Source: Rhodococcus qingshengii (lineage in GTDB: Bacteria; Actinomycetota; Actinomycetes; Mycobacteriales; Mycobacteriaceae). Taken from it: a stretch of DNA of 64,000 bases. The stretch lies in the NCBI RefSeq assembly GCF_021025955.1, contig NZ_JAJNCL010000002.1, forward strand, positions 237,626-301,625, given 5' to 3'. The notes beneath the pieces were generated by a model. The model did no database searches, had not been told where the DNA came from, and worked only from the letters and a program-made list of their open reading frames with translations. A program made the translations under genes and the position numbers. This document shows, one piece after another, positions 1-64,000 of this stretch (positions are counted from its first letter, which is position 1; the number at the start of each line of letters is the position of its first letter).

Positions 1-1
1 C

Positions 2-229
2 GGCACACCGTGTCTGGGGCCAGTGACCCATTCAGGCTGCGGCGCGCTGTGTCCGGCACAGTCAAGGGGTTGCTATGGATGTTTCGGTCCATCAACCCAC
101 CCGAACTTGATTGCAATGGCGGGGTGGTTGCGCACCTGTGGGATGACCGACGAGAGTATCGAGCGCGTCTTCTCGACGTTCAACGTTGCCTCCCCCGAGT
201 TCGACGGGATCAGGCGAGATGGACGGTGA
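2..229 (+). CDS. [NiFe] hydrogenase small subunit, group 3b type (3' end only)
   Basis: The reading frame enters from the left edge and encodes about 75 residues ending at TGA 227-229. The visible part starts with GTPCLGPVTHSGCGALCP and continues with RGCYGCFGP. This Cys-rich pattern, which ligates the proximal Fe-S cluster, is typical of the small subunit of cytoplasmic bidirectional [NiFe] hydrogenases (sulfhydrogenase delta/HyhS). The small subunit passes electrons from the Ni-Fe site to diaphorase subunits, which would be expected just upstream outside the window. The stop codon overlaps the start of the large subunit by 11 bp, so the two are probably translationally coupled. The 5' end is missing, so cluster content cannot be checked in full. 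Confidence 0.85.
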   Translation, partial: GTPCLGPVTHSGCGALCPAQSRGCYGCFGPSTHPNLIAMAGWLRTCGMTDESIERVFSTFNVASPEFDGIRRDGR

Positions 230-1523
230 AACGAACAGGGATACCACCCGACTGACGCTCGGTTCCCTCGCCCGCGTCGAAGGGGAAGGCCGGCTGGCGT
301 TCACGGTCCGACACGGCCGGGTTGAAGCCGCAGAGTTGAACATCTACGAACCCCCTCGATTCTTCGAGTCATTTCTCCGGGGCCGCGATTTCCGCGAGCC
401 TCCCGACATCACATCCAGGATTTGCGGAATCTGTCCTGTCGCTTATCAAGTCAGCGCCTGCAACGCAATCGAGCAAGCATGCGGTGCGCACCTCACCCAA
501 CCGATTCTTGATCTGCGACGACTTCTGTATTGCGGCGAGTGGATCGCCAGTCATACATTGCATATCTACTTGCTGCATGCCCCTGATTTCCTGGGCGCGG
601 CAGACGCCATCGAACTTGCCCGAATCGCGCGTCCCGACGTCGAACGTGGGCTCGCATTGAAGAAGGCGGGCAACGCGATTCTCGACATGATCGGTGGCCG
701 ATCGATTCACCCGGTCAACGTGCGCCTCGGCGGGTTCTACCGAGCGCCGACGTCCAGTGAACTCGCGTCCCTCGCCGAACAATTACACAGGGCACTCGAC
801 GATGCTCTCGCGACCGTGCAGTGGGTATCACACTTCGAGATCCCAGATGCCGAGGTGGATACCGAACTACTCGCACTGGCTCAGCCAGGCCGCTACGCGA
901 TCGAAGACGGCGTGTTGACAAACACATCCGGATCATCGTTCGCACCGGAGGAATTCTGCGATCACGTCGCGGAACGGCAAGTTCCGCATTCGACCGCGCT
1001 GCACGCGCACCTCGACGGCCAGGCCTATCTCACCGGACCGCTGGCTCGCTACAGCCTCCACTCCGCCGACCTCTCGGAGACCGCTCGTCAAGCGGCCACC
1101 GAGGCCGGCTTGGGAACAGTGTGTCGCAACCCGTTTCAAAGCATCGTGGTCCGCGCCGTCGAGACAGTGTTCGCCGTGGACGAGGCACTCCGCCTGATAC
1201 GTGAGTATTACCGCCCGGAATCGCCGTACGTCGACATGTCACCCCGCGCCGCAACCGGGTACGGCGTCAGTGAAGCCCCCAGAGGCGTGCTGTACCACCG
1301 CTACCAACTCGATTCCGAGGGCCTAATCCTGCGGGCCACAATCATTCCGCCCACCTCGCAGAACCAGGCAGCAATCGAGAACGACCTCCGCAACACCCTC
1401 GCCGCGAACCTCAGGCTGACAGACGCCGAACTGACTGGACTGTGTGAGCGGACCATCCGAAACTACGATCCCTGCATCTCGTGTGCCACTCATTTCCTCG
1501 ACGTGACAATCAACCGCGCATGA
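219..1523 (+). CDS. [NiFe] hydrogenase large (catalytic) subunit, group 3b type
   Basis: This 434-residue protein carries both Cys pairs that bind the Ni-Fe centre: RICGICP near residues 68-74 (C69, C72) and DPCISC near 417-422 (C419, C422). It catalyses H2 oxidation or evolution with NAD(P) through partner subunits. His425 followed by about nine residues fits the C-terminal extension that a maturation protease removes after nickel insertion. The ATG at 219 is preferred over the TTG at 186 because it gives the usual short overlap with the small subunit. The protease gene follows with an ATGA overlap. Cytoplasmic 3b enzymes occur in several mycobacteria and rhodococci and are linked to hypoxic or carbon-starved survival. 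The subgroup assignment is inference. Confidence 0.92.
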
Positions 1524-2014
1524 CTGTCACAGTGGTCGGGGCCGGCAACGAATTCCGCCGAGACGACGGCGTAGGACCTGTGGTGGCGCGAACGATACAA
1601 AGCGAGCACCAGGCCGGCGTGAACGTGGTCATCGACAACGGTGAACCTTCAAGGCTGCTCGAAACATCGACGAGGTCGGATCTGGTGATCATCGTCGACG
1701 CTTCAGTCTGTGCTCCGTCTTCCGGCCGCCAGCCGCAACCTGCCGGAACAATTCGTCGGATCACGGATTGGTCGAGAGAGAACTCCGGAATACTCACCAG
1801 CTCACACGGACTGGGCATCATGGAGGCGCTGGCCTTGGCCGCCGCGCTCGGCCGAGAACCCCACCGCGTGGCGATCTACACGATCGAAGCGCACGACACC
1901 GACTACGGCATCGGGCTTTCACCCTCCGTTGCAGCTTCTGTCCCCGCGGTACTGTCTCTGATCGCAGCCGAAATCGCCGACGTGCAATCTCGGGATCTAC
2001 CTCTTGGGACGTAA
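1520..2014 (+). CDS. Hydrogenase maturation endopeptidase (HyaD/HycI family)
   Basis: This 164-residue protein starts with [16 protein letters not shown], the GxGNxxRxDDGxG signature of hydrogenase maturation proteases. The acidic residue of that motif and the later His in [10 protein letters not shown] are the expected nickel-sensing ligands. The enzyme should cut the C-terminal tail of the large subunit encoded just upstream once nickel is loaded. Its ATG at 1520 overlaps the large-subunit stop (ATGA), which places both in one operon. Length is normal for the family. A DosR-box-like sequence overlaps the stop codon of this gene and could drive the next operon. Confidence 0.92.
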
Positions 2015-2019
2015 CTCCG
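2006..2019. promoter_or_regulatory. Candidate DosR-type box (GGGACGTAACTCCG)
   Basis: The 14-mer matches 11 of 14 positions of the mycobacterial DosR consensus core GGGACTWWAGTCCC, with an intact left half. It overlaps the stop of the hydrogenase protease gene and lies about 240 bp upstream of the DUF1876-WS/DGAT operon. Genes of that type are DosR targets in M. tuberculosis. The distance is rather long for activation, so this is a candidate only. Confidence 0.4.
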
Positions 2020-2033
2020 AGGTTATCGGAGGC

Positions 2034-2071
2034 GTGGCAGTGACCCGTGGCAGTGACCCGTGGCAGTGACC
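2034..2071. repeat. Intergenic tandem repeat, 13-bp unit x 3
   Basis: Three head-to-tail copies of GTGGCAGTGACCC (the last one base short) lie in the 245-bp gap between the hydrogenase operon and the DUF1876 gene. The rest of the gap shows no convincing open reading frame. The copies are almost perfect, which suggests recent slippage. The unit contains no obvious inverted repeat. Confidence 0.85.
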
Positions 2072-2259
2072 TTTGCCATCGATTGGCGTCGTTCGCCTCT
2101 ACTTGGCCAATGTTCACCGGACAAGGCTGAAGCCACACCGGTTTCGAAGTGTCCGTGAGGATTGCACATGAAGCGACAGTGATGCGTGAGCGGAACTTGA
2201 CAAGTACACCACCACAGCCGAATTGACACCCAGGAACCTCGATAGGGAGGAATCTGATC

Positions 2260-2538
2260 GTGAACGAGAAGCATTGGTCAGTGGACATAACCATCGACGA
2301 GCACACCGCCGCAGAAGGCAACCGTACTCGGGCCATCGCACGCCTTCGATCGAGGGACGATACTCACATCGTCGGATCAGGTTTCGCTCGGTGCAACCCA
2401 TCGGATCGCGATGTGCCCGAGATCGGTGACGAGCTCGCGGTCGCGCGTGCTCTTTCCCACTTAGCCCGTCAACTGATCGAGGCTACCGCTGCAGACCTCG
2501 AAAATGTCACGCACGAACCCGCCCACCTGAACGCCTAG
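2260..2538 (+). CDS. DUF1876 family protein (Rv1738-like)
   Basis: This small 92-residue protein starts at GTG 2260, preceded by a strong GGGAGG ribosome-binding site at 2245-2250. The N-terminal WSVDITIDEH and the following GSGFARCNPSD region are typical of the DUF1876 (dsRBD-like fold) family. In M. tuberculosis the family member Rv1738 is strongly DosR-induced and structurally resembles ribosome hibernation factors. A role in translational slow-down during hypoxia is therefore a family-based guess. It probably shares a transcript with the acyltransferase that starts 57 bp downstream. Confidence 0.85.
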   Translation: MNEKHWSVDITIDEHTAAEGNRTRAIARLRSRDDTHIVGSGFARCNPSDRDVPEIGDELAVARALSHLARQLIEATAADLENVTHEPAHLNA

Positions 2539-2595
2539 CGACATCTCGGGAAGATGTCGAAATCGTAGAAATCGTTGTCGACCAAGGAGATGGCG

Positions 2596-3966
2596 ATGTC
2601 GGATAAATTGACTCCCCTGGATGCGGCCTTCCTCGAGGTCGAGGACTCCGATCGACACGCGAATCTCTCAATAGGCGCGGTTGTAGTCGCCGAAGGACCC
2701 ACACCCACCGACGACGATTTGATCGAGAGATTGAGCGCCCGAATTCGGTCCCTCCCACATGCTGCGGATCGGATTCACGTCATCCCACTCGATCTTGCCG
2801 CACCTACGTGGGTGCCTGATCCGAATTTCGATCCAGCTCGCCACTTCACGCGGATCGGAGTGCCGAGTCCAGGGCGAATGTGCGACTTGACGGACACCGT
2901 CGCGTGGATCATGTCCGAACGACTCGATCGCGATCGTCCACTGTGGCAATGCTGGTTGATCGAAGGCCTCGAGGACTGCCGCTGGGCAATTCTCGTCAAG
3001 GCACACCACTCTCTCATCGATGGCGTTACCGGGGCCCGATTGTTCGACGTATTGTTCGACAAACCTCTCACCTCCGGACCGCCGACGGACAACGAGGCAC
3101 CGAAAGGCCCGAAGTCGCTGTACGGCAAAATCATCGGATTCTATTGTTCGACGCTCAGGGCGCCGCAACGGTTGGCTCGGCGATCCGTCCGGATCGCGGA
3201 AGGCACTGCCCAGTTGGCGGGCGATCTGCTGATCCCGAGCGCGAACAGTTCCCTGAACGGGCCGATTGGACATCAACGGCGATACGGGACAGCACAGGTG
3301 CGAATGCACGATGTAAGGACCATCTGTTCCGCCTTCGATGTCACCGTGAACGACGTTGCGCTGGCCTGCGTGACCAGTTCGCTGCGCTCACTTCTCCTTC
3401 ACCGCAAAGAAGACATCAGCCGACATGCGGTGAGGACACTCGTCCCGGTCTCTGTTCGGGCATCGAACACCGGCACGTCGTTCCACAACGAGATCTCTCT
3501 CATGCTTCCCTTCCTACCCGTCGAGATCGAGGATCCGGTGGACCGCTTGCAGACGATCCACCGCAGACTCTCCCGACACAAGAACGGTGGTGAATCAGGC
3601 AGTGGACAAACGATCGCGGCAGCTGCTCAGTACGCACCATTCATGTCCTCCGCCTGGTTCATTCGGCTCGCGATGCGCGTTCCTCAGCGAAGTATCGTCA
3701 CCGTAGTCACAGACGTTCCCGGTCCGACCGAAAAGCGCCGACTGCTGGGGCGAGAAATCATCGGTATCTATCCGTACGTGCCGATTGCAGTGCGGTTACG
3801 ACTCGGATTCGCAATCCTCAGCTACCACGATCAACTCGCGTTCGGAATCACGGCTGACTACGACTCGGTCTCCGAAGTCCAACTTCTTTCAATGTCGGTG
3901 GAACAGGAAGTCGACTCCCTACTTCGTTCAACGCGGAACCCTTCGTCCGCCGGCGAATTTCACTGA
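2596..3966 (+). CDS. Wax ester synthase/diacylglycerol acyltransferase (Tgs type)
   Basis: This 456-residue enzyme transfers acyl groups from acyl-CoA to diacylglycerol or fatty alcohols, making storage triacylglycerol or wax. The catalytic HHSLIDG (HHxxxDG) motif is at residues 137-143, and the N-terminal LTPLDAAFLEVED is the usual WS/DGAT start. The ATG at 2596 is chosen because AAGGAG at 2584-2589 sits six bases upstream; an earlier ATG at 2590 abuts that site. In M. tuberculosis tgs1 (Rv3130c) is DosR-induced and feeds lipid storage during dormancy. The position after an Rv1738-type gene fits the same role here. Confidence 0.93.
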   Translation: MSDKLTPLDAAFLEVEDSDRHANLSIGAVVVAEGPTPTDDDLIERLSARIRSLPHAADRIHVIPLDLAAPTWVPDPNFDPARHFTRIGVPSPGRMCDLTDTVAWIMSERLDRDRPLWQCWLIEGLEDCRWAILVKAHHSLIDGVTGARLFDVLFDKPLTSGPPTDNEAPKGPKSLYGKIIGFYCSTLRAPQRLARRSVRIAEGTAQLAGDLLIPSANSSLNGPIGHQRRYGTAQVRMHDVRTICSAFDVTVNDVALACVTSSLRSLLLHRKEDISRHAVRTLVPVSVRASNTGTSFHNEISLMLPFLPVEIEDPVDRLQTIHRRLSRHKNGGESGSGQTIAAAAQYAPFMSSAWFIRLAMRVPQRSIVTVVTDVPGPTEKRRLLGREIIGIYPYVPIAVRLRLGFAILSYHDQLAFGITADYDSVSEVQLLSMSVEQEVDSLLRSTRNPSSAGEFH

Positions 3967-3985
3967 CTCGGTACCAAATTCGATT

Positions 3986-4045
3986 GATCCGGTCCACAGT
4001 GACACAGTGGCCGATCCGGTCCACAATGACACAATGACACAATGA
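3986..4045. repeat. Intergenic direct repeats between convergent genes
   Basis: GATCCGGTCCACA-TGACACA-TG occurs twice (from 3986 and from 4013), and the second copy runs into three tandem CACAATGA units (4022-4045). The repeats fill part of the 187-bp gap between the convergent WS/DGAT and OtsB-GH65 genes. No clear hairpin terminator was recognised. No coding potential is evident. Confidence 0.8.
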
Positions 4046-4153
4046 CGGGCTCCCATCCGTGACGCCCGGCGTGTGCACCACAACCGACCGCCGCGTCGTT
4101 TCGACCTTCAACGAGCAAAGCTTCCAGGGGGGCGGAATCTACATTCCCGATGA

Positions 4154-7100
4154 CTAGGTCAGTCGGACAGTCGCGCCCGGCCGGAGTTGTACCACTCGAC
4201 CACGGCATTCGATCTCGATCGGCGGCTGGTTTCCGATCCCGGCGCTGACGTGCACTTCTCTTCCGTTGATCCGCAGTTGCAGGCGGTGGCCCCGGTAGAA
4301 GATGGGAAACTCGAGAACTCCGAGTGGTTTTGGCCAATGCGGGGAAAAGATCAGGCGGTCGCCGCGGGTCTCGAGCCCGGTGAAGCACCTTTGCAGCAAG
4401 TCGACGCTTCCCGCCATGGCGGCCAGGTGTATTCCCTCCGCGGTAGTTCCCCCCTGAACATCGGCAATATCGGAACGCAGTGCCAGGTCGAAGAATTCCA
4501 TCGCCCGCTCGCGGTTGGCCCGAGCCAGCACCCAGGAATGGACGACACCACTGAGCGTCGAACCGTGCGAAGTACGTGCCATGTAATAGTCGATGGTTGC
4601 GGGGATGGCGTCACCCGAAAACTCGTAACCCAAACCATCAAGGATGCAACGCAACTCGTCAGCGGACAACAAGTAGAACAACATCACTACGTCGGCCTGC
4701 TTGGAAACCCTGTAGCAGTTGACGTCGTCCCCCTCTGCCTCGAGGAGTCGATCGAGGCGTTGTACGTCGCCGTATCGCTGACGATATGCGTCCCAATCCA
4801 GTTCGGGAAGGTCTGCGTACCCCTCGAACTGGCTGATGACATCGTCGTGAAACGGGACGAACATCTTGTGCGTAATGTCTCTCCAACGCTCGATCTCCAC
4901 TGTGGGCAGTTCCAGCTTCTGAGTCAGATCCGACCGGATCTGAAGTGGCACAACTTCCAATGCCTCGAGTGCTCGCAGGATTACCCACACCGACATGACA
5001 TTGGTATAGGCGTTGTTGTCGATCCCATCACAGGGAGCATCCGGATATCCGGAGTGGAATTCGTCAGGGCCGATGATGCCCCGGATGACGTACCGTCCGC
5101 GCATCTGGTCGAGTGAAGCGAGATCCGCGTAGAACCGAGCGATTTCCACCAGCATTTCGGCACCGAACTCGATCAGGTATTCCAAATCGCCGGTGACCTG
5201 GTAGTACTGCCACACGTTGTACGCAATCGCGATACCGCTGTGATGCTGGCGCCGACTCGGATCCGGGTTCCAGCGCCCGGATCTCGGATTGAGATGCAGT
5301 TGCTGGCTCTCTTCCCGTCCGTCACTACCCGACTGCCAGGGAAACATCGCTCCTTGATGACCGGTTTCGATCGCAGCCCGACGGGCCTCCCCCAATCGAC
5401 GGTATCGATACCGGAGCAAGGACCGCGTCAGCGTAGGCAAACGCAGGTTCAGAGCCGAAAAAACGAACAACTCGTCCCAGAAGATATGGCCACGATAGGC
5501 CTCTCCGTGCAATCCGCGAGCCGGCACTCCGGCGTCGCGGTCGGCGGTGTTCGGCGAGACCGTCTGCAGCAAGTGAAGTAGATGAAATCGGATTACACGC
5601 AGTGCGTGACCGTGACCTACGAGATCGATGCCCATGCGATCCCACAGACTTGCCATGGCGAGAACGTGACCGTCGAGCATTACATCGAATCGGTCTAGAC
5701 GAGACAGCCAGCGCTCGGCTTCGTCTGCGGGCTCGGTCACAGCGGGATCGCGTCCGGTGAACACCGTCACCATCTTCTCGAGAGTCGCCGAGCAACCCGC
5801 TGCAAGATGCAGAGATATGTCGTGCCCGATCCGACCCTCTCCTTCTACCAGTCGATACTCAGTCGAAGTCGATTCGCCATCGCTCCACACCGTATGCCGG
5901 GCGGCCATCGCCACCGGTATCCGTGAGCGATTGGTTTGCACCACGAGCAGAACCGCGTTCTCGGAAAGCTCTCTGGCCGTTAGCAGTTCGAGGTGTTGAG
6001 AGCCGAGTTCACGATAACGCTCCACCAACCTGTTGCGGACCGTACCGTCCAGTTCCGAGCGGATCTCGAGTAGGCCCGCCCAATCTTCAGCCACGATCGT
6101 CATCTCGAGCGCACAGGCGTGAGGGAGGTGCATGGCAACACATCTCCGCTGGACGACCGTAGTGGTGTATCCCTCAGTGTCGCGCACCCGGAATCGGCGC
6201 GTCAGCATTGCCCGGCGGAGATCGACGTACTGGCGGTACTCGAGCACCTCCACAGCATCGATATCGAACCACGGGCCCCCTTCGATCCGGAATGTCACCG
6301 GCAACCAGTTCGGCAGGTTGACGATGCTCTCGTTGTCGACTGTGATTCCCGATACTTCGTCCTGCAGGCGGTTGAAGATGCCCGCAGCGTACGTGCCCGG
6401 GTAGTGGATGGCCCCGGCGCGAGACTCCGGAGCACATCCCCTAGTGGCGAATGCTCCATTGCCCAGGGTGCACAGTGCCTCCCTCAACTTCTCTGTGTTC
6501 GGGTCGTAGCCTTCGAAGAACACAGTCCAGGGATCGCCGGCAGGTGGCATCGTCTGCGCGCCGCTGCCCAGCAGATCTGCCAGCCATTGCACTAATTTAC
6601 GGACCTGGACGGGACTGTCTACCGCGAACCGAGCAGCCGACCGCCGGTCGCCGTTCTCGAAGTGGCGCACCACGATCCCGACGCCGCGGTCTTGCAGCGC
6701 AACAAAAGCATCCTCGTCGGTGAAGTCATCGCCGATGTAAATCGGCAGCACGTTGTCGGCATCGACGAGGCGATCGAGAATCCAGTCCAGCGTTCGACCT
6801 TTGTCCCAGTCGACGTCGGGGCGGAGCTCGGCCACCATCCGTCCGCTGGTGGAACGAAGCCCGGTTCCACCCGCAACCTCCTGAACCATCGCGACAATCT
6901 CGGGGCCCCTGAGGGCATCTGCATTGCGATAGTGGACGGAGAGACCAAACCGCTTGCGCTCCAGGATAACCCCTGGAATACCGGTCAAACGATCACACAG
7001 GATGTCCGCCGCGCGCTCGAGATTCTGCACCGAGGCCATGGCCAGCTCATTTCGATAGCGCTGCCCGTCCGGCCCGACGATTTCGAAACCGTGACTACCG

Positions 7101-7396
7101 GCGTACCAGATCCCGGTCATGCCAACTCGGGTCTCGATGTCCGCCAGATCGCGGCCGGTGATCACGCCGATCGTGCAATGGCGAGCCAGCCTCGCGAGAT
7201 CTTCCTTCAGGCCGTCGACGAGAGTGGCAGCGGCTGGGTTGTTCACGATGTTCGAGAGGGTACCGTCGAAGTCAAGAAAGACGACAGGTCGCCGGGAACG
7301 CAAAAGGGTCGTCAGCTGATCGCGTGATGTGAGAGCTTCCGGTATTTCCGAGATTCGGCGGTCGTGACGACGTGGGTGGAGCGCAGGCATAGTCAT
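4154..7396 (-). CDS. Trehalose-6-phosphate phosphatase fused to a GH65 glycoside phosphorylase/hydrolase
   Basis: This is a 1080-residue fusion. Residues about 20-265 form a HAD-family trehalose-phosphatase: motif I FLDFDGTLSN, then GSHGFEIVGPDG and the metal motif YIGDDFTDEDAF. From about 285 onward it is a GH65 (alpha/alpha)6-barrel protein with the general-acid motif GPDEFHSGYP, then DNNAYTNVM, KQADVVMLFY and the phosphate-site-like HGSTLS. The likely activity is conversion of trehalose-6-phosphate to trehalose and then phosphorolysis or hydrolysis of an alpha-glucoside. M. tuberculosis OtsB1 (Rv2006, DosR regulon) joins beta-PGM, TPP and GH65 domains in one chain; here the beta-PGM domain is on a separate GH65 protein (26453-29698). 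GGAG precedes the ATG at 7396. Confidence 0.9.
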   Translation of the reverse strand: MTMPALHPRRHDRRISEIPEALTSRDQLTTLLRSRRPVVFLDFDGTLSNIVNNPAAATLVDGLKEDLARLARHCTIGVITGRDLADIETRVGMTGIWYAGSHGFEIVGPDGQRYRNELAMASVQNLERAADILCDRLTGIPGVILERKRFGLSVHYRNADALRGPEIVAMVQEVAGGTGLRSTSGRMVAELRPDVDWDKGRTLDWILDRLVDADNVLPIYIGDDFTDEDAFVALQDRGVGIVVRHFENGDRRSAARFAVDSPVQVRKLVQWLADLLGSGAQTMPPAGDPWTVFFEGYDPNTEKLREALCTLGNGAFATRGCAPESRAGAIHYPGTYAAGIFNRLQDEVSGITVDNESIVNLPNWLPVTFRIEGGPWFDIDAVEVLEYRQYVDLRRAMLTRRFRVRDTEGYTTTVVQRRCVAMHLPHACALEMTIVAEDWAGLLEIRSELDGTVRNRLVERYRELGSQHLELLTARELSENAVLLVVQTNRSRIPVAMAARHTVWSDGESTSTEYRLVEGEGRIGHDISLHLAAGCSATLEKMVTVFTGRDPAVTEPADEAERWLSRLDRFDVMLDGHVLAMASLWDRMGIDLVGHGHALRVIRFHLLHLLQTVSPNTADRDAGVPARGLHGEAYRGHIFWDELFVFSALNLRLPTLTRSLLRYRYRRLGEARRAAIETGHQGAMFPWQSGSDGREESQQLHLNPRSGRWNPDPSRRQHHSGIAIAYNVWQYYQVTGDLEYLIEFGAEMLVEIARFYADLASLDQMRGRYVIRGIIGPDEFHSGYPDAPCDGIDNNAYTNVMSVWVILRALEALEVVPLQIRSDLTQKLELPTVEIERWRDITHKMFVPFHDDVISQFEGYADLPELDWDAYRQRYGDVQRLDRLLEAEGDDVNCYRVSKQADVVMLFYLLSADELRCILDGLGYEFSGDAIPATIDYYMARTSHGSTLSGVVHSWVLARANRERAMEFFDLALRSDIADVQGGTTAEGIHLAAMAGSVDLLQRCFTGLETRGDRLIFSPHWPKPLGVLEFPIFYRGHRLQLRINGREVHVSAGIGNQPPIEIECRGRVVQLRPGATVRLT

Positions 7397-7516
7397 GGAC
7401 TCGACTCCAATGATTCATCGATGCGGGCGAGAACCCACTCGTCGCAAATGTCGGACGCGATCGTCCACGAAGTATCGCCGGATTCCTTGATACACAATTT
7501 CTTTCGATGCCATCCT

Positions 7517-8401
7517 CTATTCGTCAACACATTCACCGCCTGGTTGTCGGACCATCAGGAGTGGGCACGGCGTTTTGTGCAGCAAAGCTGTGCCGGTCGA
7601 GCCGATGTCCATCCCCGCGAAGCCGCCTCTTCCTCGGGTTCCGACCACAACGAGCTGGGCATCGGCCGCCAGAACCAGGAGATGACGAACAGGCCGGTCC
7701 CGAACCAGATTCCGCCGCACCCTGACCTCAGGGAATTGCTTCCACCACCTGGACACACTTTCCGCGAGCACCAACCGGCCTGCCGCCTCCACCGCGGCGC
7801 GGACCTCGGTCGCCGAATCGTCCTGCAGCGTAGACATATCCTGGTCGAAACAAGCGTGCAGCACGACCAGGGCCGCTCCACGAAGAGCACATTCTTCGAA
7901 GGCGAGACCGATGGCCGGATCACTGTTCATCGAGCCGTCGACGCCGACTACGACGGGTCCCGCGACGGGCTCGTCCCTTGACCAACCGTCTATCACTGCC
8001 ACTGGGCATTTCGCTCGACGTGCTACCGCCGCGCACACCGAACCGACAAACCCTCTGGAGTACTCATCGAGCCCGCGACGACCGAGCACGATCATCGATG
8101 CATCCGCGGATCGATCGATGAGCGCTCCCGGAGCATACTGGTGTGACAGTTCCCCCTGGACGTCGATCGATCCGGCAACTGTGTCAGCCCTGGCGATCCC
8201 AAGGGCCGTAGCAAGCACTCGATCTGCGCGGTCACATAACTCTCGGGCCAGGTACGGACCGTCTGCTGTGTATCGATAGGTCGTGCAGCAAACGAGCAGT
8301 AGAGGCAAGCCACGCAGGGTTGCCTCTCGCGTAGCCCACCCCAGAGCGTCCAGCGAGTGCTGAGACCCGTCTATTCCCACAATGATCGGAGATCTCACCA
8401 T
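7517..8401 (-). CDS. Universal stress protein, tandem UspA domains
   Basis: This 294-residue protein has two USP domains. Each begins with a beta-strand plus VGIDGS or VGVDGS. Each ends with the ATP-binding-type loop (VLGRRGLDEYSRGFVGSV; VVGTRGRGGF followed by GST). The ATG at 8401 is preferred because GGAGG lies six bases upstream; an extension to 8473 adds a segment unlike USPs. Tandem-domain USPs such as Rv2005c and Rv2623 belong to the DosR regulon in M. tuberculosis and bind ATP. It lies downstream of the KAS III-like pair on the same strand (83-bp gap) and may share its transcript. Confidence 0.93.
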   Translation of the reverse strand: MVRSPIIVGIDGSQHSLDALGWATREATLRGLPLLLVCCTTYRYTADGPYLARELCDRADRVLATALGIARADTVAGSIDVQGELSHQYAPGALIDRSADASMIVLGRRGLDEYSRGFVGSVCAAVARRAKCPVAVIDGWSRDEPVAGPVVVGVDGSMNSDPAIGLAFEECALRGAALVVLHACFDQDMSTLQDDSATEVRAAVEAAGRLVLAESVSRWWKQFPEVRVRRNLVRDRPVRHLLVLAADAQLVVVGTRGRGGFAGMDIGSTGTALLHKTPCPLLMVRQPGGECVDE

Positions 8402-8484
8402 CAGGACCTCCACAACAATTGATATCAGCGTCGAACACCGATACGTCGGTGACCATCGCTTCCTCACCCACACAATTGTTCAGC

Positions 8485-9369
8485 TCAATCTGACTCCGGG
8501 GGCACGTCGTACAGCGCGGCGCCAGCGGTCACGCCCGCCCCTACCGCGACCAGCATCGTTCGGGAGCCGGCAAATCGTCGCGGTTTCTCCCTCGCCAAAC
8601 CTGCGATCAGCGCAGCGGTGTGGATGTACTCGTCATCCGCCACGATGACCCGTGAGCTCGGTCTCCCCAGCAGTGTCGCGAGCGCTGAACGGAATGCCGG
8701 GCGAGCCGGAGCAGCCACTACGAAATCGACGTCGGCCAGAGCGATTTTCGCCTGCCGGAGACATGCGGTGACTGCTTCGTGACCGGCGGCGGCGTAGACG
8801 TCATCGAGCGAGTCGGTCTCCCGGAAACGCAGGATGTTTCGATTGTCTGCCTGACCGACAGTTGCCCGGAAGGAATCGCCGCTATCGAGATCATTGACCC
8901 AATGCACCGGGCCGAGCCCATACCGATCCTCGGTCCAGCGGCACAACGCCGCTCCGCCTGCTGCAGAAAACGGAAAGCTCTCGCTGAGCCTGTGCCCCGG
9001 GTCTGCATCGCTGGCAACGACGAGAGCCAGGTCGATCACACCAGAGCGAAGGAATCCATCGACGATCTGCAGCGCGGTCAGAACGCCACAGGTGCCATTC
9101 GCGATATCGAAGGAGAAGGTCCCGTGTTCGCCGGTATGAGGGTCTTCCGGATGAGCACCGATGTCGTCCTGGATCAGCGCGGCCAGGGCCGGCTCACCAA
9201 GGTTTCGGTCGCGGTACAACCCTGCGTTAACGAGCAGATCCAAATCGTCCGGGCTGCGACCGGCCTTTCCGAGGCACGACTGAGCCGCCACTACCGCAAG
9301 GTGCAGTGCGCTGTGCCGCCTCAGCCATCCAGCCCGAGTGACGTTCACCTGCTCAATGATCGTTCCCAT
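8485..9369 (-). CDS. KAS III-fold protein lacking the catalytic triad (probable inactive partner)
   Basis: This 294-residue protein belongs to the beta-ketoacyl-ACP synthase III-like thiolase superfamily. At the nucleophile position it reads FDIANGTCGVLTAL. Compared with the usual FDxxxACxGxxxAL, the active-site Cys position is Thr and the only Cys is one residue late. The His motif is replaced by VAAPARPAF, and the Asn of the final motif (usually GNT) is replaced in DDEYIHTAAL. The protein is therefore probably non-catalytic. Its start overlaps the end of the catalytically complete upstream KAS III (9353-10456) by 17 bp. This suggests a heterodimer comparable in logic to PqsB/PqsC. The substrate is unknown. 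Confidence 0.8.
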   Translation of the reverse strand: MGTIIEQVNVTRAGWLRRHSALHLAVVAAQSCLGKAGRSPDDLDLLVNAGLYRDRNLGEPALAALIQDDIGAHPEDPHTGEHGTFSFDIANGTCGVLTALQIVDGFLRSGVIDLALVVASDADPGHRLSESFPFSAAGGAALCRWTEDRYGLGPVHWVNDLDSGDSFRATVGQADNRNILRFRETDSLDDVYAAAGHEAVTACLRQAKIALADVDFVVAAPARPAFRSALATLLGRPSSRVIVADDEYIHTAALIAGLAREKPRRFAGSRTMLVAVGAGVTAGAALYDVPPESD

Positions 9370-10456
9370 AGCACGCCACCAGTTCTTCGTCGATTTCCAC
9401 CAGCACTACCCCGATCTCCAGCCCGGAAGCCAAGGAGATCAATGCCACTGTCTCTCCCGGTTTGATCCGGCCGGCTTCGAGTTCTTCGACCAACGCCACG
9501 GTGTGGGTTGTCGAGGCCGTGTTCCCGTATCGATCGACGGTGATGACCGCGTCATGGCGCGGACTGTCGCCGAACGACAGCACCATCTCAGCCATGCCCT
9601 TCTTGATTGCCCGCGCCGAAGTTTGATGGGTGATCACATGGTCGATGTCATGGATCGACAGTCCGAGAGTGTCGAGTACCTCGTGCAGGAGTAACGGGGT
9701 ATCGGCGATGGCGGCCTTCTGAATGGCTCGCGAATTGGTGAACATGCGAGCACCCGGTTCGCTGCCCTTCGGGTAAGCGAGACACAACCGGCTGTAGTCC
9801 GCGACCGTTGTAAACCCGGCGACGCGGATCCCGGCTGCACCGACGGGCGCCCGTTCGAGTACAAGTGCGGCGCCGGCATCGCCCAAGGTCAAGGAAGCCA
9901 ATTCTCTGCTCAATATGTTGTGAATATGCTTGGCAGCATTGTGACCGAGCTGGGAAATATACTCACCGCTGACAATCAGCGCCCGCTCGATCAAGCCCAG
10001 GCGGATCCAATTGTTGGCCACCATCACCCCAGTGAGCATCCCAGCGCAAGCATTCGAAAGATCGAAGCTCATAGCCCGGTCTGCACCGAGGGTGCGCGCG
10101 ACGGCACTACTCATCGTCGGTTCGAGCCATTGAGTCATGCCGCCCCGAAACTTGGTGATACTGCAGCTGATCACCACATCTATCGACTTGGCGGCACAAC
10201 TCGACCGACGCAAGGCATCCCGCGCGGCTGCTGTTGCGAGAGTGTAGGAATCCTCATCGCCCACGCTGACCCGACGCTCGTGGATCCCAGTCAGTCGTTC
10301 GAGGTCGATACCAGTGTCGTGGCGTGTTGTCGCCATCAAGTCCTCAGTCGTGAGTCTTGTGACGGGAAGATGCCGACCTGCCCCCGCCACCCGCGTTCGA
10401 TACGGCACTCGTCTGTCATTACTTTCCGAATCCGTCAACAGCCAGTGTTTGACCAT
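9353..10456 (-). CDS. Beta-ketoacyl-ACP synthase III-like condensing enzyme
   Basis: This 367-residue thiolase-fold enzyme has a complete FabH-type triad: Cys in FDLSNACAGMLTG, His in VITHQTSARAI and Asn in DRYGNTAST. It should catalyse a decarboxylative Claisen condensation or a related acyl transfer. It is more divergent than housekeeping FabH and does not sit with other fatty acid synthesis genes. A second KAS III-like protein without these residues is encoded downstream with a 17-bp overlap, so the pair may act together. Upstream on the same strand are a Met-rich microprotein and a SHOCT membrane protein. The product is not predictable; the setting suggests a role under oxygen limitation. 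Confidence 0.85.
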   Translation of the reverse strand: MVKHWLLTDSESNDRRVPYRTRVAGAGRHLPVTRLTTEDLMATTRHDTGIDLERLTGIHERRVSVGDEDSYTLATAAARDALRRSSCAAKSIDVVISCSITKFRGGMTQWLEPTMSSAVARTLGADRAMSFDLSNACAGMLTGVMVANNWIRLGLIERALIVSGEYISQLGHNAAKHIHNILSRELASLTLGDAGAALVLERAPVGAAGIRVAGFTTVADYSRLCLAYPKGSEPGARMFTNSRAIQKAAIADTPLLLHEVLDTLGLSIHDIDHVITHQTSARAIKKGMAEMVLSFGDSPRHDAVITVDRYGNTASTTHTVALVEELEAGRIKPGETVALISLASGLEIGVVLVEIDEELVACYGNDH

Positions 10457-10492
10457 GTCACTTGATACCTCACGCCGGGATTGGATCTGGAG

Positions 10493-10582
10493 CTAGTGCA
10501 TCGACATCATCTGCATGGGTGGAAGTATGCCCATGCCGTGGAGACACATCATGAACATGTGGAACATTTGCATGGCATCCAT
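10493..10582 (-). CDS. Methionine-rich microprotein (29 aa)
   Basis: This small ORF starts at ATG 10582 and ends at TAG 10493-10495. A very strong Shine-Dalgarno sequence (AAGGAGGTGACAGCC before the ATG, seven-base spacing) precedes it. The peptide begins MDAMQMFHMFMMCLHGMG and ends with a further Met-rich stretch, MQMMSMH. Eleven of 29 residues are Met, with three His and one Cys. The composition suggests soft-metal (Cu+) binding or a membrane-surface peptide, but no family was recognised. It lies 35 bp after the SHOCT gene and 36 bp before the KAS III gene on the same strand, so it is probably part of that operon. Alternative: a leader peptide controlling the downstream genes. Confidence 0.6.
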   Translation of the reverse strand: MDAMQMFHMFMMCLHGMGILPPMQMMSMH

Positions 10583-10617
10583 GGCTGTCACCTCCTTCTT
10601 TGCTTGTACCGAATCAC

Positions 10618-10911
10618 TCAGGGGGATGGGTCTGTTCGCAGAATCGTCAATCGGCTTCGATACTCGTTCTCATCAATTTCCCCACGCGCGAATCGCTCGG
10701 CAAGAAGTTGTTCTGCGCTGTGTTGCGGCGGCGGAAAACTTGTCAGCGGACTGCTACCGGACGGCCGAATCGCCGACTCCGGAGGTCCGTGTCCGGCATA
10801 GCGAATGAGCAGAAAGATGCCCAAGATCAGCAGGCCCCAGAACAGGGCCATACCTACGAACATCAAGAGGTAACCCCAACTCCAACCACTCGAATAATGG
10901 TCGTGCATCAC
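10618..10911 (-). CDS. SHOCT-domain small membrane protein
   Basis: This 97-residue protein has one hydrophobic segment (residues about 11-37, GYLLMFVGMALFWGLLILG) and a C-terminal SHOCT motif (AEQLLAERFARGEIDENEYRSRL). SHOCT domains are short helical modules at the ends of membrane proteins and probably mediate oligomerisation. The GTG at 10911 has GGAGG seven bases upstream; the ATG at 10908 is also possible. It is the first gene of a probable operon SHOCT-Met-rich microprotein-KAS III pair-USP. The N-terminus MMHDHYSSGWSW is rich in His and aromatic residues. The molecular role is unknown. Confidence 0.82.
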   Translation of the reverse strand: MMHDHYSSGWSWGYLLMFVGMALFWGLLILGIFLLIRYAGHGPPESAIRPSGSSPLTSFPPPQHSAEQLLAERFARGEIDENEYRSRLTILRTDPSP

Positions 10912-11056
10912 AGCGAGGCCTCCAACGTCTCCATGCGTGTCGTCCGCACTCCCTCCAGCGGAGAACTCACGCTTCCCCCCTCATGATGCGCCCTTTCACA
11001 ACGCACATACAGGGTCTTTCTGCTCGTATCCACAGGTGCGGCCAAGGCTCCGCATC

Positions 11057-11070
11057 CTGCCGCAAGTCCT
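11057..11070. promoter_or_regulatory. Candidate DosR-type box in a divergent promoter region
   Basis: Read on the minus strand the site is AGGACTTGCGGCAG, close to the GGGACTTNNGGCCC form of the DosR box (mismatches at both ends). It lies in the 288-bp gap between the divergent SHOCT operon and the esterase gene. No other coding sequence was seen in that gap. A second weaker match (GGGTCTTTC half) is at about 11012-11020. Confidence 0.3.
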
Positions 11071-11199
11071 TCTTTCCAGAGCACTTCGGCACCATCTGTC
11101 ACAAGAGACCCAGCCGAGGAATCCTTCCGATCCACGAGGTGTTTCAGAGAAGTAACGAGGTGGTAATCAGCGACCGCCGACTGAAGAGAAGTGGACGTC

Positions 11200-12456
11200 A
11201 TGACGAACCTCCCCGAGTTCGAGGAGCGACTCCCGACCGCCGATACACCCGCGGTCCCTCGCGATGTCTCAGCAGAGTCCCCGGTTCGGTCCACTCCGCG
11301 CGTCATGCTCGTCGATCCACGGTTCGGTCAGCTGGCCGCACAGTTCTTTCGCCTCTTCGAGCGCCCCTCCAGCGGCGGCGGCGCACTGGCGGTATATCTG
11401 GGAGGGGAACCTGTCGTCGATATCTGGGCCGGGTGGTCGACCCCAGACACCCGCTGGCAATCTGACACCGTGTCCGTGTCTTTCTCCACCGGAAAAGGCG
11501 TCGCGAGTACAGTTTTGCACCGTCTCGTCGAACGCGGGCTGATCGATTACGACACACCCGTCGCAGAGTATTGGCCCGAATTCGCAAGCGCCGGTAAGGA
11601 CACCGTGACAGTACGGCAGCTGTTGGCTCACCGGGCTGGGCTGCATCGTGTACGAGGACTGGTTCCCGGCCGATTGGCGATGCTCGATCACGACAGCATC
11701 GCCAATGCCCTTGCTTCGGCCACTCCGGACCACCGCCGCCTGGGCGCACCCGGATACCACGCAGTCACATTCGGATCTCTCGTCGCCGAACTCACAACTC
11801 GCGCCACCGGCTCATCATTTACAGACCTCGTCCGCACCGAGATCGCGGAACCTCTTGGTATTCCAGAATTCTGGTTCCAGGTCCCCGAAGACGAACGGCA
11901 TCGGATCGCGAGGTTGTTCCCCCACATCAATCAGTTCAAAATGCCGTGGGATACCGCTTCGTTCGCTTTGGCCCGGATACCGGCGCTCAGAAATATCGCG
12001 GATGCCGGCATGCCGGCAGGTTTCGACGAACTCGTCCGCAATCCCGCGATCCATGACTACGTGATGCCCGGCTGGAACGGCGTGTTCAGCGCGCGTGCCC
12101 TTGCTCGTATGTATGCAGCACTTGCCAACGAGGGAATTGTGGGTGGAATCAGGTTTCTGAGCGAAGACACCCTGGAACAGGTCAGCGAAGTGCAGACCAC
12201 TGCGCGCGATTACGTACTCGGAATCCACATGAACTGGAGACTCGGCTATCACTCGGCGTTCGTCACCAGCCGCACTCGGTCGCTGCAGGCCTTCGGGCAC
12301 TACGGCCTCGGCGGATCAGGCGCGTTCGCCGATCCCGAAACTCGTTTGTCCGTCGCTTTCGTCACGAACAGAATGGGCGGCCCCCTAACTCCGTTCGCCG
12401 ACCTCAGGCTGGCTGGATTGGGCGCCAAAGCGGAAGCCATCGCCCGCACGTTGTAG
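11200..12456 (+). CDS. Serine hydrolase of the class C beta-lactamase/EstB esterase family
   Basis: This protein of about 418 residues has a penicillin-binding/transpeptidase-like fold. The SxxK nucleophile motif is STGK (in VSFSTGKGVAST), the second motif begins with Tyr in APGYHAVTFG, and the C-terminal HYGLGGSGAFADP corresponds to the KTG-equivalent box of EstB-like esterases. No signal peptide is evident, so a cytoplasmic carboxylesterase or lipase acting on short acyl esters is likelier than a beta-lactamase. The ATG at 11200 is preceded by AGAGAAG at eight bases; a GTG at 11191 is an alternative. It is divergent from the SHOCT operon and convergent with ctpF (8-bp gap). Confidence 0.88.
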   Translation: MTNLPEFEERLPTADTPAVPRDVSAESPVRSTPRVMLVDPRFGQLAAQFFRLFERPSSGGGALAVYLGGEPVVDIWAGWSTPDTRWQSDTVSVSFSTGKGVASTVLHRLVERGLIDYDTPVAEYWPEFASAGKDTVTVRQLLAHRAGLHRVRGLVPGRLAMLDHDSIANALASATPDHRRLGAPGYHAVTFGSLVAELTTRATGSSFTDLVRTEIAEPLGIPEFWFQVPEDERHRIARLFPHINQFKMPWDTASFALARIPALRNIADAGMPAGFDELVRNPAIHDYVMPGWNGVFSARALARMYAALANEGIVGGIRFLSEDTLEQVSEVQTTARDYVLGIHMNWRLGYHSAFVTSRTRSLQAFGHYGLGGSGAFADPETRLSVAFVTNRMGGPLTPFADLRLAGLGAKAEAIARTL

Positions 12457-12464
12457 GCCGCCGA

Positions 12465-15197
12465 TCAGCGACGTCGCGTCCACCGCCAGAATTCGTCGCA
12501 TCCCCACACCAAGACCGGCAAGGGCAGTAACCACAGAACCTGATACCACGTGGGCGAGACTGTGCCGAATAGGCGCTGCGCCGTCGGAACCGTCACCACA
12601 ACAGCGGCAAAGACAACCTCGAACGCAATCCCCCAGAGCAACAAACGGTTCGAGAACAGCCCGATCTCCCGCAAGGACGCTCGCTCAGTGCGAGAAGCGA
12701 CGGCGGTACCGATCTGACACGAAACGATCCCGAGGAAACTCATTGTCGTCGCCAGCTTCCAGGTGTGCTCGAGCGCACCTGACGACACGTCAGCCCCGAA
12801 TGTCCAGCCTCCGGACACGAGAGTTGCTATGAACAACACCATGACTGCTGCAGCCGACACGCCCCCCAGGACGCCCCACGATCGGACCAGCATCGCCTTG
12901 TCCACGACATTTTGTGAAGCCTTTCGCGGCGCCCGATCCATCAAACCAGGCTCCTCCCGTTCCCGACCGAGAGCCAACGCCGGCAATGTCTCGGTACCCA
13001 AATCGATTGCCAATATTTGCATTACGGTCAATGGAAGTGGAATCTGACCACCGGAGAGCGCATAGACGAGAAAGGGCACCACTTCCGGTGTCGCGTGAGC
13101 GAAAATGTAGACGATGAATTTACGGACATTGTCGTAGACCCTGCGCCCAGCTTGGACCGCGTCGACGATCGTGGCGAAATTGTCGTCGGTGAGAACCATC
13201 GTCGCAGCCTCCCGAGCGACGTCGGTGCCCGAGCGCCCCATCGCCACTCCGATGTCCGACCGTCGCAGAGCTGGAGCATCATTGACACCGTCGCCGGTCA
13301 TCGCGACCACATAGCCACCGGCGCGTAGTGCATCCGTGATCCGAAGCTTCTCTTCAGGTGAACTACGAGCGAAGATGATCTCGTTGTCGGTGTAAAGGAG
13401 CCTGTCGAGATCCTTCTCCGACATACCTTCGAGTTCAGATCCGGTTACTACTTGTAAGCCCGCATTGCCGATTCCGACACTCTCCGCGATTCCGCGTGCA
13501 GTGAGTCCGTGATCGCCCGTCACCACGATGATGCGTATTCCGGCCGTATGACATTTTGCCACCGCCGCACGGACTTCTGGTCGCGGAGGATCGATCATCG
13601 CCACGATCCCCAGCAATGTCATGTCGCGCTCGATATCTCGACGACAGAGTTGTTCAACCTCCTCGGCGGTGGCCGATCGTTCTGCCACGGCGATCAGTCG
13701 CAATCCTTCACGTGCCCACCTGTGGACCACCGCTGCCACTTCCGAGCGTTCCGAGGACTCGAGACCATGCTCGGACGCCCCAGAGCCGACGATGCGGACG
13801 CACAAAGACAGAATCTCTTCCGGCGCCCCCTTCGCCTGGATCCGAAATCGATCACCGACTCGGTCTACCGTCGACATCCTACGAAGCTCGGGATCGAACG
13901 GAAAAATAGTGTGATGTGCTTGGATGGCCACGTTTCGCGGCTCCCCGATGTGTTCCGCCGCCCTTAACAATGCCACCTCGGTGGGATCCCCCGAGTCGCA
14001 CTCGTCGCCGTCCCCTGGCCCCTCCCTGAGCTCTGCAGTACAACAGGATGTGATCGCGTGTGCCAGACGACGCGGCACGGTCCCCTCGGGCCATGGATCG
14101 GTGGCCGCATCGTCTGCATCGAAGGTCAGAACGTCGCTCGGCATCCATATCCTGGTTACTCGCATGCGGTTCTGTGTCAGCGTCCCGGTCTTGTCCGTAC
14201 AGATCACGCTGGTGGAACCGAGCGTTTCCACTGCCGAGATCCTTTTGACCAACGCACCTCGTTTAGCAAGGGTGCGTACTCCGACTGCCAGCGCCAACGT
14301 GATGATCGGAAGGAGCCCTTCGGGAACATTGGCAACCAGGAGTCCGATTGCGAAGTTGATCGAATCTCCCCAGGACAGTCCCGCGATCAGGCTACCGAGG
14401 GGGATGAATGCCGCGCCCATCACCACCGCTACACAGGCGATCAGCCAGGCAACCTTCTTCACTTGTTTCTCGAGTGGACTCTCGTCACGACCCCCGCGCT
14501 GGGAAAGGGCAGCAATCCGTCCGATCTCGGTACGCATACCAGTGGCGAAGACCAATCCCATGGCTTTGCCGCCGAGCACATCCGTTCCACTGAAGGCGAT
14601 GTCTCGGGCCGAAACCAAAGCTCCTGCGTTACTTGTCGAATCCGCAGAAACAGTGACCGGAACCGACTCTCCGGTCAGTGTGGACAGATCTACCTGCACC
14701 GAGCCCGATATCAGTCGCGCGTCCGCCGATACCCGGCCGCCTTCGTCGAGAACGATCACATCACCTGGAACCAAGGTCCGTGCATCCACCACTTGCTCGG
14801 CGCGGTCACGGACCACCATCGCCGTTGCCGGGAGAAATGCAGAGAGCGCCTCCACCGCTTGTTCAGCATGTAACTCCTGAACGAACGCGAACACCGCATT
14901 GACGAGAATCACCAGAACGATTGCCACGGCCAGCGGAGAGGCTCCACTGACAACAGCAAGTCCAGCGGCAACCCACAACAGCAACGCGAGGGGGTGAGTC
15001 AACTGCCGGAGTATCTCGCCAGGCCACTCACGTCCACGCCGACGCTGCAGTTCGTTGGAACCGTGAACGAGGGACCGACGTTCGGCTTCTCTGGCCGAGA
15101 GACCTTGCCGATCTGACCTGAGATCTCGAAACATTCGTTCCACGGATTCACGCGGATTCACCGCATCTGATTCCGAATCAGCGACCGCTTCAGACAC
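12465..15197 (-). CDS. ctpF: P-type cation-transporting ATPase (CtpF-like)
   Basis: This 910-residue P2-type ATPase has an N-terminal cation-ATPase domain, an actuator motif TGES (residues about 175-178), the PEGL motif in TM4 (about 291-294), the phosphorylation motif DKTGT (Asp335), [10 protein letters not shown] in the hinge and six C-terminal helices. PEGL and the overall layout match the Ca2+/SERCA-like group to which mycobacterial CtpF (Rv1997, 905 aa, DosR regulon) belongs. The GTG start at 15197 is chosen because AGGAGG lies seven bases upstream and the length then matches CtpF. A candidate DosR box lies about 100 bp upstream. Calcium export is inferred from the family. Confidence 0.88.
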
Positions 15198-15294
15198 ACG
15201 CACACCTCCTCGCGAACCAAGAACCAAATGCAACTGCTTCGTTCGAGGTTTCACCGTCCGAGAACGCGATACCAGGGCACTCGGTAGTCAACTC

Positions 15295-15308
15295 GGGCCG
15301 TATGGCCT
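15295..15308. promoter_or_regulatory. Candidate DosR-type box between ctpF and the SPFH gene
   Basis: GGGCCGTATGGCCT contains the palindrome GGCC-GTAT-GGCC and fits the loose DosR pattern GGGNCNNNNGNCCC at all but the last position. It lies about 100 bp upstream of ctpF and 170 bp upstream of the divergent SPFH gene, in a 279-bp non-coding gap. M. tuberculosis ctpF is a DosR target. This is sequence resemblance only. Confidence 0.35.
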
Positions 15309-15476
15309 CACTGATCGAAACAGTGTCCGCCTGCTGTGCAACTAGTGACATTCGGCCATGTATGCAATCGACACCGCGACGCAAAGCTGGACGAAGACCG
15401 GACATGCCTGCAGGTCCGCCCGCCCGCACGACGGTGCTCGTCTGGCACCCTGCCCCGCACAGAATCGAGAATCACC

Positions 15477-16334
15477 GTGAGCGCCACCATCGTCGTCGTC
15501 GTGGTTGCGACAATCCTGTTCCTGATTTTCGCAATGGCAATACGAATCGTCACACAGTACGAGCGCGGTGTTCATTTCCGGCTGGGGCGGATCATCGCGG
15601 TACGCAATCCCGGTCTGACACTCATCATTCCCGCGGTCGACCGGATGACCAAGGTCTCGATGCGTATCGTCACGATGCCGATCCAGTCGCAGGGAATCAT
15701 CACCCGCGACAACGTCAGCGTCGATATCGCGGCCGTCGCATATTTTCGCGTCATCGACGCGGAGAAATCCGTGGTGACCATCGAGAGCGTCAACTCTGCC
15801 ATCGACCAGATCGCGCAAACCACTCTCCGAAACGTGGTAGGTCAGCATTCCCTCGACGAGGTTCTGTCGGAAACGGCCGTGATCAACACCAGCATCCGTC
15901 AGATACTCGATACCACGACACTCGACTGGGGTGTCGAGGTAACGCTGGTAGAGCTCAAGGACATTCAGCTTCCGGAAAGCATGAAGCGAGCCATGGCGCG
16001 TGAAGCAGAGGCCGAACGAGAGAAGCGGGCAAAGATCATCGCAGCGGAAGGGGAAGCGCGAGCCGCCGCTGCGCTCGGCGAAGCGTCGGACACAATGATG
16101 GACCACCCGTTGGCGCTACAACTGCGCAACCTGCAGACCCTCGCAGAGCTCGGCGTCGAGAAAAACACCACCGTGGTCTTCCCCGCACCCCTGATGAGCG
16201 CAATCGGCGAACTCGGTTCGTTTCTTCATCGGGAAAACGCATCTGCGGAAGATCTCTCCAGTCATGGTGCGAAGGAAAACGCCATGAAAGAGACAACTTT
16301 CAACGCAAGCTCCCTCAGCGCCAGCCGACCGTGA
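15477..16334 (+). CDS. SPFH/band 7 (stomatin-like) membrane protein
   Basis: This 285-residue protein has one N-terminal transmembrane helix (ATIVVVVVATILFLIFAMAI) followed by a band 7 domain (QYERGVHFRLGR...NPGLTLIIPAVDRM). A charged helix, REAEAEREKRAKIIAAEGEA, forms the coiled-coil region typical of slipins. The GTG at 15477 is the natural start because the 47 residues encoded upstream do not resemble the family. Stomatin-like proteins form membrane microdomain scaffolds and modulate channels or proteases. No NfeD-type partner lies next to it; instead an Rv1733c-like membrane protein follows after 36 bp, probably in the same operon. Confidence 0.9.
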   Translation: MSATIVVVVVATILFLIFAMAIRIVTQYERGVHFRLGRIIAVRNPGLTLIIPAVDRMTKVSMRIVTMPIQSQGIITRDNVSVDIAAVAYFRVIDAEKSVVTIESVNSAIDQIAQTTLRNVVGQHSLDEVLSETAVINTSIRQILDTTTLDWGVEVTLVELKDIQLPESMKRAMAREAEAEREKRAKIIAAEGEARAAAALGEASDTMMDHPLALQLRNLQTLAELGVEKNTTVVFPAPLMSAIGELGSFLHRENASAEDLSSHGAKENAMKETTFNASSLSASRP

Positions 16335-16370
16335 TGCCTCCACTCCAGACCGGTCCAGGAGGCCGGCACC

Positions 16371-16955
16371 ATGCGTAAATATCTGATTCACACGACGGCA
16401 CGTCCCAGTCGCTGGTGGAACCAAGCTCCCTGGTCTTCGAACCGACTCATGCGTCCGTCGGATCGTATCTGGTCCTCCTTGGTCATCGCCGCAGTCGCAA
16501 TCGGGACTCTTGCGATACCTGTCGCAGCAGCAGTCGGCACGTCCGTCTACGCGTCCGGCCGAGCGCGAATCGAACAGCAACAGCACGTCGACAGCCAATG
16601 GAGTGGCACGGTGAGTCCCGACCCGGTTCCCGGGACAAAAGACCTGGGAGCCGCGCGCAAGGTCGTGGCATGGACCATGAACGGAACTGCACGCACCGAA
16701 CCATTGGTTGCTCACTTCAGCGCACGTCCCGGTGACACGATCGCCGTGTGGACGAATGCAACAGGCGATCAGGTTCCGCCTCCCCCTCAGACGTCGAGCA
16801 CGGCTGTCGACGGAATCGCTGCTGCGATCACGTTGTATTGTGCGAGCGTTCTTGCCGTGCACGGAATGCTCACTGCCGCAAAAACACTGATCAGTTGGCG
16901 CAACGGTCGCGCCTGGGATGCAGAGTGGTCGGGGGCCTTCCCACCACACGCATGA
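16371..16955 (+). CDS. Rv1733c-like two-helix membrane protein
   Basis: This 194-residue protein has two predicted transmembrane helices (about 35-57 and 143-165) flanking an extracytoplasmic region of about 85 residues. The N-terminal WWNQAPWSSNRLMRPSDRIWS and the central VAWTMNGTARTEPL resemble M. tuberculosis Rv1733c, a DosR-regulon membrane protein and strong T-cell antigen of similar size. The function of the family is unknown. It probably shares a transcript with the SPFH gene. The truncated P-type ATPase on the other strand breaks off about 20 bp past its stop, so a rearrangement may have joined the two. Confidence 0.82.
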   Translation: MRKYLIHTTARPSRWWNQAPWSSNRLMRPSDRIWSSLVIAAVAIGTLAIPVAAAVGTSVYASGRARIEQQQHVDSQWSGTVSPDPVPGTKDLGAARKVVAWTMNGTARTEPLVAHFSARPGDTIAVWTNATGDQVPPPPQTSSTAVDGIAAAITLYCASVLAVHGMLTAAKTLISWRNGRAWDAEWSGAFPPHA

Positions 16956-16975
16956 AGTAACAAAAGTCCAAGTGG

Positions 16976-17506
16976 ATTCAGAGCGGATTCGTCGAAGACT
17001 GCCGGTTCACCGACAATCCATCCGTCCGTGGGTACGACGTCCCCGGAGCTGAGGAAGATTCGGTCGCCTGGCTCGATCTCGTCGACCGCAACCGTCCGAA
17101 GTTGGCCGCGCTCTTCGCGTTGCGCGATCCTCGGAACATGTTCACGAAGGGAACGAAGATCTCGCGCCGCTCGACGATTAGCCGCCGCATCGAGGGTTCG
17201 CCCGGTCGCCAGCATGACTGCAATCAACGCACCGGCCAGATACTCCCCTACCAAAATCGTTCCGAGCAGCGACAGAACTGCAATGACATCGACGCCCGCC
17301 CGTCCTCTGCGCAACCCGTCGACAACCCACCACCCTGCCGGCAGCAACGCCGCAATTGTCCCCAAGGCCCACATCCCGTCGGCAACGGCGCGCTGATCGA
17401 GCGACCAGGCGAGAACGCCACCGGCGAGCACAGACACAGTCGCGATCAGGAGAAGGGACTCGGCTTTCGTTGTCAAGCGCTGGAACAGGTCTCGGATCAG
17501 CGACAT
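16976..17506 (-). pseudogene. 3'-truncated heavy-metal P-type ATPase (N-terminal relic)
   Basis: About 177 codons remain of a P1B-type ATPase: N-terminal transmembrane helices, GVDVIAVLSLLGTILVGEYL, the actuator domain with EPGDRIFLSSGDVVPTDGW and then FDESAL. In intact proteins this continues as TGE(S/A)xPV, followed by the DKTGT kinase domain. Here the similarity stops after DESAL near 16976, and the frame runs into the antisense of the Rv1733c-like gene. The phosphorylation and nucleotide-binding domains are absent, so it cannot pump ions. The start and N-terminus look intact, suggesting a fairly recent deletion. Some short product might still be made. Confidence 0.85.
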
Positions 17507-17669
17507 GATTCCAGCGTCGTCATTGCCGCGCCGTGACCACTAGTGCCGTAATGCCCGACTAAGACACCGCAATGCCCCGCGACGGCTGACCGCTGTTTCG
17601 TCCAGACTTGAAGGATCGAGGAATCGAGCGTCTCCGCGTGGGAACCGCTGCAGTACGAGGGGAGATCAG

Positions 17670-19157
17670 ATGAGCATTCATACTTCGTATCTCGACGTAA
17701 AGGAAACGACTACCGGGGTCGTCGTACTTGTAGGTGACCGCGCGTACAAGATCAAAAAGGCCATCTCCACGCCATTCCTCGACTTCAGCGAACCTTCACG
17801 ACGAGAGGACGCTCTGCAACGTGAACTCACGTTGAACCAAAGGATCTGCGAGGGTGTCTACCGCGGAGTGACACACGTGGTCGACCCGGTCGACCAGTCG
17901 AGCGAGCCGATTCTGGTGATGGTGCGTATGCCCGATGAGCGAAGACTGTCCGCGTTGGCTGCGACGAACCAGGATGTCGCACACGCGTTGGACGAGATCG
18001 CAGCGGCAGTGTCGGACTTTCACAGGCGAGCAGCCAGGGGCGAGCGAATATCCGAACAAGGAACATCAACAGGCGTCGGACACCGATGGGTATCGAATCT
18101 TGCCGAATTGCGCCAATTGTGTTCGGGTCTCCTCCCGCCCTGCCGACTCGATCACCTCGAGTCGATGTCTACGAGATACCTGTGTGGGCGTCGGTCCCTG
18201 TTCGATTCGAGAATCGCCGAAGGTTGCATCGTGGACGGCCACGGAGACCTTCTCGCGGACGATATTTTCGTACTGCCCGACGGACCCAAGATTCTCGACT
18301 GCCTCGACTTCGACGACCAACTCAGATTCGTCGATATTCTCGACGACAGCTGTTTCCTCGCCATGGACCTGGAGTTCCTCGGCTATGAGGATCTTGCGAG
18401 GGAGTTCCTTGCCTCGATCGTCGCGAAATCGAAGGACCAGCCGCCGATTTCGTTGATCGACCATTACATCGCCTATCGCGCCACGGTTCGTGCCAAGGTC
18501 GACGCTCTGCGTCTGCAGCAAGGCGATTCGAATAGTCAGGCCGCGCTCGAACGGCACCTTGATCTTGCCGACGACCACCTGCGCAACGGCGAAGTTCGAC
18601 TATGCCTGGTGGGCGGCTTTCCGGGAACCGGTAAAACGACATTATCCCTCGCTCTTGCCGCACACACCGGCGCTACAGTCATCTCCAGCGACCGCGTGCG
18701 ACGCGAACTCGTCGATGCCGGCGCACTCCGCGGCTCCGCCGACGCCTATCAATCGGGACTGTATTCGCCCGACTCGGTTCACACCGTCTACAGCGAAATG
18801 CTCGATCGTGCCCGCGATCATCTCTCGATGGGTGAGTCGGTCGTACTCGATGCAACATGGGCTCGGTCTCGACACCGCAGGGAAGCCGAACTGTTATGCA
18901 CCTCAACAGCGTCGACGTTGATCAGCCTGTCGACCAGCACACCGCTACCTGTCGCCGTTCAACGAATAGCAACGCGCACGAATACGCTTTCCGACGCCAC
19001 GACGGCTACTGCAGCCGCCATCGCGCAAGGCCACGACCCTTGGCCCGAATCGACCGCGATCGATACCGACACATCCATCGACGTCAGCGCCGAGTCGGCC
19101 GTAGATGTCTGGCGCCGGTCAGTGAGTGTGGGTAAAGGTGTCAACTCGACACGGTGA
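17670..19157 (+). CDS. Rv2004c-like bifunctional kinase-type protein (APH-like domain plus P-loop domain)
   Basis: This 495-residue protein has two parts. Residues about 1-290 resemble an aminoglycoside-phosphotransferase-like fold, with the Brenner-type motif VDGHGDLLADDIF near 187-200 and ILDCLDFDD as the DFG-equivalent. The metal-binding Asn of HGDxxxxN is Asp here. Residues about 305-495 form a P-loop kinase with Walker A GFPGTGKTT near 315. Architecture and length match M. tuberculosis Rv2004c (498 aa, DosR regulon). The substrate is unknown. The ATG at 17670 has GGGGAG upstream. It converges on acg1 with a 17-bp 3' overlap. Confidence 0.87.
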   Translation: MSIHTSYLDVKETTTGVVVLVGDRAYKIKKAISTPFLDFSEPSRREDALQRELTLNQRICEGVYRGVTHVVDPVDQSSEPILVMVRMPDERRLSALAATNQDVAHALDEIAAAVSDFHRRAARGERISEQGTSTGVGHRWVSNLAELRQLCSGLLPPCRLDHLESMSTRYLCGRRSLFDSRIAEGCIVDGHGDLLADDIFVLPDGPKILDCLDFDDQLRFVDILDDSCFLAMDLEFLGYEDLAREFLASIVAKSKDQPPISLIDHYIAYRATVRAKVDALRLQQGDSNSQAALERHLDLADDHLRNGEVRLCLVGGFPGTGKTTLSLALAAHTGATVISSDRVRRELVDAGALRGSADAYQSGLYSPDSVHTVYSEMLDRARDHLSMGESVVLDATWARSRHRREAELLCTSTASTLISLSTSTPLPVAVQRIATRTNTLSDATTATAAAIAQGHDPWPESTAIDTDTSIDVSAESAVDVWRRSVSVGKGVNSTR

Positions 19158-20268
19158 GCACCTCTTCGAGTGGACGACGGCCTGTGCCCCTTGGTCGATG
19201 TTCCTCGATACGTGTTTCGCTCCCTGCGGCATCGATCACCGCGTCGGACGGTTCTCTCTCCAACCCGACACGAATCATCACCTGTGGATTCTGAAGTGTC
19301 TCGCCGGATCTCGAAGCAACATCTCGAACGATTTCCCGACTTGATTCCACTTCGGTCAAATGTGTCAGAGGGCAGGTTGCCAGGTGCGACGCGGTGGCAT
19401 GTAACAGCAGCGAGGACATCGCCTGACCTACGTTCAGCCAGTCGATCGGTGTGTCCGTAACCGTACTGAGCAGTATCAATGCTGCATCGTCCCTCACTCC
19501 ATGCCCGATCCTCAGTTGCCCCGAAGGAAACGCTCGTGCAGACGCAGACTCGTGAATCGACAATGCATCCGGCAACGCACTGCGCGGAACACCGTCTGCG
19601 GTCGGAGCCGAGCGTATCCAACTCTCCAACTCGTCCCAGTACGCCGGATCGCTCTGATGCTCCTCCGCGGCCACTGTGGCCGCTCGGGCGAGCATGTCCC
19701 CGAACTGCGGTGACAAACTGATCGCCGACGCACCGAACACCGAGGCGTGCCGCGCAAGGCCGACAAGCGACCCGACGGGGGGTGCATCGAATGGCCGTCG
19801 GTCGGAGCGGCGGCGTTCCAACGATGCGAAGAGGCCCGCGTCGGCACTCATCGCGCGCGCTCGCCCCCTGAAGGTGATCACCGCGAGCAGGTCCGGTTGC
19901 CCACGGTCGGGAAACGTCGCGACAATTGGCTCGATGAGGTTGTGTTCCAATGTAACTCGCAAATGATGCAAGGCGGCGCCACAGCTGATGATCAGTTGCC
20001 TGCCGGCAGGATCCTCCACCGGGATCGAGCGCAGCCGATCGACGCGGAGTTCAAGTTCACCGCGCCGCAGTCGCCACGCCCACGGTTGGACGTTGTGAAC
20101 AGACGGCGCCGCGCAGGCCCAACGGACAGCGTTGCTGATCGTCTCGGAATCCGCGCTCACGTAGCGCACCATGGCTATATCACTCTCGTCGAAGTCGTCT
20201 GCTGTCGGACGAGCGGCAAACGTCTCTGTTGATCGTGCGCCTCGCCCCGCACTGTTCGCTACGGCCAT
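19141..20268 (-). CDS. Acg-type nitroreductase family protein (copy 1)
   Basis: This 375-residue protein has features of the Acg subgroup: WACAAPSVHNVQPWAWR, then PAGRQLIISCGAALHHLRV, RRSDRRPFDAPPV, and a C-terminal HLATCPLTHLTEVESSRE. Acg proteins of M. tuberculosis (Rv2032, Rv3127, Rv3131; DosR regulon) are FMN-binding nitroreductase-like proteins that may sequester flavin rather than reduce nitro compounds. The first 32 residues are extra compared with copy 2, so MVRYVSADSET at residue 33 is a possible start. The gene follows the frameshifted flavodoxin by 17 bp and is probably the last gene of the devR operon. Confidence 0.9.
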   Translation of the reverse strand: MAVANSAGRGARSTETFAARPTADDFDESDIAMVRYVSADSETISNAVRWACAAPSVHNVQPWAWRLRRGELELRVDRLRSIPVEDPAGRQLIISCGAALHHLRVTLEHNLIEPIVATFPDRGQPDLLAVITFRGRARAMSADAGLFASLERRRSDRRPFDAPPVGSLVGLARHASVFGASAISLSPQFGDMLARAATVAAEEHQSDPAYWDELESWIRSAPTADGVPRSALPDALSIHESASARAFPSGQLRIGHGVRDDAALILLSTVTDTPIDWLNVGQAMSSLLLHATASHLATCPLTHLTEVESSREIVRDVASRSGETLQNPQVMIRVGLEREPSDAVIDAAGSETRIEEHRPRGTGRRPLEEVLTVSS

Positions 20269-20285
20269 TTGTCAATCAACTTGTG

Positions 20286-20875
20286 TCAATCATCGAACTC
20301 CCGTGAGGCATCCTCGGTTGGTGCGGAGTACTTGAATTCACCGCCACGGAGTTGTTCCGTGATCTTGTCCGCCCACGCATTGATGTCGGCCCAGTCGCGA
20401 GCATCCGAGTATCGACCGCCCATGATCGTGAAGACAATGCGCCCGACCAGCGGCCAGTCTCCACGTGTCAACGCACCAGCGAACCGGCGAACCGGCGATG
20501 GTCTCGCAAGTCCGCGGATTTGCGAAGTTTTGTCACCGTCCTCGGTTCAGACGCCGACTTTCTGATTAGACGAGTCAGTCGCGTAGACAGAAGCGTCGAT
20601 GTCTCGCCCCATGTCGCGACCGAGAAGGCCCACACCGGTTGAGTCTCCACTGCCACCCTCCGTCGATCGACAACGACTGTGGCGGAGGGCAACCAATCCA
20701 TGTCGTGAATGGCGCTTCCCAAGATCACAGCGTCGAACCATTCGTGCCCTGGGCTCTCGACCGCAGGAAACATCGTCACGTCGAATCCTGCAGCACCACA
20801 CCGTCCCGCGATCCTTCCGGCTACACCTCGCGTCGAACCTTTGGCACTCGCGTACGCGATCAGAATCTTGGTCAT
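20286..20875 (-). pseudogene. Flavodoxin-domain protein broken by an 8-bp tandem duplication
   Basis: The N-terminal part (from ATG 20875) is a flavodoxin: KILIAYASAKGSTRGVAGRI binds the FMN phosphate, followed by FDAVILGSAIHDMDW. The frame then ends at a TGA at 20468. The rest of the protein continues in another frame to 20286 (RGDWPLVGRIVF... then DWADINAWADKITEQL). The cause is visible: plus-strand GCGAACCG is present twice in tandem (20479-20494). Removing one copy joins the frames as RRFAGALTRGDW and restores a protein of about 193 residues. The ATG lies 2 bp after the devS stop, so it is the third gene of devR-devS-flavodoxin-acg1. It could be a pseudogene, a slippage-switchable gene or a sequencing error. 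Confidence 0.85.
20479..20494. repeat. 8-bp tandem duplication GCGAACCG x 2 (frameshifting)
   Basis: Two perfect copies of GCGAACCG are followed by a partial third copy (GCGA). The extra copy shifts the flavodoxin reading frame. Deletion of one unit gives a continuous flavodoxin ORF, so this is the disruptive mutation. Confidence 0.9.
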
Positions 20876-20877
20876 CG

Positions 20878-23213
<2,336 letters not shown>

Positions 23214-23328
23214 GTGATCATCCGTCCTCACCTCACGCAGCACGCACTCAACGACTACCCATAGCCCGACGAACGAATCAGCGAACGCGGACGTCACTGC
23301 ACCTAAAGGGTGTTGCCCGACAAGTTCG

Positions 23329-24300
23329 TCACGTCACGGTAAGGACCTCGGACATCAACCTACGAGTGGTCATGACGGGTGGAGTGCCGCCAGGCGCGCG
23401 CCCGATACGAACCAGCATCTGAGGAACGCCGACTTCCGGCACCAACTGGTTGAGCAGAGCACGACTGCCAGGCACTTCGGTCATGTGTGACAGTGGGCAA
23501 GTCGCCGCGCCCCGAACCGTCGCTTCGAGCAGTATCGACGAGAGCACCTGACCACACCGCAGCCAGTCGCGCCGGGTGTCAGTGGTTGTGCCAATTGCCA
23601 ATACCGTCGATTCGTCGATTGCGCCTTGGTCCCCCATCTCGGCATTACGGCGCGCGGGAAAAGTCCGGGCGATGGGGACGCTGCCACCACCGGAAACAAG
23701 CGAAGTCTCCGGAATTCCACCCGAGGACATGGAATGCCCAGCCCACCAATGCAACTCCGCTTGATACTCGGAGTCGTATCGGCGAGCAGCGGCCGACGCT
23801 TCGGTTGCGCGAAGCAGACCGGCTCGTTGATCCGAGTCCATTACCGTTACGCCGACGTCGAGTTTGCGACCTACTTCCGCCACACAGTCGGTCAGCTCGT
23901 CGATTGCGTCGAACATCCCGAAAGCGCGGCGGTCGGTGCGCCGCCGACGTATCGCGGCGAGCATGTCGAAGTCGTGCGAGCGCGGCCGCGCATCGTGTCG
24001 AAACTCTACCGTGGCAAATAGATTCGGGGAGACTCCGCGGTCTTCGTAGTGAATGTCGGCACTCCAACGTAGCCCCAGCAGGCCAACTCGGAGGTGATCG
24101 AGTGCGGCGCCGCAACTGATATGCAGTTGCCGTCCGGTCGGGTCAGCTGCCCGGAGAAGTCTACGGTGATCGCCGAACAGCTGTAACCGCCCGTCGGCGT
24201 ACGTCCACCGCCACGGTTGGCTGTTGTGCAAGGACGGCGCCCGACACGCGAGATCGACGGCGAGCTGTACGACACTCGAATCCGGTTTGGTGAGGTTCAT
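23329..24300 (-). CDS. Acg-type nitroreductase family protein (copy 2)
   Basis: This 323-residue protein is a paralogue of the gene at 19141-20268, with [49 protein letters not shown] and [17 protein letters not shown]. The family is FMN-binding and DosR-induced in M. tuberculosis (Rv3127, Rv3131, Rv2032). It lies immediately upstream of devR on the same strand. In M. tuberculosis that place is taken by the USP Rv3134c, and here a USP is encoded divergently just beyond this gene. A possible DosR box lies 18-31 bp upstream of the ATG. Confidence 0.9.
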
Positions 24301-24317
24301 GTCTCCTCCGATCTCAG

Positions 24318-24331
24318 CGGCCCGAAGTCGT
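24318..24331. promoter_or_regulatory. Candidate DosR-type box between acg2 and the USP operon
   Basis: On the minus strand the site reads ACGACTTCGGGCCG, matching GGGACTTNNGGCCC except at the two outer left bases and the last base. It lies in the 234-bp gap between divergent acg2 and USP genes. It is close to the acg2 start (18 bp), so it may serve the USP side or a leaderless acg2 transcript. Confidence 0.3.
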
Positions 24332-24534
24332 ACGTGCCGCGCTCAGTAGAAGCGTCTCAGGGTCGTCCGCTCTGCATAAGTGCCAATGGTCACCGCAACG
24401 CCGGCCCTGTGAAGGTCGGCCCAATCCGACTGGTGACACCGAAAATGACTTTCTCCTCTGCCATCGGCAGCCTCGTTCACGAAGGATTCGGTCACGGCCA
24501 GTTGACATCCGTTCCGACGAGAAGGAGATCAGTT

Positions 24535-25422
24535 GTGAAAATCAATCCACCCGTTGTTGTCGGGTATGACGGATCTTCGCAGTCACGGGACGCAGTGTGG
24601 TGGGGCGCTCACGAATCCGCCCTCCGAGCTGCACCCTTACTCCTGCTGACGACGATGTTCACTCCCACCACCTATGGCGTACCCATCGGGATGCCGGCCT
24701 TCTATTTCGACGAACAAGAAGCAGCCGCCAAAAAACGCCTTGCCGAGGCCACCGAACTGGCGAAACAAGCGATCGGCGAACGAACAGTCCAGATCGACGT
24801 CGAATTGGCTTCGGATCCACCCATACCGGTGCTCCGTGAAATCTCCAAGACTGCCCGGGTCATCGTCGTCGGAAGCCGCGGACACGGTGAATACACCGGA
24901 GGTCTCCTGGGTTCGGTGAGTTCGTCGCTGGCAGTGCATTCACTGTGCCCGGTCGCCGTCGTCCGAGGACTCGGCGGCGACGAGGACGTCTCCGTTCGCC
25001 CTGTAGTAGTGGGGGTCGACGGCAGCGTACACAGCGAACCAGCCATCGCAACTGCCTTCGAGGAAGCGTCACTACGTGGCGTCGAGTTGGTCGCCGTCCA
25101 TGCCTGGTCGGACGTAGCTCTCGACGTTGTCTTCTCGAAGTTTCGCGAGGTCGATTGGCGAGCCCGCCAAGACACCGAACGCGCACTGCTCGCCGAGAGC
25201 CTGGCCGGATTCGGTGATCGTTACCCCGATGTTCCAGTAAATACTGTCGTAGTCAAGGACAAGCCGGGTCAAAATCTCGTCCACCACACCGAGCGGGCAC
25301 AGTTGGTAGTTCTGGGACGCCGCGGCCGCGGCGGATTCAGCGGCATGCTTCTCGGGAGCACCTGTCGAGAGGTCCTCCACGACGCGCACTGTCCGGTGTT
25401 GGTCGTCAACAGCCATCGATGA
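24535..25422 (+). CDS. Universal stress protein, tandem UspA domains
   Basis: This 295-residue protein has two USP domains, [15 protein letters not shown] at the N-terminus and [15 protein letters not shown] at about residue 157. Each ends in an ATP-loop motif ([35 protein letters not shown]). The GTG at 24535 is chosen for its GAAGGAG ribosome-binding site seven bases upstream; the upstream in-frame extension lacks similarity. It is the first gene of a three-gene operon with an alcohol dehydrogenase and a HAD-GH65 fusion, both joined by ATGA overlaps. It is divergent from acg2. Position and type match the Rv3134c/Rv2005c class of DosR targets. Confidence 0.93.
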
Positions 25423-26456
25423 TCGAGATGACACCCCGCACGCCCTCCGACGAGTGGATGATGTCGTGGCATGTCGACGCCCCCGGTTCGCTCGGGACGC
25501 ATCCTCTTGTAAGGCGACTGGTCCCCCGCCCGGAAATCGGCGCGAATGAACTACTTGTTCGTGTTCTCGCGTGCGGAGTGTGCCGCACCGACCTCCACGT
25601 CGCCGTAGGCGACCTTCCGGTTCACCGACGCAATGTCGTACCGGGTCACGAAGTTGTCGGGCTCGTCGAGGCGGTCGGGACGGCTGTCGACGCCTTCAAG
25701 CCCGGTAATCGTGTGGGGATTCCTTGGCTTCACTCGACGTGCGGTGTGTGTCGCTACTGCCTACGCGGCGCTGAGAACCTGTGCCCGAACTCCACCTATA
25801 CCGGCTGGGATGTCAACGGTGGATTTGCCGAATATACTTCTATATCAGAAGGATTCGCACTCAAACTCCCGTCTGGGTATACGGACAACGAACTCGCACC
25901 GCTACTCTGTGCGGGAATCATCGGATTCCGTGCGCTCGAGCGTGCCGACCTGCCGGAAGGTGGGCGGCTGGGAGTTTACGGTTTCGGCGCAAGTGCACAC
26001 CTTGCGACGCAGGTCGCACTTGCTCGAGGCGCACAGGTGCATGTGATGACGCGCAGCAAATCCGCGCGCGAACTGGCCCACGATCTCGGAGCCGCATCGG
26101 TGCAAGGTGCATACGACCATCCACCGGAACTGCTCGATTCGGCAATCCTTTTCGCGCCAGTCGGTGATCTCGTTCCCACTGCCCTCGAAGCACTGGACCG
26201 AGCCGGCGTCCTGTCGATCGCCGGAATACATCTCACGGATGTGCCTGTACTGAACTACCAGAAGCACCTGTTCTACGAACGCGAGGTTCGCTCGGTAACT
26301 TCGAATACCAGGCGAGATGCACAGGAGTTTCTCGAATTCGCAGACAATCATCACCTCCGCGTCAGCACCATGCCCTATCCACTCAGCGGAGCGAATCAGG
26401 CACTGGAAGACTTGGCGGCAGATCGAGTCACCGGCGCAGCAGTGCTGGTGCCATGA
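25419..26456 (+). CDS. Zinc-dependent alcohol dehydrogenase (AdhA-like, MDR superfamily)
   Basis: This 345-residue medium-chain dehydrogenase has catalytic zinc ligands in CGVCRTDLH and PGHEVVG, a structural zinc site in [15 protein letters not shown], and a nucleotide-binding segment [16 protein letters not shown] that deviates from the usual GxGGxG. It should interconvert alcohols and aldehydes using NAD(P), possibly as a fermentative redox outlet at low oxygen. The ATG overlaps the USP stop (ATGA), and its own stop overlaps the HAD-GH65 start (ATGA), so the three are tightly coupled. Its substrate cannot be told from the sequence. Confidence 0.9.
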
Positions 26457-29400
26457 CTATCTGGCGCGCGGCGACCTCCGAACACGCGTCGGTGGTCATT
26501 CGTAGACGCGTCTTTCGCGCTGTCTTGTTCGATATGGACGGTGTCGTGACCGACACCCGACATACCCATCGAGCCGCCTGGGGGCGCCTGTTTCACGAAT
26601 TGAGCGCGCACGGCGACGTCGGCGATGTGGAACTCGACGACGAGGACTATCGAGAATTCATCGACGGCAAAGAAAGACAGAAGGGCCTCCGGTCATACCT
26701 CGAATCGCGGAAAATCGAACTTCCCCTGGGGCATCCCGACGATCCTCCCGATGCCACTACCGTCAACAATCTCCTCGAGCGCAAAAACCGATTCTTCCTC
26801 GCGGAACTCGAACGAGAAGGAGTCGGGGTGATCGTCCCGACCGTGAGGTGGATTCAGCAACTACGCGCCGCCGGCGTACTCACTGCTGTGGTGTCGGCAA
26901 GTAAAAACGCGCGACGAGTACTCGAGATCGCCTGTGTCTCTAACTATTTCGACATCCGACTCGACGGCGCCGACATTGCACTACTCGGGTTGGACGGCAA
27001 ACCGGATCCAGACACCTATCTGGAAACCGCACGAAGACTGTCGATCCCGCCAGCCGAATGCGTCGTCGTCGAAGACTCGATCGCTGGAATCCGCGCCGCC
27101 CGATCCGGTGGATTCGGTCTGCGAATCGGTCTTGGCCCAAGCGAAAATCTCGAATCTCTCACCGAGAACGGCGCCGACCTCGCCGTCACCGCCATCGGCG
27201 AGGTCAACTTCCACTTCGTCACGGCCACAACGCGCGAAGGCGATAACCACGACCCTGGATGCCGACTCTGTATATCAGGAAATGAGCCCAACACCACACT
27301 CGAATATCGCGGGATAGATCCGAGCGCCACTGGCCTTCGCGAGACCATGTCGACCGTGGGAAATGGCTACTTTGCCACGCGAGGCGCGTTGTCTGAGTCC
27401 CACGATGACGGCCTCCACTATCCCGGCACATATGTCGCGGGGTGTTACAACCGACTCACCTCGGATGTGGACGGACACTTACGCGAGGACGAAAGCGTGG
27501 TCAATCTGCCGGACTGGACGACATTTACCGTCACCGGTCCTGATGGAGAACTGCTCCAATCCCCATCAGCGCTTGTCACGCACCACCATGAAGCAGTCGA
27601 TCTCGAGCACGGAATCTGTTCCAGAGAAAGTGTATTCCGCGATACGCGCGGTCGCGTCACTCGAATTCGACAACGCCGGATCGTATCGATGGACGATCCA
27701 CACGTAGCCGCGATCACCATGACCGTCGCAGCCGAAAACTGGGATGGATCGATCGACATCGCATCCGGGATCACCACCGACGTCGTCAACAACAATGTTC
27801 CGGACTATTCGACACTGGCCAAAAAACATCTCGAAGTCCTCGCATTGGATACCGTCGACGACCAATGCATTTCCGCAACGGTCCAAACCACTAGCTCCCA
27901 CATCCGTATCACCCAAGCCGAGCGTCTCCGCCTGACCGACGTCGACGGATCAACCACGCAACACAACCGCCGCGTGAACACAGACCACACTGGAATCGTG
28001 CAGGTCATCCGCTGCCGAATCACGGTCGCCAAACCCGTCACCGTCGAGAAGACGTCGGCGCTCTTCACCTCCCGCGATAAGTCAACACTCGATCCAAAGT
28101 CCGCCGCGTGGCAACGAGTCCAGGAAGCAGAGAATCACGGCGCACTGTTTCGACGCCACTGCGCCGCTTGGGACTGGCTCTGGAACCAATTCGGCATAAC
28201 ACTCGCTACCGAAGACTCCACCGCTCTGGCGACGAATGTATTACTCCTTCACGTACTTCAGACACTGTCGACCCACACGACAGATCTCGACGTCGGAGTT
28301 CCCGCTCGAGGACTCCATGGCGAGGCATACCGCGGTCACGTCTTCTGGGATGAATTGTTCGTTGTGCCAATCCTGACGCGTCGGCTTCCGGAGTTGACAT
28401 CGTCGTTGCTGCTCTATCGGTGCCGGCGGTTGGCCCGGGCGCGCCGAAACGCCCGAGGGTTGAACCTGCACGGCGCTCTCTTTCCTTGGCAAAGCGGCAG
28501 CGACGGTCGAGAAGAAACACCGCCCTTCCTCTTCAACCCGAGGTCTGCCCGCTGGATGCCCGATCACTCTCGTCGCCAGTACCACGTCAACCTCGCAATC
28601 GCCCACAATGTCTGGCGATATTGGCAAACGACAACCGATCTGGAATTTCTCGGTAATCACGGGGTCGATCTACTCATCGAGAATGCGCGATTTTGGATGG
28701 CAAAGTCCGAATACGACGCGAGCAGCGACAGATACGATATCCGCGGTGTCATGGGCCCAGATGAATTCCATGACGGCTATCCCGACCGCCCCGGCACCGG
28801 GATCGACAACAACGCATACGTGAACGTCATGACGGAATGGTCGCTCATACGTGCGGTCGAGGCGGTTCGGGTACTCCGGAATGACAACCGATACTTCCCT
28901 GGGCGCCTCGATGTGACCGACGAGGAGTTGGTGTCGTGGGACCGACTGAGCAGGCGACTGCGCCTGACTTTCCTCGACAACGGCCTGATCAGTCAATTCG
29001 AGGGTTTCGGCGCGTTGACCGAGCTGGATTGGGTCGACTACCGGTCACGATACGGGGACATCGGCCGCCTGGATCTCATACTCGAGGCAGAGGGGGACTC
29101 ACCGATCCACTACAAGGCCTCGAAACAGGCAGACATCCTCATGTTGCTCTACGTATTCACCGCGGAGGAACTGACTGAGTTGATCACGCGATTGGGGTAC
29201 GAGTTCGATCCCTCCGTGATCCCGGAGATGATCGATTACTACCTCGAGCGTACGACGCACGGTTCGACACTGAGCCGAATTTCCCACACCTGGGTCCTTG
29301 TGCGAGGCAACCGATCACAGTCGTGGGCCATGCTCCGCGATGCACTGGCCGCGGATCTGTCCGACGCTCGGAGCGGAAGTACCAGGGAAGGAATCCATCT

Positions 29401-29698
29401 CGGAGCGATGGCGGGCGCGATCGATATTCTCGAACGCTGCTACACAGGGCTCGATTTTCGGGACGATATTCTGTGGCTGCATCCGCAATTACCCGTCGAG
29501 CTGCGTGAACTTGCCTTCACGATCTATTACCGTGGCCACCGTCTTCGAATCCAGTGCACCCATTCGGCTGTGACTGTGACATCGGAGACGAAAGATGTCC
29601 CACCGATCGCACTTTCGATCGACGACACCAGCTACACCTTTGCTGCAGGCTCGTCGGTCACCGTGGAGTCCGAACAGCCAGGGAGTCCGAACAGCTAG
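26453..29698 (+). CDS. Beta-phosphoglucomutase-like HAD domain fused to a GH65 phosphorylase
   Basis: This is a 1081-residue fusion. Residues about 20-250 form a beta-PGM-type HAD domain: [21 protein letters not shown], and [17 protein letters not shown]. From about 275 onward it is GH65, with the general acid in [13 protein letters not shown], then [19 protein letters not shown] and HGSTLS. An inverting GH65 phosphorylase acting on trehalose or a similar sugar yields beta-glucose-1-phosphate, which beta-PGM converts to glucose-6-phosphate, so the fusion makes metabolic sense. Together with the TPP-GH65 protein at 4154-7396 it supplies all domains of M. tuberculosis OtsB1 (Rv2006). ATGA overlaps place it in the USP-ADH operon. 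Confidence 0.9.
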
Positions 29699-29704
29699 GG
29701 GCTG

Positions 29705-30079
29705 TCACGAGGCGTCGATCGACCCCAGGGCGAATCCGGCGTCGGACAGATCCGCATACGCAGGCTCGCCGTGGGAGCCGTCATCGCGAACCTCGACATA
29801 CCTGGCCGAATACGCTCTCGGGTCAGCAGCGCTGCCCGTGACAGGCATCCTCTCGAGGACGACAGCGCCAGGCCATCGCGCATGGACCGCAGCGACCAGG
29901 GCGCTGCCGTCGACTGTCGCCGTCGACAGTGGTCCACCTTCACCCACGATCACTACCCGCTGACCATCTGTCAGCATCCATACCCCGACCGGGAAGGACC
30001 TGACTGCGCCCTCTCCCCCTGAGACCGTCACCGTATCCCCCGTCTCGCTCACCAAACGCGCAATTTTCGGTTGATTCAT
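29705..30079 (-). CDS. Hypothetical protein (124 aa) in the dormancy island
   Basis: This 124-residue protein was not recognised. The ATG at 30079 has a perfect AGGAGG seven bases upstream, which supports real expression. The N-terminal half looks beta-rich (IARLVSETGDTVTVSGGEG, then VWMLTDGQRVVIVGEGG), perhaps a small barrel; the C-terminal half contains YVEVRDDGSHG. There are no membrane segments or Cys residues. It converges on the HAD-GH65 gene with a 6-bp gap. It shares a 244-bp divergent promoter region with the flavodoxin operon, which contains a good DosR-like box, so hypoxic induction is plausible. Confidence 0.7.
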   Translation of the reverse strand: MNQPKIARLVSETGDTVTVSGGEGAVRSFPVGVWMLTDGQRVVIVGEGGPLSTATVDGSALVAAVHARWPGAVVLERMPVTGSAADPRAYSARYVEVRDDGSHGEPAYADLSDAGFALGSIDAS

Positions 30080-30185
30080 TGCCGGGCCTCCTGAGCAGTC
30101 GTACCGGTCGAGTCGAGTCGCTCTCTGCCGTCGACGCTAGCGCACAACAACCACCACCACAGGTGTCGGCGGCACACGGATCAGA

Positions 30186-30199
30186 AGGCCGAAAGACCC
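30186..30199. promoter_or_regulatory. Candidate DosR-type box in a divergent promoter region
   Basis: On the minus strand the site reads GGGTCTTTCGGCCT, close to the GGGACTTNNGGCCC/GTCCC form of the DosR box. It lies about 107 bp upstream of the 124-aa gene and 125 bp upstream of the flavodoxin-USP operon. A second partly palindromic stretch (GACCAGGAAGTCCTGACC) is at 30223-30240. Nothing else coding was seen in this 244-bp gap. Confidence 0.45.
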
Positions 30200-30323
30200 T
30201 TTTTCGTGCACCTCGCGGCCCTGACCAGGAAGTCCTGACCCCGGCACAATTCGAATCACGATCACCCGAGCACGGCGAGTGCATGTGAGCAATCACCGTG
30301 TTGATTCCCGAGCGGAGCACTGG

Positions 30324-30842
30324 ATGAAAACACTGGTCACGGCCGCAAGCCGCCACGGTTCGACAAGCGAAATCGCAGACTTTCTCGCAAAATCCCTGCG
30401 AGAGAGCGGAATGGACGCAGACCGCCGTCACCCCGACGACGTTCTCGAACTCACCGAGTACGACACGATAGTTCTCGGGAGCGCGATCTATATGGGGCAC
30501 TGGATGAAGGACGCAGAGGAATTCACCAAACGCTTCTCGGATGCATTGCGGCTTCGCCAGGTTTGGCTGTTCTCCTCGGGACCGATCGGTTCGGGCGAAT
30601 CCACGACCGGTGTTCCGTCCGACATTGCCACCTTGATGGAGAAAACCGGTGCAGTCGAACACAAATCCTTCGCAGGCAAACTCGACCGCGAAGGATTGGG
30701 GTTCGGTGAACGAGTAGCCGTACGAGTCGTTCACGCGCCTGAAGGCGACTTCCGGGATTGGGCTTCGGTTCGCTCCTGGGCTGAGTCGATCCTCGGGACA
30801 GCTCGCACCACACGGCATTTCGAATCAGAGGAGACATCATGA
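30324..30842 (+). CDS. Flavodoxin-domain protein
   Basis: This 172-residue protein has an N-terminal flavodoxin fold: KTLVTAASRHGSTSEIADF is the FMN phosphate loop, followed by YDTIVLGSAIYMGHWMKDAE and VWLFSSGPIG. It resembles menaquinone-dependent protoporphyrinogen oxidase (HemG)-type flavodoxins. The ATG at 30324 has GGAG seven bases upstream. The stop overlaps the USP start (ATGA). It is an intact relative of the frameshifted flavodoxin in the devRS operon (20286-20875) and may compensate for its loss. A role in low-potential electron transfer during hypoxia is inferred from context. Confidence 0.87.
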   Translation: MKTLVTAASRHGSTSEIADFLAKSLRESGMDADRRHPDDVLELTEYDTIVLGSAIYMGHWMKDAEEFTKRFSDALRLRQVWLFSSGPIGSGESTTGVPSDIATLMEKTGAVEHKSFAGKLDREGLGFGERVAVRVVHAPEGDFRDWASVRSWAESILGTARTTRHFESEETS

Positions 30843-31771
30843 ACCGCGGAGCACCAATCGTGGTGGGTGTCGACGGGTCGGCACCGGCGCTTTCCGCAGT
30901 TCGATGGGCGGCCCGAGAAGCCGTACTTCGCACTCGACCGCTCCACTTACTGTCCGTGATGCCTGTCGAAGCAGACACTTTCGGCGGTGCTGTCAAACTC
31001 GGTGCACCACGGTTTCCAGACCAACGAACTGTTGGTCGCGAACGACTCTCCACAGCTCGTTCCGAGGCGCTGCTGTCCGCAGCGACGCTGGGAGACAGAG
31101 AATTACAGATCGTCGACAAGCTGAGATTCGGAAACGGTGTAGAAGCACTCCTTGACGAATCCCGCACGGCTGCGATGCTTGTCGTCGGATCGCACGGGCT
31201 CAATCAATTCGCCGACGCGATACTCGGCTCCGTCAGCGCGGCAGTGGTTCTCCATTCGAACGTGCCTGTCGCAGTCATCCGAAACGTCCCGAATTCGAAA
31301 CAGCCGCAGATGAGCGGCCCGATAGTGGTGGGTATCGACGGGACAGAGAACAGCGAACCCGCGATTGCCGAAGCGTTCGAGACCGCTTCACTCCACGGAG
31401 TGGAGCTCACTGCAGTCCATGCCTGGAGCGACTCCGACCTTACAACCGTGTTTCGCTCCGACCCTGACGGTGTATCGCTGGACTGGGACACGATCTCAAC
31501 CGCCGAGCATGCGGTCTTGGCGGAAAGGCTTGCGGGGTGGAGGGAGGAGTACCCCGACGTCGCCGTTCGATGTGTCGTCGTACGTGACAATCCTGCAAGG
31601 CAATTGGAAATCGAATCGAAATCAGCGCAACTCGTCCTCGTGGGTCGGCGAGGACGGGGCGGATTCTCATCGATGTTACTCGGCTCCACGAGTCGCCGTC
31701 TCATGCACACAGTGTCCTGCCCGTTGCTGATCGTTTCGTCCCCCACCCGCCAGAAGGACCAGAACAAGTGA
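30839..31771 (+). CDS. Universal stress protein, tandem UspA domains
   Basis: This 310-residue protein has two USP domains, IVVGVDGSAPALSAV at the N-terminus and IVVGIDGTENSEPAI from about residue 161. The ATP-loop motifs are VVGSHGLNQF...LGS and [26 protein letters not shown] ribosome-binding site precedes the ATG, which overlaps the flavodoxin stop. The next small gene begins at GTG 31768, overlapping this stop (GTGA). It is the third tandem USP of the island, and its second domain is clearly similar to that of the USP at 24535-25422. Confidence 0.93.
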   Translation: MNRGAPIVVGVDGSAPALSAVRWAAREAVLRTRPLHLLSVMPVEADTFGGAVKLGAPRFPDQRTVGRERLSTARSEALLSAATLGDRELQIVDKLRFGNGVEALLDESRTAAMLVVGSHGLNQFADAILGSVSAAVVLHSNVPVAVIRNVPNSKQPQMSGPIVVGIDGTENSEPAIAEAFETASLHGVELTAVHAWSDSDLTTVFRSDPDGVSLDWDTISTAEHAVLAERLAGWREEYPDVAVRCVVVRDNPARQLEIESKSAQLVLVGRRGRGGFSSMLLGSTSRRLMHTVSCPLLIVSSPTRQKDQNK

Positions 31772-32019
31772 CAACGCACCTCGAACCCCAATCACCACCG
31801 AACTCGCCGTCGGACCGCAACCAATACTCCGCCACAGTCAATCGACTCGACGCGGAGTTCAAGGGACTCATCTCGGCGGAATGCATCAACATCGTCATGA
31901 TGGGCTGCCTCGACGATCTGTCCTGGACAACACCGCAAGCCCGACCTGAACTCAGCGAACGACTGGCGCGGCAACGCATCATCAGCTATCTCGACAGCAA
32001 GGCCGACAACTTCAACTGA
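31768..32019 (+). CDS. Small helical protein, possibly a three-helix-bundle dimerization domain
   Basis: This 83-residue protein starts at GTG, overlapping the USP stop, with AAGGA eight bases upstream. After a Pro/Ser-rich N-terminus, the segment VNRLDAEFKGLISAECINIVMMGC and RPELSERLARQRIISYL suggest three amphipathic helices. This resembles small actinobacterial proteins described as three-helix bundle dimerization domains, but the match was made by eye and is tentative. It belongs to the flavodoxin-USP-SDR operon. Function unknown. Confidence 0.6.
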   Translation: MTTHLEPQSPPNSPSDRNQYSATVNRLDAEFKGLISAECINIVMMGCLDDLSWTTPQARPELSERLARQRIISYLDSKADNFN

Positions 32020-32029
32020 GGGGCTACGC

Positions 32030-32767
32030 ATGACCGACCACGACGGAAGAAGTGCTCTCATTTCCGGAGGAGCGGGCCAGGTTGGTGCGGCCATCGCCAA
32101 AGCCCTGTCCGAAGAAGGGTTCGGAGTCCTCATCGGCGACCTCCTCGAAGGAGAAGGAAACGCTACAGCATCAAAACTCGGTGACCGCGTGGCATTCCAG
32201 CGTCTCGACGTGACACAACCGGAGAGTTGGGAATCCGCCATCGACACAGCCGAGTCAACTTACGGACATCTGTCCGTCCTCGTCAACAATGCCGGAATCA
32301 TCGAGCCGGGAAGCGTGCAACTACAACGCCCCACGCAGTTCAAACATGTTCTGAATACCAACCTGTACGGAGCATGGCTCGGAATACACTGTGCTGCAAA
32401 GTCCCTGACAACCGCGGGCGGAGGTGCAATCGTGAACATCTCCTCCGCAGCGGGCCTGACCGGATACCAGGGAATGGGTGCTTACGTTGCCAGCGAATGG
32501 GGCCTTCGAGGACTTACCAAGGCGGCGGCCCTCGACCTGTGCGGTAACAACGTGCGAGTTTGTTCCGTTCATTCCGGACCGATACAAGGCTCAGCGACAA
32601 ATGATTTCGGCGGTTTACCCTTCGTTTCCGATCAGCCTATCCCGCGTCTCGGAAGTCCGAACGAGATAGCATCGACAGTGCGCTTCATCGTCAGCGAAGC
32701 GACGTACTCCACCGGCACAGAATTTGTCGTCGACGGTGGGTACTCTGCGGGGCGACAGCGCTCGTAG
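32030..32767 (+). CDS. Short-chain dehydrogenase/reductase with a substituted catalytic Lys
   Basis: This 245-residue classical SDR fold has a nucleotide-binding segment SGGAGQVGAAIA, NNAG in VLVNNAGIIEPG, the catalytic Ser in VNISSAAGLTG and Tyr in GAYVASEWGLRG. The position four residues after Tyr, normally Lys (YxxxK), is Glu, read directly from the codon GAA. That Lys binds the cofactor ribose and lowers the Tyr pKa, so dehydrogenase activity should be strongly reduced. A GAGGGG ribosome-binding site precedes the ATG. It is the last gene of the flavodoxin-USP operon. It may be a cofactor-binding sensor or a degenerate enzyme. Confidence 0.88.
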   Translation: MTDHDGRSALISGGAGQVGAAIAKALSEEGFGVLIGDLLEGEGNATASKLGDRVAFQRLDVTQPESWESAIDTAESTYGHLSVLVNNAGIIEPGSVQLQRPTQFKHVLNTNLYGAWLGIHCAAKSLTTAGGGAIVNISSAAGLTGYQGMGAYVASEWGLRGLTKAAALDLCGNNVRVCSVHSGPIQGSATNDFGGLPFVSDQPIPRLGSPNEIASTVRFIVSEATYSTGTEFVVDGGYSAGRQRS

Positions 32768-32827
32768 CCGAAAGAATACCGAGGATAGTCGACCTGAACT
32801 GAACACGACCAGCGGCAAGCGCACAAT

Positions 32828-32887
32828 GGTGAACCATGAGGCGGTGAACCATGAGACGGTGAACCATGAGACGCAGAACCATGAGAC
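32828..32887. repeat. 15-bp tandem repeat x 4 upstream of the DUF1003 gene
   Basis: Four copies of GGTGAACCATGAGAC lie head to tail (32828, 32843, 32858, 32873; first and last imperfect). Each contains a GGTGA purine tract followed four bases later by ATG. In the second copy this ATG opens a three-codon ORF ending in TGA; the last two ATGs lie in frame with the DUF1003 protein. Confidence 0.9.
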
Positions 32888-33306
32888 TCGGAAACAAGAA
32901 TCGGTGGCATCTGCATCCCGCAGTCCGCACGGGTTCGGAGCTGACCCGCGGAGAACGTGCGGCCGATGTGGTCCGCAACGGTATGGGGTCGTGGCCGTTC
33001 GTCTTCGTGTTCGTCGCGATCATGGGAATCTGGGCAGGGTTCAACGGCAATACCGGTTTCGATCCCTACCCGTTCATTCTGCTGAATCTATTTTTGTCGA
33101 TGCTTGCCGGCATGCAGGGAGCAATTCTGTTGATCTCGGCGAAACGGGCGGATGCCATCAGTAGTGAAGTCGCGGTTCACACTCTCGACAACACCAATCA
33201 ACTCCGACAGTTGATCGAGGCAAACACGGCACTGACCGAGACCGTCGCGGAACTCTCGCGGGAGATCCACAAGCATGTCTGCACTCCGGAACACACCGCA
33301 GGGTGA
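32866..33306 (+). CDS. DUF1003 family membrane protein
   Basis: This protein of about 146 residues has the DUF1003 core: GERAADVVRNGMGSWPFVFVFVAIMGIWAG, then FDPYPFILLNLFLSMLAGMQGAILLISAKR. It has two transmembrane helices, followed by a cytoplasmic coiled-coil-like helix (NTNQLRQLIEANTALTETV). The start is uncertain: ATG 32866 and ATG 32881 lie within copies 3 and 4 of a 15-bp repeat that also resembles a ribosome-binding site. The N-terminal region is shorter than in many homologues. Function unknown. Downstream it meets the NRPS fragment at 33317. Confidence 0.82.
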   Translation: MRRRTMRLGNKNRWHLHPAVRTGSELTRGERAADVVRNGMGSWPFVFVFVAIMGIWAGFNGNTGFDPYPFILLNLFLSMLAGMQGAILLISAKRADAISSEVAVHTLDNTNQLRQLIEANTALTETVAELSREIHKHVCTPEHTAG

Positions 33307-33316
33307 CGTCACCGCG

Positions 33317-33394
33317 TCGATCCCGGCGGGTTCACCGGTTTCGTCGAACACTTCGGCGAAGTGAAAATGAAAGGTCATCCTTGGCGATGTCGAG
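33317..33394 (-). pseudogene. NRPS condensation-domain fragment (duplicated relic)
   Basis: About 78 bp is nearly identical to 36413-36489, the part of the NRPS gene that encodes the FHFAEVFDETGEPAGI region of its last condensation domain. Differences are a one-base insertion (AAAA for AAA before GGTC) and a few substitutions, so the reading frame is broken. Similarity stops abruptly on both sides. It lies between the DUF1003 and TetR genes in the same orientation as the real NRPS. It marks a duplication followed by deletion across the TetR-SDR-amidohydrolase segment. Confidence 0.85.
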
Positions 33395-33451
33395 CGGTAT
33401 TCGCACTTCCCGCTCTCACCCAGAGGCCGAGCCAGGGCAAATCCAGAGTGC

Positions 33452-34237
33452 TCAGCCCAACTCCGTAGATTCGTCGAGTAACCGCTCCAGATAGTTGAGG
33501 TCCTGGCGAAGCAATGCAATCGCCCTGGCGGGACCTTCGGAGGTTTCGGTATGCGGATTCTCCTGGATGAGCGAATGTAATGCCATGTCGGCGAGTTGGT
33601 TTGCGACAGCACGGTCGTTCTCGAGGTCGCCTGGTTGATGCCACCAGGCGATCCAGTTGATCATGCCGATAACGCCGAGCGCCGCAGTACGGGGGTCGAC
33701 GGGGCGCATCTCGCCGGCGCGAATTCCTTCCTCGATGACGCGGATGAATTCCTTGAGTACATGTCGACGGCTGTGGTGGTACGTGGTTGCGATGTCCTCG
33801 GGGAGTTCAGCTTCCGATCGGATGATCAATCGGAATCTGTCCGGCCCTTGCGCCTGGTGCAGGGCGATGGCTGTTGCCATTTGGCGCAGTTTTTCGGTAG
33901 GGCCCAAGTCGGGGCGGTCATTGATCTCGTGCAGAAGAGCCGCGGGTGTCTCTGTGCTTTCACTCACGAGGCGGGAGAGGAGTTCGTCCTTGTTGGCCAC
34001 GTAATGATAGAGCGCCGGCCGGGTCAGGCCGGTCGCGTCCGCAATGTCCTGCAGTGTCGTACTCGCAAAGCCTTTCTCAGCGAACAGGCGGGTGGCCTGC
34101 TCCATTATTTGCTTCTCCACGAGTTCCCGACGCGGGTTGCTGCGGGTTGCCGCGCCCTCGATGGCATCCTGATCTGTCGTGGTCAACTTGCCCCGTCCCC
34201 GGGAACGGGGCCTGGCCGCGGCTTCCTCGCTTGTCAT
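33452..34237 (-). CDS. TetR family transcriptional regulator
   Basis: This 261-residue protein has the TetR N-terminal HTH at about residues 40-90: QIMEQATRLFAEKGFASTTLQDIADATGL split over two helices, followed by ALYHYVANKDELL. The C-terminal ligand domain is of the TetR_C type. The N-terminal extension of about 38 residues is basic and flexible. Its ATG overlaps the stop of the SDR gene upstream (ATGA), so the two form an operon. A 13-bp-arm inverted repeat lies in the promoter region between this operon and the divergent amidohydrolase and is the likely operator. Confidence 0.9.
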   Translation of the reverse strand: MTSEEAAARPRSRGRGKLTTTDQDAIEGAATRSNPRRELVEKQIMEQATRLFAEKGFASTTLQDIADATGLTRPALYHYVANKDELLSRLVSESTETPAALLHEINDRPDLGPTEKLRQMATAIALHQAQGPDRFRLIIRSEAELPEDIATTYHHSRRHVLKEFIRVIEEGIRAGEMRPVDPRTAALGVIGMINWIAWWHQPGDLENDRAVANQLADMALHSLIQENPHTETSEGPARAIALLRQDLNYLERLLDESTELG

Positions 34238-34815
34238 GCCCGAAGAATAGCCGGGCAGATGGCGGTGACCTGGATGCCAAGGCGGCTGAGCTCGCCGTGC
34301 GCCGATTGGCTCAGGGCGATCATCGCCGCCTTGGTCATCGAATACGCGGCCACTCCTGCCCGCGGCAACTTGCCGAAGATCGAGCTCACGTTGACGATCA
34401 AGGCCTTACCGTGTTCGGCTCCCGCCACCTGCAGTGTCGGAATGCAGCTTTGCATCAGCAGATAGGCGGACCGAAGGTTTAGATTCAGATGGAGGTCGAG
34501 CTTCGGCGTCGCCATGTCGGCGATGTTTCCGCTCAGTCCCAGGCCGGCATTGTTGATCAGGACGTCGGTGCGGCCGTACCGCTCGACGTGCGAGGTCATT
34601 ACGGCCTCGCAGTCGGCGCTGTGGGCCAGATTCCCGGACACCGGCAGGACCTCGACGCCACGCGTGCGCAGGTGAGTCGCAGCGTCGGCGAGTTTGCCCT
34701 GGTCCCGGGCGACGATTGTCAGGTTGTAGCCCTCGTCAGCGAGCGCTTCCGCGATAGCCAGCCCGATTCCTGCAGACCCGCCAGTGACGAGCGCGGCTCG
34801 TTGATTCCCGTTCAT
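34234..34815 (-). CDS. Short-chain dehydrogenase/reductase with a short C-terminus
   Basis: This SDR of about 193 residues has all catalytic elements: ALVTGGSAGIGLAIA, NNAGLGLSG, VNVSSIFG and AYSMTKAAM (YxxxK). It ends just after the usual VTAICP strand, giving ICPAILRA and a stop, so the 45-55 residue substrate-binding C-terminus of classical SDRs is absent. The stop overlaps the TetR start (ATGA). Either it is a natural short form or the 3' end was lost when the TetR gene was joined. The start at 34815 is chosen over 34836 for the nearby CAGG. Substrate unknown. Confidence 0.85.
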   Translation of the reverse strand: MNGNQRAALVTGGSAGIGLAIAEALADEGYNLTIVARDQGKLADAATHLRTRGVEVLPVSGNLAHSADCEAVMTSHVERYGRTDVLINNAGLGLSGNIADMATPKLDLHLNLNLRSAYLLMQSCIPTLQVAGAEHGKALIVNVSSIFGKLPRAGVAAYSMTKAAMIALSQSAHGELSRLGIQVTAICPAILRA

Positions 34816-34947
34816 CGCATCCTGCTTTCTATTCATGTTCGTTGCGGCACGTGGTTGTTCGGCGTGCTGTGGCATCCGCCCAGATTGGGGCCGCCACCTC
34901 CCGGCGACTGCCGGACGCAATTCTCAGGTGTGTCCCTTGACACATCA

Positions 34948-34985
34948 ATTTACATTGGTGTTCAAGATATTACATCAACGTAAAT
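34948..34985. promoter_or_regulatory. Inverted-repeat operator candidate in a divergent promoter
   Basis: ATTTACATTGGTG (34948-34960) and CATCAACGTAAAT (34973-34985) form 13-bp arms with two mismatches, 12 bp apart. A TTGACA -35-like hexamer is at 34937-34942. The repeat lies just upstream of the amidohydrolase start and between it and the divergent SDR-TetR operon. It is the likely binding site of the TetR encoded at 33452-34237, repressing both directions. The assignment is inference from position and symmetry. Confidence 0.6.
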
Positions 34986-35009
34986 GTTGTGACTATGGAT
35001 GGCAGGACA

Positions 35010-36218
35010 ATGACAGACACAGGATTCGCAATCAGGGATGTAAGAGTCTTCGACGGAGAGGACGTCGTCGAGCATTCGACGGTCCACATCAAGGGCGGAT
35101 TCATCGAGTCCGTCGCGACGCAGTTCGACTCGACTGCCGACATCGACGTCATCGACGGGCGGGGGAAGACTCTGCTCCCCGGACTGATCGACAGCCACAC
35201 ACACGCGCAGCCGCCATCATTGGAGAACGCCCTGTTGTTCGGCGTGACAACGGAACTCGATATGTTCTCCTGTCCGGAATGGATGGACTCGCAGCGGCGC
35301 GATGCCGCCGAGCGCAATGACCTCGCTGACGTGCGGTCCGCATCCATCGGTGCCACTGTGCTGGGCGGGCATCCATCGATGATGATCGGGACTTACTTCG
35401 ATGAGCAGTACCCGGTGGTGAATTCCCTCCAGGACGCCTTCCCATTTGTCGCCGCCCGCGTGGCGGAGGGCGCGGATTACATCAAACTTCTCATCGACGA
35501 CGGCACTTCGCTCGGGCACGATTCCCCCACCCTCGGCGAGGACGTGGCACGGGCAATCGTCGACGCGGCACATGACCACGGCAAGATGGCGGTTGCGCAC
35601 GTCACGTCACTGGCCGGAGCGGAGCAGGCTCTTCGCGCCGGAGTCGACGGGCTCGTACACATCTTCTTCGATCGACCGCCCACAGACGAGATCATTGCCC
35701 AGGCGCTCGATGCTGGGGTCTTCATCACTCCGACACTCAGCACGGTTGGTTCCCTCGCCAGCGACATCGACGGTACTCACCTCGCCAACGACGACAGAGC
35801 CCGTCCACTCATCCCCGCTTCGTGGCACGAAAATCTATGCCAATGCTGGCATCTCGGTTCTCCTGGATCTATCGACCATGCAATTGAAGCGACCCGGCGG
35901 ATGCACGAAGCCGGAGTGGACATCTTGGCAGGCACTGATGCTGCCGGCATCGGAGTGGTCGGCACCGCGCACGGCGTGAGCATGCACGGCGAACTCGAGC
36001 TTCTCGTCCGGGCAGGTCTGTCGCCGGTGCAAGCGCTGCGCGCGGCGACGTCATCGCCCGCCCGGCGGTTTGGTCTCACAGACCGGGGTCGTATCGCACC
36101 AGGGCTTCAGGCTGACCTGCTTCTGGTCGAGGGCGATCCCACGCGTGAGATCACAGCAACTCTCTCGATCGCGGGCATATGGCGGCGCGGTGACAAACTC
36201 TCTCGCGTCCCGCGATAA
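35010..36218 (+). CDS. Metal-dependent amidohydrolase (imidazolonepropionase/prolidase-like group)
   Basis: This protein of about 402 residues is an amidohydrolase with metal-binding HTH in GLIDSHTHAQ, Lys in ADYIKLLIDDG, His residues in VAHVTSLAG and GLVHIFFDRP, and the catalytic Asp in LAGTDAAGIG. The usual C-terminal beta-sandwich (GRIAPGLQADLLLVEGDP) is present. It hydrolyses C-N or C-O bonds in a ring or amide; the substrate is unknown. The ATG at 35010 has AGGA closely upstream; ATG 34995 and GTG 34989 are alternatives. It is divergent from an SDR-TetR pair, and the operator-like repeat suggests substrate-responsive catabolic control. Confidence 0.87.
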   Translation: MTDTGFAIRDVRVFDGEDVVEHSTVHIKGGFIESVATQFDSTADIDVIDGRGKTLLPGLIDSHTHAQPPSLENALLFGVTTELDMFSCPEWMDSQRRDAAERNDLADVRSASIGATVLGGHPSMMIGTYFDEQYPVVNSLQDAFPFVAARVAEGADYIKLLIDDGTSLGHDSPTLGEDVARAIVDAAHDHGKMAVAHVTSLAGAEQALRAGVDGLVHIFFDRPPTDEIIAQALDAGVFITPTLSTVGSLASDIDGTHLANDDRARPLIPASWHENLCQCWHLGSPGSIDHAIEATRRMHEAGVDILAGTDAAGIGVVGTAHGVSMHGELELLVRAGLSPVQALRAATSSPARRFGLTDRGRIAPGLQADLLLVEGDPTREITATLSIAGIWRRGDKLSRVPR

Positions 36219-36276
36219 TCGGACAGGTACCCGACGACCGATCGGCAGGCGGTCTGATCGAAACGCACACTCACCG

Positions 36277-39200
36277 TCACGGTTTCGTGTCCAGCGCGAG
36301 CAACGCTGCATCCGGACTCGCCACGAGAGCATCCGCGGTTGCGGACAGGGTCTTGGCGAAGAGGGTGGCGGTAGCTGCGTCGAAGAGATCGGAGGAGTAG
36401 ACGAGTGTCGCCTCGATCCCGGCGGGTTCACCGGTTTCGTCGAACACTTCGGCGAAGTGAAAATGAAGGTCACACTTGGCGATGTCGAGTGGCCGCGGCG
36501 TGACCTCGAAGGTAAGCCCGTCGGATTCGAGCACTGCGGCAGGGAAGTTCTCGAACGACATTGCCACCTGGAAGAACGGGTGCAGCGACGCATGACGAGG
36601 AGGATCGAGGTAGTCGACCAGTCGCTCGAACTGCACATCACTGTGATCGTGCGCCAACAGTTCTACTCGGCGGCACTCGGCTACAAGAGAGTCGAAGTCC
36701 TCCGTGACGTCGACGTGTGTGCGAAGCACGAGTGTGTTCACGAACATGCCCACGAGGTCGTCGAGTTTCGGATGGCCCCGGCCTGCGACCGGGCTACCGA
36801 TGATGATGTCGTGGTCACCGGACAGAGCACTCAGTGTCGCCGTCAAGACGGCGTGAACGACAGTGAACATCCCGGCCTCGACTCGCTTTGCAGTCGTCGT
36901 CAACCCGCGATGAGTCTCGGAATCGAGCAAGAATTCGACTCGCCCACCCCCGAACGTCCACATCAAGGGCCGAGCATGGTCAAGTGGCAGAGAAATCTCG
37001 CTCGGTGCCCCGTCGAGAACCGTCGCCCAGTGTTCGAGTTGACCGACAGTGAGGTCTGTCCGCTCCTGCTGCGCGCCCAGAATTGCCGTGCGCCACTTGG
37101 CGTAGTCCGAGTACCGCACCGCGGTCTCCGGCCACGTCGGGTGTGTGTTCCGCGCGCGAGCCTCGTACGCGATGGACAAGTCGCGCGCGAGGATGGCGAG
37201 AGACCATCCATCTGCCGCAATGTGATGGACAACCGCCGCCAACAGATGATCGTCGCGACCGTATGCACACACGATCAAGCGAATGGGGATCTCGGAACGC
37301 ACATCGAAACCCCGAGAGAGCGTCTGGTGAACGATCGATCCTGCATCGCTCGAATTCCCTTCGACCACTTGAAGTCCGCGCGGAATCCGGTCCGGATTCA
37401 CTACTAGCGGGCGGGGCGAACCCGCGACATCCGGATACACGGTTCGAAGTGTTTCGTGCCTGACCATTACGTCATGCACGGCCGAAGCCAACGCGTCGTG
37501 GTCGAGTCTGCCACGCACGCGAATTGTGAAGGGCAGGTTGTACAGAGCAGGCGAGGTGAGTTCTCGACCGATGTATTCCTGTGCAGGTGAAAGCAGCGGC
37601 GTCGAGGCGTCGACGGCTCGTTCCAATGGTGGCACCCGTCCGAGGTGTTGTCCGAAGGAACTCGCGAGCGCGGCGGCGCTCGGCGAGTCGAACAGATCGC
37701 GAACACCGAGGTTTATGCCGAAATCAGCGTTGAGGCGGCCGATCACTCGAGTTGCAGACAATGAATCTCCCCCGAGATCGAAGAACGAATCGCTGTGGCC
37801 GATCTCGGTGGCCGTGAGCACTTCCTCGAAGGTACGGATGATGCGGGACTCGATCGGTGTTGCGACCCGTACCGCTTCTCTCCGCTCGAAGGTGGGAGCG
37901 GGGAGCACGCCCCGATCGACTTTCTTGTTCGTGGTGAGCGGAACCGCGTCGATGCGAATCACGACGACCGGGATCATGTATTCCGGCAACTTCTGTGTCA
38001 GAAGGCGTTCGATACTCGCATCCGAGTCCAGGATTCCCGAGTGCAGTTTCACGTAACTGACCAGCGCCGGCGAACCGTTGGCCAGATCGCGGACCAACGT
38101 CGTGGCGAACTCGACCGACGGGTGGCCGTACAGGACGGAATCGATCTCACCGAGTTCGATTCGGCGCCCACGCACCTTCACCTGATCGTCTGTGCGGCCG
38201 AGGAATTCGAATTGGGCGTCGTCTGTCCATCGGACCCGATCGCCGCTTCGGAACATACGCTGCCCCGATGAAAGAGTGGACGCAACGAAACGCGCAGCCG
38301 TCTCCCCCGCTCTACCCTCGTATCCTCTGGCCAATCCAGGTCCCGACAGGTAGAGCTCCCCCGCGGCCCCGGTGGACAACGGCTCGAGCGATGCGTCGAG
38401 AACCACCGCCTCGACTCCGTGCATGAGCCGCCCGAGTGTCACACGATCGTCGACGTTCAAGACGTCGGTGATGGTGACACTGCATGTCGCCTCGGTAGGA
38501 CCGTACGCGCTTCGAACACGCACGAACGGCGCCCACCGGCGCATCAGTTCGTGCGGTAATTTCTCGCCACCGACTATCAGGAATTTCAAACATGGCACCC
38601 GTTCCGGAGCCAATGTTGCGAGCGCCGAGGGTGTTACGAGTAGATGTGTCACGGCATGACGGCAGATGAGGTCTTCCAGCTCGAATCCACCAACGGTCTC
38701 GGGTGGGCAGATCACCGACGAGGCGCCGAACAGAGCGGGAGCGAGCATCTCTACGACAGACGTGTCAAAACTGGTTGAAGCACAATGCATTACGACAGAG
38801 CGTGAATCGAGCTCGTATTTCTTGCGTATGTCGGTAGCCAAATTGGCCAGGCCACGGTGAGTGACCGACACCGCTTTGGGCCGGCCCGTGGAGCCGGAGG
38901 TGAAGATCATGTAGGCCCGATGATCGGCATGTGCGGGCTCGGCGTCGAAGGACGGCCCGAAAGCACCGGGGTCACGGTCCAAAAACAGCCACTCGAGGTC
39001 ATACGGCAACGAATTTCGCAGCCCGAAAGTCGTGAGCCCGATCTTCGGTTTGCATACACCGAGCATGTCCACGAGCCGTTCGGCGGGGTGGGCCGGATCG
39101 ATCGGTACGTATGTAGCTCCCACTCGCGCCGCAGCCCACATTGCCAGGACCGATTCGATGGATCGCGGGATCGTCACGACGACAACATCATCGGGACCCA

Positions 39201-40650
39201 CATCGGCGGACTTCAAGCGTCGACTCCAGATCTCCGCCATCCGATCGAGGTGCCCGTAGGTCCATGACCGATCACCGTCCGAGATCGCAACCGAATCGGC
39301 AGCGTGGTTCACTGCGGAACGCAGAAGAGAATCAAGACTTCTGGGCTCGACTGAAAGCTCGCCACACGCCGGCGTCGTGGCTCCCAGCTCGACATCCGTC
39401 CACAGAGGCGGAGCAGGATGATCCGAGGGTGTGTCGACGAATGCCTCGAGGAACCGAACGAATCGATCATGATGCGCAGAAAGTTCGGCAGCGCTGTACA
39501 GCGCACCGTTGGCCTCGAGATCGACACGAACATTCCCTGTGTAACCGGGGTAGACGTTGAGCGCAATATCGTCGACCGGTCCGGTCGTGAGTATCTCGAC
39601 GTGACCTCGTACCGCACCCAAGGTCAGGGTCCTGTCGAACAACATGACGTTGACGACCGGACCGAACGATTGCACTCTTGACTGCCGTCGACCGTCAGTC
39701 AGAGCGGAAATATCCTCCCGGCGGTAACGTTGGTGCCGAAGTGCCTCGCTCAGTGCGCTTTCGACAACGCGTACTGCCGAGGAGGGGGTCGATGCACCCA
39801 CTCCGTGAAGTACCAGAGGAACCACGTTGGACATCGCGCCTGGCAACGATCTCGACGCAGCAGTCACTCGTCCGGATACCGGCAACGACAAACACAGGTC
39901 GTCGACACCACACATCAGCGCGACGTACGACGCGAACGCCGATATCACGGTTGCTGCCGAGATATCGGAAAGTGGCACTGTGCCACTCGCCCGCAGCGTT
40001 CTTCGCCGATTAGTACCCGTCGCACTCGTTCCCAAGGACGGAAATGAAGGAACTGACCGGAGTTTCTCATGCCAGAACTCTCGATCGCGGACACAGCGTT
40101 GTGATTCTCGGTATCGGCTTTCCTGCCGGGCAACCGCCGCCGCGCGATCCGCCACAACCGAGTCGACCTGATCCGGCCTCACCGGACCAGCGGACAGATA
40201 GATCTCGGTGGTGCGGCGCATCAGAAGTGCAGCGGAGTAACCGTCGAGTGCGATGTGATGCGCACGGTAGTACCAGAACCAGCGATGAGGACCGACCTGC
40301 AACAGATTTGCGACGGTGAGGGCAGCACCCGGATCGAGAGTTGCTGTGCTCCACTCTCGATTCATCCACGCCATCGCTGCCTCGACGGGATCGTCGTATC
40401 GACGAAAATCCAGCCTGCCGCCGACCAGTGCCACATCAGGGTCGTCGTCCACGTCAGGCACTCCCTCCGTCACACGTAGACGAAGGCCCGCAACACCGAA
40501 CTCACGGTGCGCGGCGACTGTCGCTGATTCCAGTCGAGACGCGTCCAGTTCACCGTTCAGATCAACGAACTGAGCTATGACAAACGGCGTCGTCGGATCG
40601 AGGGACTGAGCGAACCACAACGAGCGTTGTGCAGCTGTCAACGGCGTCAT
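36277..40650 (-). CDS. Non-ribosomal peptide synthetase, C-A-T-C, no thioesterase
   Basis: This 1457-residue NRPS has condensation domain 1 (about 1-430; HHIALDGYS), an adenylation domain (about 445-930; IFTSGSTGRPKAVSVTHRG, YGPTEAT, GELYLSGPGLARGY), a carrier domain with FFDLGGDSLSA (about 985), and condensation domain 2 (about 1040-1457; HHIAADGWS). A hand alignment to PheA gives a specificity code near D-T-V-L-I-G-A-C-S, which I cannot assign to an amino acid. There is no thioesterase or reductase, and no further module lies downstream, so the last C domain may release the product onto an amine or another carrier. The ATG overlaps the methyltransferase stop (ATGA). Confidence 0.93.
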   Translation of the reverse strand: MTPLTAAQRSLWFAQSLDPTTPFVIAQFVDLNGELDASRLESATVAAHREFGVAGLRLRVTEGVPDVDDDPDVALVGGRLDFRRYDDPVEAAMAWMNREWSTATLDPGAALTVANLLQVGPHRWFWYYRAHHIALDGYSAALLMRRTTEIYLSAGPVRPDQVDSVVADRAAAVARQESRYRESQRCVRDREFWHEKLRSVPSFPSLGTSATGTNRRRTLRASGTVPLSDISAATVISAFASYVALMCGVDDLCLSLPVSGRVTAASRSLPGAMSNVVPLVLHGVGASTPSSAVRVVESALSEALRHQRYRREDISALTDGRRQSRVQSFGPVVNVMLFDRTLTLGAVRGHVEILTTGPVDDIALNVYPGYTGNVRVDLEANGALYSAAELSAHHDRFVRFLEAFVDTPSDHPAPPLWTDVELGATTPACGELSVEPRSLDSLLRSAVNHAADSVAISDGDRSWTYGHLDRMAEIWSRRLKSADVGPDDVVVVTIPRSIESVLAMWAAARVGATYVPIDPAHPAERLVDMLGVCKPKIGLTTFGLRNSLPYDLEWLFLDRDPGAFGPSFDAEPAHADHRAYMIFTSGSTGRPKAVSVTHRGLANLATDIRKKYELDSRSVVMHCASTSFDTSVVEMLAPALFGASSVICPPETVGGFELEDLICRHAVTHLLVTPSALATLAPERVPCLKFLIVGGEKLPHELMRRWAPFVRVRSAYGPTEATCSVTITDVLNVDDRVTLGRLMHGVEAVVLDASLEPLSTGAAGELYLSGPGLARGYEGRAGETAARFVASTLSSGQRMFRSGDRVRWTDDAQFEFLGRTDDQVKVRGRRIELGEIDSVLYGHPSVEFATTLVRDLANGSPALVSYVKLHSGILDSDASIERLLTQKLPEYMIPVVVIRIDAVPLTTNKKVDRGVLPAPTFERREAVRVATPIESRIIRTFEEVLTATEIGHSDSFFDLGGDSLSATRVIGRLNADFGINLGVRDLFDSPSAAALASSFGQHLGRVPPLERAVDASTPLLSPAQEYIGRELTSPALYNLPFTIRVRGRLDHDALASAVHDVMVRHETLRTVYPDVAGSPRPLVVNPDRIPRGLQVVEGNSSDAGSIVHQTLSRGFDVRSEIPIRLIVCAYGRDDHLLAAVVHHIAADGWSLAILARDLSIAYEARARNTHPTWPETAVRYSDYAKWRTAILGAQQERTDLTVGQLEHWATVLDGAPSEISLPLDHARPLMWTFGGGRVEFLLDSETHRGLTTTAKRVEAGMFTVVHAVLTATLSALSGDHDIIIGSPVAGRGHPKLDDLVGMFVNTLVLRTHVDVTEDFDSLVAECRRVELLAHDHSDVQFERLVDYLDPPRHASLHPFFQVAMSFENFPAAVLESDGLTFEVTPRPLDIAKCDLHFHFAEVFDETGEPAGIEATLVYSSDLFDAATATLFAKTLSATADALVASPDAALLALDTKP

Positions 40651-41294
40651 CGTCTCGCTCGGATCACGACGATCTCCTCGGTGACCTGATCGGGAGCGAT
40701 GACACCGATCGACTCCAGGTATCGCCTGCGCGACAGCAAGACCGGACCGAAAGGAATCAAGGTCCTCGACACCACCGATGCCTCGAGTTCATGGTCGGCC
40801 AACCGTTCGACGGTGCGATCGATACCGCTGAGTGCTGACTGGATCAGCAGTATCGTGCCCTCCTTCCGCAGAACACCCGGTGCCTTCGCGCATATGCGAT
40901 CGATCAACAAGCGTCCGTCGTTGCCTCCGTCCCAACTACGAGCACGGCCGGTGCGCGGCGCACGATCGCCCACAGAAGGAACATAGGGCGGGTTCGAGAC
41001 GACGAGGTCGAATCGACGACCGTGAAACGGGGCCAGGAGATCTCCGTGACGGGCGTGGATTCTGTGACCGCGGAGTCGCCCGTTCATCCAGGTGCACACC
41101 GCGGCACGTCGTGAGATATCCACGGCGAAAACCGTTCCCGCCCCAGCTTTGGCCGCACACACACTCAGCGCACCACTACCGGAGCACAGATCGAGAACCT
41201 GAGAAGACGCATCCAACTTCTCGGCGCGTACTGCGTCGGAGATGAGGCGGGTATCGCTCTGAGGCGCATAGACACCGGGAAATCGAATCATCAC
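40647..41294 (-). CDS. HemK/MTQ2-like SAM-dependent methyltransferase
   Basis: This 215-residue Rossmann methyltransferase has motif I VLDLCSGSGALSVCAA, an acidic residue after VFAVD and the NPPY motif in LVVSNPPYVPSVGD. NPPY is typical of N-methyltransferases acting on glutamine, adenine or other planar nitrogen. It is shorter than PrmC and lacks its N-terminal domain, resembling the mycobacterial HemK2-type. The stop overlaps the NRPS start (ATGA), which suggests that it modifies the NRPS product or is simply co-expressed. The N-terminal FPGVYAPQSDTRLISDAV is typical for this subgroup. Confidence 0.87.
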   Translation of the reverse strand: MMIRFPGVYAPQSDTRLISDAVRAEKLDASSQVLDLCSGSGALSVCAAKAGAGTVFAVDISRRAAVCTWMNGRLRGHRIHARHGDLLAPFHGRRFDLVVSNPPYVPSVGDRAPRTGRARSWDGGNDGRLLIDRICAKAPGVLRKEGTILLIQSALSGIDRTVERLADHELEASVVSRTLIPFGPVLLSRRRYLESIGVIAPDQVTEEIVVIRARR

Positions 41295-41329
41295 ACTGCG
41301 CTCCTGCCGTGGACTTGCTCGGTGGATGT

Positions 41330-41827
41330 CTACGACTGCTCCTGCCAGACTGCCTTCGCTCCGCTCTCACCGATTCGATAAACCTGGACCATCGAACCAA
41401 CGGCCGCCACGATTGCCATTGCCGCTATCGCAACTGTCACGACTCGGAGCAGCGTCGAACTGTCGGACAGTGAAGTTCGTGCGCTTCGCCACTCGGTGAA
41501 TCTATTGGTATGCAGAACCCACCATGTCGCCGCGAACACGAACACCGCGATGGACCAGATCAGAAGTTGATCACCGAGTTCGGCGTGAATCTCGATCAAC
41601 TCGCTGTGAGGCGAATTGTGTTCGAGCCATTCACCTGCATCGGTCGTGATCGGTACGAGTATCAACGTGACGAGGGCGATGGCCGGTGGGAAGATCCCGA
41701 GCCTGCGCCGAGCACTCGGCCACAGAACGGAGCAGAGAACCAGAACCGCCGAGAGCGGAACCAACACGACAACGAAATGAACGAGGAGTGGGTGAGCGGG
41801 TAATCCGCCGATCGTAGTCAGGCCCAT
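41330..41827 (-). CDS. DUF2231 membrane protein
   Basis: This 165-residue protein has four predicted transmembrane helices and starts GLTTIGGLPAHPLLVHFVVV; the conserved LPAHPLLVHF is the DUF2231 hallmark, with His residues that may bind haem or metal. DUF2231 proteins are poorly understood and often occur near cytochrome or copper genes. The ATG at 41827 is preferred; a TTG nine bases upstream gives three more residues. No clear ribosome-binding site was seen. It lies between the NRPS operon and the histidine kinase. Confidence 0.85.
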   Translation of the reverse strand: MGLTTIGGLPAHPLLVHFVVVLVPLSAVLVLCSVLWPSARRRLGIFPPAIALVTLILVPITTDAGEWLEHNSPHSELIEIHAELGDQLLIWSIAVFVFAATWWVLHTNRFTEWRSARTSLSDSSTLLRVVTVAIAAMAIVAAVGSMVQVYRIGESGAKAVWQEQS

Positions 41828-41890
41828 GTCGATCAACGTAGGCAGGATTTCTTGGAGAGTTCTGGGGACCCTGCTCGAACGTGCTCGGTG

Positions 41891-43126
41891 TCAACGAGCT
41901 ACCGGCAGCACAATCTCGAAGGACGAGCCGACGTCCGGTGTCGATTCGACGAAGACTTTCCCTCGGTGCGCGTGCGCGATCTCGCGAACCAAGGACAATC
42001 CGATGCCATATCGCCGGCTACCGGCGGGTTGAGTCGGGCCATGTGAGAATCGGTCGAACAGAATCGGAACCGCTTCAGATTCGATTCCGATTCCCGTATC
42101 GCTCACGCGGATTCTGACGTGGTCGCGATCTCGCTCGACGCGGAGAAGGACGTGGCCTCCTGGACGCTCGTGAGCAAGCGCATTGTCAACGAGCGCGAGA
42201 ACCGCTCGGCGCAAAGCCGATTCGATCCCCAAGACCACTGGCTCTCCAGTTCCGGCCTTGCTCACGTCGACAGAGACGCCAGATTTCTGAGCATGATCGG
42301 CCACACTGTCACGGACCTTCTCACACACTGCCGCCATGTCCACTCGATTCCGGGGTTGTCCGCTGTCGTCCATCGATGCGGCCATCAACAGGTCCTCGAT
42401 GACTTCGCCGAGGGCCCGAGTGTCGTCCACCAACCCGTTGAGCTGCGAAACAAGCTCAGAAGACTCGAGCGAGTCTCCGCGTCGAGCCAAAAGTTGTGCA
42501 CGAGTGTGTAGTACGGTCAACGGCGCACGTAGTTCGTGCGATGCATCGGCGACAAAACGACGTTGCAACTCGAGCGCCTGTGTCAGTGGCTGAATCGCAC
42601 GTCGGGACAACAACACCACGACGCCCACAGATGCGGCAATTCCGGTAAGTTCGGCAAATCCGAGTGCAAGAAGTAATCGCTGCCTTCCTGATTCATAGGG
42701 CTCGAGTGCCGCGATCACGACAACGCGACCTTCCGCACCGTCGGAGACGAGGGCCCTGAAGTTGCTGTCACCATCGGTGAAATCCGAATACCCAGCGGGC
42801 GCATCCAACAGTACCGCGGTACCGGTGGGGGCATGCGCGCTCACGGTCTCCACCCCATCATAGGAACGAAAGGCCAGCGACATACCGGGCGGCGGATCGT
42901 CCGCATCGTCTGCTGTGGCTGCAACCTCAGTCAGTGCAGAACGAATCTGACGATCCTGTGCCCGCGTATACCCCACGTAGGACACCGCTCCGACGATCAG
43001 CAACACGGCACCGAGAGCAATGGCGGCTTGGACCGCAGCTGAACGTCCGGCTCGCCGTAGACGCACCTCGTCACCGAACCCGATCCCAGACGACTGCCTG
43101 TCCTTGTTTTTGCTGCGGACAATCAT
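41891..43126 (-). CDS. Sensor histidine kinase (HisKA/HATPase, membrane bound)
   Basis: This 411-residue protein has two transmembrane helices (about 31-52 and 154-173) enclosing a sensor region of about 100 residues, then the H box FVADASHELRAPLTVLHTRAQ (split over the HisKA helix) and the HATPase boxes LVDNALAHERPGGH, VSDTGIGIESE and RYGIGLSLVREI. It phosphorylates the OmpR-type regulator encoded immediately upstream; the genes overlap by 4 bp (ATGA). The pair is divergent from the ApbE/ferric-reductase operon and probably controls it. No haem or metal motif is evident in the sensor loop. Confidence 0.92.
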   Translation of the reverse strand: MIVRSKNKDRQSSGIGFGDEVRLRRAGRSAAVQAAIALGAVLLIVGAVSYVGYTRAQDRQIRSALTEVAATADDADDPPPGMSLAFRSYDGVETVSAHAPTGTAVLLDAPAGYSDFTDGDSNFRALVSDGAEGRVVVIAALEPYESGRQRLLLALGFAELTGIAASVGVVVLLSRRAIQPLTQALELQRRFVADASHELRAPLTVLHTRAQLLARRGDSLESSELVSQLNGLVDDTRALGEVIEDLLMAASMDDSGQPRNRVDMAAVCEKVRDSVADHAQKSGVSVDVSKAGTGEPVVLGIESALRRAVLALVDNALAHERPGGHVLLRVERDRDHVRIRVSDTGIGIESEAVPILFDRFSHGPTQPAGSRRYGIGLSLVREIAHAHRGKVFVESTPDVGSSFEIVLPVAR

Positions 43127-43785
43127 GATCCGAGCCGGTATCCGAGTCCGTGGACGGTGGCTACGACGTCCCTGCCCAGTTTCCGCCTGAGATAGTGGAC
43201 ATAAGTGTCAACGGTGCCTGGAGTATCGGCACTTCCGAAGACACGCCCCAGAAGCTGAGTCCGAGAAAAAACCTGCCCAGGCGATGCGCACAAAAACCCG
43301 AGCAGTTCGCTCTCGCGTTCGGACAACGAGGTCACCGATCCGGACTCGGTGTCGGTAGCCGTCCGGTTCACTCGATCGATTTCCCACCTTCCGACCACGA
43401 TCGGCACTATGGACGTTCGGCGACGCAACAGCGCACGCATTCGAGCCAACAACTCGGGAATCTCGAAGGGTTTGACCAAGTAGTCCTCGGCACCGGCATC
43501 GAGTCCCTCCACTCGATCGGCAACGGAACCGCGAGCAGTGAGGATCAACGACGGTACTGAGCAATCCCTCGCCCGGAGGGTTCTGAGCAATTCCACACCG
43601 TCGATGACCGGCACTCCACGATCGAAAACGAAAGCATCGTAGCTGCGGGTCAACGCCAGATGCAGACCGACTTGTCCGTCGTGCGCCACGTCGACCTCGT
43701 GCCCTTCCTCCTCGAAGAGGTCCGCAAGCAGGCCCGCCAATTGCCGGTCGTCCTCGACAAGAAGAATTCGTGGTTTCGCGCCCAT
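43123..43785 (-). CDS. OmpR/PhoB family response regulator
   Basis: This 220-residue regulator has a receiver domain (RILLVEDDRQLAGLL, phospho-acceptor Asp in FVFDRGVPVIDG, Lys in YLVKPFEIPELLARM) and a winged-helix DNA-binding domain ending VHYLRRKLGRDVVATVHGLGYRLG. The ATG at 43785 begins the conserved domain; the ORF extends further upstream without similarity. It is the partner of the histidine kinase encoded downstream. A palindrome, TTGAG-TT-CTCAA (43928-43939), lies in the gap between this gene and the divergent ApbE operon and could be a regulatory site. Confidence 0.92.
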   Translation of the reverse strand: MGAKPRILLVEDDRQLAGLLADLFEEEGHEVDVAHDGQVGLHLALTRSYDAFVFDRGVPVIDGVELLRTLRARDCSVPSLILTARGSVADRVEGLDAGAEDYLVKPFEIPELLARMRALLRRRTSIVPIVVGRWEIDRVNRTATDTESGSVTSLSERESELLGFLCASPGQVFSRTQLLGRVFGSADTPGTVDTYVHYLRRKLGRDVVATVHGLGYRLGS

Positions 43786-43927
43786 GCCTGCGAGCCTGCC
43801 ACGTCCGTTCTGAGAACTCTCCAAGATTGCAGCGCGATCGTGGAACTCGGAACTCTCCGACGGCACGACCGATTCCCAGCAGCTTCACAGCAGACATGCA
43901 GCCCCGGACAAGCACCTCGGCCGATTG

Positions 43928-43939
43928 TTGAGTTCTCAA
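43928..43939. promoter_or_regulatory. Short palindrome in the RR/ApbE-operon intergenic region
   Basis: TTGAGTTCTCAA is a perfect 5-bp inverted repeat with a 2-bp centre, flanked by GATTG and TCG. It lies 26 bp upstream of the small membrane protein gene and about 140 bp upstream of the response regulator. OmpR-type regulators usually bind direct repeats, so a role for the adjacent regulator is uncertain. Confidence 0.3.
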
Positions 43940-43964
43940 TCGAACCTTCGAGAGCAGGCATCAG

Positions 43965-44240
43965 ATGGATACACCGGAAGACGGATTTCGACGCACCCGA
44001 ATCGTCACCGAGGCCCTCGTGGCATTCGGAGTCGTGGGCGTTGTCGGCGGAACAGTACTTGCCTATTCGGATACGCAGGCCACGGCGATCACAGCGACCA
44101 CAGACGAAACCAAGCAATCGAGCAGTGCACCTGGCGGCAGTTCGACTCCGAACTCGCAATCGAAAACTACCTCAACCGCGGCGGCACCGAAGACCTCGAG
44201 CGGAAGTTCTACTCCCCACGCTCGATCGGCCGGATCGTGA
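43965..44240 (+). CDS. Small membrane-anchored Ser/Thr-rich protein at the head of the ApbE operon
   Basis: This 91-residue protein has an N-terminal cytoplasmic tail, one transmembrane helix (about 14-34, TEALVAFGVVGVVGGTVLAY) and a Ser/Thr/Pro-rich extracytoplasmic tail. The stop overlaps the ApbE start (GTGA). In related clusters this position holds an FMN-binding-domain protein, the target of ApbE flavinylation, with the same kind of anchor and Ser/Thr-rich linker. Here no FMN-binding domain and no S-G-A-T-type motif can be seen. It may be a truncated acceptor or an unusual acceptor; its role is unknown. Confidence 0.65.
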   Translation: MDTPEDGFRRTRIVTEALVAFGVVGVVGGTVLAYSDTQATAITATTDETKQSSSAPGGSSTPNSQSKTTSTAAAPKTSSGSSTPHARSAGS

Positions 44241-45178
44241 CCACCTCCCTGAGCGTCGCGAGTTCCATGTGGAGGGTGTGGGGCCTCGAAGCCACGGTCG
44301 TGGTGACAAAACCCGAGGCGATTCCATCTGCCAGGTCGATAATCGACGAGCGCCTTCTCGAAATAGAATTGGCATGCAGTCGATTTCGTGACGATTCAGA
44401 GATTCGAGCTCTCGAAAAGTCGACAGGCCTACCAGTCGAAGTGAGTAGCACGCTTGCCCGTCTGATCCAGACAGCACTCGATGGCGCCGAGTGCACGGAC
44501 GGCGCCGTCGACCCGACCATCGGCGCAGCGCTCGTCGCGCTCGGATACGACCGCGATTTCGCGCAGATCGAAGGCAGGGACGTGCCGATCAAGACATCGT
44601 TCGTCTCTACTCCGCAGTGGACCTCGGTCAAACTCGACGGACAAAAGGTCACAGTTCCCCCGGGCGTCCAACTCGACCTCGGGGCAACGGCAAAGGCCCT
44701 CGCAGCAGACGAATGTGCGCACGCCGTCAGCATGTCACTCGACTGCGGTGTCCTGGTGTGCCTCGGCGGAGACATCGCTACCGCCGGACCGGCGCCGGAC
44801 GGTGGGTGGATCGTTCTCGTCCAAGACGGCGACGACGCCCCGGCCGATACGGTCGCCATTCCAGGCGGGACAGCCATCGCTACATCCAGCACCAGGAAGC
44901 GTCGATGGTCGCAAAACGGTAGACACGTGCACCACATCGTCGATCCGCGGAGTGGCACCAGCGTTGATGCCGCATGGCAGACGGTCACCGTCGGCGCAGA
45001 CAGTTGTGTGTCGGCAAACCTCGCGAGCACCGCATGCATCGTCCGAGGTTTCGAAGGTGCGCGGGACCTCATGAACACGGGCCTACCGGTGCGACTGGTG
45101 GACCGTGCAGGTGAGATCCGCCTACTGAACGGATGGCCGACGGAAGATGCGGTCGCCACCGGCAGACGGGAACCCTAG
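44237..45178 (+). CDS. apbE: FAD:protein FMN transferase (ApbE family)
   Basis: This 313-residue ApbE family protein includes GLEATVVVTKP, EIELACSRFRDDSEI, the motif VQLDLGATAKALAAD and LGGDIATAGPAPDGG, followed by HHIVDPRSG. ApbE enzymes attach FMN covalently to Thr/Ser of target proteins using FAD and Mg2+. The start is GTG 44237, overlapping the upstream stop; the in-frame extension to 43925 is not homologous. No signal peptide is seen, although many ApbE proteins act outside the membrane. The operon continues with a ferric-reductase-like membrane protein and a NuoF-like protein, so it probably matures a flavin electron carrier in that chain. Confidence 0.9.
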   Translation: MTTSLSVASSMWRVWGLEATVVVTKPEAIPSARSIIDERLLEIELACSRFRDDSEIRALEKSTGLPVEVSSTLARLIQTALDGAECTDGAVDPTIGAALVALGYDRDFAQIEGRDVPIKTSFVSTPQWTSVKLDGQKVTVPPGVQLDLGATAKALAADECAHAVSMSLDCGVLVCLGGDIATAGPAPDGGWIVLVQDGDDAPADTVAIPGGTAIATSSTRKRRWSQNGRHVHHIVDPRSGTSVDAAWQTVTVGADSCVSANLASTACIVRGFEGARDLMNTGLPVRLVDRAGEIRLLNGWPTEDAVATGRREP

Positions 45179-45180
45179 TC

Positions 45181-45738
45181 GTGGACGAAGCACTGTGGGC
45201 ATTGGGTCGAGGGACAGGTATCACCGCTCTCGTGTTCATGACGATGTCGATGGTTCTCGGAATCGTCACACGGTCCGGGAGAGCTCTAGCGGGACTACCT
45301 CGATTCGGCGTGCAGAACGTGCACAGGGACGCCGCCTTGATCGGGGTGATCCTCGTAGTCGTACACATGCTGGCACTGTTGGCCGATCCGTACGCACAAC
45401 TGAAACTCGTCGACTTCGTCTTCCCTTTCCTGGGTAACTATCGTGCCTTCTGGCTCGGACTGGGCACCCTTGCGTTCGATGTTCTGTTCGCGGTGTCCTT
45501 GACAGGACTACTGCGAAATCGCCTAGGAAACAGAACTTTTCGCGTTGTTCATTGGAGCGCGTACGCTCTGTGGCCGATCGCGTTCGCGCACGGACTGGGA
45601 AACGGAACGGACTCAGGACACACGTGGTTTCTCGCCATCGCCATCGGATCGGCCGTCGCGGTGACCGGAGCAGTTCTCTGGCGACTCCGGACAGACTTCG
45701 TCGAATTCTCGACCCTGCGCCTCATGGAAAGGACGTGA
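45181..45738 (+). CDS. Ferric reductase-like transmembrane protein
   Basis: This 185-residue protein has about six transmembrane helices and conserved His residues in pairs suited to haem b ligation (NVHRDAALIGVILVVVHMLA; RVVHWSAYALWPIAFAHGLG). It matches the ferric-reductase-like transmembrane domain family (YedZ/MsrQ type). It would move electrons across the membrane between a quinol or NADH module and an outside flavin acceptor. The GTG at 45181 follows the apbE stop by two bases; ATG 45133 inside apbE is an alternative. The next gene, NuoF-like, starts two bases after its stop. Confidence 0.87.
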   Translation: MDEALWALGRGTGITALVFMTMSMVLGIVTRSGRALAGLPRFGVQNVHRDAALIGVILVVVHMLALLADPYAQLKLVDFVFPFLGNYRAFWLGLGTLAFDVLFAVSLTGLLRNRLGNRTFRVVHWSAYALWPIAFAHGLGNGTDSGHTWFLAIAIGSAVAVTGAVLWRLRTDFVEFSTLRLMERT

Positions 45739-45739
45739 C

Positions 45740-46957
45740 GTGACAACCGAATCCACCTATGCGGGCCTTCTCGCCGCATGCTCACCCGATCTAGCCGCCC
45801 ACACGGCCCTCCACGGCCACAACCCACGCTCGTCGCCGGGTACCTTGAGCCGCCTACTCGCCGATGCCGGTCTCCACGGGAAAGGCGGGGCGGCATTTTC
45901 GACTGCGCGAAAACTCGATTCCGTAACTGGACGGCGTGTTGTGGTTATCGCAAACGGTAGCGAAGGCGAACCGCTCAGCGACAAGGATGCAGTTCTTCTC
46001 GAACGTGCGCCGCACCTCGTCCTCGACGGCTTACAACTCGTCGCGCACGAGTGCGGAAGCGAAGAAACATATCTGTACGCAGGATCGCAACTGCTTCAAT
46101 TCGTACGGAATGCGTTGAAAGAAAGAAGGACTGCCGGGCTGACCGAGCCTTTGGTCACACTCGTGGCTTCACCGAAGACATTCATCAGCGGCGAGACATC
46201 CGCGATAGTCGGAACGATCGAAGGCCGAGCACCCATTCCTCGAGACCGCTCGGTACACAGCACCGTGGCCGGGCTGAACGGACGACCCACAGTGGTTCAC
46301 AATGTAGAGACACTGGCGCACATCGCTCTCATCGCCCGATACGGACCCGAGTGGTTCCGCACGCGAGGGCTAGGCGACGCGTCGGGGACGACCTTGATCA
46401 CCCTGTCAGGCGATGTGACCGTGAGTGGTGTCGTCGAGATCCCGATGGGAATTCCATTGGATCAGTTGGTGACCCAGTATGCGCGTACTGATACTCCGTC
46501 GATCAGAGCAGTCCTCGTCGGCGGGTTTCACGGAGGTTGGATCGATGCGCAAGACTTGCCAACTACCACCATGACAACAACGGCTTTGGTGACGGTCGGT
46601 GCTTCGCTCGGCGCCGGAGTCATTCACGTACTGGGTCACGCAAGGTGTGGTCTGAAGACTTCAGCCGACATCGTTGAGTATCTCGCCGATCAAAGCGCTC
46701 GGCAGTGTGGACCGTGCATCAACGGAATGCCCCGACTGGCACGCGCGTTATCCGAGATTGCCTATCGCTCAGGGTCGGTCCATACCCAGGAGTCGATCCG
46801 ATATCTGGCAGATCTGGTCGAGGGGCGTGGAGCATGCAAACATCCGGACGGGACAGTGAGATTGGTAAGGAGCTCGCTTCACGTTTTCCAGCACGATCTC
46901 CGAATGCATGCCGCAGGAGCCTGCGAGGTCAACACACGGATGGGAGCGGCATCATGA
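45740..46957 (+). CDS. NuoF/RnfC-like NADH-binding flavoprotein with a 4Fe-4S site
   Basis: This 405-residue protein is related to the NADH-binding 51-kDa subunit of complex I. A glycine-rich FMN/NADH segment (GLHGKGGAAFSTARKL; VVVIANGSEGEPLSDKD) is followed by an SLBB-like region and the C-terminal SARQCGPCINGMPRLA with a later Cys in GRGACKHPDG that bind a 4Fe-4S cluster. It probably oxidises NAD(P)H and passes electrons to the ferredoxin encoded next (ATGA overlap) and to the membrane haem protein. It is a stand-alone member, with no other nuo genes nearby. Confidence 0.88.
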   Translation: MTTESTYAGLLAACSPDLAAHTALHGHNPRSSPGTLSRLLADAGLHGKGGAAFSTARKLDSVTGRRVVVIANGSEGEPLSDKDAVLLERAPHLVLDGLQLVAHECGSEETYLYAGSQLLQFVRNALKERRTAGLTEPLVTLVASPKTFISGETSAIVGTIEGRAPIPRDRSVHSTVAGLNGRPTVVHNVETLAHIALIARYGPEWFRTRGLGDASGTTLITLSGDVTVSGVVEIPMGIPLDQLVTQYARTDTPSIRAVLVGGFHGGWIDAQDLPTTTMTTTALVTVGASLGAGVIHVLGHARCGLKTSADIVEYLADQSARQCGPCINGMPRLARALSEIAYRSGSVHTQESIRYLADLVEGRGACKHPDGTVRLVRSSLHVFQHDLRMHAAGACEVNTRMGAAS

Positions 46958-47187
46958 GCACAAAATCGCCCAAAGTCCTACACATCGATTGGACTACATG
47001 TGAAGGTCGAGGACTGTGCACAGAACTGCTGCCGACCCTGCTGACGCGCGACGAATGGGGATATCCACTCCCACACGATCGCCGACGTGAGCCACACATT
47101 TCCGCCGAACTCGAAACGGATGCCCAACGCGCCGTCAAACTCTGTCCCAGAGCGTCATTGAGGGTTCTCTCGGGTCAGGATCGATGA
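46954..47187 (+). CDS. Small ferredoxin (3Fe-4S type)
   Basis: This 77-residue ferredoxin has a Cys arrangement TCEGRGLCTELLP and, near the end, KLCPRASL. This C-x5-C...CP pattern with three Cys fits a single [3Fe-4S] cluster of the type found with actinobacterial P450s, although a 4Fe-4S form is possible. The ATG overlaps the NuoF-like stop (ATGA). It is likely the electron shuttle between the NADH-binding subunit and the ferric-reductase-like membrane protein. It is the last gene of the operon. Confidence 0.85.
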   Translation: MSTKSPKVLHIDWTTCEGRGLCTELLPTLLTRDEWGYPLPHDRRREPHISAELETDAQRAVKLCPRASLRVLSGQDR

Positions 47188-47245
47188 AAATCTGTTTCCA
47201 TGCACAGATCCCGACTTCGCAATCAGTCCATACTGTCGACATCGA

Positions 47246-50200
47246 TCATCGACCGCCGAGCGGCAGCGCTCCCCCACCGACGGGGTAGGGAGGGAGCGTT
47301 CCCACAAGTGTCGGTGTCAATGTGGTCGCAGACGGATCGGAACGACCGAGAGTGAATTTCCGAACTTCGGCACCACTTCCGTCGCTGCCGCTGACGAGGA
47401 GATCCGCGCCGGTGGTCGTGCTCGTCGTGGCTACTCCGACACCCGTCCCTGGACCGGCGAACGGATCGAAGGATGCAACTTCCCGAAACACCACCTCCGT
47501 CGAATGATGATCTGGGCTCTCCAGGTACATCTCGGGCGCACCGTCGAGCCTCGATCCACTCGAGAAGACGCGGACGGATCCTTCGCCTCCGAGCATGCCT
47601 GCCACTATCGACTTTGCTCCGCCCTCGGCGCCGGCCACCCAACCGGTCGACAGAGACACCCCGTCGCGGTAGCCCTGATCGAAGGCCAAGAACTGTGATG
47701 TCGTCACCGGACCAACCGCATGACCTGCGTGTTCATCGGAATCGCCCTTGGTCGCCGCCGTCGGCTCGTACAGGTCGTAGCGGAACGTCTTGACCAAAGG
47801 CTCGTCGCCGGCACCCGGCGCGGTCACGATACTCGCCCGACCGGAGTGACTGTCAACCATCCCGGTTGCAAAAGTGACGCCGCTACTCGAACCCGGATAC
47901 GGAGAGAAGGAGCCGAATTCTGCCGGCGCGGACTTCTTGTCCGCCGGAAGGTCGGTGGAGTAGATCTTGACCTGCGACTCCATTCCTGGGCCTGACGAAA
48001 CGATGATGTTGTCCGCCAGAGCATTCCCGTCGATGTCGACGCCGCCTACGTTCACTCCACCACGAAAGGCCGAATCGAAAGGTGCAAATCTTGCCAACTC
48101 GTCGGTGAACGGCGCGCCTCCGACTGCGTTGTACGCCAAGACTTCCGGAGCCGAGCCTGCACCTGTTCCAGCCACCAGATCAAGCACCATGTCTCCGTTC
48201 ACGTCGGCCATTGCAACGCTCGGTGTGCCTTCGAACGACGGGAAGGGAGTGACGGTGGAGATCAGCTTGTCGCCGTTGGCATCGAATATCTGAACTTTGG
48301 CGGGAACGCCGGCCGAACCGGGTACCGCCACTGCATAGGTCGACACCTCTGGAATCACGTTGACAGTCGCCATCAATCCGTTGTCCTCGTGATTGAGTCG
48401 GTGGCAGTGGATGACAAAGGTTCCGGTGTACTCGGTGAACTTTGTCCGCAACGTCACCGATGCTGGTTCCAGCGCATTCTCGTTCTCGTCCGTCACCGGC
48501 GCCGGCACGTTCACGTTGTCGATTCCCCACGGCTGAACGCCTGTCGTCGTCCCTGCGACGGGATCCACGACTTCCATCACTTGGAAGTCGTTGACGTGAA
48601 TATGCATCGGATGTTCGTCGTTGTTGAGGTTCGTGATCTTCCATTCCTCAACGGAATTCAAACGCGGTTGAATCAGCGGAATGTTGGGGAACGTGTTGTC
48701 GGCGAACTCGTAGGTGAAGGCCTTCGGATCACTGTTGCTGGCCTTCTCGTTTCCGAATCCGCCCGAGACTGTGAGGTTGCGGGTCACGTCGGGCGACATC
48801 GCTGCGGTATCCACGAACGAGGTGTAGGTATTGAGCTTCTGTCCGAACTCGAAGGGAGTCGTCTTTCCTTGGCCCTCATCTGGTGTCGCGCGGATCAACT
48901 GCTGAGTCGGGAACGTGAAGAATCCGTCCGCGTAACTGATCACCGACGGGTCAACGGTGACGGTTCCGAGTTCGGCGGGCGGATTGTCGGTACCGTTGTT
49001 GGTATAGAGAATGCCCGGGTTTCTCACCGGTTTTGCACCTTCGAGCGGTGGCATTTCCAACACCAGATCACCAGCCACCGGCATCGTCACCGCGATTGCG
49101 TATCGCGAGGCCGGCGGAATCACCAGTCTGGTTCCGTCCCCGTCCACGGGTGGCCTGACCTCGTCGAACGGGTTTCCGTCCTGCCCCACGATTGCGAACT
49201 TCGGATGGGCGCCGGTTGCGGTTTCCGTCAACGTGACCGGCATGTAGGCAAAGTCGCTGATGTTGGCAAGCACCCAGATCTCCGTCTGCCCCGGCTTCAG
49301 TTTCAGCGACGGCTGGAACTGACCGTTCACGGTGTACTGCACGTCGCGTTGGTTGTCCGGCAGTGAGGGATCGGCCGGAACACTTGTCGATTCACCCACG
49401 AAGCTCTGCAGATTGCCTGGAACGAATTGATTCTGTCCACGATGGTTGGCAGGCGACAACGGTCCGGTGTACCAGTTGGTGAAATACTGCGCGCCCTCGG
49501 TAGTGTCCGAGAAATTCACCGGAGCAAGGCTCGGACGGTACGTCCCGTCTGCTAATTCCGTGCCGGTGGGCGGCGTCAAGGTACTGACGAATTGGGGCCA
49601 GTTCGCGTCGTTAAGCTGTCGGCCCTTTCCTTTGCGGTCGAACACGAAGTTGTACTGCAGTGCCATATCGCGGATCGGGACGTCGTTAGCCGTCACGACA
49701 GGCAAATTGCCGTCCGGCCGGCCGATTTCCAGTAGCCCGGCCAGGCCCATGTACGTCTGCTGGGCGGTGAGGGTGTGCCGGTGACTGTGGTACCAGTAGA
49801 GACCGTTCGGCATCGTCCCCGGAATCGCGTAGTCGTACACATTTCCCTGGCCGGCGGGGATGTTGAGCAACACGTTGTCCGCATTGCCGTCCGGACTCAC
49901 GTGAACTCCGTGCGTGTGTAGATTCAAAGGAGCCGACGTCAGCGCCGGCGGATAGGTCGGCACATCTCCGCCCGCCGGTGTGAATGCCGGATCGTAAAAG
50001 TCCTCGATCGTGAGATCCTGCAAATCGTTGTCGTAATGAATGATCAATCGCTCTCCCGGATTGACGCGGAGAGTCGGCGCCGGATAGACGTCACTCGCCG
50101 AGGTCGACCCGTCCGACGCCGTACCGCGGATGACTTCGTACCCGAAGAGCAGAAAATTCGACACCGGCGCCGACACGGTATCGAGCGGAATCACGCCCTG

Positions 50201-50398
50201 ATGAGCGGACAACCGCACCTCGAGTACACCATCTCGACTGCTCAGTTTCACCGGCTCCCGATAGTCGACGGCGGTTCCACTCGGGCCGTAATTGGCGCCC
50301 ATCTCGGACGCCGATTCACCGGAGGTACACGCGGCCAACGCCACCGTCATGGACACCACTACTGCTGCGGCTAACGCCTTTCCTCGCAGTGCGATCAC
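47246..50398 (-). CDS. Multicopper oxidase lipoprotein with C-terminal FG-GAP repeats
   Basis: This 1050-residue exported protein has a lipobox LAAC at about residues 21-24. The cupredoxin part (about 45-690) has all copper motifs: LHTHG, YWYHSHRH, HPMHIHVNDF and HCHRLNHEDNGLM, giving one type 1 and one trinuclear centre with a Met axial ligand. From about 700 there are FG-GAP/VCBS-like repeats such as VAMADVNGDMVLDLVAGTG, predicted to form a beta-propeller. It would oxidise metal ions or organic substrates with O2 at the cell surface. The GTG at 50398 has GGGGA upstream. It is convergent with the ferredoxin operon. Confidence 0.9.
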   Translation of the reverse strand: MIALRGKALAAAVVVSMTVALAACTSGESASEMGANYGPSGTAVDYREPVKLSSRDGVLEVRLSAHQGVIPLDTVSAPVSNFLLFGYEVIRGTASDGSTSASDVYPAPTLRVNPGERLIIHYDNDLQDLTIEDFYDPAFTPAGGDVPTYPPALTSAPLNLHTHGVHVSPDGNADNVLLNIPAGQGNVYDYAIPGTMPNGLYWYHSHRHTLTAQQTYMGLAGLLEIGRPDGNLPVVTANDVPIRDMALQYNFVFDRKGKGRQLNDANWPQFVSTLTPPTGTELADGTYRPSLAPVNFSDTTEGAQYFTNWYTGPLSPANHRGQNQFVPGNLQSFVGESTSVPADPSLPDNQRDVQYTVNGQFQPSLKLKPGQTEIWVLANISDFAYMPVTLTETATGAHPKFAIVGQDGNPFDEVRPPVDGDGTRLVIPPASRYAIAVTMPVAGDLVLEMPPLEGAKPVRNPGILYTNNGTDNPPAELGTVTVDPSVISYADGFFTFPTQQLIRATPDEGQGKTTPFEFGQKLNTYTSFVDTAAMSPDVTRNLTVSGGFGNEKASNSDPKAFTYEFADNTFPNIPLIQPRLNSVEEWKITNLNNDEHPMHIHVNDFQVMEVVDPVAGTTTGVQPWGIDNVNVPAPVTDENENALEPASVTLRTKFTEYTGTFVIHCHRLNHEDNGLMATVNVIPEVSTYAVAVPGSAGVPAKVQIFDANGDKLISTVTPFPSFEGTPSVAMADVNGDMVLDLVAGTGAGSAPEVLAYNAVGGAPFTDELARFAPFDSAFRGGVNVGGVDIDGNALADNIIVSSGPGMESQVKIYSTDLPADKKSAPAEFGSFSPYPGSSSGVTFATGMVDSHSGRASIVTAPGAGDEPLVKTFRYDLYEPTAATKGDSDEHAGHAVGPVTTSQFLAFDQGYRDGVSLSTGWVAGAEGGAKSIVAGMLGGEGSVRVFSSGSRLDGAPEMYLESPDHHSTEVVFREVASFDPFAGPGTGVGVATTSTTTGADLLVSGSDGSGAEVRKFTLGRSDPSATTLTPTLVGTLPPYPVGGGALPLGGR

Positions 50399-50667
50399 TG
50401 GTTTCCCCGTTCCATGGTGGCGTGAGATACGTCCGATCAGCGCACATCAGCCTATCGAGAAAACATCGGCTGAACAGTATATTCCCGACAAATTGCCCAC
50501 CTGGGGCCCGCTTGGGCGCTGCACCTTGCAAGCAGTCTCAGCAAACCGATCAGAAATCGAGAAGCACAGCCACGGGACCCGCAATTACGTTGAAACACAT
50601 GAACACACCACAGAAGTCCACTGCCCACCACAAGTCGTCAATCCACACATCAGCAGGGAGCGCCCAG

Positions 50668-51276
50668 ATGACCACCGCGCAATCCGTGATCCTCGACGTT
50701 CCCGACCTCGCCGCAGCCGAGGCCTTCTACAACGCTCTCGGCGTCGGAGATCGAATCCAGCTACGCGAATCGAACGAACCGACAACCGGGTTCCGTGGGT
50801 ACACCCTTTCGCTCGTTGTCGCCCAACCGAACATCGTCGACGCTTTTGTCGGCGCGGCACTCGCAGCCGGTGCCACCGCGTTGAAGCCAGTGAAGAAATC
50901 CCTCTGGGGATACGGCGGAGTTGTTCAGGCTCCGGACGGTTCGATCTGGAAGATCGCCACGTCGTCGAAGAAGAACACCGGACCCACCACCCGCACAATC
51001 GACAGCTTCGTGCTGCTGCTCGGCGCCGAAGACGTCAAGGCCAGCAAGCAGTTCTACCTCGACCACGGACTCGAGGTGTCGAAGAGCTTCGGCCGCAAGT
51101 ACGTCGAATTCACCAGTACAGCAGGCAATGTCACATTGGCACTGTATGGTCGGCGCGCCTTGGCGAAGGATGCCGGGCTCGCTCCGGAAGGCACCGGATC
51201 GCACCGGATCACCATCACCGGCGCTTCCGAACGCTTCGCGGATCCCGACGGTTTCGCCTGGGAATCCGCCGCTTGA
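50668..51276 (+). CDS. VOC/glyoxalase family protein (two repeats)
   Basis: This 202-residue protein has two betaalphabetabetabeta units, SVILDVPDLAAAEAFYNALG and IDSFVLLLGAEDVKASKQFYLDHGLE. The family includes glyoxalase I, dioxygenases and resistance proteins. The metal ligands of glyoxalases are not clearly conserved, so the activity is unknown. The ATG at 50668 has GGGAG eight bases upstream; longer in-frame starts add a low-complexity segment. It stands alone between the divergent multicopper oxidase and the convergent CDF transporter. Confidence 0.82.
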   Translation: MTTAQSVILDVPDLAAAEAFYNALGVGDRIQLRESNEPTTGFRGYTLSLVVAQPNIVDAFVGAALAAGATALKPVKKSLWGYGGVVQAPDGSIWKIATSSKKNTGPTTRTIDSFVLLLGAEDVKASKQFYLDHGLEVSKSFGRKYVEFTSTAGNVTLALYGRRALAKDAGLAPEGTGSHRITITGASERFADPDGFAWESAA

Positions 51277-51289
51277 CATCGGGCACGGA

Positions 51290-52336
51290 TCATCGGGAAG
51301 GTGATCGAAACCCGACTTCGGAGTTGGGCGCGTCATGCGCCGGATAAGCATGCACCAGGGCAGTGGCGAGCTTGGGCACCGCGTGGGTGAGCGAATGCTC
51401 GGCGCTATGCGCTATCGCATGAGCTTCGGCAAGAGTTGCCCGGGGATCGATGTCGAGTTCTGCATCGGCATGTAATCGGTGCCCGATCCACCGCATCTTC
51501 AAATCACGTACCCCGAGAACCCCGGGCTCGCGCTGTAGCGCATGTTCGGCATCGTCCAACAACTCCGGTTCGACACCGTCCATCAGACGCCGGAAGACGT
51601 CTCGTGCCGCGGTCCGCAGCACGGCCACGATCGCCACTGTGATGACAAGGCCGATGATCGGATCTGCCAACGGGAATCCCAGAGCGACTCCCCCAGCTCC
51701 CAGAAGGACTGCGAGTGAGGTGAATCCATCTGTCCGAGCATGCAGTCCATCAGCCACCAATGCAGCTGAGCCGATCTGCCTTCCGACTCGAATCCGATAC
51801 AACGCCACCAATTCGTTGCCGATGAAACCGATCACACCTGCCACCGCTACCCAACCGAGGTGCTCGATCTGGACCGGGTTGATCAATCGCCTCACCGCTT
51901 CGACACCGGCGATCACTGCCGACAGTGCGATCATGGCGAGCACGAACAATCCGGCCAAATCCTCCGCACGCCCGAAACCATAGGTATAGCGCCTGGTTGC
52001 AGCGCGCCGACCGAGGGCAAAGGCAATCCAGAGTGGGACTGCCGTGAGTGCGTCGGAGAAGTTGTGAATGGTGTCCGCCAGCAGGGCCACCGAATCCGAA
52101 ATCGCGACGATTGCAACCTGAGCAACTGCGGTGATGCCGAGCGCGACAAGACTGATCTTGACCGCCCGGATGCCGATCTCGCTCGATTCCAGCGCATCGT
52201 CGACGCTGTCCGCGGCGTCATGACTGTGCGGGGCGAACACTTCGCGAACCGCCGATCGAAATCCCTTCGTTCCATGTCCGTGTCCGTGACCGTGACCGTG
52301 ACCATGACCATGGGATGTTCTGGGCTCGTGCGTCAT
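51290..52336 (-). CDS. Cation diffusion facilitator (CDF) metal exporter
   Basis: This 348-residue CDF transporter has a His-rich N-terminus, SHGHGHGHGHGHGHGTKG, six transmembrane helices with metal-site motifs SDSVALLADTIHNFSDAL and ADGLHARTDGF, and a C-terminal dimerisation domain (DLKMRWIGHRLHADAELDID). It exports Zn2+ or related divalent metals using protons. Its start overlaps the stop of the ArsR regulator (ATGA), so it is under metal-responsive control. The N-terminal His-Gly run is encoded by a near-perfect GTGACC-type repeat at about 52262-52312 that may vary in length. Confidence 0.93.
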   Translation of the reverse strand: MTHEPRTSHGHGHGHGHGHGHGTKGFRSAVREVFAPHSHDAADSVDDALESSEIGIRAVKISLVALGITAVAQVAIVAISDSVALLADTIHNFSDALTAVPLWIAFALGRRAATRRYTYGFGRAEDLAGLFVLAMIALSAVIAGVEAVRRLINPVQIEHLGWVAVAGVIGFIGNELVALYRIRVGRQIGSAALVADGLHARTDGFTSLAVLLGAGGVALGFPLADPIIGLVITVAIVAVLRTAARDVFRRLMDGVEPELLDDAEHALQREPGVLGVRDLKMRWIGHRLHADAELDIDPRATLAEAHAIAHSAEHSLTHAVPKLATALVHAYPAHDAPNSEVGFRSPSR

Positions 52337-52755
52337 GACGCACCTTCTTCTTGATCGGTCCGCTCGACCTTCGCGGAGCGCTCCGGGTGAATCTCTCGAA
52401 GCTCACCCTCACTACGGTGATGGCCCGGTAGTCCAGGTCCGGCATGCTCGGCATTGAAGACCGCATCCGTAACCAGTTGGCGCACATGGTCGTTCTCGAG
52501 ACGGTAGAACACCGTCGTACCGTCGCGGCGCGTTCGTACCAACCTCGCCATGCGCAGCTTTGCCAGGTGCTGCGACACCGAAGGCGCCGGCTTGCCGACA
52601 CGCTCTGCCAGTTCGTTCACCGAGCACTCTCGGTCGACCAATGCCCACAACACCTGCACACGGGTTGCGTCGGCAAGCATGCGGAACACCTCCACAACGA
52701 GGTCGACTTGATCATCGGGAAGTTTTCGGCGACAAACACCACTATCTGCGTTCAT
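52333..52755 (-). CDS. ArsR/SmtB family metal-responsive repressor
   Basis: This protein of about 140 residues has a winged HTH (MLADATRVQVLWALV, CSVNELAERVGKPAPSVSQHLAKL, VRTRRDGTTVFYRLEND) and a C-terminal tail with several His (HAGPGLPGHHRSEGELREIH), probably metal-binding as in NmtR- or KmtR-like sensors. It should repress its own operon with the CDF exporter and release on Zn, Ni or Co. The ATG at 52755 is chosen; an upstream in-frame ATG at 52773 lies in a sequence with the direct repeat ATCTAC, which may be part of the operator. Confidence 0.92.
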   Translation of the reverse strand: MNADSGVCRRKLPDDQVDLVVEVFRMLADATRVQVLWALVDRECSVNELAERVGKPAPSVSQHLAKLRMARLVRTRRDGTTVFYRLENDHVRQLVTDAVFNAEHAGPGLPGHHRSEGELREIHPERSAKVERTDQEEGAS

Positions 52756-52867
52756 ACGTAGATAGTAGATCATCAGATGCGTCGAAGATGATCTCTCCTC
52801 GATTCACCAGTTGTGCAAAGCTTGGCGGCAGAGCACTTCTCCACTCGCAGACAGGGAAACAACCGAG

Positions 52868-53293
52868 ATGAGTCCTGACGACTGGAACGCCGGCATCATT
52901 GCAGAATTCCGCGCGAACGAGGGCAAAGTTGGCGGACCTTTCGAAGGTGCCCCCATGGTGTTGGTCCATCACACGGGACGCAAGTCCGGACGCAAGTTCG
53001 TGAGCCCGATGATGTATCTGGCAGACGAGCAGGATCCGAACACCGTTTACGTCTTCGCATCGAAGGCCGGCGCCCCGACCAACCCCGACTGGTACTACAA
53101 CCTTGTTGCCGCCGACCAGGCCGAGGTCGAGGTCGGTACCGAAACGTATCCAGTCTCCGTCAGCCAAGTAACCGGCGAGAAGCGCGACCGAATCTACGAC
53201 GAACAGGCCAGCCGATACCCCGGATTTGCCGAATACGCGGAGAAGACAGCCGGGATCCGCACCATCCCGGTTGTGGCACTGACTCGCGCGTAA
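52868..53293 (+). CDS. Ddn-type F420-dependent nitroreductase family protein
   Basis: This 141-residue split-barrel protein belongs to the deazaflavin (F420)-dependent nitroreductase family: MVLVHHTGRKSGRKFVSPMMYL binds the cofactor phosphates, followed by GAPTNPDWYYNLVA. Family members reduce quinones, aflatoxins or nitroimidazoles with F420H2. The ATG at 52868 is the conserved start; the ORF extends upstream without similarity. It is divergent from the ArsR-CDF operon. A strong hairpin lies 17 bp after the stop. Confidence 0.9.
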   Translation: MSPDDWNAGIIAEFRANEGKVGGPFEGAPMVLVHHTGRKSGRKFVSPMMYLADEQDPNTVYVFASKAGAPTNPDWYYNLVAADQAEVEVGTETYPVSVSQVTGEKRDRIYDEQASRYPGFAEYAEKTAGIRTIPVVALTRA

Positions 53294-53309
53294 ATCCTGC
53301 GATGTGCAG

Positions 53310-53339
53310 CCCTGCCGTTTCCATCACGAAACAGCAGGG
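53310..53339. terminator. Bidirectional hairpin terminator
   Basis: CCCTGC-C-GTTTC-CATCAC-GAAAC-A-GCAGGG forms an 11-bp interrupted stem (one C/A mismatch) with a six-base loop. It lies between the convergent Ddn-type gene and the DUF2784 gene, where a terminator for both is expected. There is no long U-tract, as is common in actinobacteria. Confidence 0.8.
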
Positions 53340-53355
53340 GTCGTTCGAAACGGAA

Positions 53356-53742
53356 TCACGACACTGACGACGCTTTGACCTCAGCCTTCGCATGCCGTCC
53401 GAGCAGCACGTATCCAACCCAGGATCCGACAACCACCGTCGCCGCGAGCGCTTGCACAAGGCCTTCGATACTCACCGGATAGAACACACCGGTGATGTAG
53501 TGCGAGATGAATCCGGTGGACGGCAATTCCGCGATTCCGGCCATCCGGCGGGCCCAATTCTCGAGATTGGTCAGCGGGCAGTCATATCCAACCGCTATCG
53601 AGCCGGCTCCCCAGACAACCGCAACAAGATGGAATGCAATGCTACGACGCCACTTCCACGCCACGAATCCACCAAGCACCACATAGAGAACAAACCCGAA
53701 GTGAACGAACACCGTCACTACTTCGATGAGCCGATACACCAT
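53356..53742 (-). CDS. DUF2784 membrane protein
   Basis: This 128-residue protein has three to four transmembrane helices. It starts VYRLIEVVTVFVHFGFVLYVVLGG over the first helix and contains DCPLTNLENWARR, the conserved DUF2784 motif, followed by GFISHYITGVFYP. Function unknown. It lies between the hairpin terminator and the SRPBCC pseudogene and does not appear to be in an operon. Confidence 0.85.
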   Translation of the reverse strand: MVYRLIEVVTVFVHFGFVLYVVLGGFVAWKWRRSIAFHLVAVVWGAGSIAVGYDCPLTNLENWARRMAGIAELPSTGFISHYITGVFYPVSIEGLVQALAATVVVGSWVGYVLLGRHAKAEVKASSVS

Positions 53743-53818
53743 CGTCGTCTCCGCTCGTGGCGCGGAAGTCCCGCAACAATCAGACTATTCCGATGTTAGT
53801 CCCCGTAGCGGCGATCTA

Positions 53819-54203
53819 CCCGGTGTATGCAGCCGTCGTGCGGACAGCGGCGGCGTGGGCGGCATCCGGGTCGTCGCCCGATGCGATTGCGGCAGCGGCT
53901 CATGATTCACTGCTTCCCGCGACGAATGCCTTGGCCTCGTCACTCGCCGACCATTCGGGTGTCTCGAGCGGCGTCGCAATCCCATGTCCCACCAGACGCC
54001 GACGGCGCCAGGACCGTACTCCGCCCACCGTGTGTTCGTGGAGCATCACACACCAGAACTTCGCCACCGGCGTTGCCGTCGAGTTGGTAGCGCCCGCCGA
54101 TCCGAGCCTCCCCCGACACCGGCGTGAACCACAGCGCGATGCGGTCGAGCTGGGTGACCGCCGCCCAGACCGTGCCGATGGGCGCCGCGAGCGTCCGCGA
54201 CAT
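53819..54203 (-). pseudogene. Degenerate SRPBCC (AHSA1-like) protein gene
   Basis: The N-terminal part from ATG 54203 reads MSRTLAAPIGTVWAAVTQLD and GRYQLDGNAGGEVLVCDAP, typical of the SRPBCC/AHSA1 family. The central part is missing. Later blocks sit in other frames: WAEYGPGAVGVWWDMGL, then PEWSASDEAKAFVAGSSES interrupted by TGA where Trp is usual, then DDPDAAHAAAVRTTAAYTG with a final TAG. At least two frameshifts, an internal deletion and one nonsense change are needed to explain it. It is clearly a decayed gene. The 114 bp between it and the DUF1905 gene show nothing convincing. Confidence 0.85.
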
Positions 54204-54317
54204 GCGGAGCGTGCGTGTTTCCCCTCGTCACCGCCGAACGGGCCCAGTTCTCACGCCACCAACTGCGACGAATCAATTGCTTTGTCGACCGTTAGGTTCC
54301 TCGGTTCGAGCGAAACT

Positions 54318-54611
54318 TCAGCTAAGTCGCTGCTGGAGATGTACTGATACTTCTTCTCCAGCGGCGCTCTTGCCGATCGCCTTGCAGAGGGCCACGCGCA
54401 GCGGAAGCCAGTGAGGTCCGTCGCCGGAGGGCATCAGCGTCGCCTCGAAGGGATGCTCACCATCGAGGGTCCCGACCACCCTGACAGCGCGTCTGGTTCC
54501 CAGAAGTTCCGCCGAGCCGGGCACGGTCAAGTACGTTGCGAACGCCCCGCCTTTCTCGATGGGTGAGGTGAACGAGCAATCGAGCGGTTCTGGAGTCTTG
54601 TCAGCGGCCAT
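54318..54611 (-). CDS. DUF1905 domain protein
   Basis: This 97-residue protein contains the DUF1905 core: FTSPIEKGGAFATYLTVPGSA, RVVGTLDGEHPFEATLMPSGDG and HWLPLRVALCKAIG. It is a small beta-barrel-like domain of unknown function, often found alone or fused to a YdeI-type domain. It follows hisI after 6 bp on the same strand and is likely co-transcribed, although no link to histidine synthesis is known. Confidence 0.85.
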   Translation of the reverse strand: MAADKTPEPLDCSFTSPIEKGGAFATYLTVPGSAELLGTRRAVRVVGTLDGEHPFEATLMPSGDGPHWLPLRVALCKAIGKSAAGEEVSVHLQQRLS

Positions 54612-54617
54612 GTCGCG

Positions 54618-54965
54618 TCACTGCTGAGCGGCGAGCAGGACGTCGGTGTCGAAACACGTGTGAGTGCCGGTGTGGCATGCTGCGCCCTCCTGATCGACGA
54701 TCAGCAAGACGGAATCGCCGTCACAGTCGAGGCGCACCTCGTGTACGTACTGGGTGTGCCCGGAGGTCTCTCCCTTGACCCAGTACTGCTGCCGCGAGCG
54801 CGAATAGTACGTCCCCTTACGGGTTTCCAGTGTTCGCGCGAGCGCTTCGTCGTCCATCCACGCGACCATCAGCACATCACCGGTCGACTTCTCCTGCGCA
54901 ACCGCGCTGAACAGTCCGGCGTCGTTTCGCTTCAGCTTCGCCGCGATTGCGGGATCAAGGCTCAT
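54618..54965 (-). CDS. hisI: Phosphoribosyl-AMP cyclohydrolase
   Basis: This 115-residue HisI catalyses the third step of histidine biosynthesis, opening the ring of phosphoribosyl-AMP. Typical features are [37 protein letters not shown], the metal-binding [13 protein letters not shown] and the zinc ligands in [12 protein letters not shown]. It is a stand-alone HisI (HisE is separate, as in other actinobacteria). In mycobacteria hisI follows hisF directly; here a USP, a BVMO and a TetR gene lie between them. Confidence 0.95.
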
Positions 54966-55065
54966 ATGACGTTTATACCTTCCACCTGTGACTTCCGTGG
55001 AATTCCCCTGCGTGCCCGCCCTAGAATGGAAGTTCCTTCGCCGTCACCGTGGAAGAAGATCCGAC

Positions 55066-55587
55066 ATGAACCATCAGCATCATCACGGTCCGCACCCGGA
55101 GTACTCATGCCATCTCACGAACCCGAGTACCGATCACGTCCGAACACGCCACATCGTTCTCGGCATCGGCACAGGGTCTACCAGCAAGAATGTGCTCAGC
55201 TACGCATTGACGCTTGCCGCCAAGGAGGATTCAGCCCTCCACGTCGTTCACTGCATCACGTCCGAGGACCTGCCTGTCGAAACCGACTCACCACAATTCG
55301 AAACACGCCTGCACGACGAGATGGTGGCGCAACGCGAGCAGACAACCTCGACACTCGCCTCGCACACCGACACCTGGACATACGACTGCACCTACGGAGA
55401 TCCAGCCGGTGTCATCCTCGCGACCGCGGACAAATACGACGCCTTCACCATCGTGATCGGCTCACCGCGAAAAGGCGCTGCCTCCGCGGTGAGCCAACTG
55501 ATTCACAGTTCGGTCTCTTCCCGACTGAACCGGCAGAACCGCTATCCCGTGATATCGGTTCCCGCCGGCGTCAGATCAGCCAGATAG
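55066..55587 (+). CDS. Single-domain universal stress protein with a His-rich N-terminus
   Basis: This 173-residue protein has one USP domain (RHIVLGIGTGSTSKNVLSYALTL split over beta1-alpha1; IVIGSPRKGAASAVSQLIHSSV as the ATP loop). It differs from the tandem USPs in the dormancy island. The N-terminus MNHQHHHGPHPEYSCHL is rich in His and may bind metal. The ATG at 55066 is the first plausible start after the divergent hisI. The classical GxxGxG loop is altered (GSPRKGAAS), so ATP binding is uncertain. It is convergent with the BVMO gene. Confidence 0.85.
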   Translation: MNHQHHHGPHPEYSCHLTNPSTDHVRTRHIVLGIGTGSTSKNVLSYALTLAAKEDSALHVVHCITSEDLPVETDSPQFETRLHDEMVAQREQTTSTLASHTDTWTYDCTYGDPAGVILATADKYDAFTIVIGSPRKGAASAVSQLIHSSVSSRLNRQNRYPVISVPAGVRSAR

Positions 55588-55609
55588 CCGAACACCGGCA
55601 CATGCCCGC

Positions 55610-57091
55610 CTAGACGATCGAATAGTCGTCGAGCGGAAAGCGTTTCGCTTCGGTGAAAGCGTTGCGTGTCGATGTGGGCCGCAGGATCGCAGCCTCACCG
55701 TGCTGATTGAAGTAATAGCTTCGCGCAGTCTGGCAACTGCCGCCGTAAAAGACGGAGTCCGCCAGGTTCTCGGTCATCCGGTCGAGGAACTCGGCGTTGG
55801 CAGTTTCGGTGACCTCGAATGTTTCCGCGCCGCGCCGTTTCACCTCGCCGAACAGTCGATCCATGTGCTGCATCTGGGATTCGATCGTCGTGAAGTAGGA
55901 CAATCCGCTGTACGAGTACGGACTGGCGAGCGTGAGGAAATTGGGGAAGTAGGGAACCGCGACCCCTTCGTAGGCCTGGAATCGGTTGTCACGCCACCAC
56001 TTACCGAGGTTTCGGCCCTCGCGACCGATAACCTCGATGGCCGGAAAATTCACATCCCAGAGGTTGAAGCCCGTTGCCAGCACCAAGGTGTCGATCTCGG
56101 TCTTGCGGCCGTCAGCGGTGACGATTCCGTCGGCAGCAATATGGTCGATCGACGTCGTTTCAAGATGCACATTGTCTTTGGTGAACGTACGGAAGTAGCT
56201 GTTGGAGAAAGTGGGCCGTTTGCACCCGAAGTCGTAGTCCGGTGTGAGTTGCTTGCGCAGGGTCGCATCTCGTACCTGGGACCGCAGAAACGCGCGTGAT
56301 GCGGCCGACGCACCCTTGTTCAACAGTTTGACCTGCTTGTAGTGCAGAACTGCACTGACCATGATCATTTCGAGAATCGACGAACTGACGGCGCGGGCGA
56401 TTCGCTGCGTGAGCGGAATGCGCGAGAACAGCTTCTGCACTGCGTTGGGGATGGGGACGTCGATCTTGGGAACCACCCAGATCGGCGTGCGCTGGTAGAC
56501 GGTCAACTCTGCGGCCTGACGCGCCACCTCGGGGATCAACTGCACAGCGGTAGCACCGGTTCCGATGATTGCGGTCTTGGTGCCGGACAGATCGTAGGAA
56601 TCGTCCCAGGCAGTGGTGTGAATGATCTTGCCGGCGAACTCGTCGATACCGGGGATGTCCGGCCGATGCGGTTGCGACAGGAAACCCGTCGCAGTCAGGA
56701 GGTACTTGCCAGTGATGTCCGGCGCCCCCTCGACGGATACGACCCAGTGCGAGGAATCCTCGTCCCAGCGGGCTCCGTCGACCACGGCACCGAACGTCAT
56801 GTGCTTACGCAGGTCGTATTTGTCTGCGACGTGATCGGCGTACTTCTTGAGTTCGGCGCCCGGCGCAAAGAGCCTGGACCAGTTCGGATTGGGCTCGAAC
56901 GAATACGAGTACGTGACCGACGCGATGTCGACAGCCAACCCGGGATAGCGGTTGACGTGCCACGTTCCGCCCAAATCGTCCTCGCGCTCGAGGATCGCCA
57001 GCTTGTTCAGGCCCAGCCGCTTGAGTTGAATGGCCGCACCCATTCCGCCGAAGCCCGCCCCCACCACTACTGCGTCGTACTGCACTGCCAT
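55610..57091 (-). CDS. Flavin-containing Baeyer-Villiger-type monooxygenase
   Basis: This 493-residue class B flavoprotein monooxygenase has an FAD-binding GAGFGGMGAAIQL, the BVMO fingerprint FAGKIIHTTAWDD (FxGxxxHxxxWD) at about residues 150-165, a NADPH-binding GTGATAVQLIPE and the C-terminal LVLATGFNLWDV. It inserts oxygen next to a carbonyl or oxidises related substrates; the natural substrate is not clear. It is divergent from a TetR regulator, and an operator-like inverted repeat lies between them, suggesting substrate-induced expression. AGGGA precedes the ATG. Confidence 0.92.
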   Translation of the reverse strand: MAVQYDAVVVGAGFGGMGAAIQLKRLGLNKLAILEREDDLGGTWHVNRYPGLAVDIASVTYSYSFEPNPNWSRLFAPGAELKKYADHVADKYDLRKHMTFGAVVDGARWDEDSSHWVVSVEGAPDITGKYLLTATGFLSQPHRPDIPGIDEFAGKIIHTTAWDDSYDLSGTKTAIIGTGATAVQLIPEVARQAAELTVYQRTPIWVVPKIDVPIPNAVQKLFSRIPLTQRIARAVSSSILEMIMVSAVLHYKQVKLLNKGASAASRAFLRSQVRDATLRKQLTPDYDFGCKRPTFSNSYFRTFTKDNVHLETTSIDHIAADGIVTADGRKTEIDTLVLATGFNLWDVNFPAIEVIGREGRNLGKWWRDNRFQAYEGVAVPYFPNFLTLASPYSYSGLSYFTTIESQMQHMDRLFGEVKRRGAETFEVTETANAEFLDRMTENLADSVFYGGSCQTARSYYFNQHGEAAILRPTSTRNAFTEAKRFPLDDYSIV

Positions 57092-57150
57092 CGGAGAATC
57101 CCTCTCATGAACTACGCACTCATGAACTGCACATCAGAAAATGACATGCC

Positions 57151-57172
57151 ATTCCGTTATGGAGAACGGTAT
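57151..57172. promoter_or_regulatory. Inverted-repeat operator candidate between the BVMO and TetR genes
   Basis: ATTCCGTT (57151-57158) and AACGGTAT (57165-57172) form 8-bp arms with one mismatch and a 6-bp centre. The size and symmetry suit a TetR-family dimer. It overlaps the possible ATG at 57159 and lies 11 bp upstream of the preferred GTG start, so repressor binding would block its own gene and the divergent BVMO. Confidence 0.6.
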
Positions 57173-57182
57173 CATTCCTGAC

Positions 57183-57812
57183 GTGACGAAGGCCATGACC
57201 AGAGCGGAACGAAAAAAGGCGGAATTACGCCGCGAGATCATCGACGCATCATTCGAGTGCTTCGCCGAGCGCGGCTATCACGCAACCGGAATTGCCGACA
57301 TCGCAACAACTCTCGGAATCGGCCACGGGACCTTCTACCGGTACTTCGAGAACAAGCGCGACATCATCGACCACGTCATCGACGACCTGATTGCCAAGAT
57401 CATCAGCGCACTGGCCACCGAGAATTCACCTGACGCAGCAAGCACTCTGGACGAGTACCGCGCTCAAGTGGGACGGATCGCCGAAGCGCTCCCCCGCATC
57501 TTCTTCGACGACCCACGCATCCCGCGGGTTCTGCTTTTCGAGACGACGGGCGTCGATGCCGATCTCACCGGCCGGATGCTCGATCTACTCGATCAGTCGG
57601 CATCGTTGACCGCGGCGTACCTGCATCACGGAGTCGAATGCGGCTATCTGCGCGCCGACCTCGACGTCGACAACACTGCACAGGCCGTCAACGGCATGAT
57701 GCTGGCAAGTGCGATTCAAGGATTGCGAGCCGATTCGTCCGCCGACTGCACGGCACTGAACCAAGCCATCAGCCGCCTCATGTTCGACGGAATCCGCGCC
57801 GAGAACGCCTAG
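57183..57812 (+). CDS. TetR family transcriptional regulator
   Basis: This protein of about 209 residues has an HTH ([41 protein letters not shown]) and an all-helical ligand domain ending in [16 protein letters not shown] 57183 is preferred because ATG 57159 lies within the operator-like repeat; ATG 57195 is a further option. It is divergent from the BVMO gene and is probably its repressor. Its 3' end overlaps that of hisF by four bases (convergent), so the module sits tightly against the his operon. Confidence 0.88.
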
Positions 57813-58582
57813 CGAACAACAATTCCCTCGGCACGCATCGCATCCTTGACCTGCGGGATGCTCAGATCGCCGAAGTGGAAGACACTTGCTGCGAGAACTG
57901 CGTCCGCGCCCGCTTCGACCGCCGGGGCGAAGTGCTCGACCAGGCCGGCGCCGCCACTGGCGATCACCGGTACATGGACCGCCGCCCGGACAGCGCGGAT
58001 CATCAGCAGGTCGAAGCCGGCCTTGGTGCCGTCGGCATCCATCGAGTTCAGCAGGATCTCCCCCACTCCCAACTCCGCACCACGCTCGGCCCACTCCACC
58101 GCGTCGATCCCGGTGCCGCGTTTGCCTCCGTGCGTGGTGACCTCCCAGCCAGACGGTGTATCCGGCTGACCCTGGGGAACGGTGCGGGCATCGACCGAGA
58201 GGACGATGCACTGCGAGCCGAAACGCTCACTCAGTTCCTTGAGCAGCTCCGGGCGCGCGATCGCCGCGGTATTGACGCTGACTTTGTCGGCACCGGCACG
58301 CAGCAGACGATCGACGTCCGCGACCGTGCGCACTCCACCGCCGACGGTGAGGGGAATGAAAACCTGCTCGGCAGTACGGCTTACGACGTCGAGCATCGTG
58401 CCGCGATCCGACGTGGATGCGGTCACGTCCAGGAAGGTCAGTTCGTCGGCACCCTGAGCGTCGTACGCTGCCGCGAGTTCCACAGGATCTCCGGCGTCGC
58501 GAAGATTCTCGAAATTGACACCCTTGACCACTCGTCCGGCGTCGACGTCGAGGCACGGAATCACACGAACTGCGAGGGTCAT
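57809..58582 (-). CDS. hisF: Imidazole glycerol phosphate synthase cyclase subunit
   Basis: This 257-residue (betaalpha)8 barrel starts [21 protein letters not shown], the HisF signature, and has the two catalytic Asp residues (CLDVD and [19 protein letters not shown] region, [10 protein letters not shown]). With HisH it makes imidazole glycerol phosphate and AICAR from PRFAR and glutamine-derived ammonia. Its ATG overlaps the stop of impA (ATGA), so it is co-transcribed with the his genes. Confidence 0.97.
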
Positions 58583-59412
58583 GACTGTGGTCCTCCTGAG
58601 GACGAAGCGCGCGGATCACCGAGCGCGTTGAGGATATCGAGAATCTCACCGTGGATGCCCGGGGCGGCGGCGAGCACCGACTCCGATTCTACGGTCCACG
58701 GATTGCCGGACAGATCGGTGACCACCCCACCCGCACCGCGAACGAGCGCGACCCCGGCCGCGTTGTCCCACGCGTTACGGCCGTAGACGATCGCACCGCC
58801 CAAGATGCCCGCCGCTGTGAAGGCCAGATCGACTCCGGTGGAGCCGTGTATCCGGATCCGCGAGGACACCTTGCTGATCTCGGCGAGCAGGTCGAGTCGG
58901 AAGCTACCGGGAATCCGGCCACGACTGTTGACGTTGAGTGCGCCCAAGCCGACGATCGACGACGCCAGATCGGTTGGCTCCAGCGGCGGTACGGCGATTC
59001 CGTTGACCAACAACGGACCGCCTGCGCGAGTGGCGTACGTGTGACCGATCAACGGAAGCCAGGTCAATCCGAGCACTGGGACACCGTCATCGAGAAGCGC
59101 CAACAGCGTTCCGGCAGTAGGTAATCCGGCCGAGTAGTTGAAAGTGCCGTCGACGGGGTCGAGTACCCAGACAAGTCCCGAACCGACGTCGGGGCCACCG
59201 AATTCCTCGCCGTGCACCTCGATGCCGGTCTGCTCGAACAACTCCGCGCTCAACCGCTTCTCCAGCGCGAGATCGACCTCGGTGGCAAAATCGCCCCAAC
59301 CCTTGCGGACCGCGCTCGGGGCACCGACACCGGAGACGAACTGATCGTGGACGCCGTCGAGAAGCCGACCCGCAATCGCGAGAAGTTCGTCGAGGTCACG
59401 CGTCGGAGTCAT
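58579..59412 (-). CDS. impA: Inositol monophosphatase family protein (ImpA-like)
   Basis: This 277-residue Mg2+-dependent phosphatase has GEEFGG, the metal motif [12 protein letters not shown] (DPxDGTxNF type) and NAWDNAAG near the C-terminus. In M. tuberculosis impA (Rv1604) lies between hisA and hisF, exactly as here. It may act as a histidinol-phosphate phosphatase or make inositol for phosphoinositides and mycothiol; the his context favours the first, but this is not proven. It overlaps hisF by 4 bp and follows priA by 9 bp. Confidence 0.9.
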
Positions 59413-59421
59413 CTGGAAAAT

Positions 59422-60156
59422 CTATCCGGAAACTGCTGCCAGTGCTTCGGGGAGTGTGAAGCGACCGGCATAGAGCGCCTTGCCAACGATCGCACCCTCG
59501 ACACCCTGATCTACCAGGCTGGAAATAGCAAGGAGATCCTCGATGGTCGACACACCGCCGGAGGCGACGACGTGCGCGTCGGTGACCGCGCATACCTGGC
59601 TGAGAAGTTCGAGATTAGGCCCGGTGAGCGTGCCGTCCTTGGAGACGTCGGTGACGACGTAACGGGTGCAGCCGTCACGGTCCAAACGCGCGAGGGTCTC
59701 CCACAGATCCCCGCCGTCGGTGACCCAGCCGCGACCACGGGTGCGGTACTGGCCGTCGACGAGACGAACGTCGAGGCCGACGGCGATCTTGTCGCCGTAC
59801 TTGGCCAAGGCACGTGCACACCACTCGGGATCTTCGATTGCGGCGGTGCCGAGATTCACGCGAGCACAGCCGGTGGCCAGCGCAGCTTCCAGGGAAGCGT
59901 CGTCGCGGATTCCTCCGGAGAGTTCCACCTTGACCGTCAGGTCGCCGATGACGCCGGCCAGCAGTTCGCTGTTCGATCCACGCCCGAAAGCAGCGTCGAG
60001 GTCGACGAGATGTACCCATTCGGCACCGTCGTTCTGCCACGCAAGAGCGGCGTCGCGGGGCGACCCGTAACCGGTCTCACTTCCCGCCTCTCCTTGCACG
60101 AGGCGAACAGCTTCACCGTTGACGACATCTACAGCAGGCAAAAGGACCAGGCTCAC
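59422..60156 (-). CDS. priA: Bifunctional HisA/TrpF isomerase (PriA)
   Basis: This 244-residue (betaalpha)8 barrel isomerises ProFAR to PRFAR in histidine synthesis and, in actinobacteria, also phosphoribosyl anthranilate in tryptophan synthesis. It has [19 protein letters not shown] with the catalytic Asp, ELSGGIRDD, and [15 protein letters not shown] with the second Asp. The GTG at 60156 gives the same length as mycobacterial PriA; the upstream ORF extension is not conserved. PriA rather than HisA is inferred from the lineage. Confidence 0.95.
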
Positions 60157-60175
60157 GTGCGGTAACCCTAGTGGG

Positions 60176-60427
60176 TCAGGACCTCGAACCGTCCTCCGGG
60201 TCACCGAACGCTTTTCGGGTCATCCGCTTGGATACGACGCCCATTGCCGCAATCGCAGCGACGACCCCCACGAGACCGATCACGAGGCCGACACCCGGCG
60301 AGGGTTTGAGCACAACGATGACGACCGTGGCGACCGCCAGCGCAGCCACCGCGGCGCCGAGCGAGAACAACGCCAGACGAGCGAGGGAGAAATTTTCGCC
60401 GCGGTTCGATCCGGGTCCCCCGGTCAC
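60176..60427 (-). CDS. Small two-helix membrane protein coupled to hisH
   Basis: This 83-residue protein starts at GTG 60427, overlapping the hisH stop (GTGA). It has a short polar N-terminus ([18 protein letters not shown]), two transmembrane helices ([20 protein letters not shown] and [19 protein letters not shown]) and a basic/acidic tail ([16 protein letters not shown]). Longer in-frame starts read through hisH antisense frames and are not credible. It lies between hisH and priA, 19 bp before priA. The function is unknown, and it is not a recognised histidine enzyme. Confidence 0.8.
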
Positions 60428-61059
60428 AAACTCTGCACCCAATTGCTCAGCAACTCGGCGCCTGCATCGCCGGACTTCTCGGGGTGGAACTGCGTCGCGG
60501 ACAACGCACCGTTCTCGACGGCAGCGAGAAACTTTCCGCCGTGATCGGCCCACGTCAGCTTCGGGGGCGCAATGTGCTCGGACGGCGCGAGTTCCCAACT
60601 CTGCACACCGTAGGAGTGGACGAAGTAGAAGCGGGTATCGGCGTCGATACCCTTGAACAGGGTGCTGGACTCCGGAGCCTCCACGGTGTTCCAGCCCATG
60701 TGCGGCAGGACCTCTGCTTGCAGCCTCTCGACGGTGCCGGGCCATTCGCCGCAGCCCTCCGCCTCGACACCGAATTCGACCCCCCGGTCGAACAGAATCT
60801 GCATGCCGACGCAGATGCCCAGCACCGGTCGGCCACCGGCCAGGCGTCTGCCGATGATTCGCTCACCCTGGACTGCACGCAGACCTTCCATGCAGGCCGC
60901 GAACGCGCCGACCCCGGGCACCACCAGACCGTCCGCAGCCAGTGCCACGTTCATATCGTTGGTCACCTCCACCTGTGCCCCGGTGCGCGCTAAGGCGCGA
61001 GTAGCCGAATGCAGGTTGCCGGAGCCGTAATCGAGTACAGCAATCGTGGAAGCGCTCAT
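60424..61059 (-). CDS. hisH: Imidazole glycerol phosphate synthase glutaminase subunit
   Basis: This 211-residue class I glutamine amidotransferase starts [20 protein letters not shown], with the catalytic Cys in [11 protein letters not shown] and the His-Glu pair in [10 protein letters not shown]. It supplies ammonia to HisF. It follows the MFS gene by 9 bp. Its stop overlaps the start of the small membrane protein. All family motifs are present. Confidence 0.97.
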
Positions 61060-61068
61060 GCCCCAACT

Positions 61069-62283
61069 CTATCGGGCAACCCTGGCGCCGATCACTTTGC
61101 CGCCTGCGGCCAGTGCCGGGAGGAGAGCAACAACTACCGCGGAGACCGCGAACACCCACGCATAGCCGGCTGCAGTAGCCACGAATCCCAACGCCAGCGC
61201 TCCGATTCCGGTGCCGGCGTCATAGCCGATGTTCCAGATCGCGCTCGCGGATCCGAGTTGTCTCGGGCCGGCAGCCTGAAACGCCATGACCAATGATTCG
61301 TTCTGCACCGCACCGAAGCCGAGCCCGAAAAGGACCGCCGCGCAGAACAAGACCGGTGTCGAACCGCCGTCCACGTTGATCGCGAACAGCACCAATCCGA
61401 TGGTCGACGACACCAATGCCGGTGCGAGTGTCCGCCCACTGCCGAGGCGGTCAGCGATCAGCCCCGCCGAGTACCGGCCGACCAACATGGACCCACTTGC
61501 CGTCGCCAACACCACGCCCGCGACGGCCGCGCGCTCCGAGATAGCGATCGGCAGCAGAGACGACAGCCCGCCGAACGACGCGGACACGCAAGCCAAAGCG
61601 AGCACCGGAACCAAGACTGCGAACACACTCAACCGAACGGATTCCCCGGTGGGCTGAGCGAAGATCTTCGGCAACCGGGCAATGGCCACCAGTGCGAGTG
61701 CCGGGATAAGCGCACCGAGAACGAACACCGGTGTCGCCGACCACCGCTCCATGAGCGCAAGCCCCAGCGGCAGCCCAGCCATTTGCGACGCTGCGATCGC
61801 GATCCCCTGAGCGCCAGTGGCACGGCCGAGAATTCGTTTGGGCGCCAACTCCGCCACCAGTGCACTACCGGCCACCGTCAGCAGGCCGAAACCGATTCCT
61901 CGCACCGCGGAAACCGCCAGGGCAGGGCCGGCGTCGGCCGAGATCAACAGCACCAACGACGGTGGACCGAGGAGCAGACATCCGACCGCCAGCACGCGCC
62001 GATAGCCCTGCGTCCGCAACAACCGAGGCACGAGCAGTTGCGTCACGACCGTGGCCGCCATGAAGACACCGGTCACCGATCCGGCAAGCGCATCCGATCC
62101 GCCGGATTGCGCAACCATCAACGGCACCACCGGCAACAGCAACGACCAGCCGCCGAAAGCCGCTGCCGCCATGATCAGGACACCGACCATGCCCGGAGTA
62201 CGAAGCAACCCCGGCCCCGCCTCTTTCCCCGTCACAGACGCAGTAACTCTTCGCGTCACAGACGCAGTATTTTTTCGCGTCAC
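61069..62283 (-). CDS. MFS transporter within the his operon
   Basis: This 404-residue major facilitator has 12 predicted helices, with GYRRVLAVGCLLLGPPSLVL and RYSAGLIADRLGSGRTLAPAL as the loop 2-3 and 8-9 type motifs. The substrate is unknown; a position between hisH and hisB suggests export or uptake of a histidine-related compound, but this is only context. The start is GTG 62283, which overlaps the stop of the 49-aa protein (GTGA). The first 20 residues ([20 protein letters not shown]) come from a 24-bp tandem repeat. Confidence 0.87.
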   Translation of the reverse strand: MTRKNTASVTRRVTASVTGKEAGPGLLRTPGMVGVLIMAAAAFGGWSLLLPVVPLMVAQSGGSDALAGSVTGVFMAATVVTQLLVPRLLRTQGYRRVLAVGCLLLGPPSLVLLISADAGPALAVSAVRGIGFGLLTVAGSALVAELAPKRILGRATGAQGIAIAASQMAGLPLGLALMERWSATPVFVLGALIPALALVAIARLPKIFAQPTGESVRLSVFAVLVPVLALACVSASFGGLSSLLPIAISERAAVAGVVLATASGSMLVGRYSAGLIADRLGSGRTLAPALVSSTIGLVLFAINVDGGSTPVLFCAAVLFGLGFGAVQNESLVMAFQAAGPRQLGSASAIWNIGYDAGTGIGALALGFVATAAGYAWVFAVSAVVVALLPALAAGGKVIGARVAR

Positions 62284-62292
62284 AGACGCAGT
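62231..62292. repeat. 24-bp tandem repeat x 2.6 at the MFS start
   Basis: GTCACAGACGCAGT plus a 10-base spacer repeats at 62231, 62255 and 62279 (last copy partial). On the coding strand each copy contains CTGTGACG, that is, a possible stop TGA overlapping a GTG start. The copy at 62279 provides the real stop/start overlap between the 49-aa protein and the MFS gene. The others lie inside the MFS N-terminus and encode TASVTR-type repeats. Confidence 0.9.
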
Positions 62293-62425
62293 GCGCCCGC
62301 TACCGCCGCCAGAACCGCCATCGCGAGGAGGATTCCCGACGCCAGCTTGTTGACCTTGAACATCGAGTAGGCGCCGCCCACAGCAATTCCCGCACCGATG
62401 AACAGCAGATAGGTGAAAAGGACGC

Positions 62426-62429
<4 letters not shown>
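62280..62429 (-). CDS. 49-aa membrane microprotein between hisB and the MFS gene
   Basis: The small ORF starts at GTG 62429, overlapping the hisB stop (GTGA), and ends at TGA 62280-62282, which overlaps the MFS start. The product starts [19 protein letters not shown], continues [13 protein letters not shown] and ends with a second hydrophobic stretch, [16 protein letters not shown]. It should be a two-helix hairpin in the membrane. The double GTGA coupling and clean hydrophobic pattern support a real gene. The function is unknown; an accessory subunit of the MFS transporter is possible. Confidence 0.8.

Positions 62430-64000
<1,571 letters not shown>

Follow-up and report, generated by a model that had tools for sequence, protein, structure and literature searches.

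The mycobacterial protein MymT is a tiny actinobacterial copper protein and is Cys-based, whereas the microprotein family described here is Met/His-based, with Cys optional. CusF is a periplasmic protein with a fold different from that of the microprotein; CusF and other Cu(I) sites share with it the gathering of Met, His and often an aromatic residue in one short segment (position 13 of the microprotein is W in 23/34 members), homology being compared through family libraries only. In the available text of one source, the CusF site is given as His/Met/Trp (PMC5008109). SilE/PcoE, a periplasmic silver/copper sponge, resembles the microprotein in carrying short His/Met motifs (HXXM, MXXH, HXXMM) on one helix face; according to the accessible parts of two reports, Ag+ is bound by SilE peptides that contain HXXM/MX2H, and the SilE protein itself becomes helical (PMC10080550, PMC5008109). 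Unlike SilE/PcoE, the microprotein has only 27 to 44 residues, one predicted helix instead of six and no signal peptide recognizable by eye, and its family was found here in Actinobacteria only; the two were set apart by means of family libraries, in which no model matched the microprotein.

The gene neighborhoods can be compared with the CopR regulon of Corynebacterium glutamicum, for which the text available to us lists copRS, cg3286, copO, cg3288 and tlpA and the CopR site TGAAGATTTnnTGAAGATTT (PMC3140484). CopRS, a multicopper oxidase and the CopR direct repeat of this regulon have counterparts at part of the loci compared, the repeat as CopR-like boxes with mismatches, and a hypothetical 9-kDa ORF between copR and cg3286 occupies the position that the SHOCT gene has in Rhodococcus (PMC3140484); our guess is that this ORF encodes a SHOCT protein. 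cg3288 was considered as a homolog of the microprotein and is not supported as one, as plasmid pLEW279b (reported to be 97% similar) has no Met-rich frame in the stretch behind the oxidase. Our results suggest that the microprotein is probably a tiny binder of a soft metal (copper), and we prefer to read it as a ligand of a soft metal because several relatives adjoin multicopper oxidase genes or lie near CopR-like boxes.

The microprotein gene and its family

The window, a stretch of 64,000 nucleotides from Rhodococcus qingshengii, contains an ORF read on the minus strand from 10582 to 10493 that encodes the peptide MDAMQMFHMFMMCLHGMGILPPMQMMSMH* (Table 1). The initial annotation had described a Met-rich ORF of 29 residues here and named no strand; the plus strand of the same interval holds a His-rich frame, and on the minus strand the description is confirmed, with 11 Met, three His and one Cys among the 29 residues. 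His and Cys, which had also been pointed out, are both present in the window peptide; Cys is not a feature of the family, as position 13 varies (W in 23, C in 7, F in 2 and H in 2 of 34 members). The Shine-Dalgarno sequence proved to be a near-perfect match as claimed, at a distance from the ATG of 5 nt (8 nt from the end of its GGAGG core) and not of seven bases. Likewise, the placement of the ORF between a SHOCT gene and a pair of KAS III genes was borne out.

Table 1. Coordinates of the features discussed, as positions in the window
Feature	Position	Strand	Basis or remark
Met-rich microprotein, 29 aa plus TAG stop	10493..10582	-	ORF, conservation, pN/pS, plasmid copies
Shine-Dalgarno sequence AAGGAGGTGA	10588..10597	-	near-perfect; ends 5 nt before ATG
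SHOCT-domain membrane protein, 96 aa, directly upstream	10618..10908	-	domain match, co-occurrence
Conserved box GCAGAAAGACCCTGTA	11008..11023	-	about 100 nt upstream of SHOCT start
KAS III-like protein, downstream neighbor	9353..10456	-	domain search
Second KAS III-like protein, overlaps first	8485..9369	-	Pfam scores just below curated cut-offs
Universal stress protein, two Usp stretches	7517..8473	-	domain search
DosR/DevR-type response regulator	22566..23297	-	best solved structure 3c3w, E 1.6e-98
DosS/DosT-type GAF histidine kinase	20878..22569	-	2vzw, E 3.4e-59

Conservation is stronger evidence for the microprotein than its composition (with 2% Met assumed, ten or more further Met among 28 residues have a binomial probability of 1e-10). 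Of 28 genomes of the genus searched with the peptide, 11 had a match with an E value of at most 10, and the source genome itself carries a second copy. A tblastn search of plasmids with the two 29-aa peptides gave no match although carriers of the gene are in that collection; this result is uninformative and probably reflects the low-complexity filter of BLAST. Profile A4 found relatives in 34 of the 401 genomes searched in the GTDB family, spread over 8 of 31 genera (E 0.05), and profile A3 in 32 of 401 genomes at E 0.1; profile A1, run with the loose limit of E 1, matched in 38 of 301 genomes, many of these matches being noise. Outside the GTDB family, 394 genomes of the class (A3) and 396 of the phylum (A4) yielded matches only at E 0.027 or weaker, those at class level did not resemble members, and we regard none in these samples as convincing. 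The relatives are 27 to 37 residues long, with one of 44. Their alignment (A4, 34 rows) includes the added member L046 and omits L093, whose start is unclear, L103, apparently frame-shifted, L105, which is weak, and L081, which contains an internal duplication; L170 to L172 were found afterwards and are not among the 34 rows. A Shine-Dalgarno match of 5 nt or more precedes the start, as picked by script, in 31 of 33 members, a count that omits L093, L103, L105 and L094 (the last with a wrong start) from 37 rows and in which the start of six more members was later shifted by hand.

Among ten members from the genus, pN/pS was 0.25 in the microprotein's own frame versus 0.78 to 2.59 in the other five, from pooled pairwise counts that are mutually dependent; judged by this ratio, the microprotein behaves as a sequence under purifying selection, and in its own frame only. 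Of the two plasmid copies closest to that of the window, the one in Rhodococcus sp. BH4 (L184) is 6 nt away from it; five of the changes, in four codons and in the stop, are silent and the sixth gives S27P, a change towards the family consensus, while another R. qingshengii copy (L143) differs at 7 nt, four of them silent (stop included) and two in codon 20 (L20V), besides S27P. All seven near DNA matches of the window among plasmid records were from Rhodococcus.

These observations, all of them on sequence, indicate that the ORF is a real, unannotated protein-coding gene, presumably translated. Two plasmid records that we checked list no gene between SHOCT and KAS III, in PLSDB gene tables that are incomplete. 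The initial annotation knew of no described family of this kind, and indeed Pfam and NCBIfam hold no model for it; NCBIfam and PDB profile searches of the members returned no match, one member matched an unrelated Pfam family at E 0.08, which was taken as noise, an Rfam scan of the window gave no match, and no publication on such a family turned up in the open-licence literature searched. By these searches the microprotein family is absent from the libraries covered and present in Rhodococcus and its relatives. Frame loss in relatives with the same synteny, which had been named as counterevidence, was partly encountered: in L173 the upstream box, SHOCT and KAS III are kept and a clean gap takes the place of the microprotein and its Shine-Dalgarno sequence, and the distant copy L103 looks frame-shifted, whereas the members compared are under purifying selection. 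The microprotein gene is therefore dispensable in at least one lineage.

Two variants of the peptide were seen. L081 (9908-10039) encodes a 44-aa microprotein in which the MMWLHGAG core is duplicated in tandem, and L106, L107, L170 and L171, all from one genus, encode N-terminally extended forms, e.g., MNMMGMMDQAH...

The SHOCT gene, its upstream box and the hypoxia setting

Within the genus, a SHOCT gene was found in 12/12 genomes with the microprotein and in 7/16 without it (Fisher p 0.003, with no more than 150 candidates scored in some genomes). On a wider scale we examined 40 loci, namely 36 fetched stretches, the window and three more, with L093, L103 and L105 weak or degenerate. SHOCT proteins of the same family occurred in 22 of 37 scanned stretches, and in 14 of the 37 the gene lay directly upstream of the microprotein on the same strand; these 14 loci differ in their further neighbors. 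There was no SHOCT match in the other 15 stretches, e.g., L086 to L091 (L075 ends near a contig end). The hydrophobic segment of the SHOCT protein has invariant Met16, Met20 and Trp24 in an alignment of 12 rows.

About 100 nt upstream from the SHOCT gene, the window-clade box, GCMGAAAGACCCTGTG, was present with at most 2 mismatches in 13 of the 14 loci in which SHOCT directly precedes the microprotein; in L092 it lies further upstream, with an oxidase next door, and in the fourteenth locus, L104, a CopR-like box stands in its place. The box is also found in L143, L173 and L184. Allowing as many as 3 mismatches, we counted 19 matches in the 37 loci versus 10 after shuffling and 16 for the reversed pattern; the evidence for the box is thus its fixed position and not how often it occurs. 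Within the window there were 3 matches versus 1.3 expected. As a genome-wide regulon box it was rejected, with two exact GMMGAAAGNCCCTG sites and 40 matches at up to 1 mismatch versus 29 for the backward pattern. Common palindromes upstream from SHOCT were sought, and any one of them occurred in at most 3 loci. Two similar sequences lie elsewhere: AGGGTCTTTCGGCCT at 30186-30200 of the window (minus strand) closely matches the reversed form of the box in front of SHOCT, and L099 and L172 carry AGGTCTTTCGCCCC about 100 nt upstream from the microprotein, with the core GAAAGACC (in reverse) common to it and the window-clade box.

Genes of the DosR and DosS/T types lie about 10 to 12 kb from the microprotein gene, and the window locus also contains Usp, nitroreductase and WS/DGAT genes. 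Such genes are typical members of the DosR regulon. The hypoxia operon presumed in the initial annotation is thus supported as a setting and not as regards control by DosR, as the window has no excess of the consensus: for the box TTSGGGACTWWAGTCCCSAA, the inner 14-mer, searched with 3 or fewer mismatches, gave 5 matches in the window versus 4.2 expected, none of them at the operon, and the DosR consensus was not retained as the regulatory site. The conserved box in front of SHOCT resembles a DosR site only loosely. At the start of the window, 186-1523 on the plus strand matches the large subunit of a nickel-dependent hydrogenase.

Copper-type neighbors and the conserved helix face

CopR-like boxes with 2 to 4 mismatches were found near 6 of the 40 loci (L082, L097, L103, L104, L106 and L107) and lie directly upstream from the microprotein in L097, L106 and L107; L170 to L172 and the window copy have no such box, and L083 and L109, both loci of the hypoxia type, each gave one four-mismatch match that we disregarded as spurious. 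Allowing up to 5 mismatches in 37 loci, we counted 38 matches to the CopR pattern, overlapping registers included, versus 3 in the control, which was one mononucleotide shuffle of each locus, and 0 for the reversed pattern. The boxes also accompany SHOCT genes alone: among 12 further SHOCT copies in the genus, at sites without the microprotein, 10 have a similar box (3 to 5 mismatches) 87 to 117 nt upstream, none of these 10 is followed by a Met-rich frame in the 330 nt read, and several are then followed, by eye, by an apparent oxidase start.

Multicopper oxidase genes lie within 1 kb of the microprotein in 5 of the 40 loci (L074, L082, L092, L094 and L097) and at 7 kb in L107, where an rtcB gene is also nearby. 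In 12 genomes, 5 oxidase-microprotein pairs were seen versus 0.016 expected by chance, 10 of these genomes having been picked after the neighborhoods had been viewed. Nearness to an oxidase or a CopR-like box is in this way a property of several diverged members; in 25 of the 40 loci we counted no CopR-like box and no match to a multicopper oxidase or a P-type ATPase, and the first 24 kb of the window contain no oxidase match and no CopR-like box. The paralog in the same genome (L074; G000:C22:217626-237625) lies about 100 nt behind a multicopper oxidase gene and about 22 kb from the window copy, in a locus that also contains SHOCT, a VIT1-family protein and a TPC/hemerythrin P-type ATPase.

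P-type ATPase matches were found near 11 of the 40 loci, the window included. Those of L074, L091 and L170 carry TPCP, the mark of the TPC kind, a hemerythrin domain being shown for L074, and those of L094, L097 and L100 carry CPD. TPC-type P-type ATPases are linked to Ni and Fe transport by the title of a work cited in PMC9388753; because of this link, and because the others carry CPD, P-type ATPases were not counted as copper genes. In the window itself, fragments of a P-type ATPase occupy 15342-17506 on the minus strand, about 5 kb from the SHOCT gene; the fragment 16901-17497 shares 47% identity with the L074 ATPase of the TPC/hemerythrin kind, and the gene is apparently broken, with Pfam matching part of a domain only.

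The pattern of conservation in the peptide itself is position specific. M12, G18 and M23 occur in all 34 aligned members, H8, M11, P21 and M26 in 33, M4 in 31 and H15 in 30; the mean Met content is 39%, and Lys and Arg are nearly absent (0.24 per member). On a helix, M4, H8, M11, M12 and H15 fall on one face of an amphipathic peptide, followed by G18 and PPMxM, and L14 and M17 (28/34 each) are both off this face; equally tight clustering is reached by 0.6% of all choices of five columns from columns 2 to 17. AlphaFold2 predicted for the 32-aa member L092 a helix over residues 3 to 17 with a block pLDDT of 81 to 82 and a loose tail at 56 to 63 (mean 74; pTM 0.34). The motif H..M is present in 33 of the 34 members, M..H in 31, and H...M and M...H in all. 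No export signal was recognized by eye in these proteins of 27 to 44 aa, in which the predicted helix starts at residue 3, and the microprotein would be located in the cytoplasm or at the membrane surface.

Proposed function and alternatives

We propose, with a probability of roughly 0.55, that the microprotein binds Cu(I) or another soft metal and acts together with the adjacent small SHOCT membrane protein. The metal would be held by M4, H8, M11/M12 and H15 of the single short amphipathic helix, and the Met of the PPMxM tail may add to the site.

The neighborhoods and the residue pattern also bear on other explanations. One is that the microprotein is a structural partner of SHOCT: its helix would pack against the membrane segment in which SHOCT has its Met residues, making it a small subunit or a regulator, and its own Met would serve for packing and not for metal. 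This would agree with the complete co-occurrence in the genus (12/12), with a directly upstream, same-strand SHOCT in 14/37 loci that otherwise differ in their neighbors and with the invariant M16, M20 and W24 of SHOCT (12 rows); 15/37 stretches, however, have no SHOCT match, and packing does not account for H8 and H15, which lie on the Met face and hardly vary. We consider it unlikely. Improbable, in our view, is a methionine-oxidation sink or a redox sensor working through formation and repair of Met sulfoxide: an average of 39% Met and the stress genes (Usp, DosRS) near the window clade are in keeping with it, but it explains neither the position-specific conservation of His, Gly and Pro nor the oxidase neighbors and CopR-like boxes of distant members.

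A regulatory leader had been among the suggestions of the initial annotation; such a leader, with its Met codons sensing starvation for Met or SAM and a hairpin downstream, is now disfavored to the point of being very improbable. Besides the Met codons themselves, it could draw on a hairpin after the stop that is more stable than shuffles in a few loci (z of -2.0 in L085 and -1.6 in L084), but z was above -1 in 9 of 13 loci and 0.15 for the window copy (mononucleotide shuffles), residues other than Met are conserved, and operon placement varies, the microprotein gene coming after the oxidase gene in some loci and before it in another. Equally little speaks for a membrane-active or toxin-like small peptide in the style of type I toxins; the very short, amphipathic peptide with its 0.24 Lys/Arg per member would suit such a role, whereas the window has no Rfam antisense RNA, and the conserved residues of metal-binding type and the pairing with SHOCT point elsewhere.

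Returning to a soft-metal ligand, SHOCT and the microprotein may be shared between a copper-defense module and the hypoxia locus. E. coli CueO has no electron acceptor without O2 and then cannot work, as stated in the portion of the source available (PMC10100754). If multicopper oxidases in general detoxify Cu(I) only with O2, an oxidase-free pair of SHOCT and sponge would hold Cu(I) at low O2, and the DosRS-linked copy, with no oxidase in the stretch examined, is accordingly proposed as the low-oxygen version. We tentatively extend this to an O2-independent Cu(I) sponge or relay, made up of the 29-aa microprotein and a SHOCT protein with its own Met-Met-Trp site, that split from a CopRS-oxidase module into the DosRS locus; we hold this extension to be possible and rather doubtful.

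If the proposal is true, a very small metal-binding family, unannotated in the two records checked, joins bacterial copper handling, and a role is suggested for the small SHOCT membrane proteins that actinobacterial copper operons encode. Copper and hypoxia would then also be connected, in a way open to testing, in a group that includes the mycobacteria. One locus, L104, combines a CopR-like box, SHOCT, the microprotein and DosRS-type genes and might represent a link between both settings.
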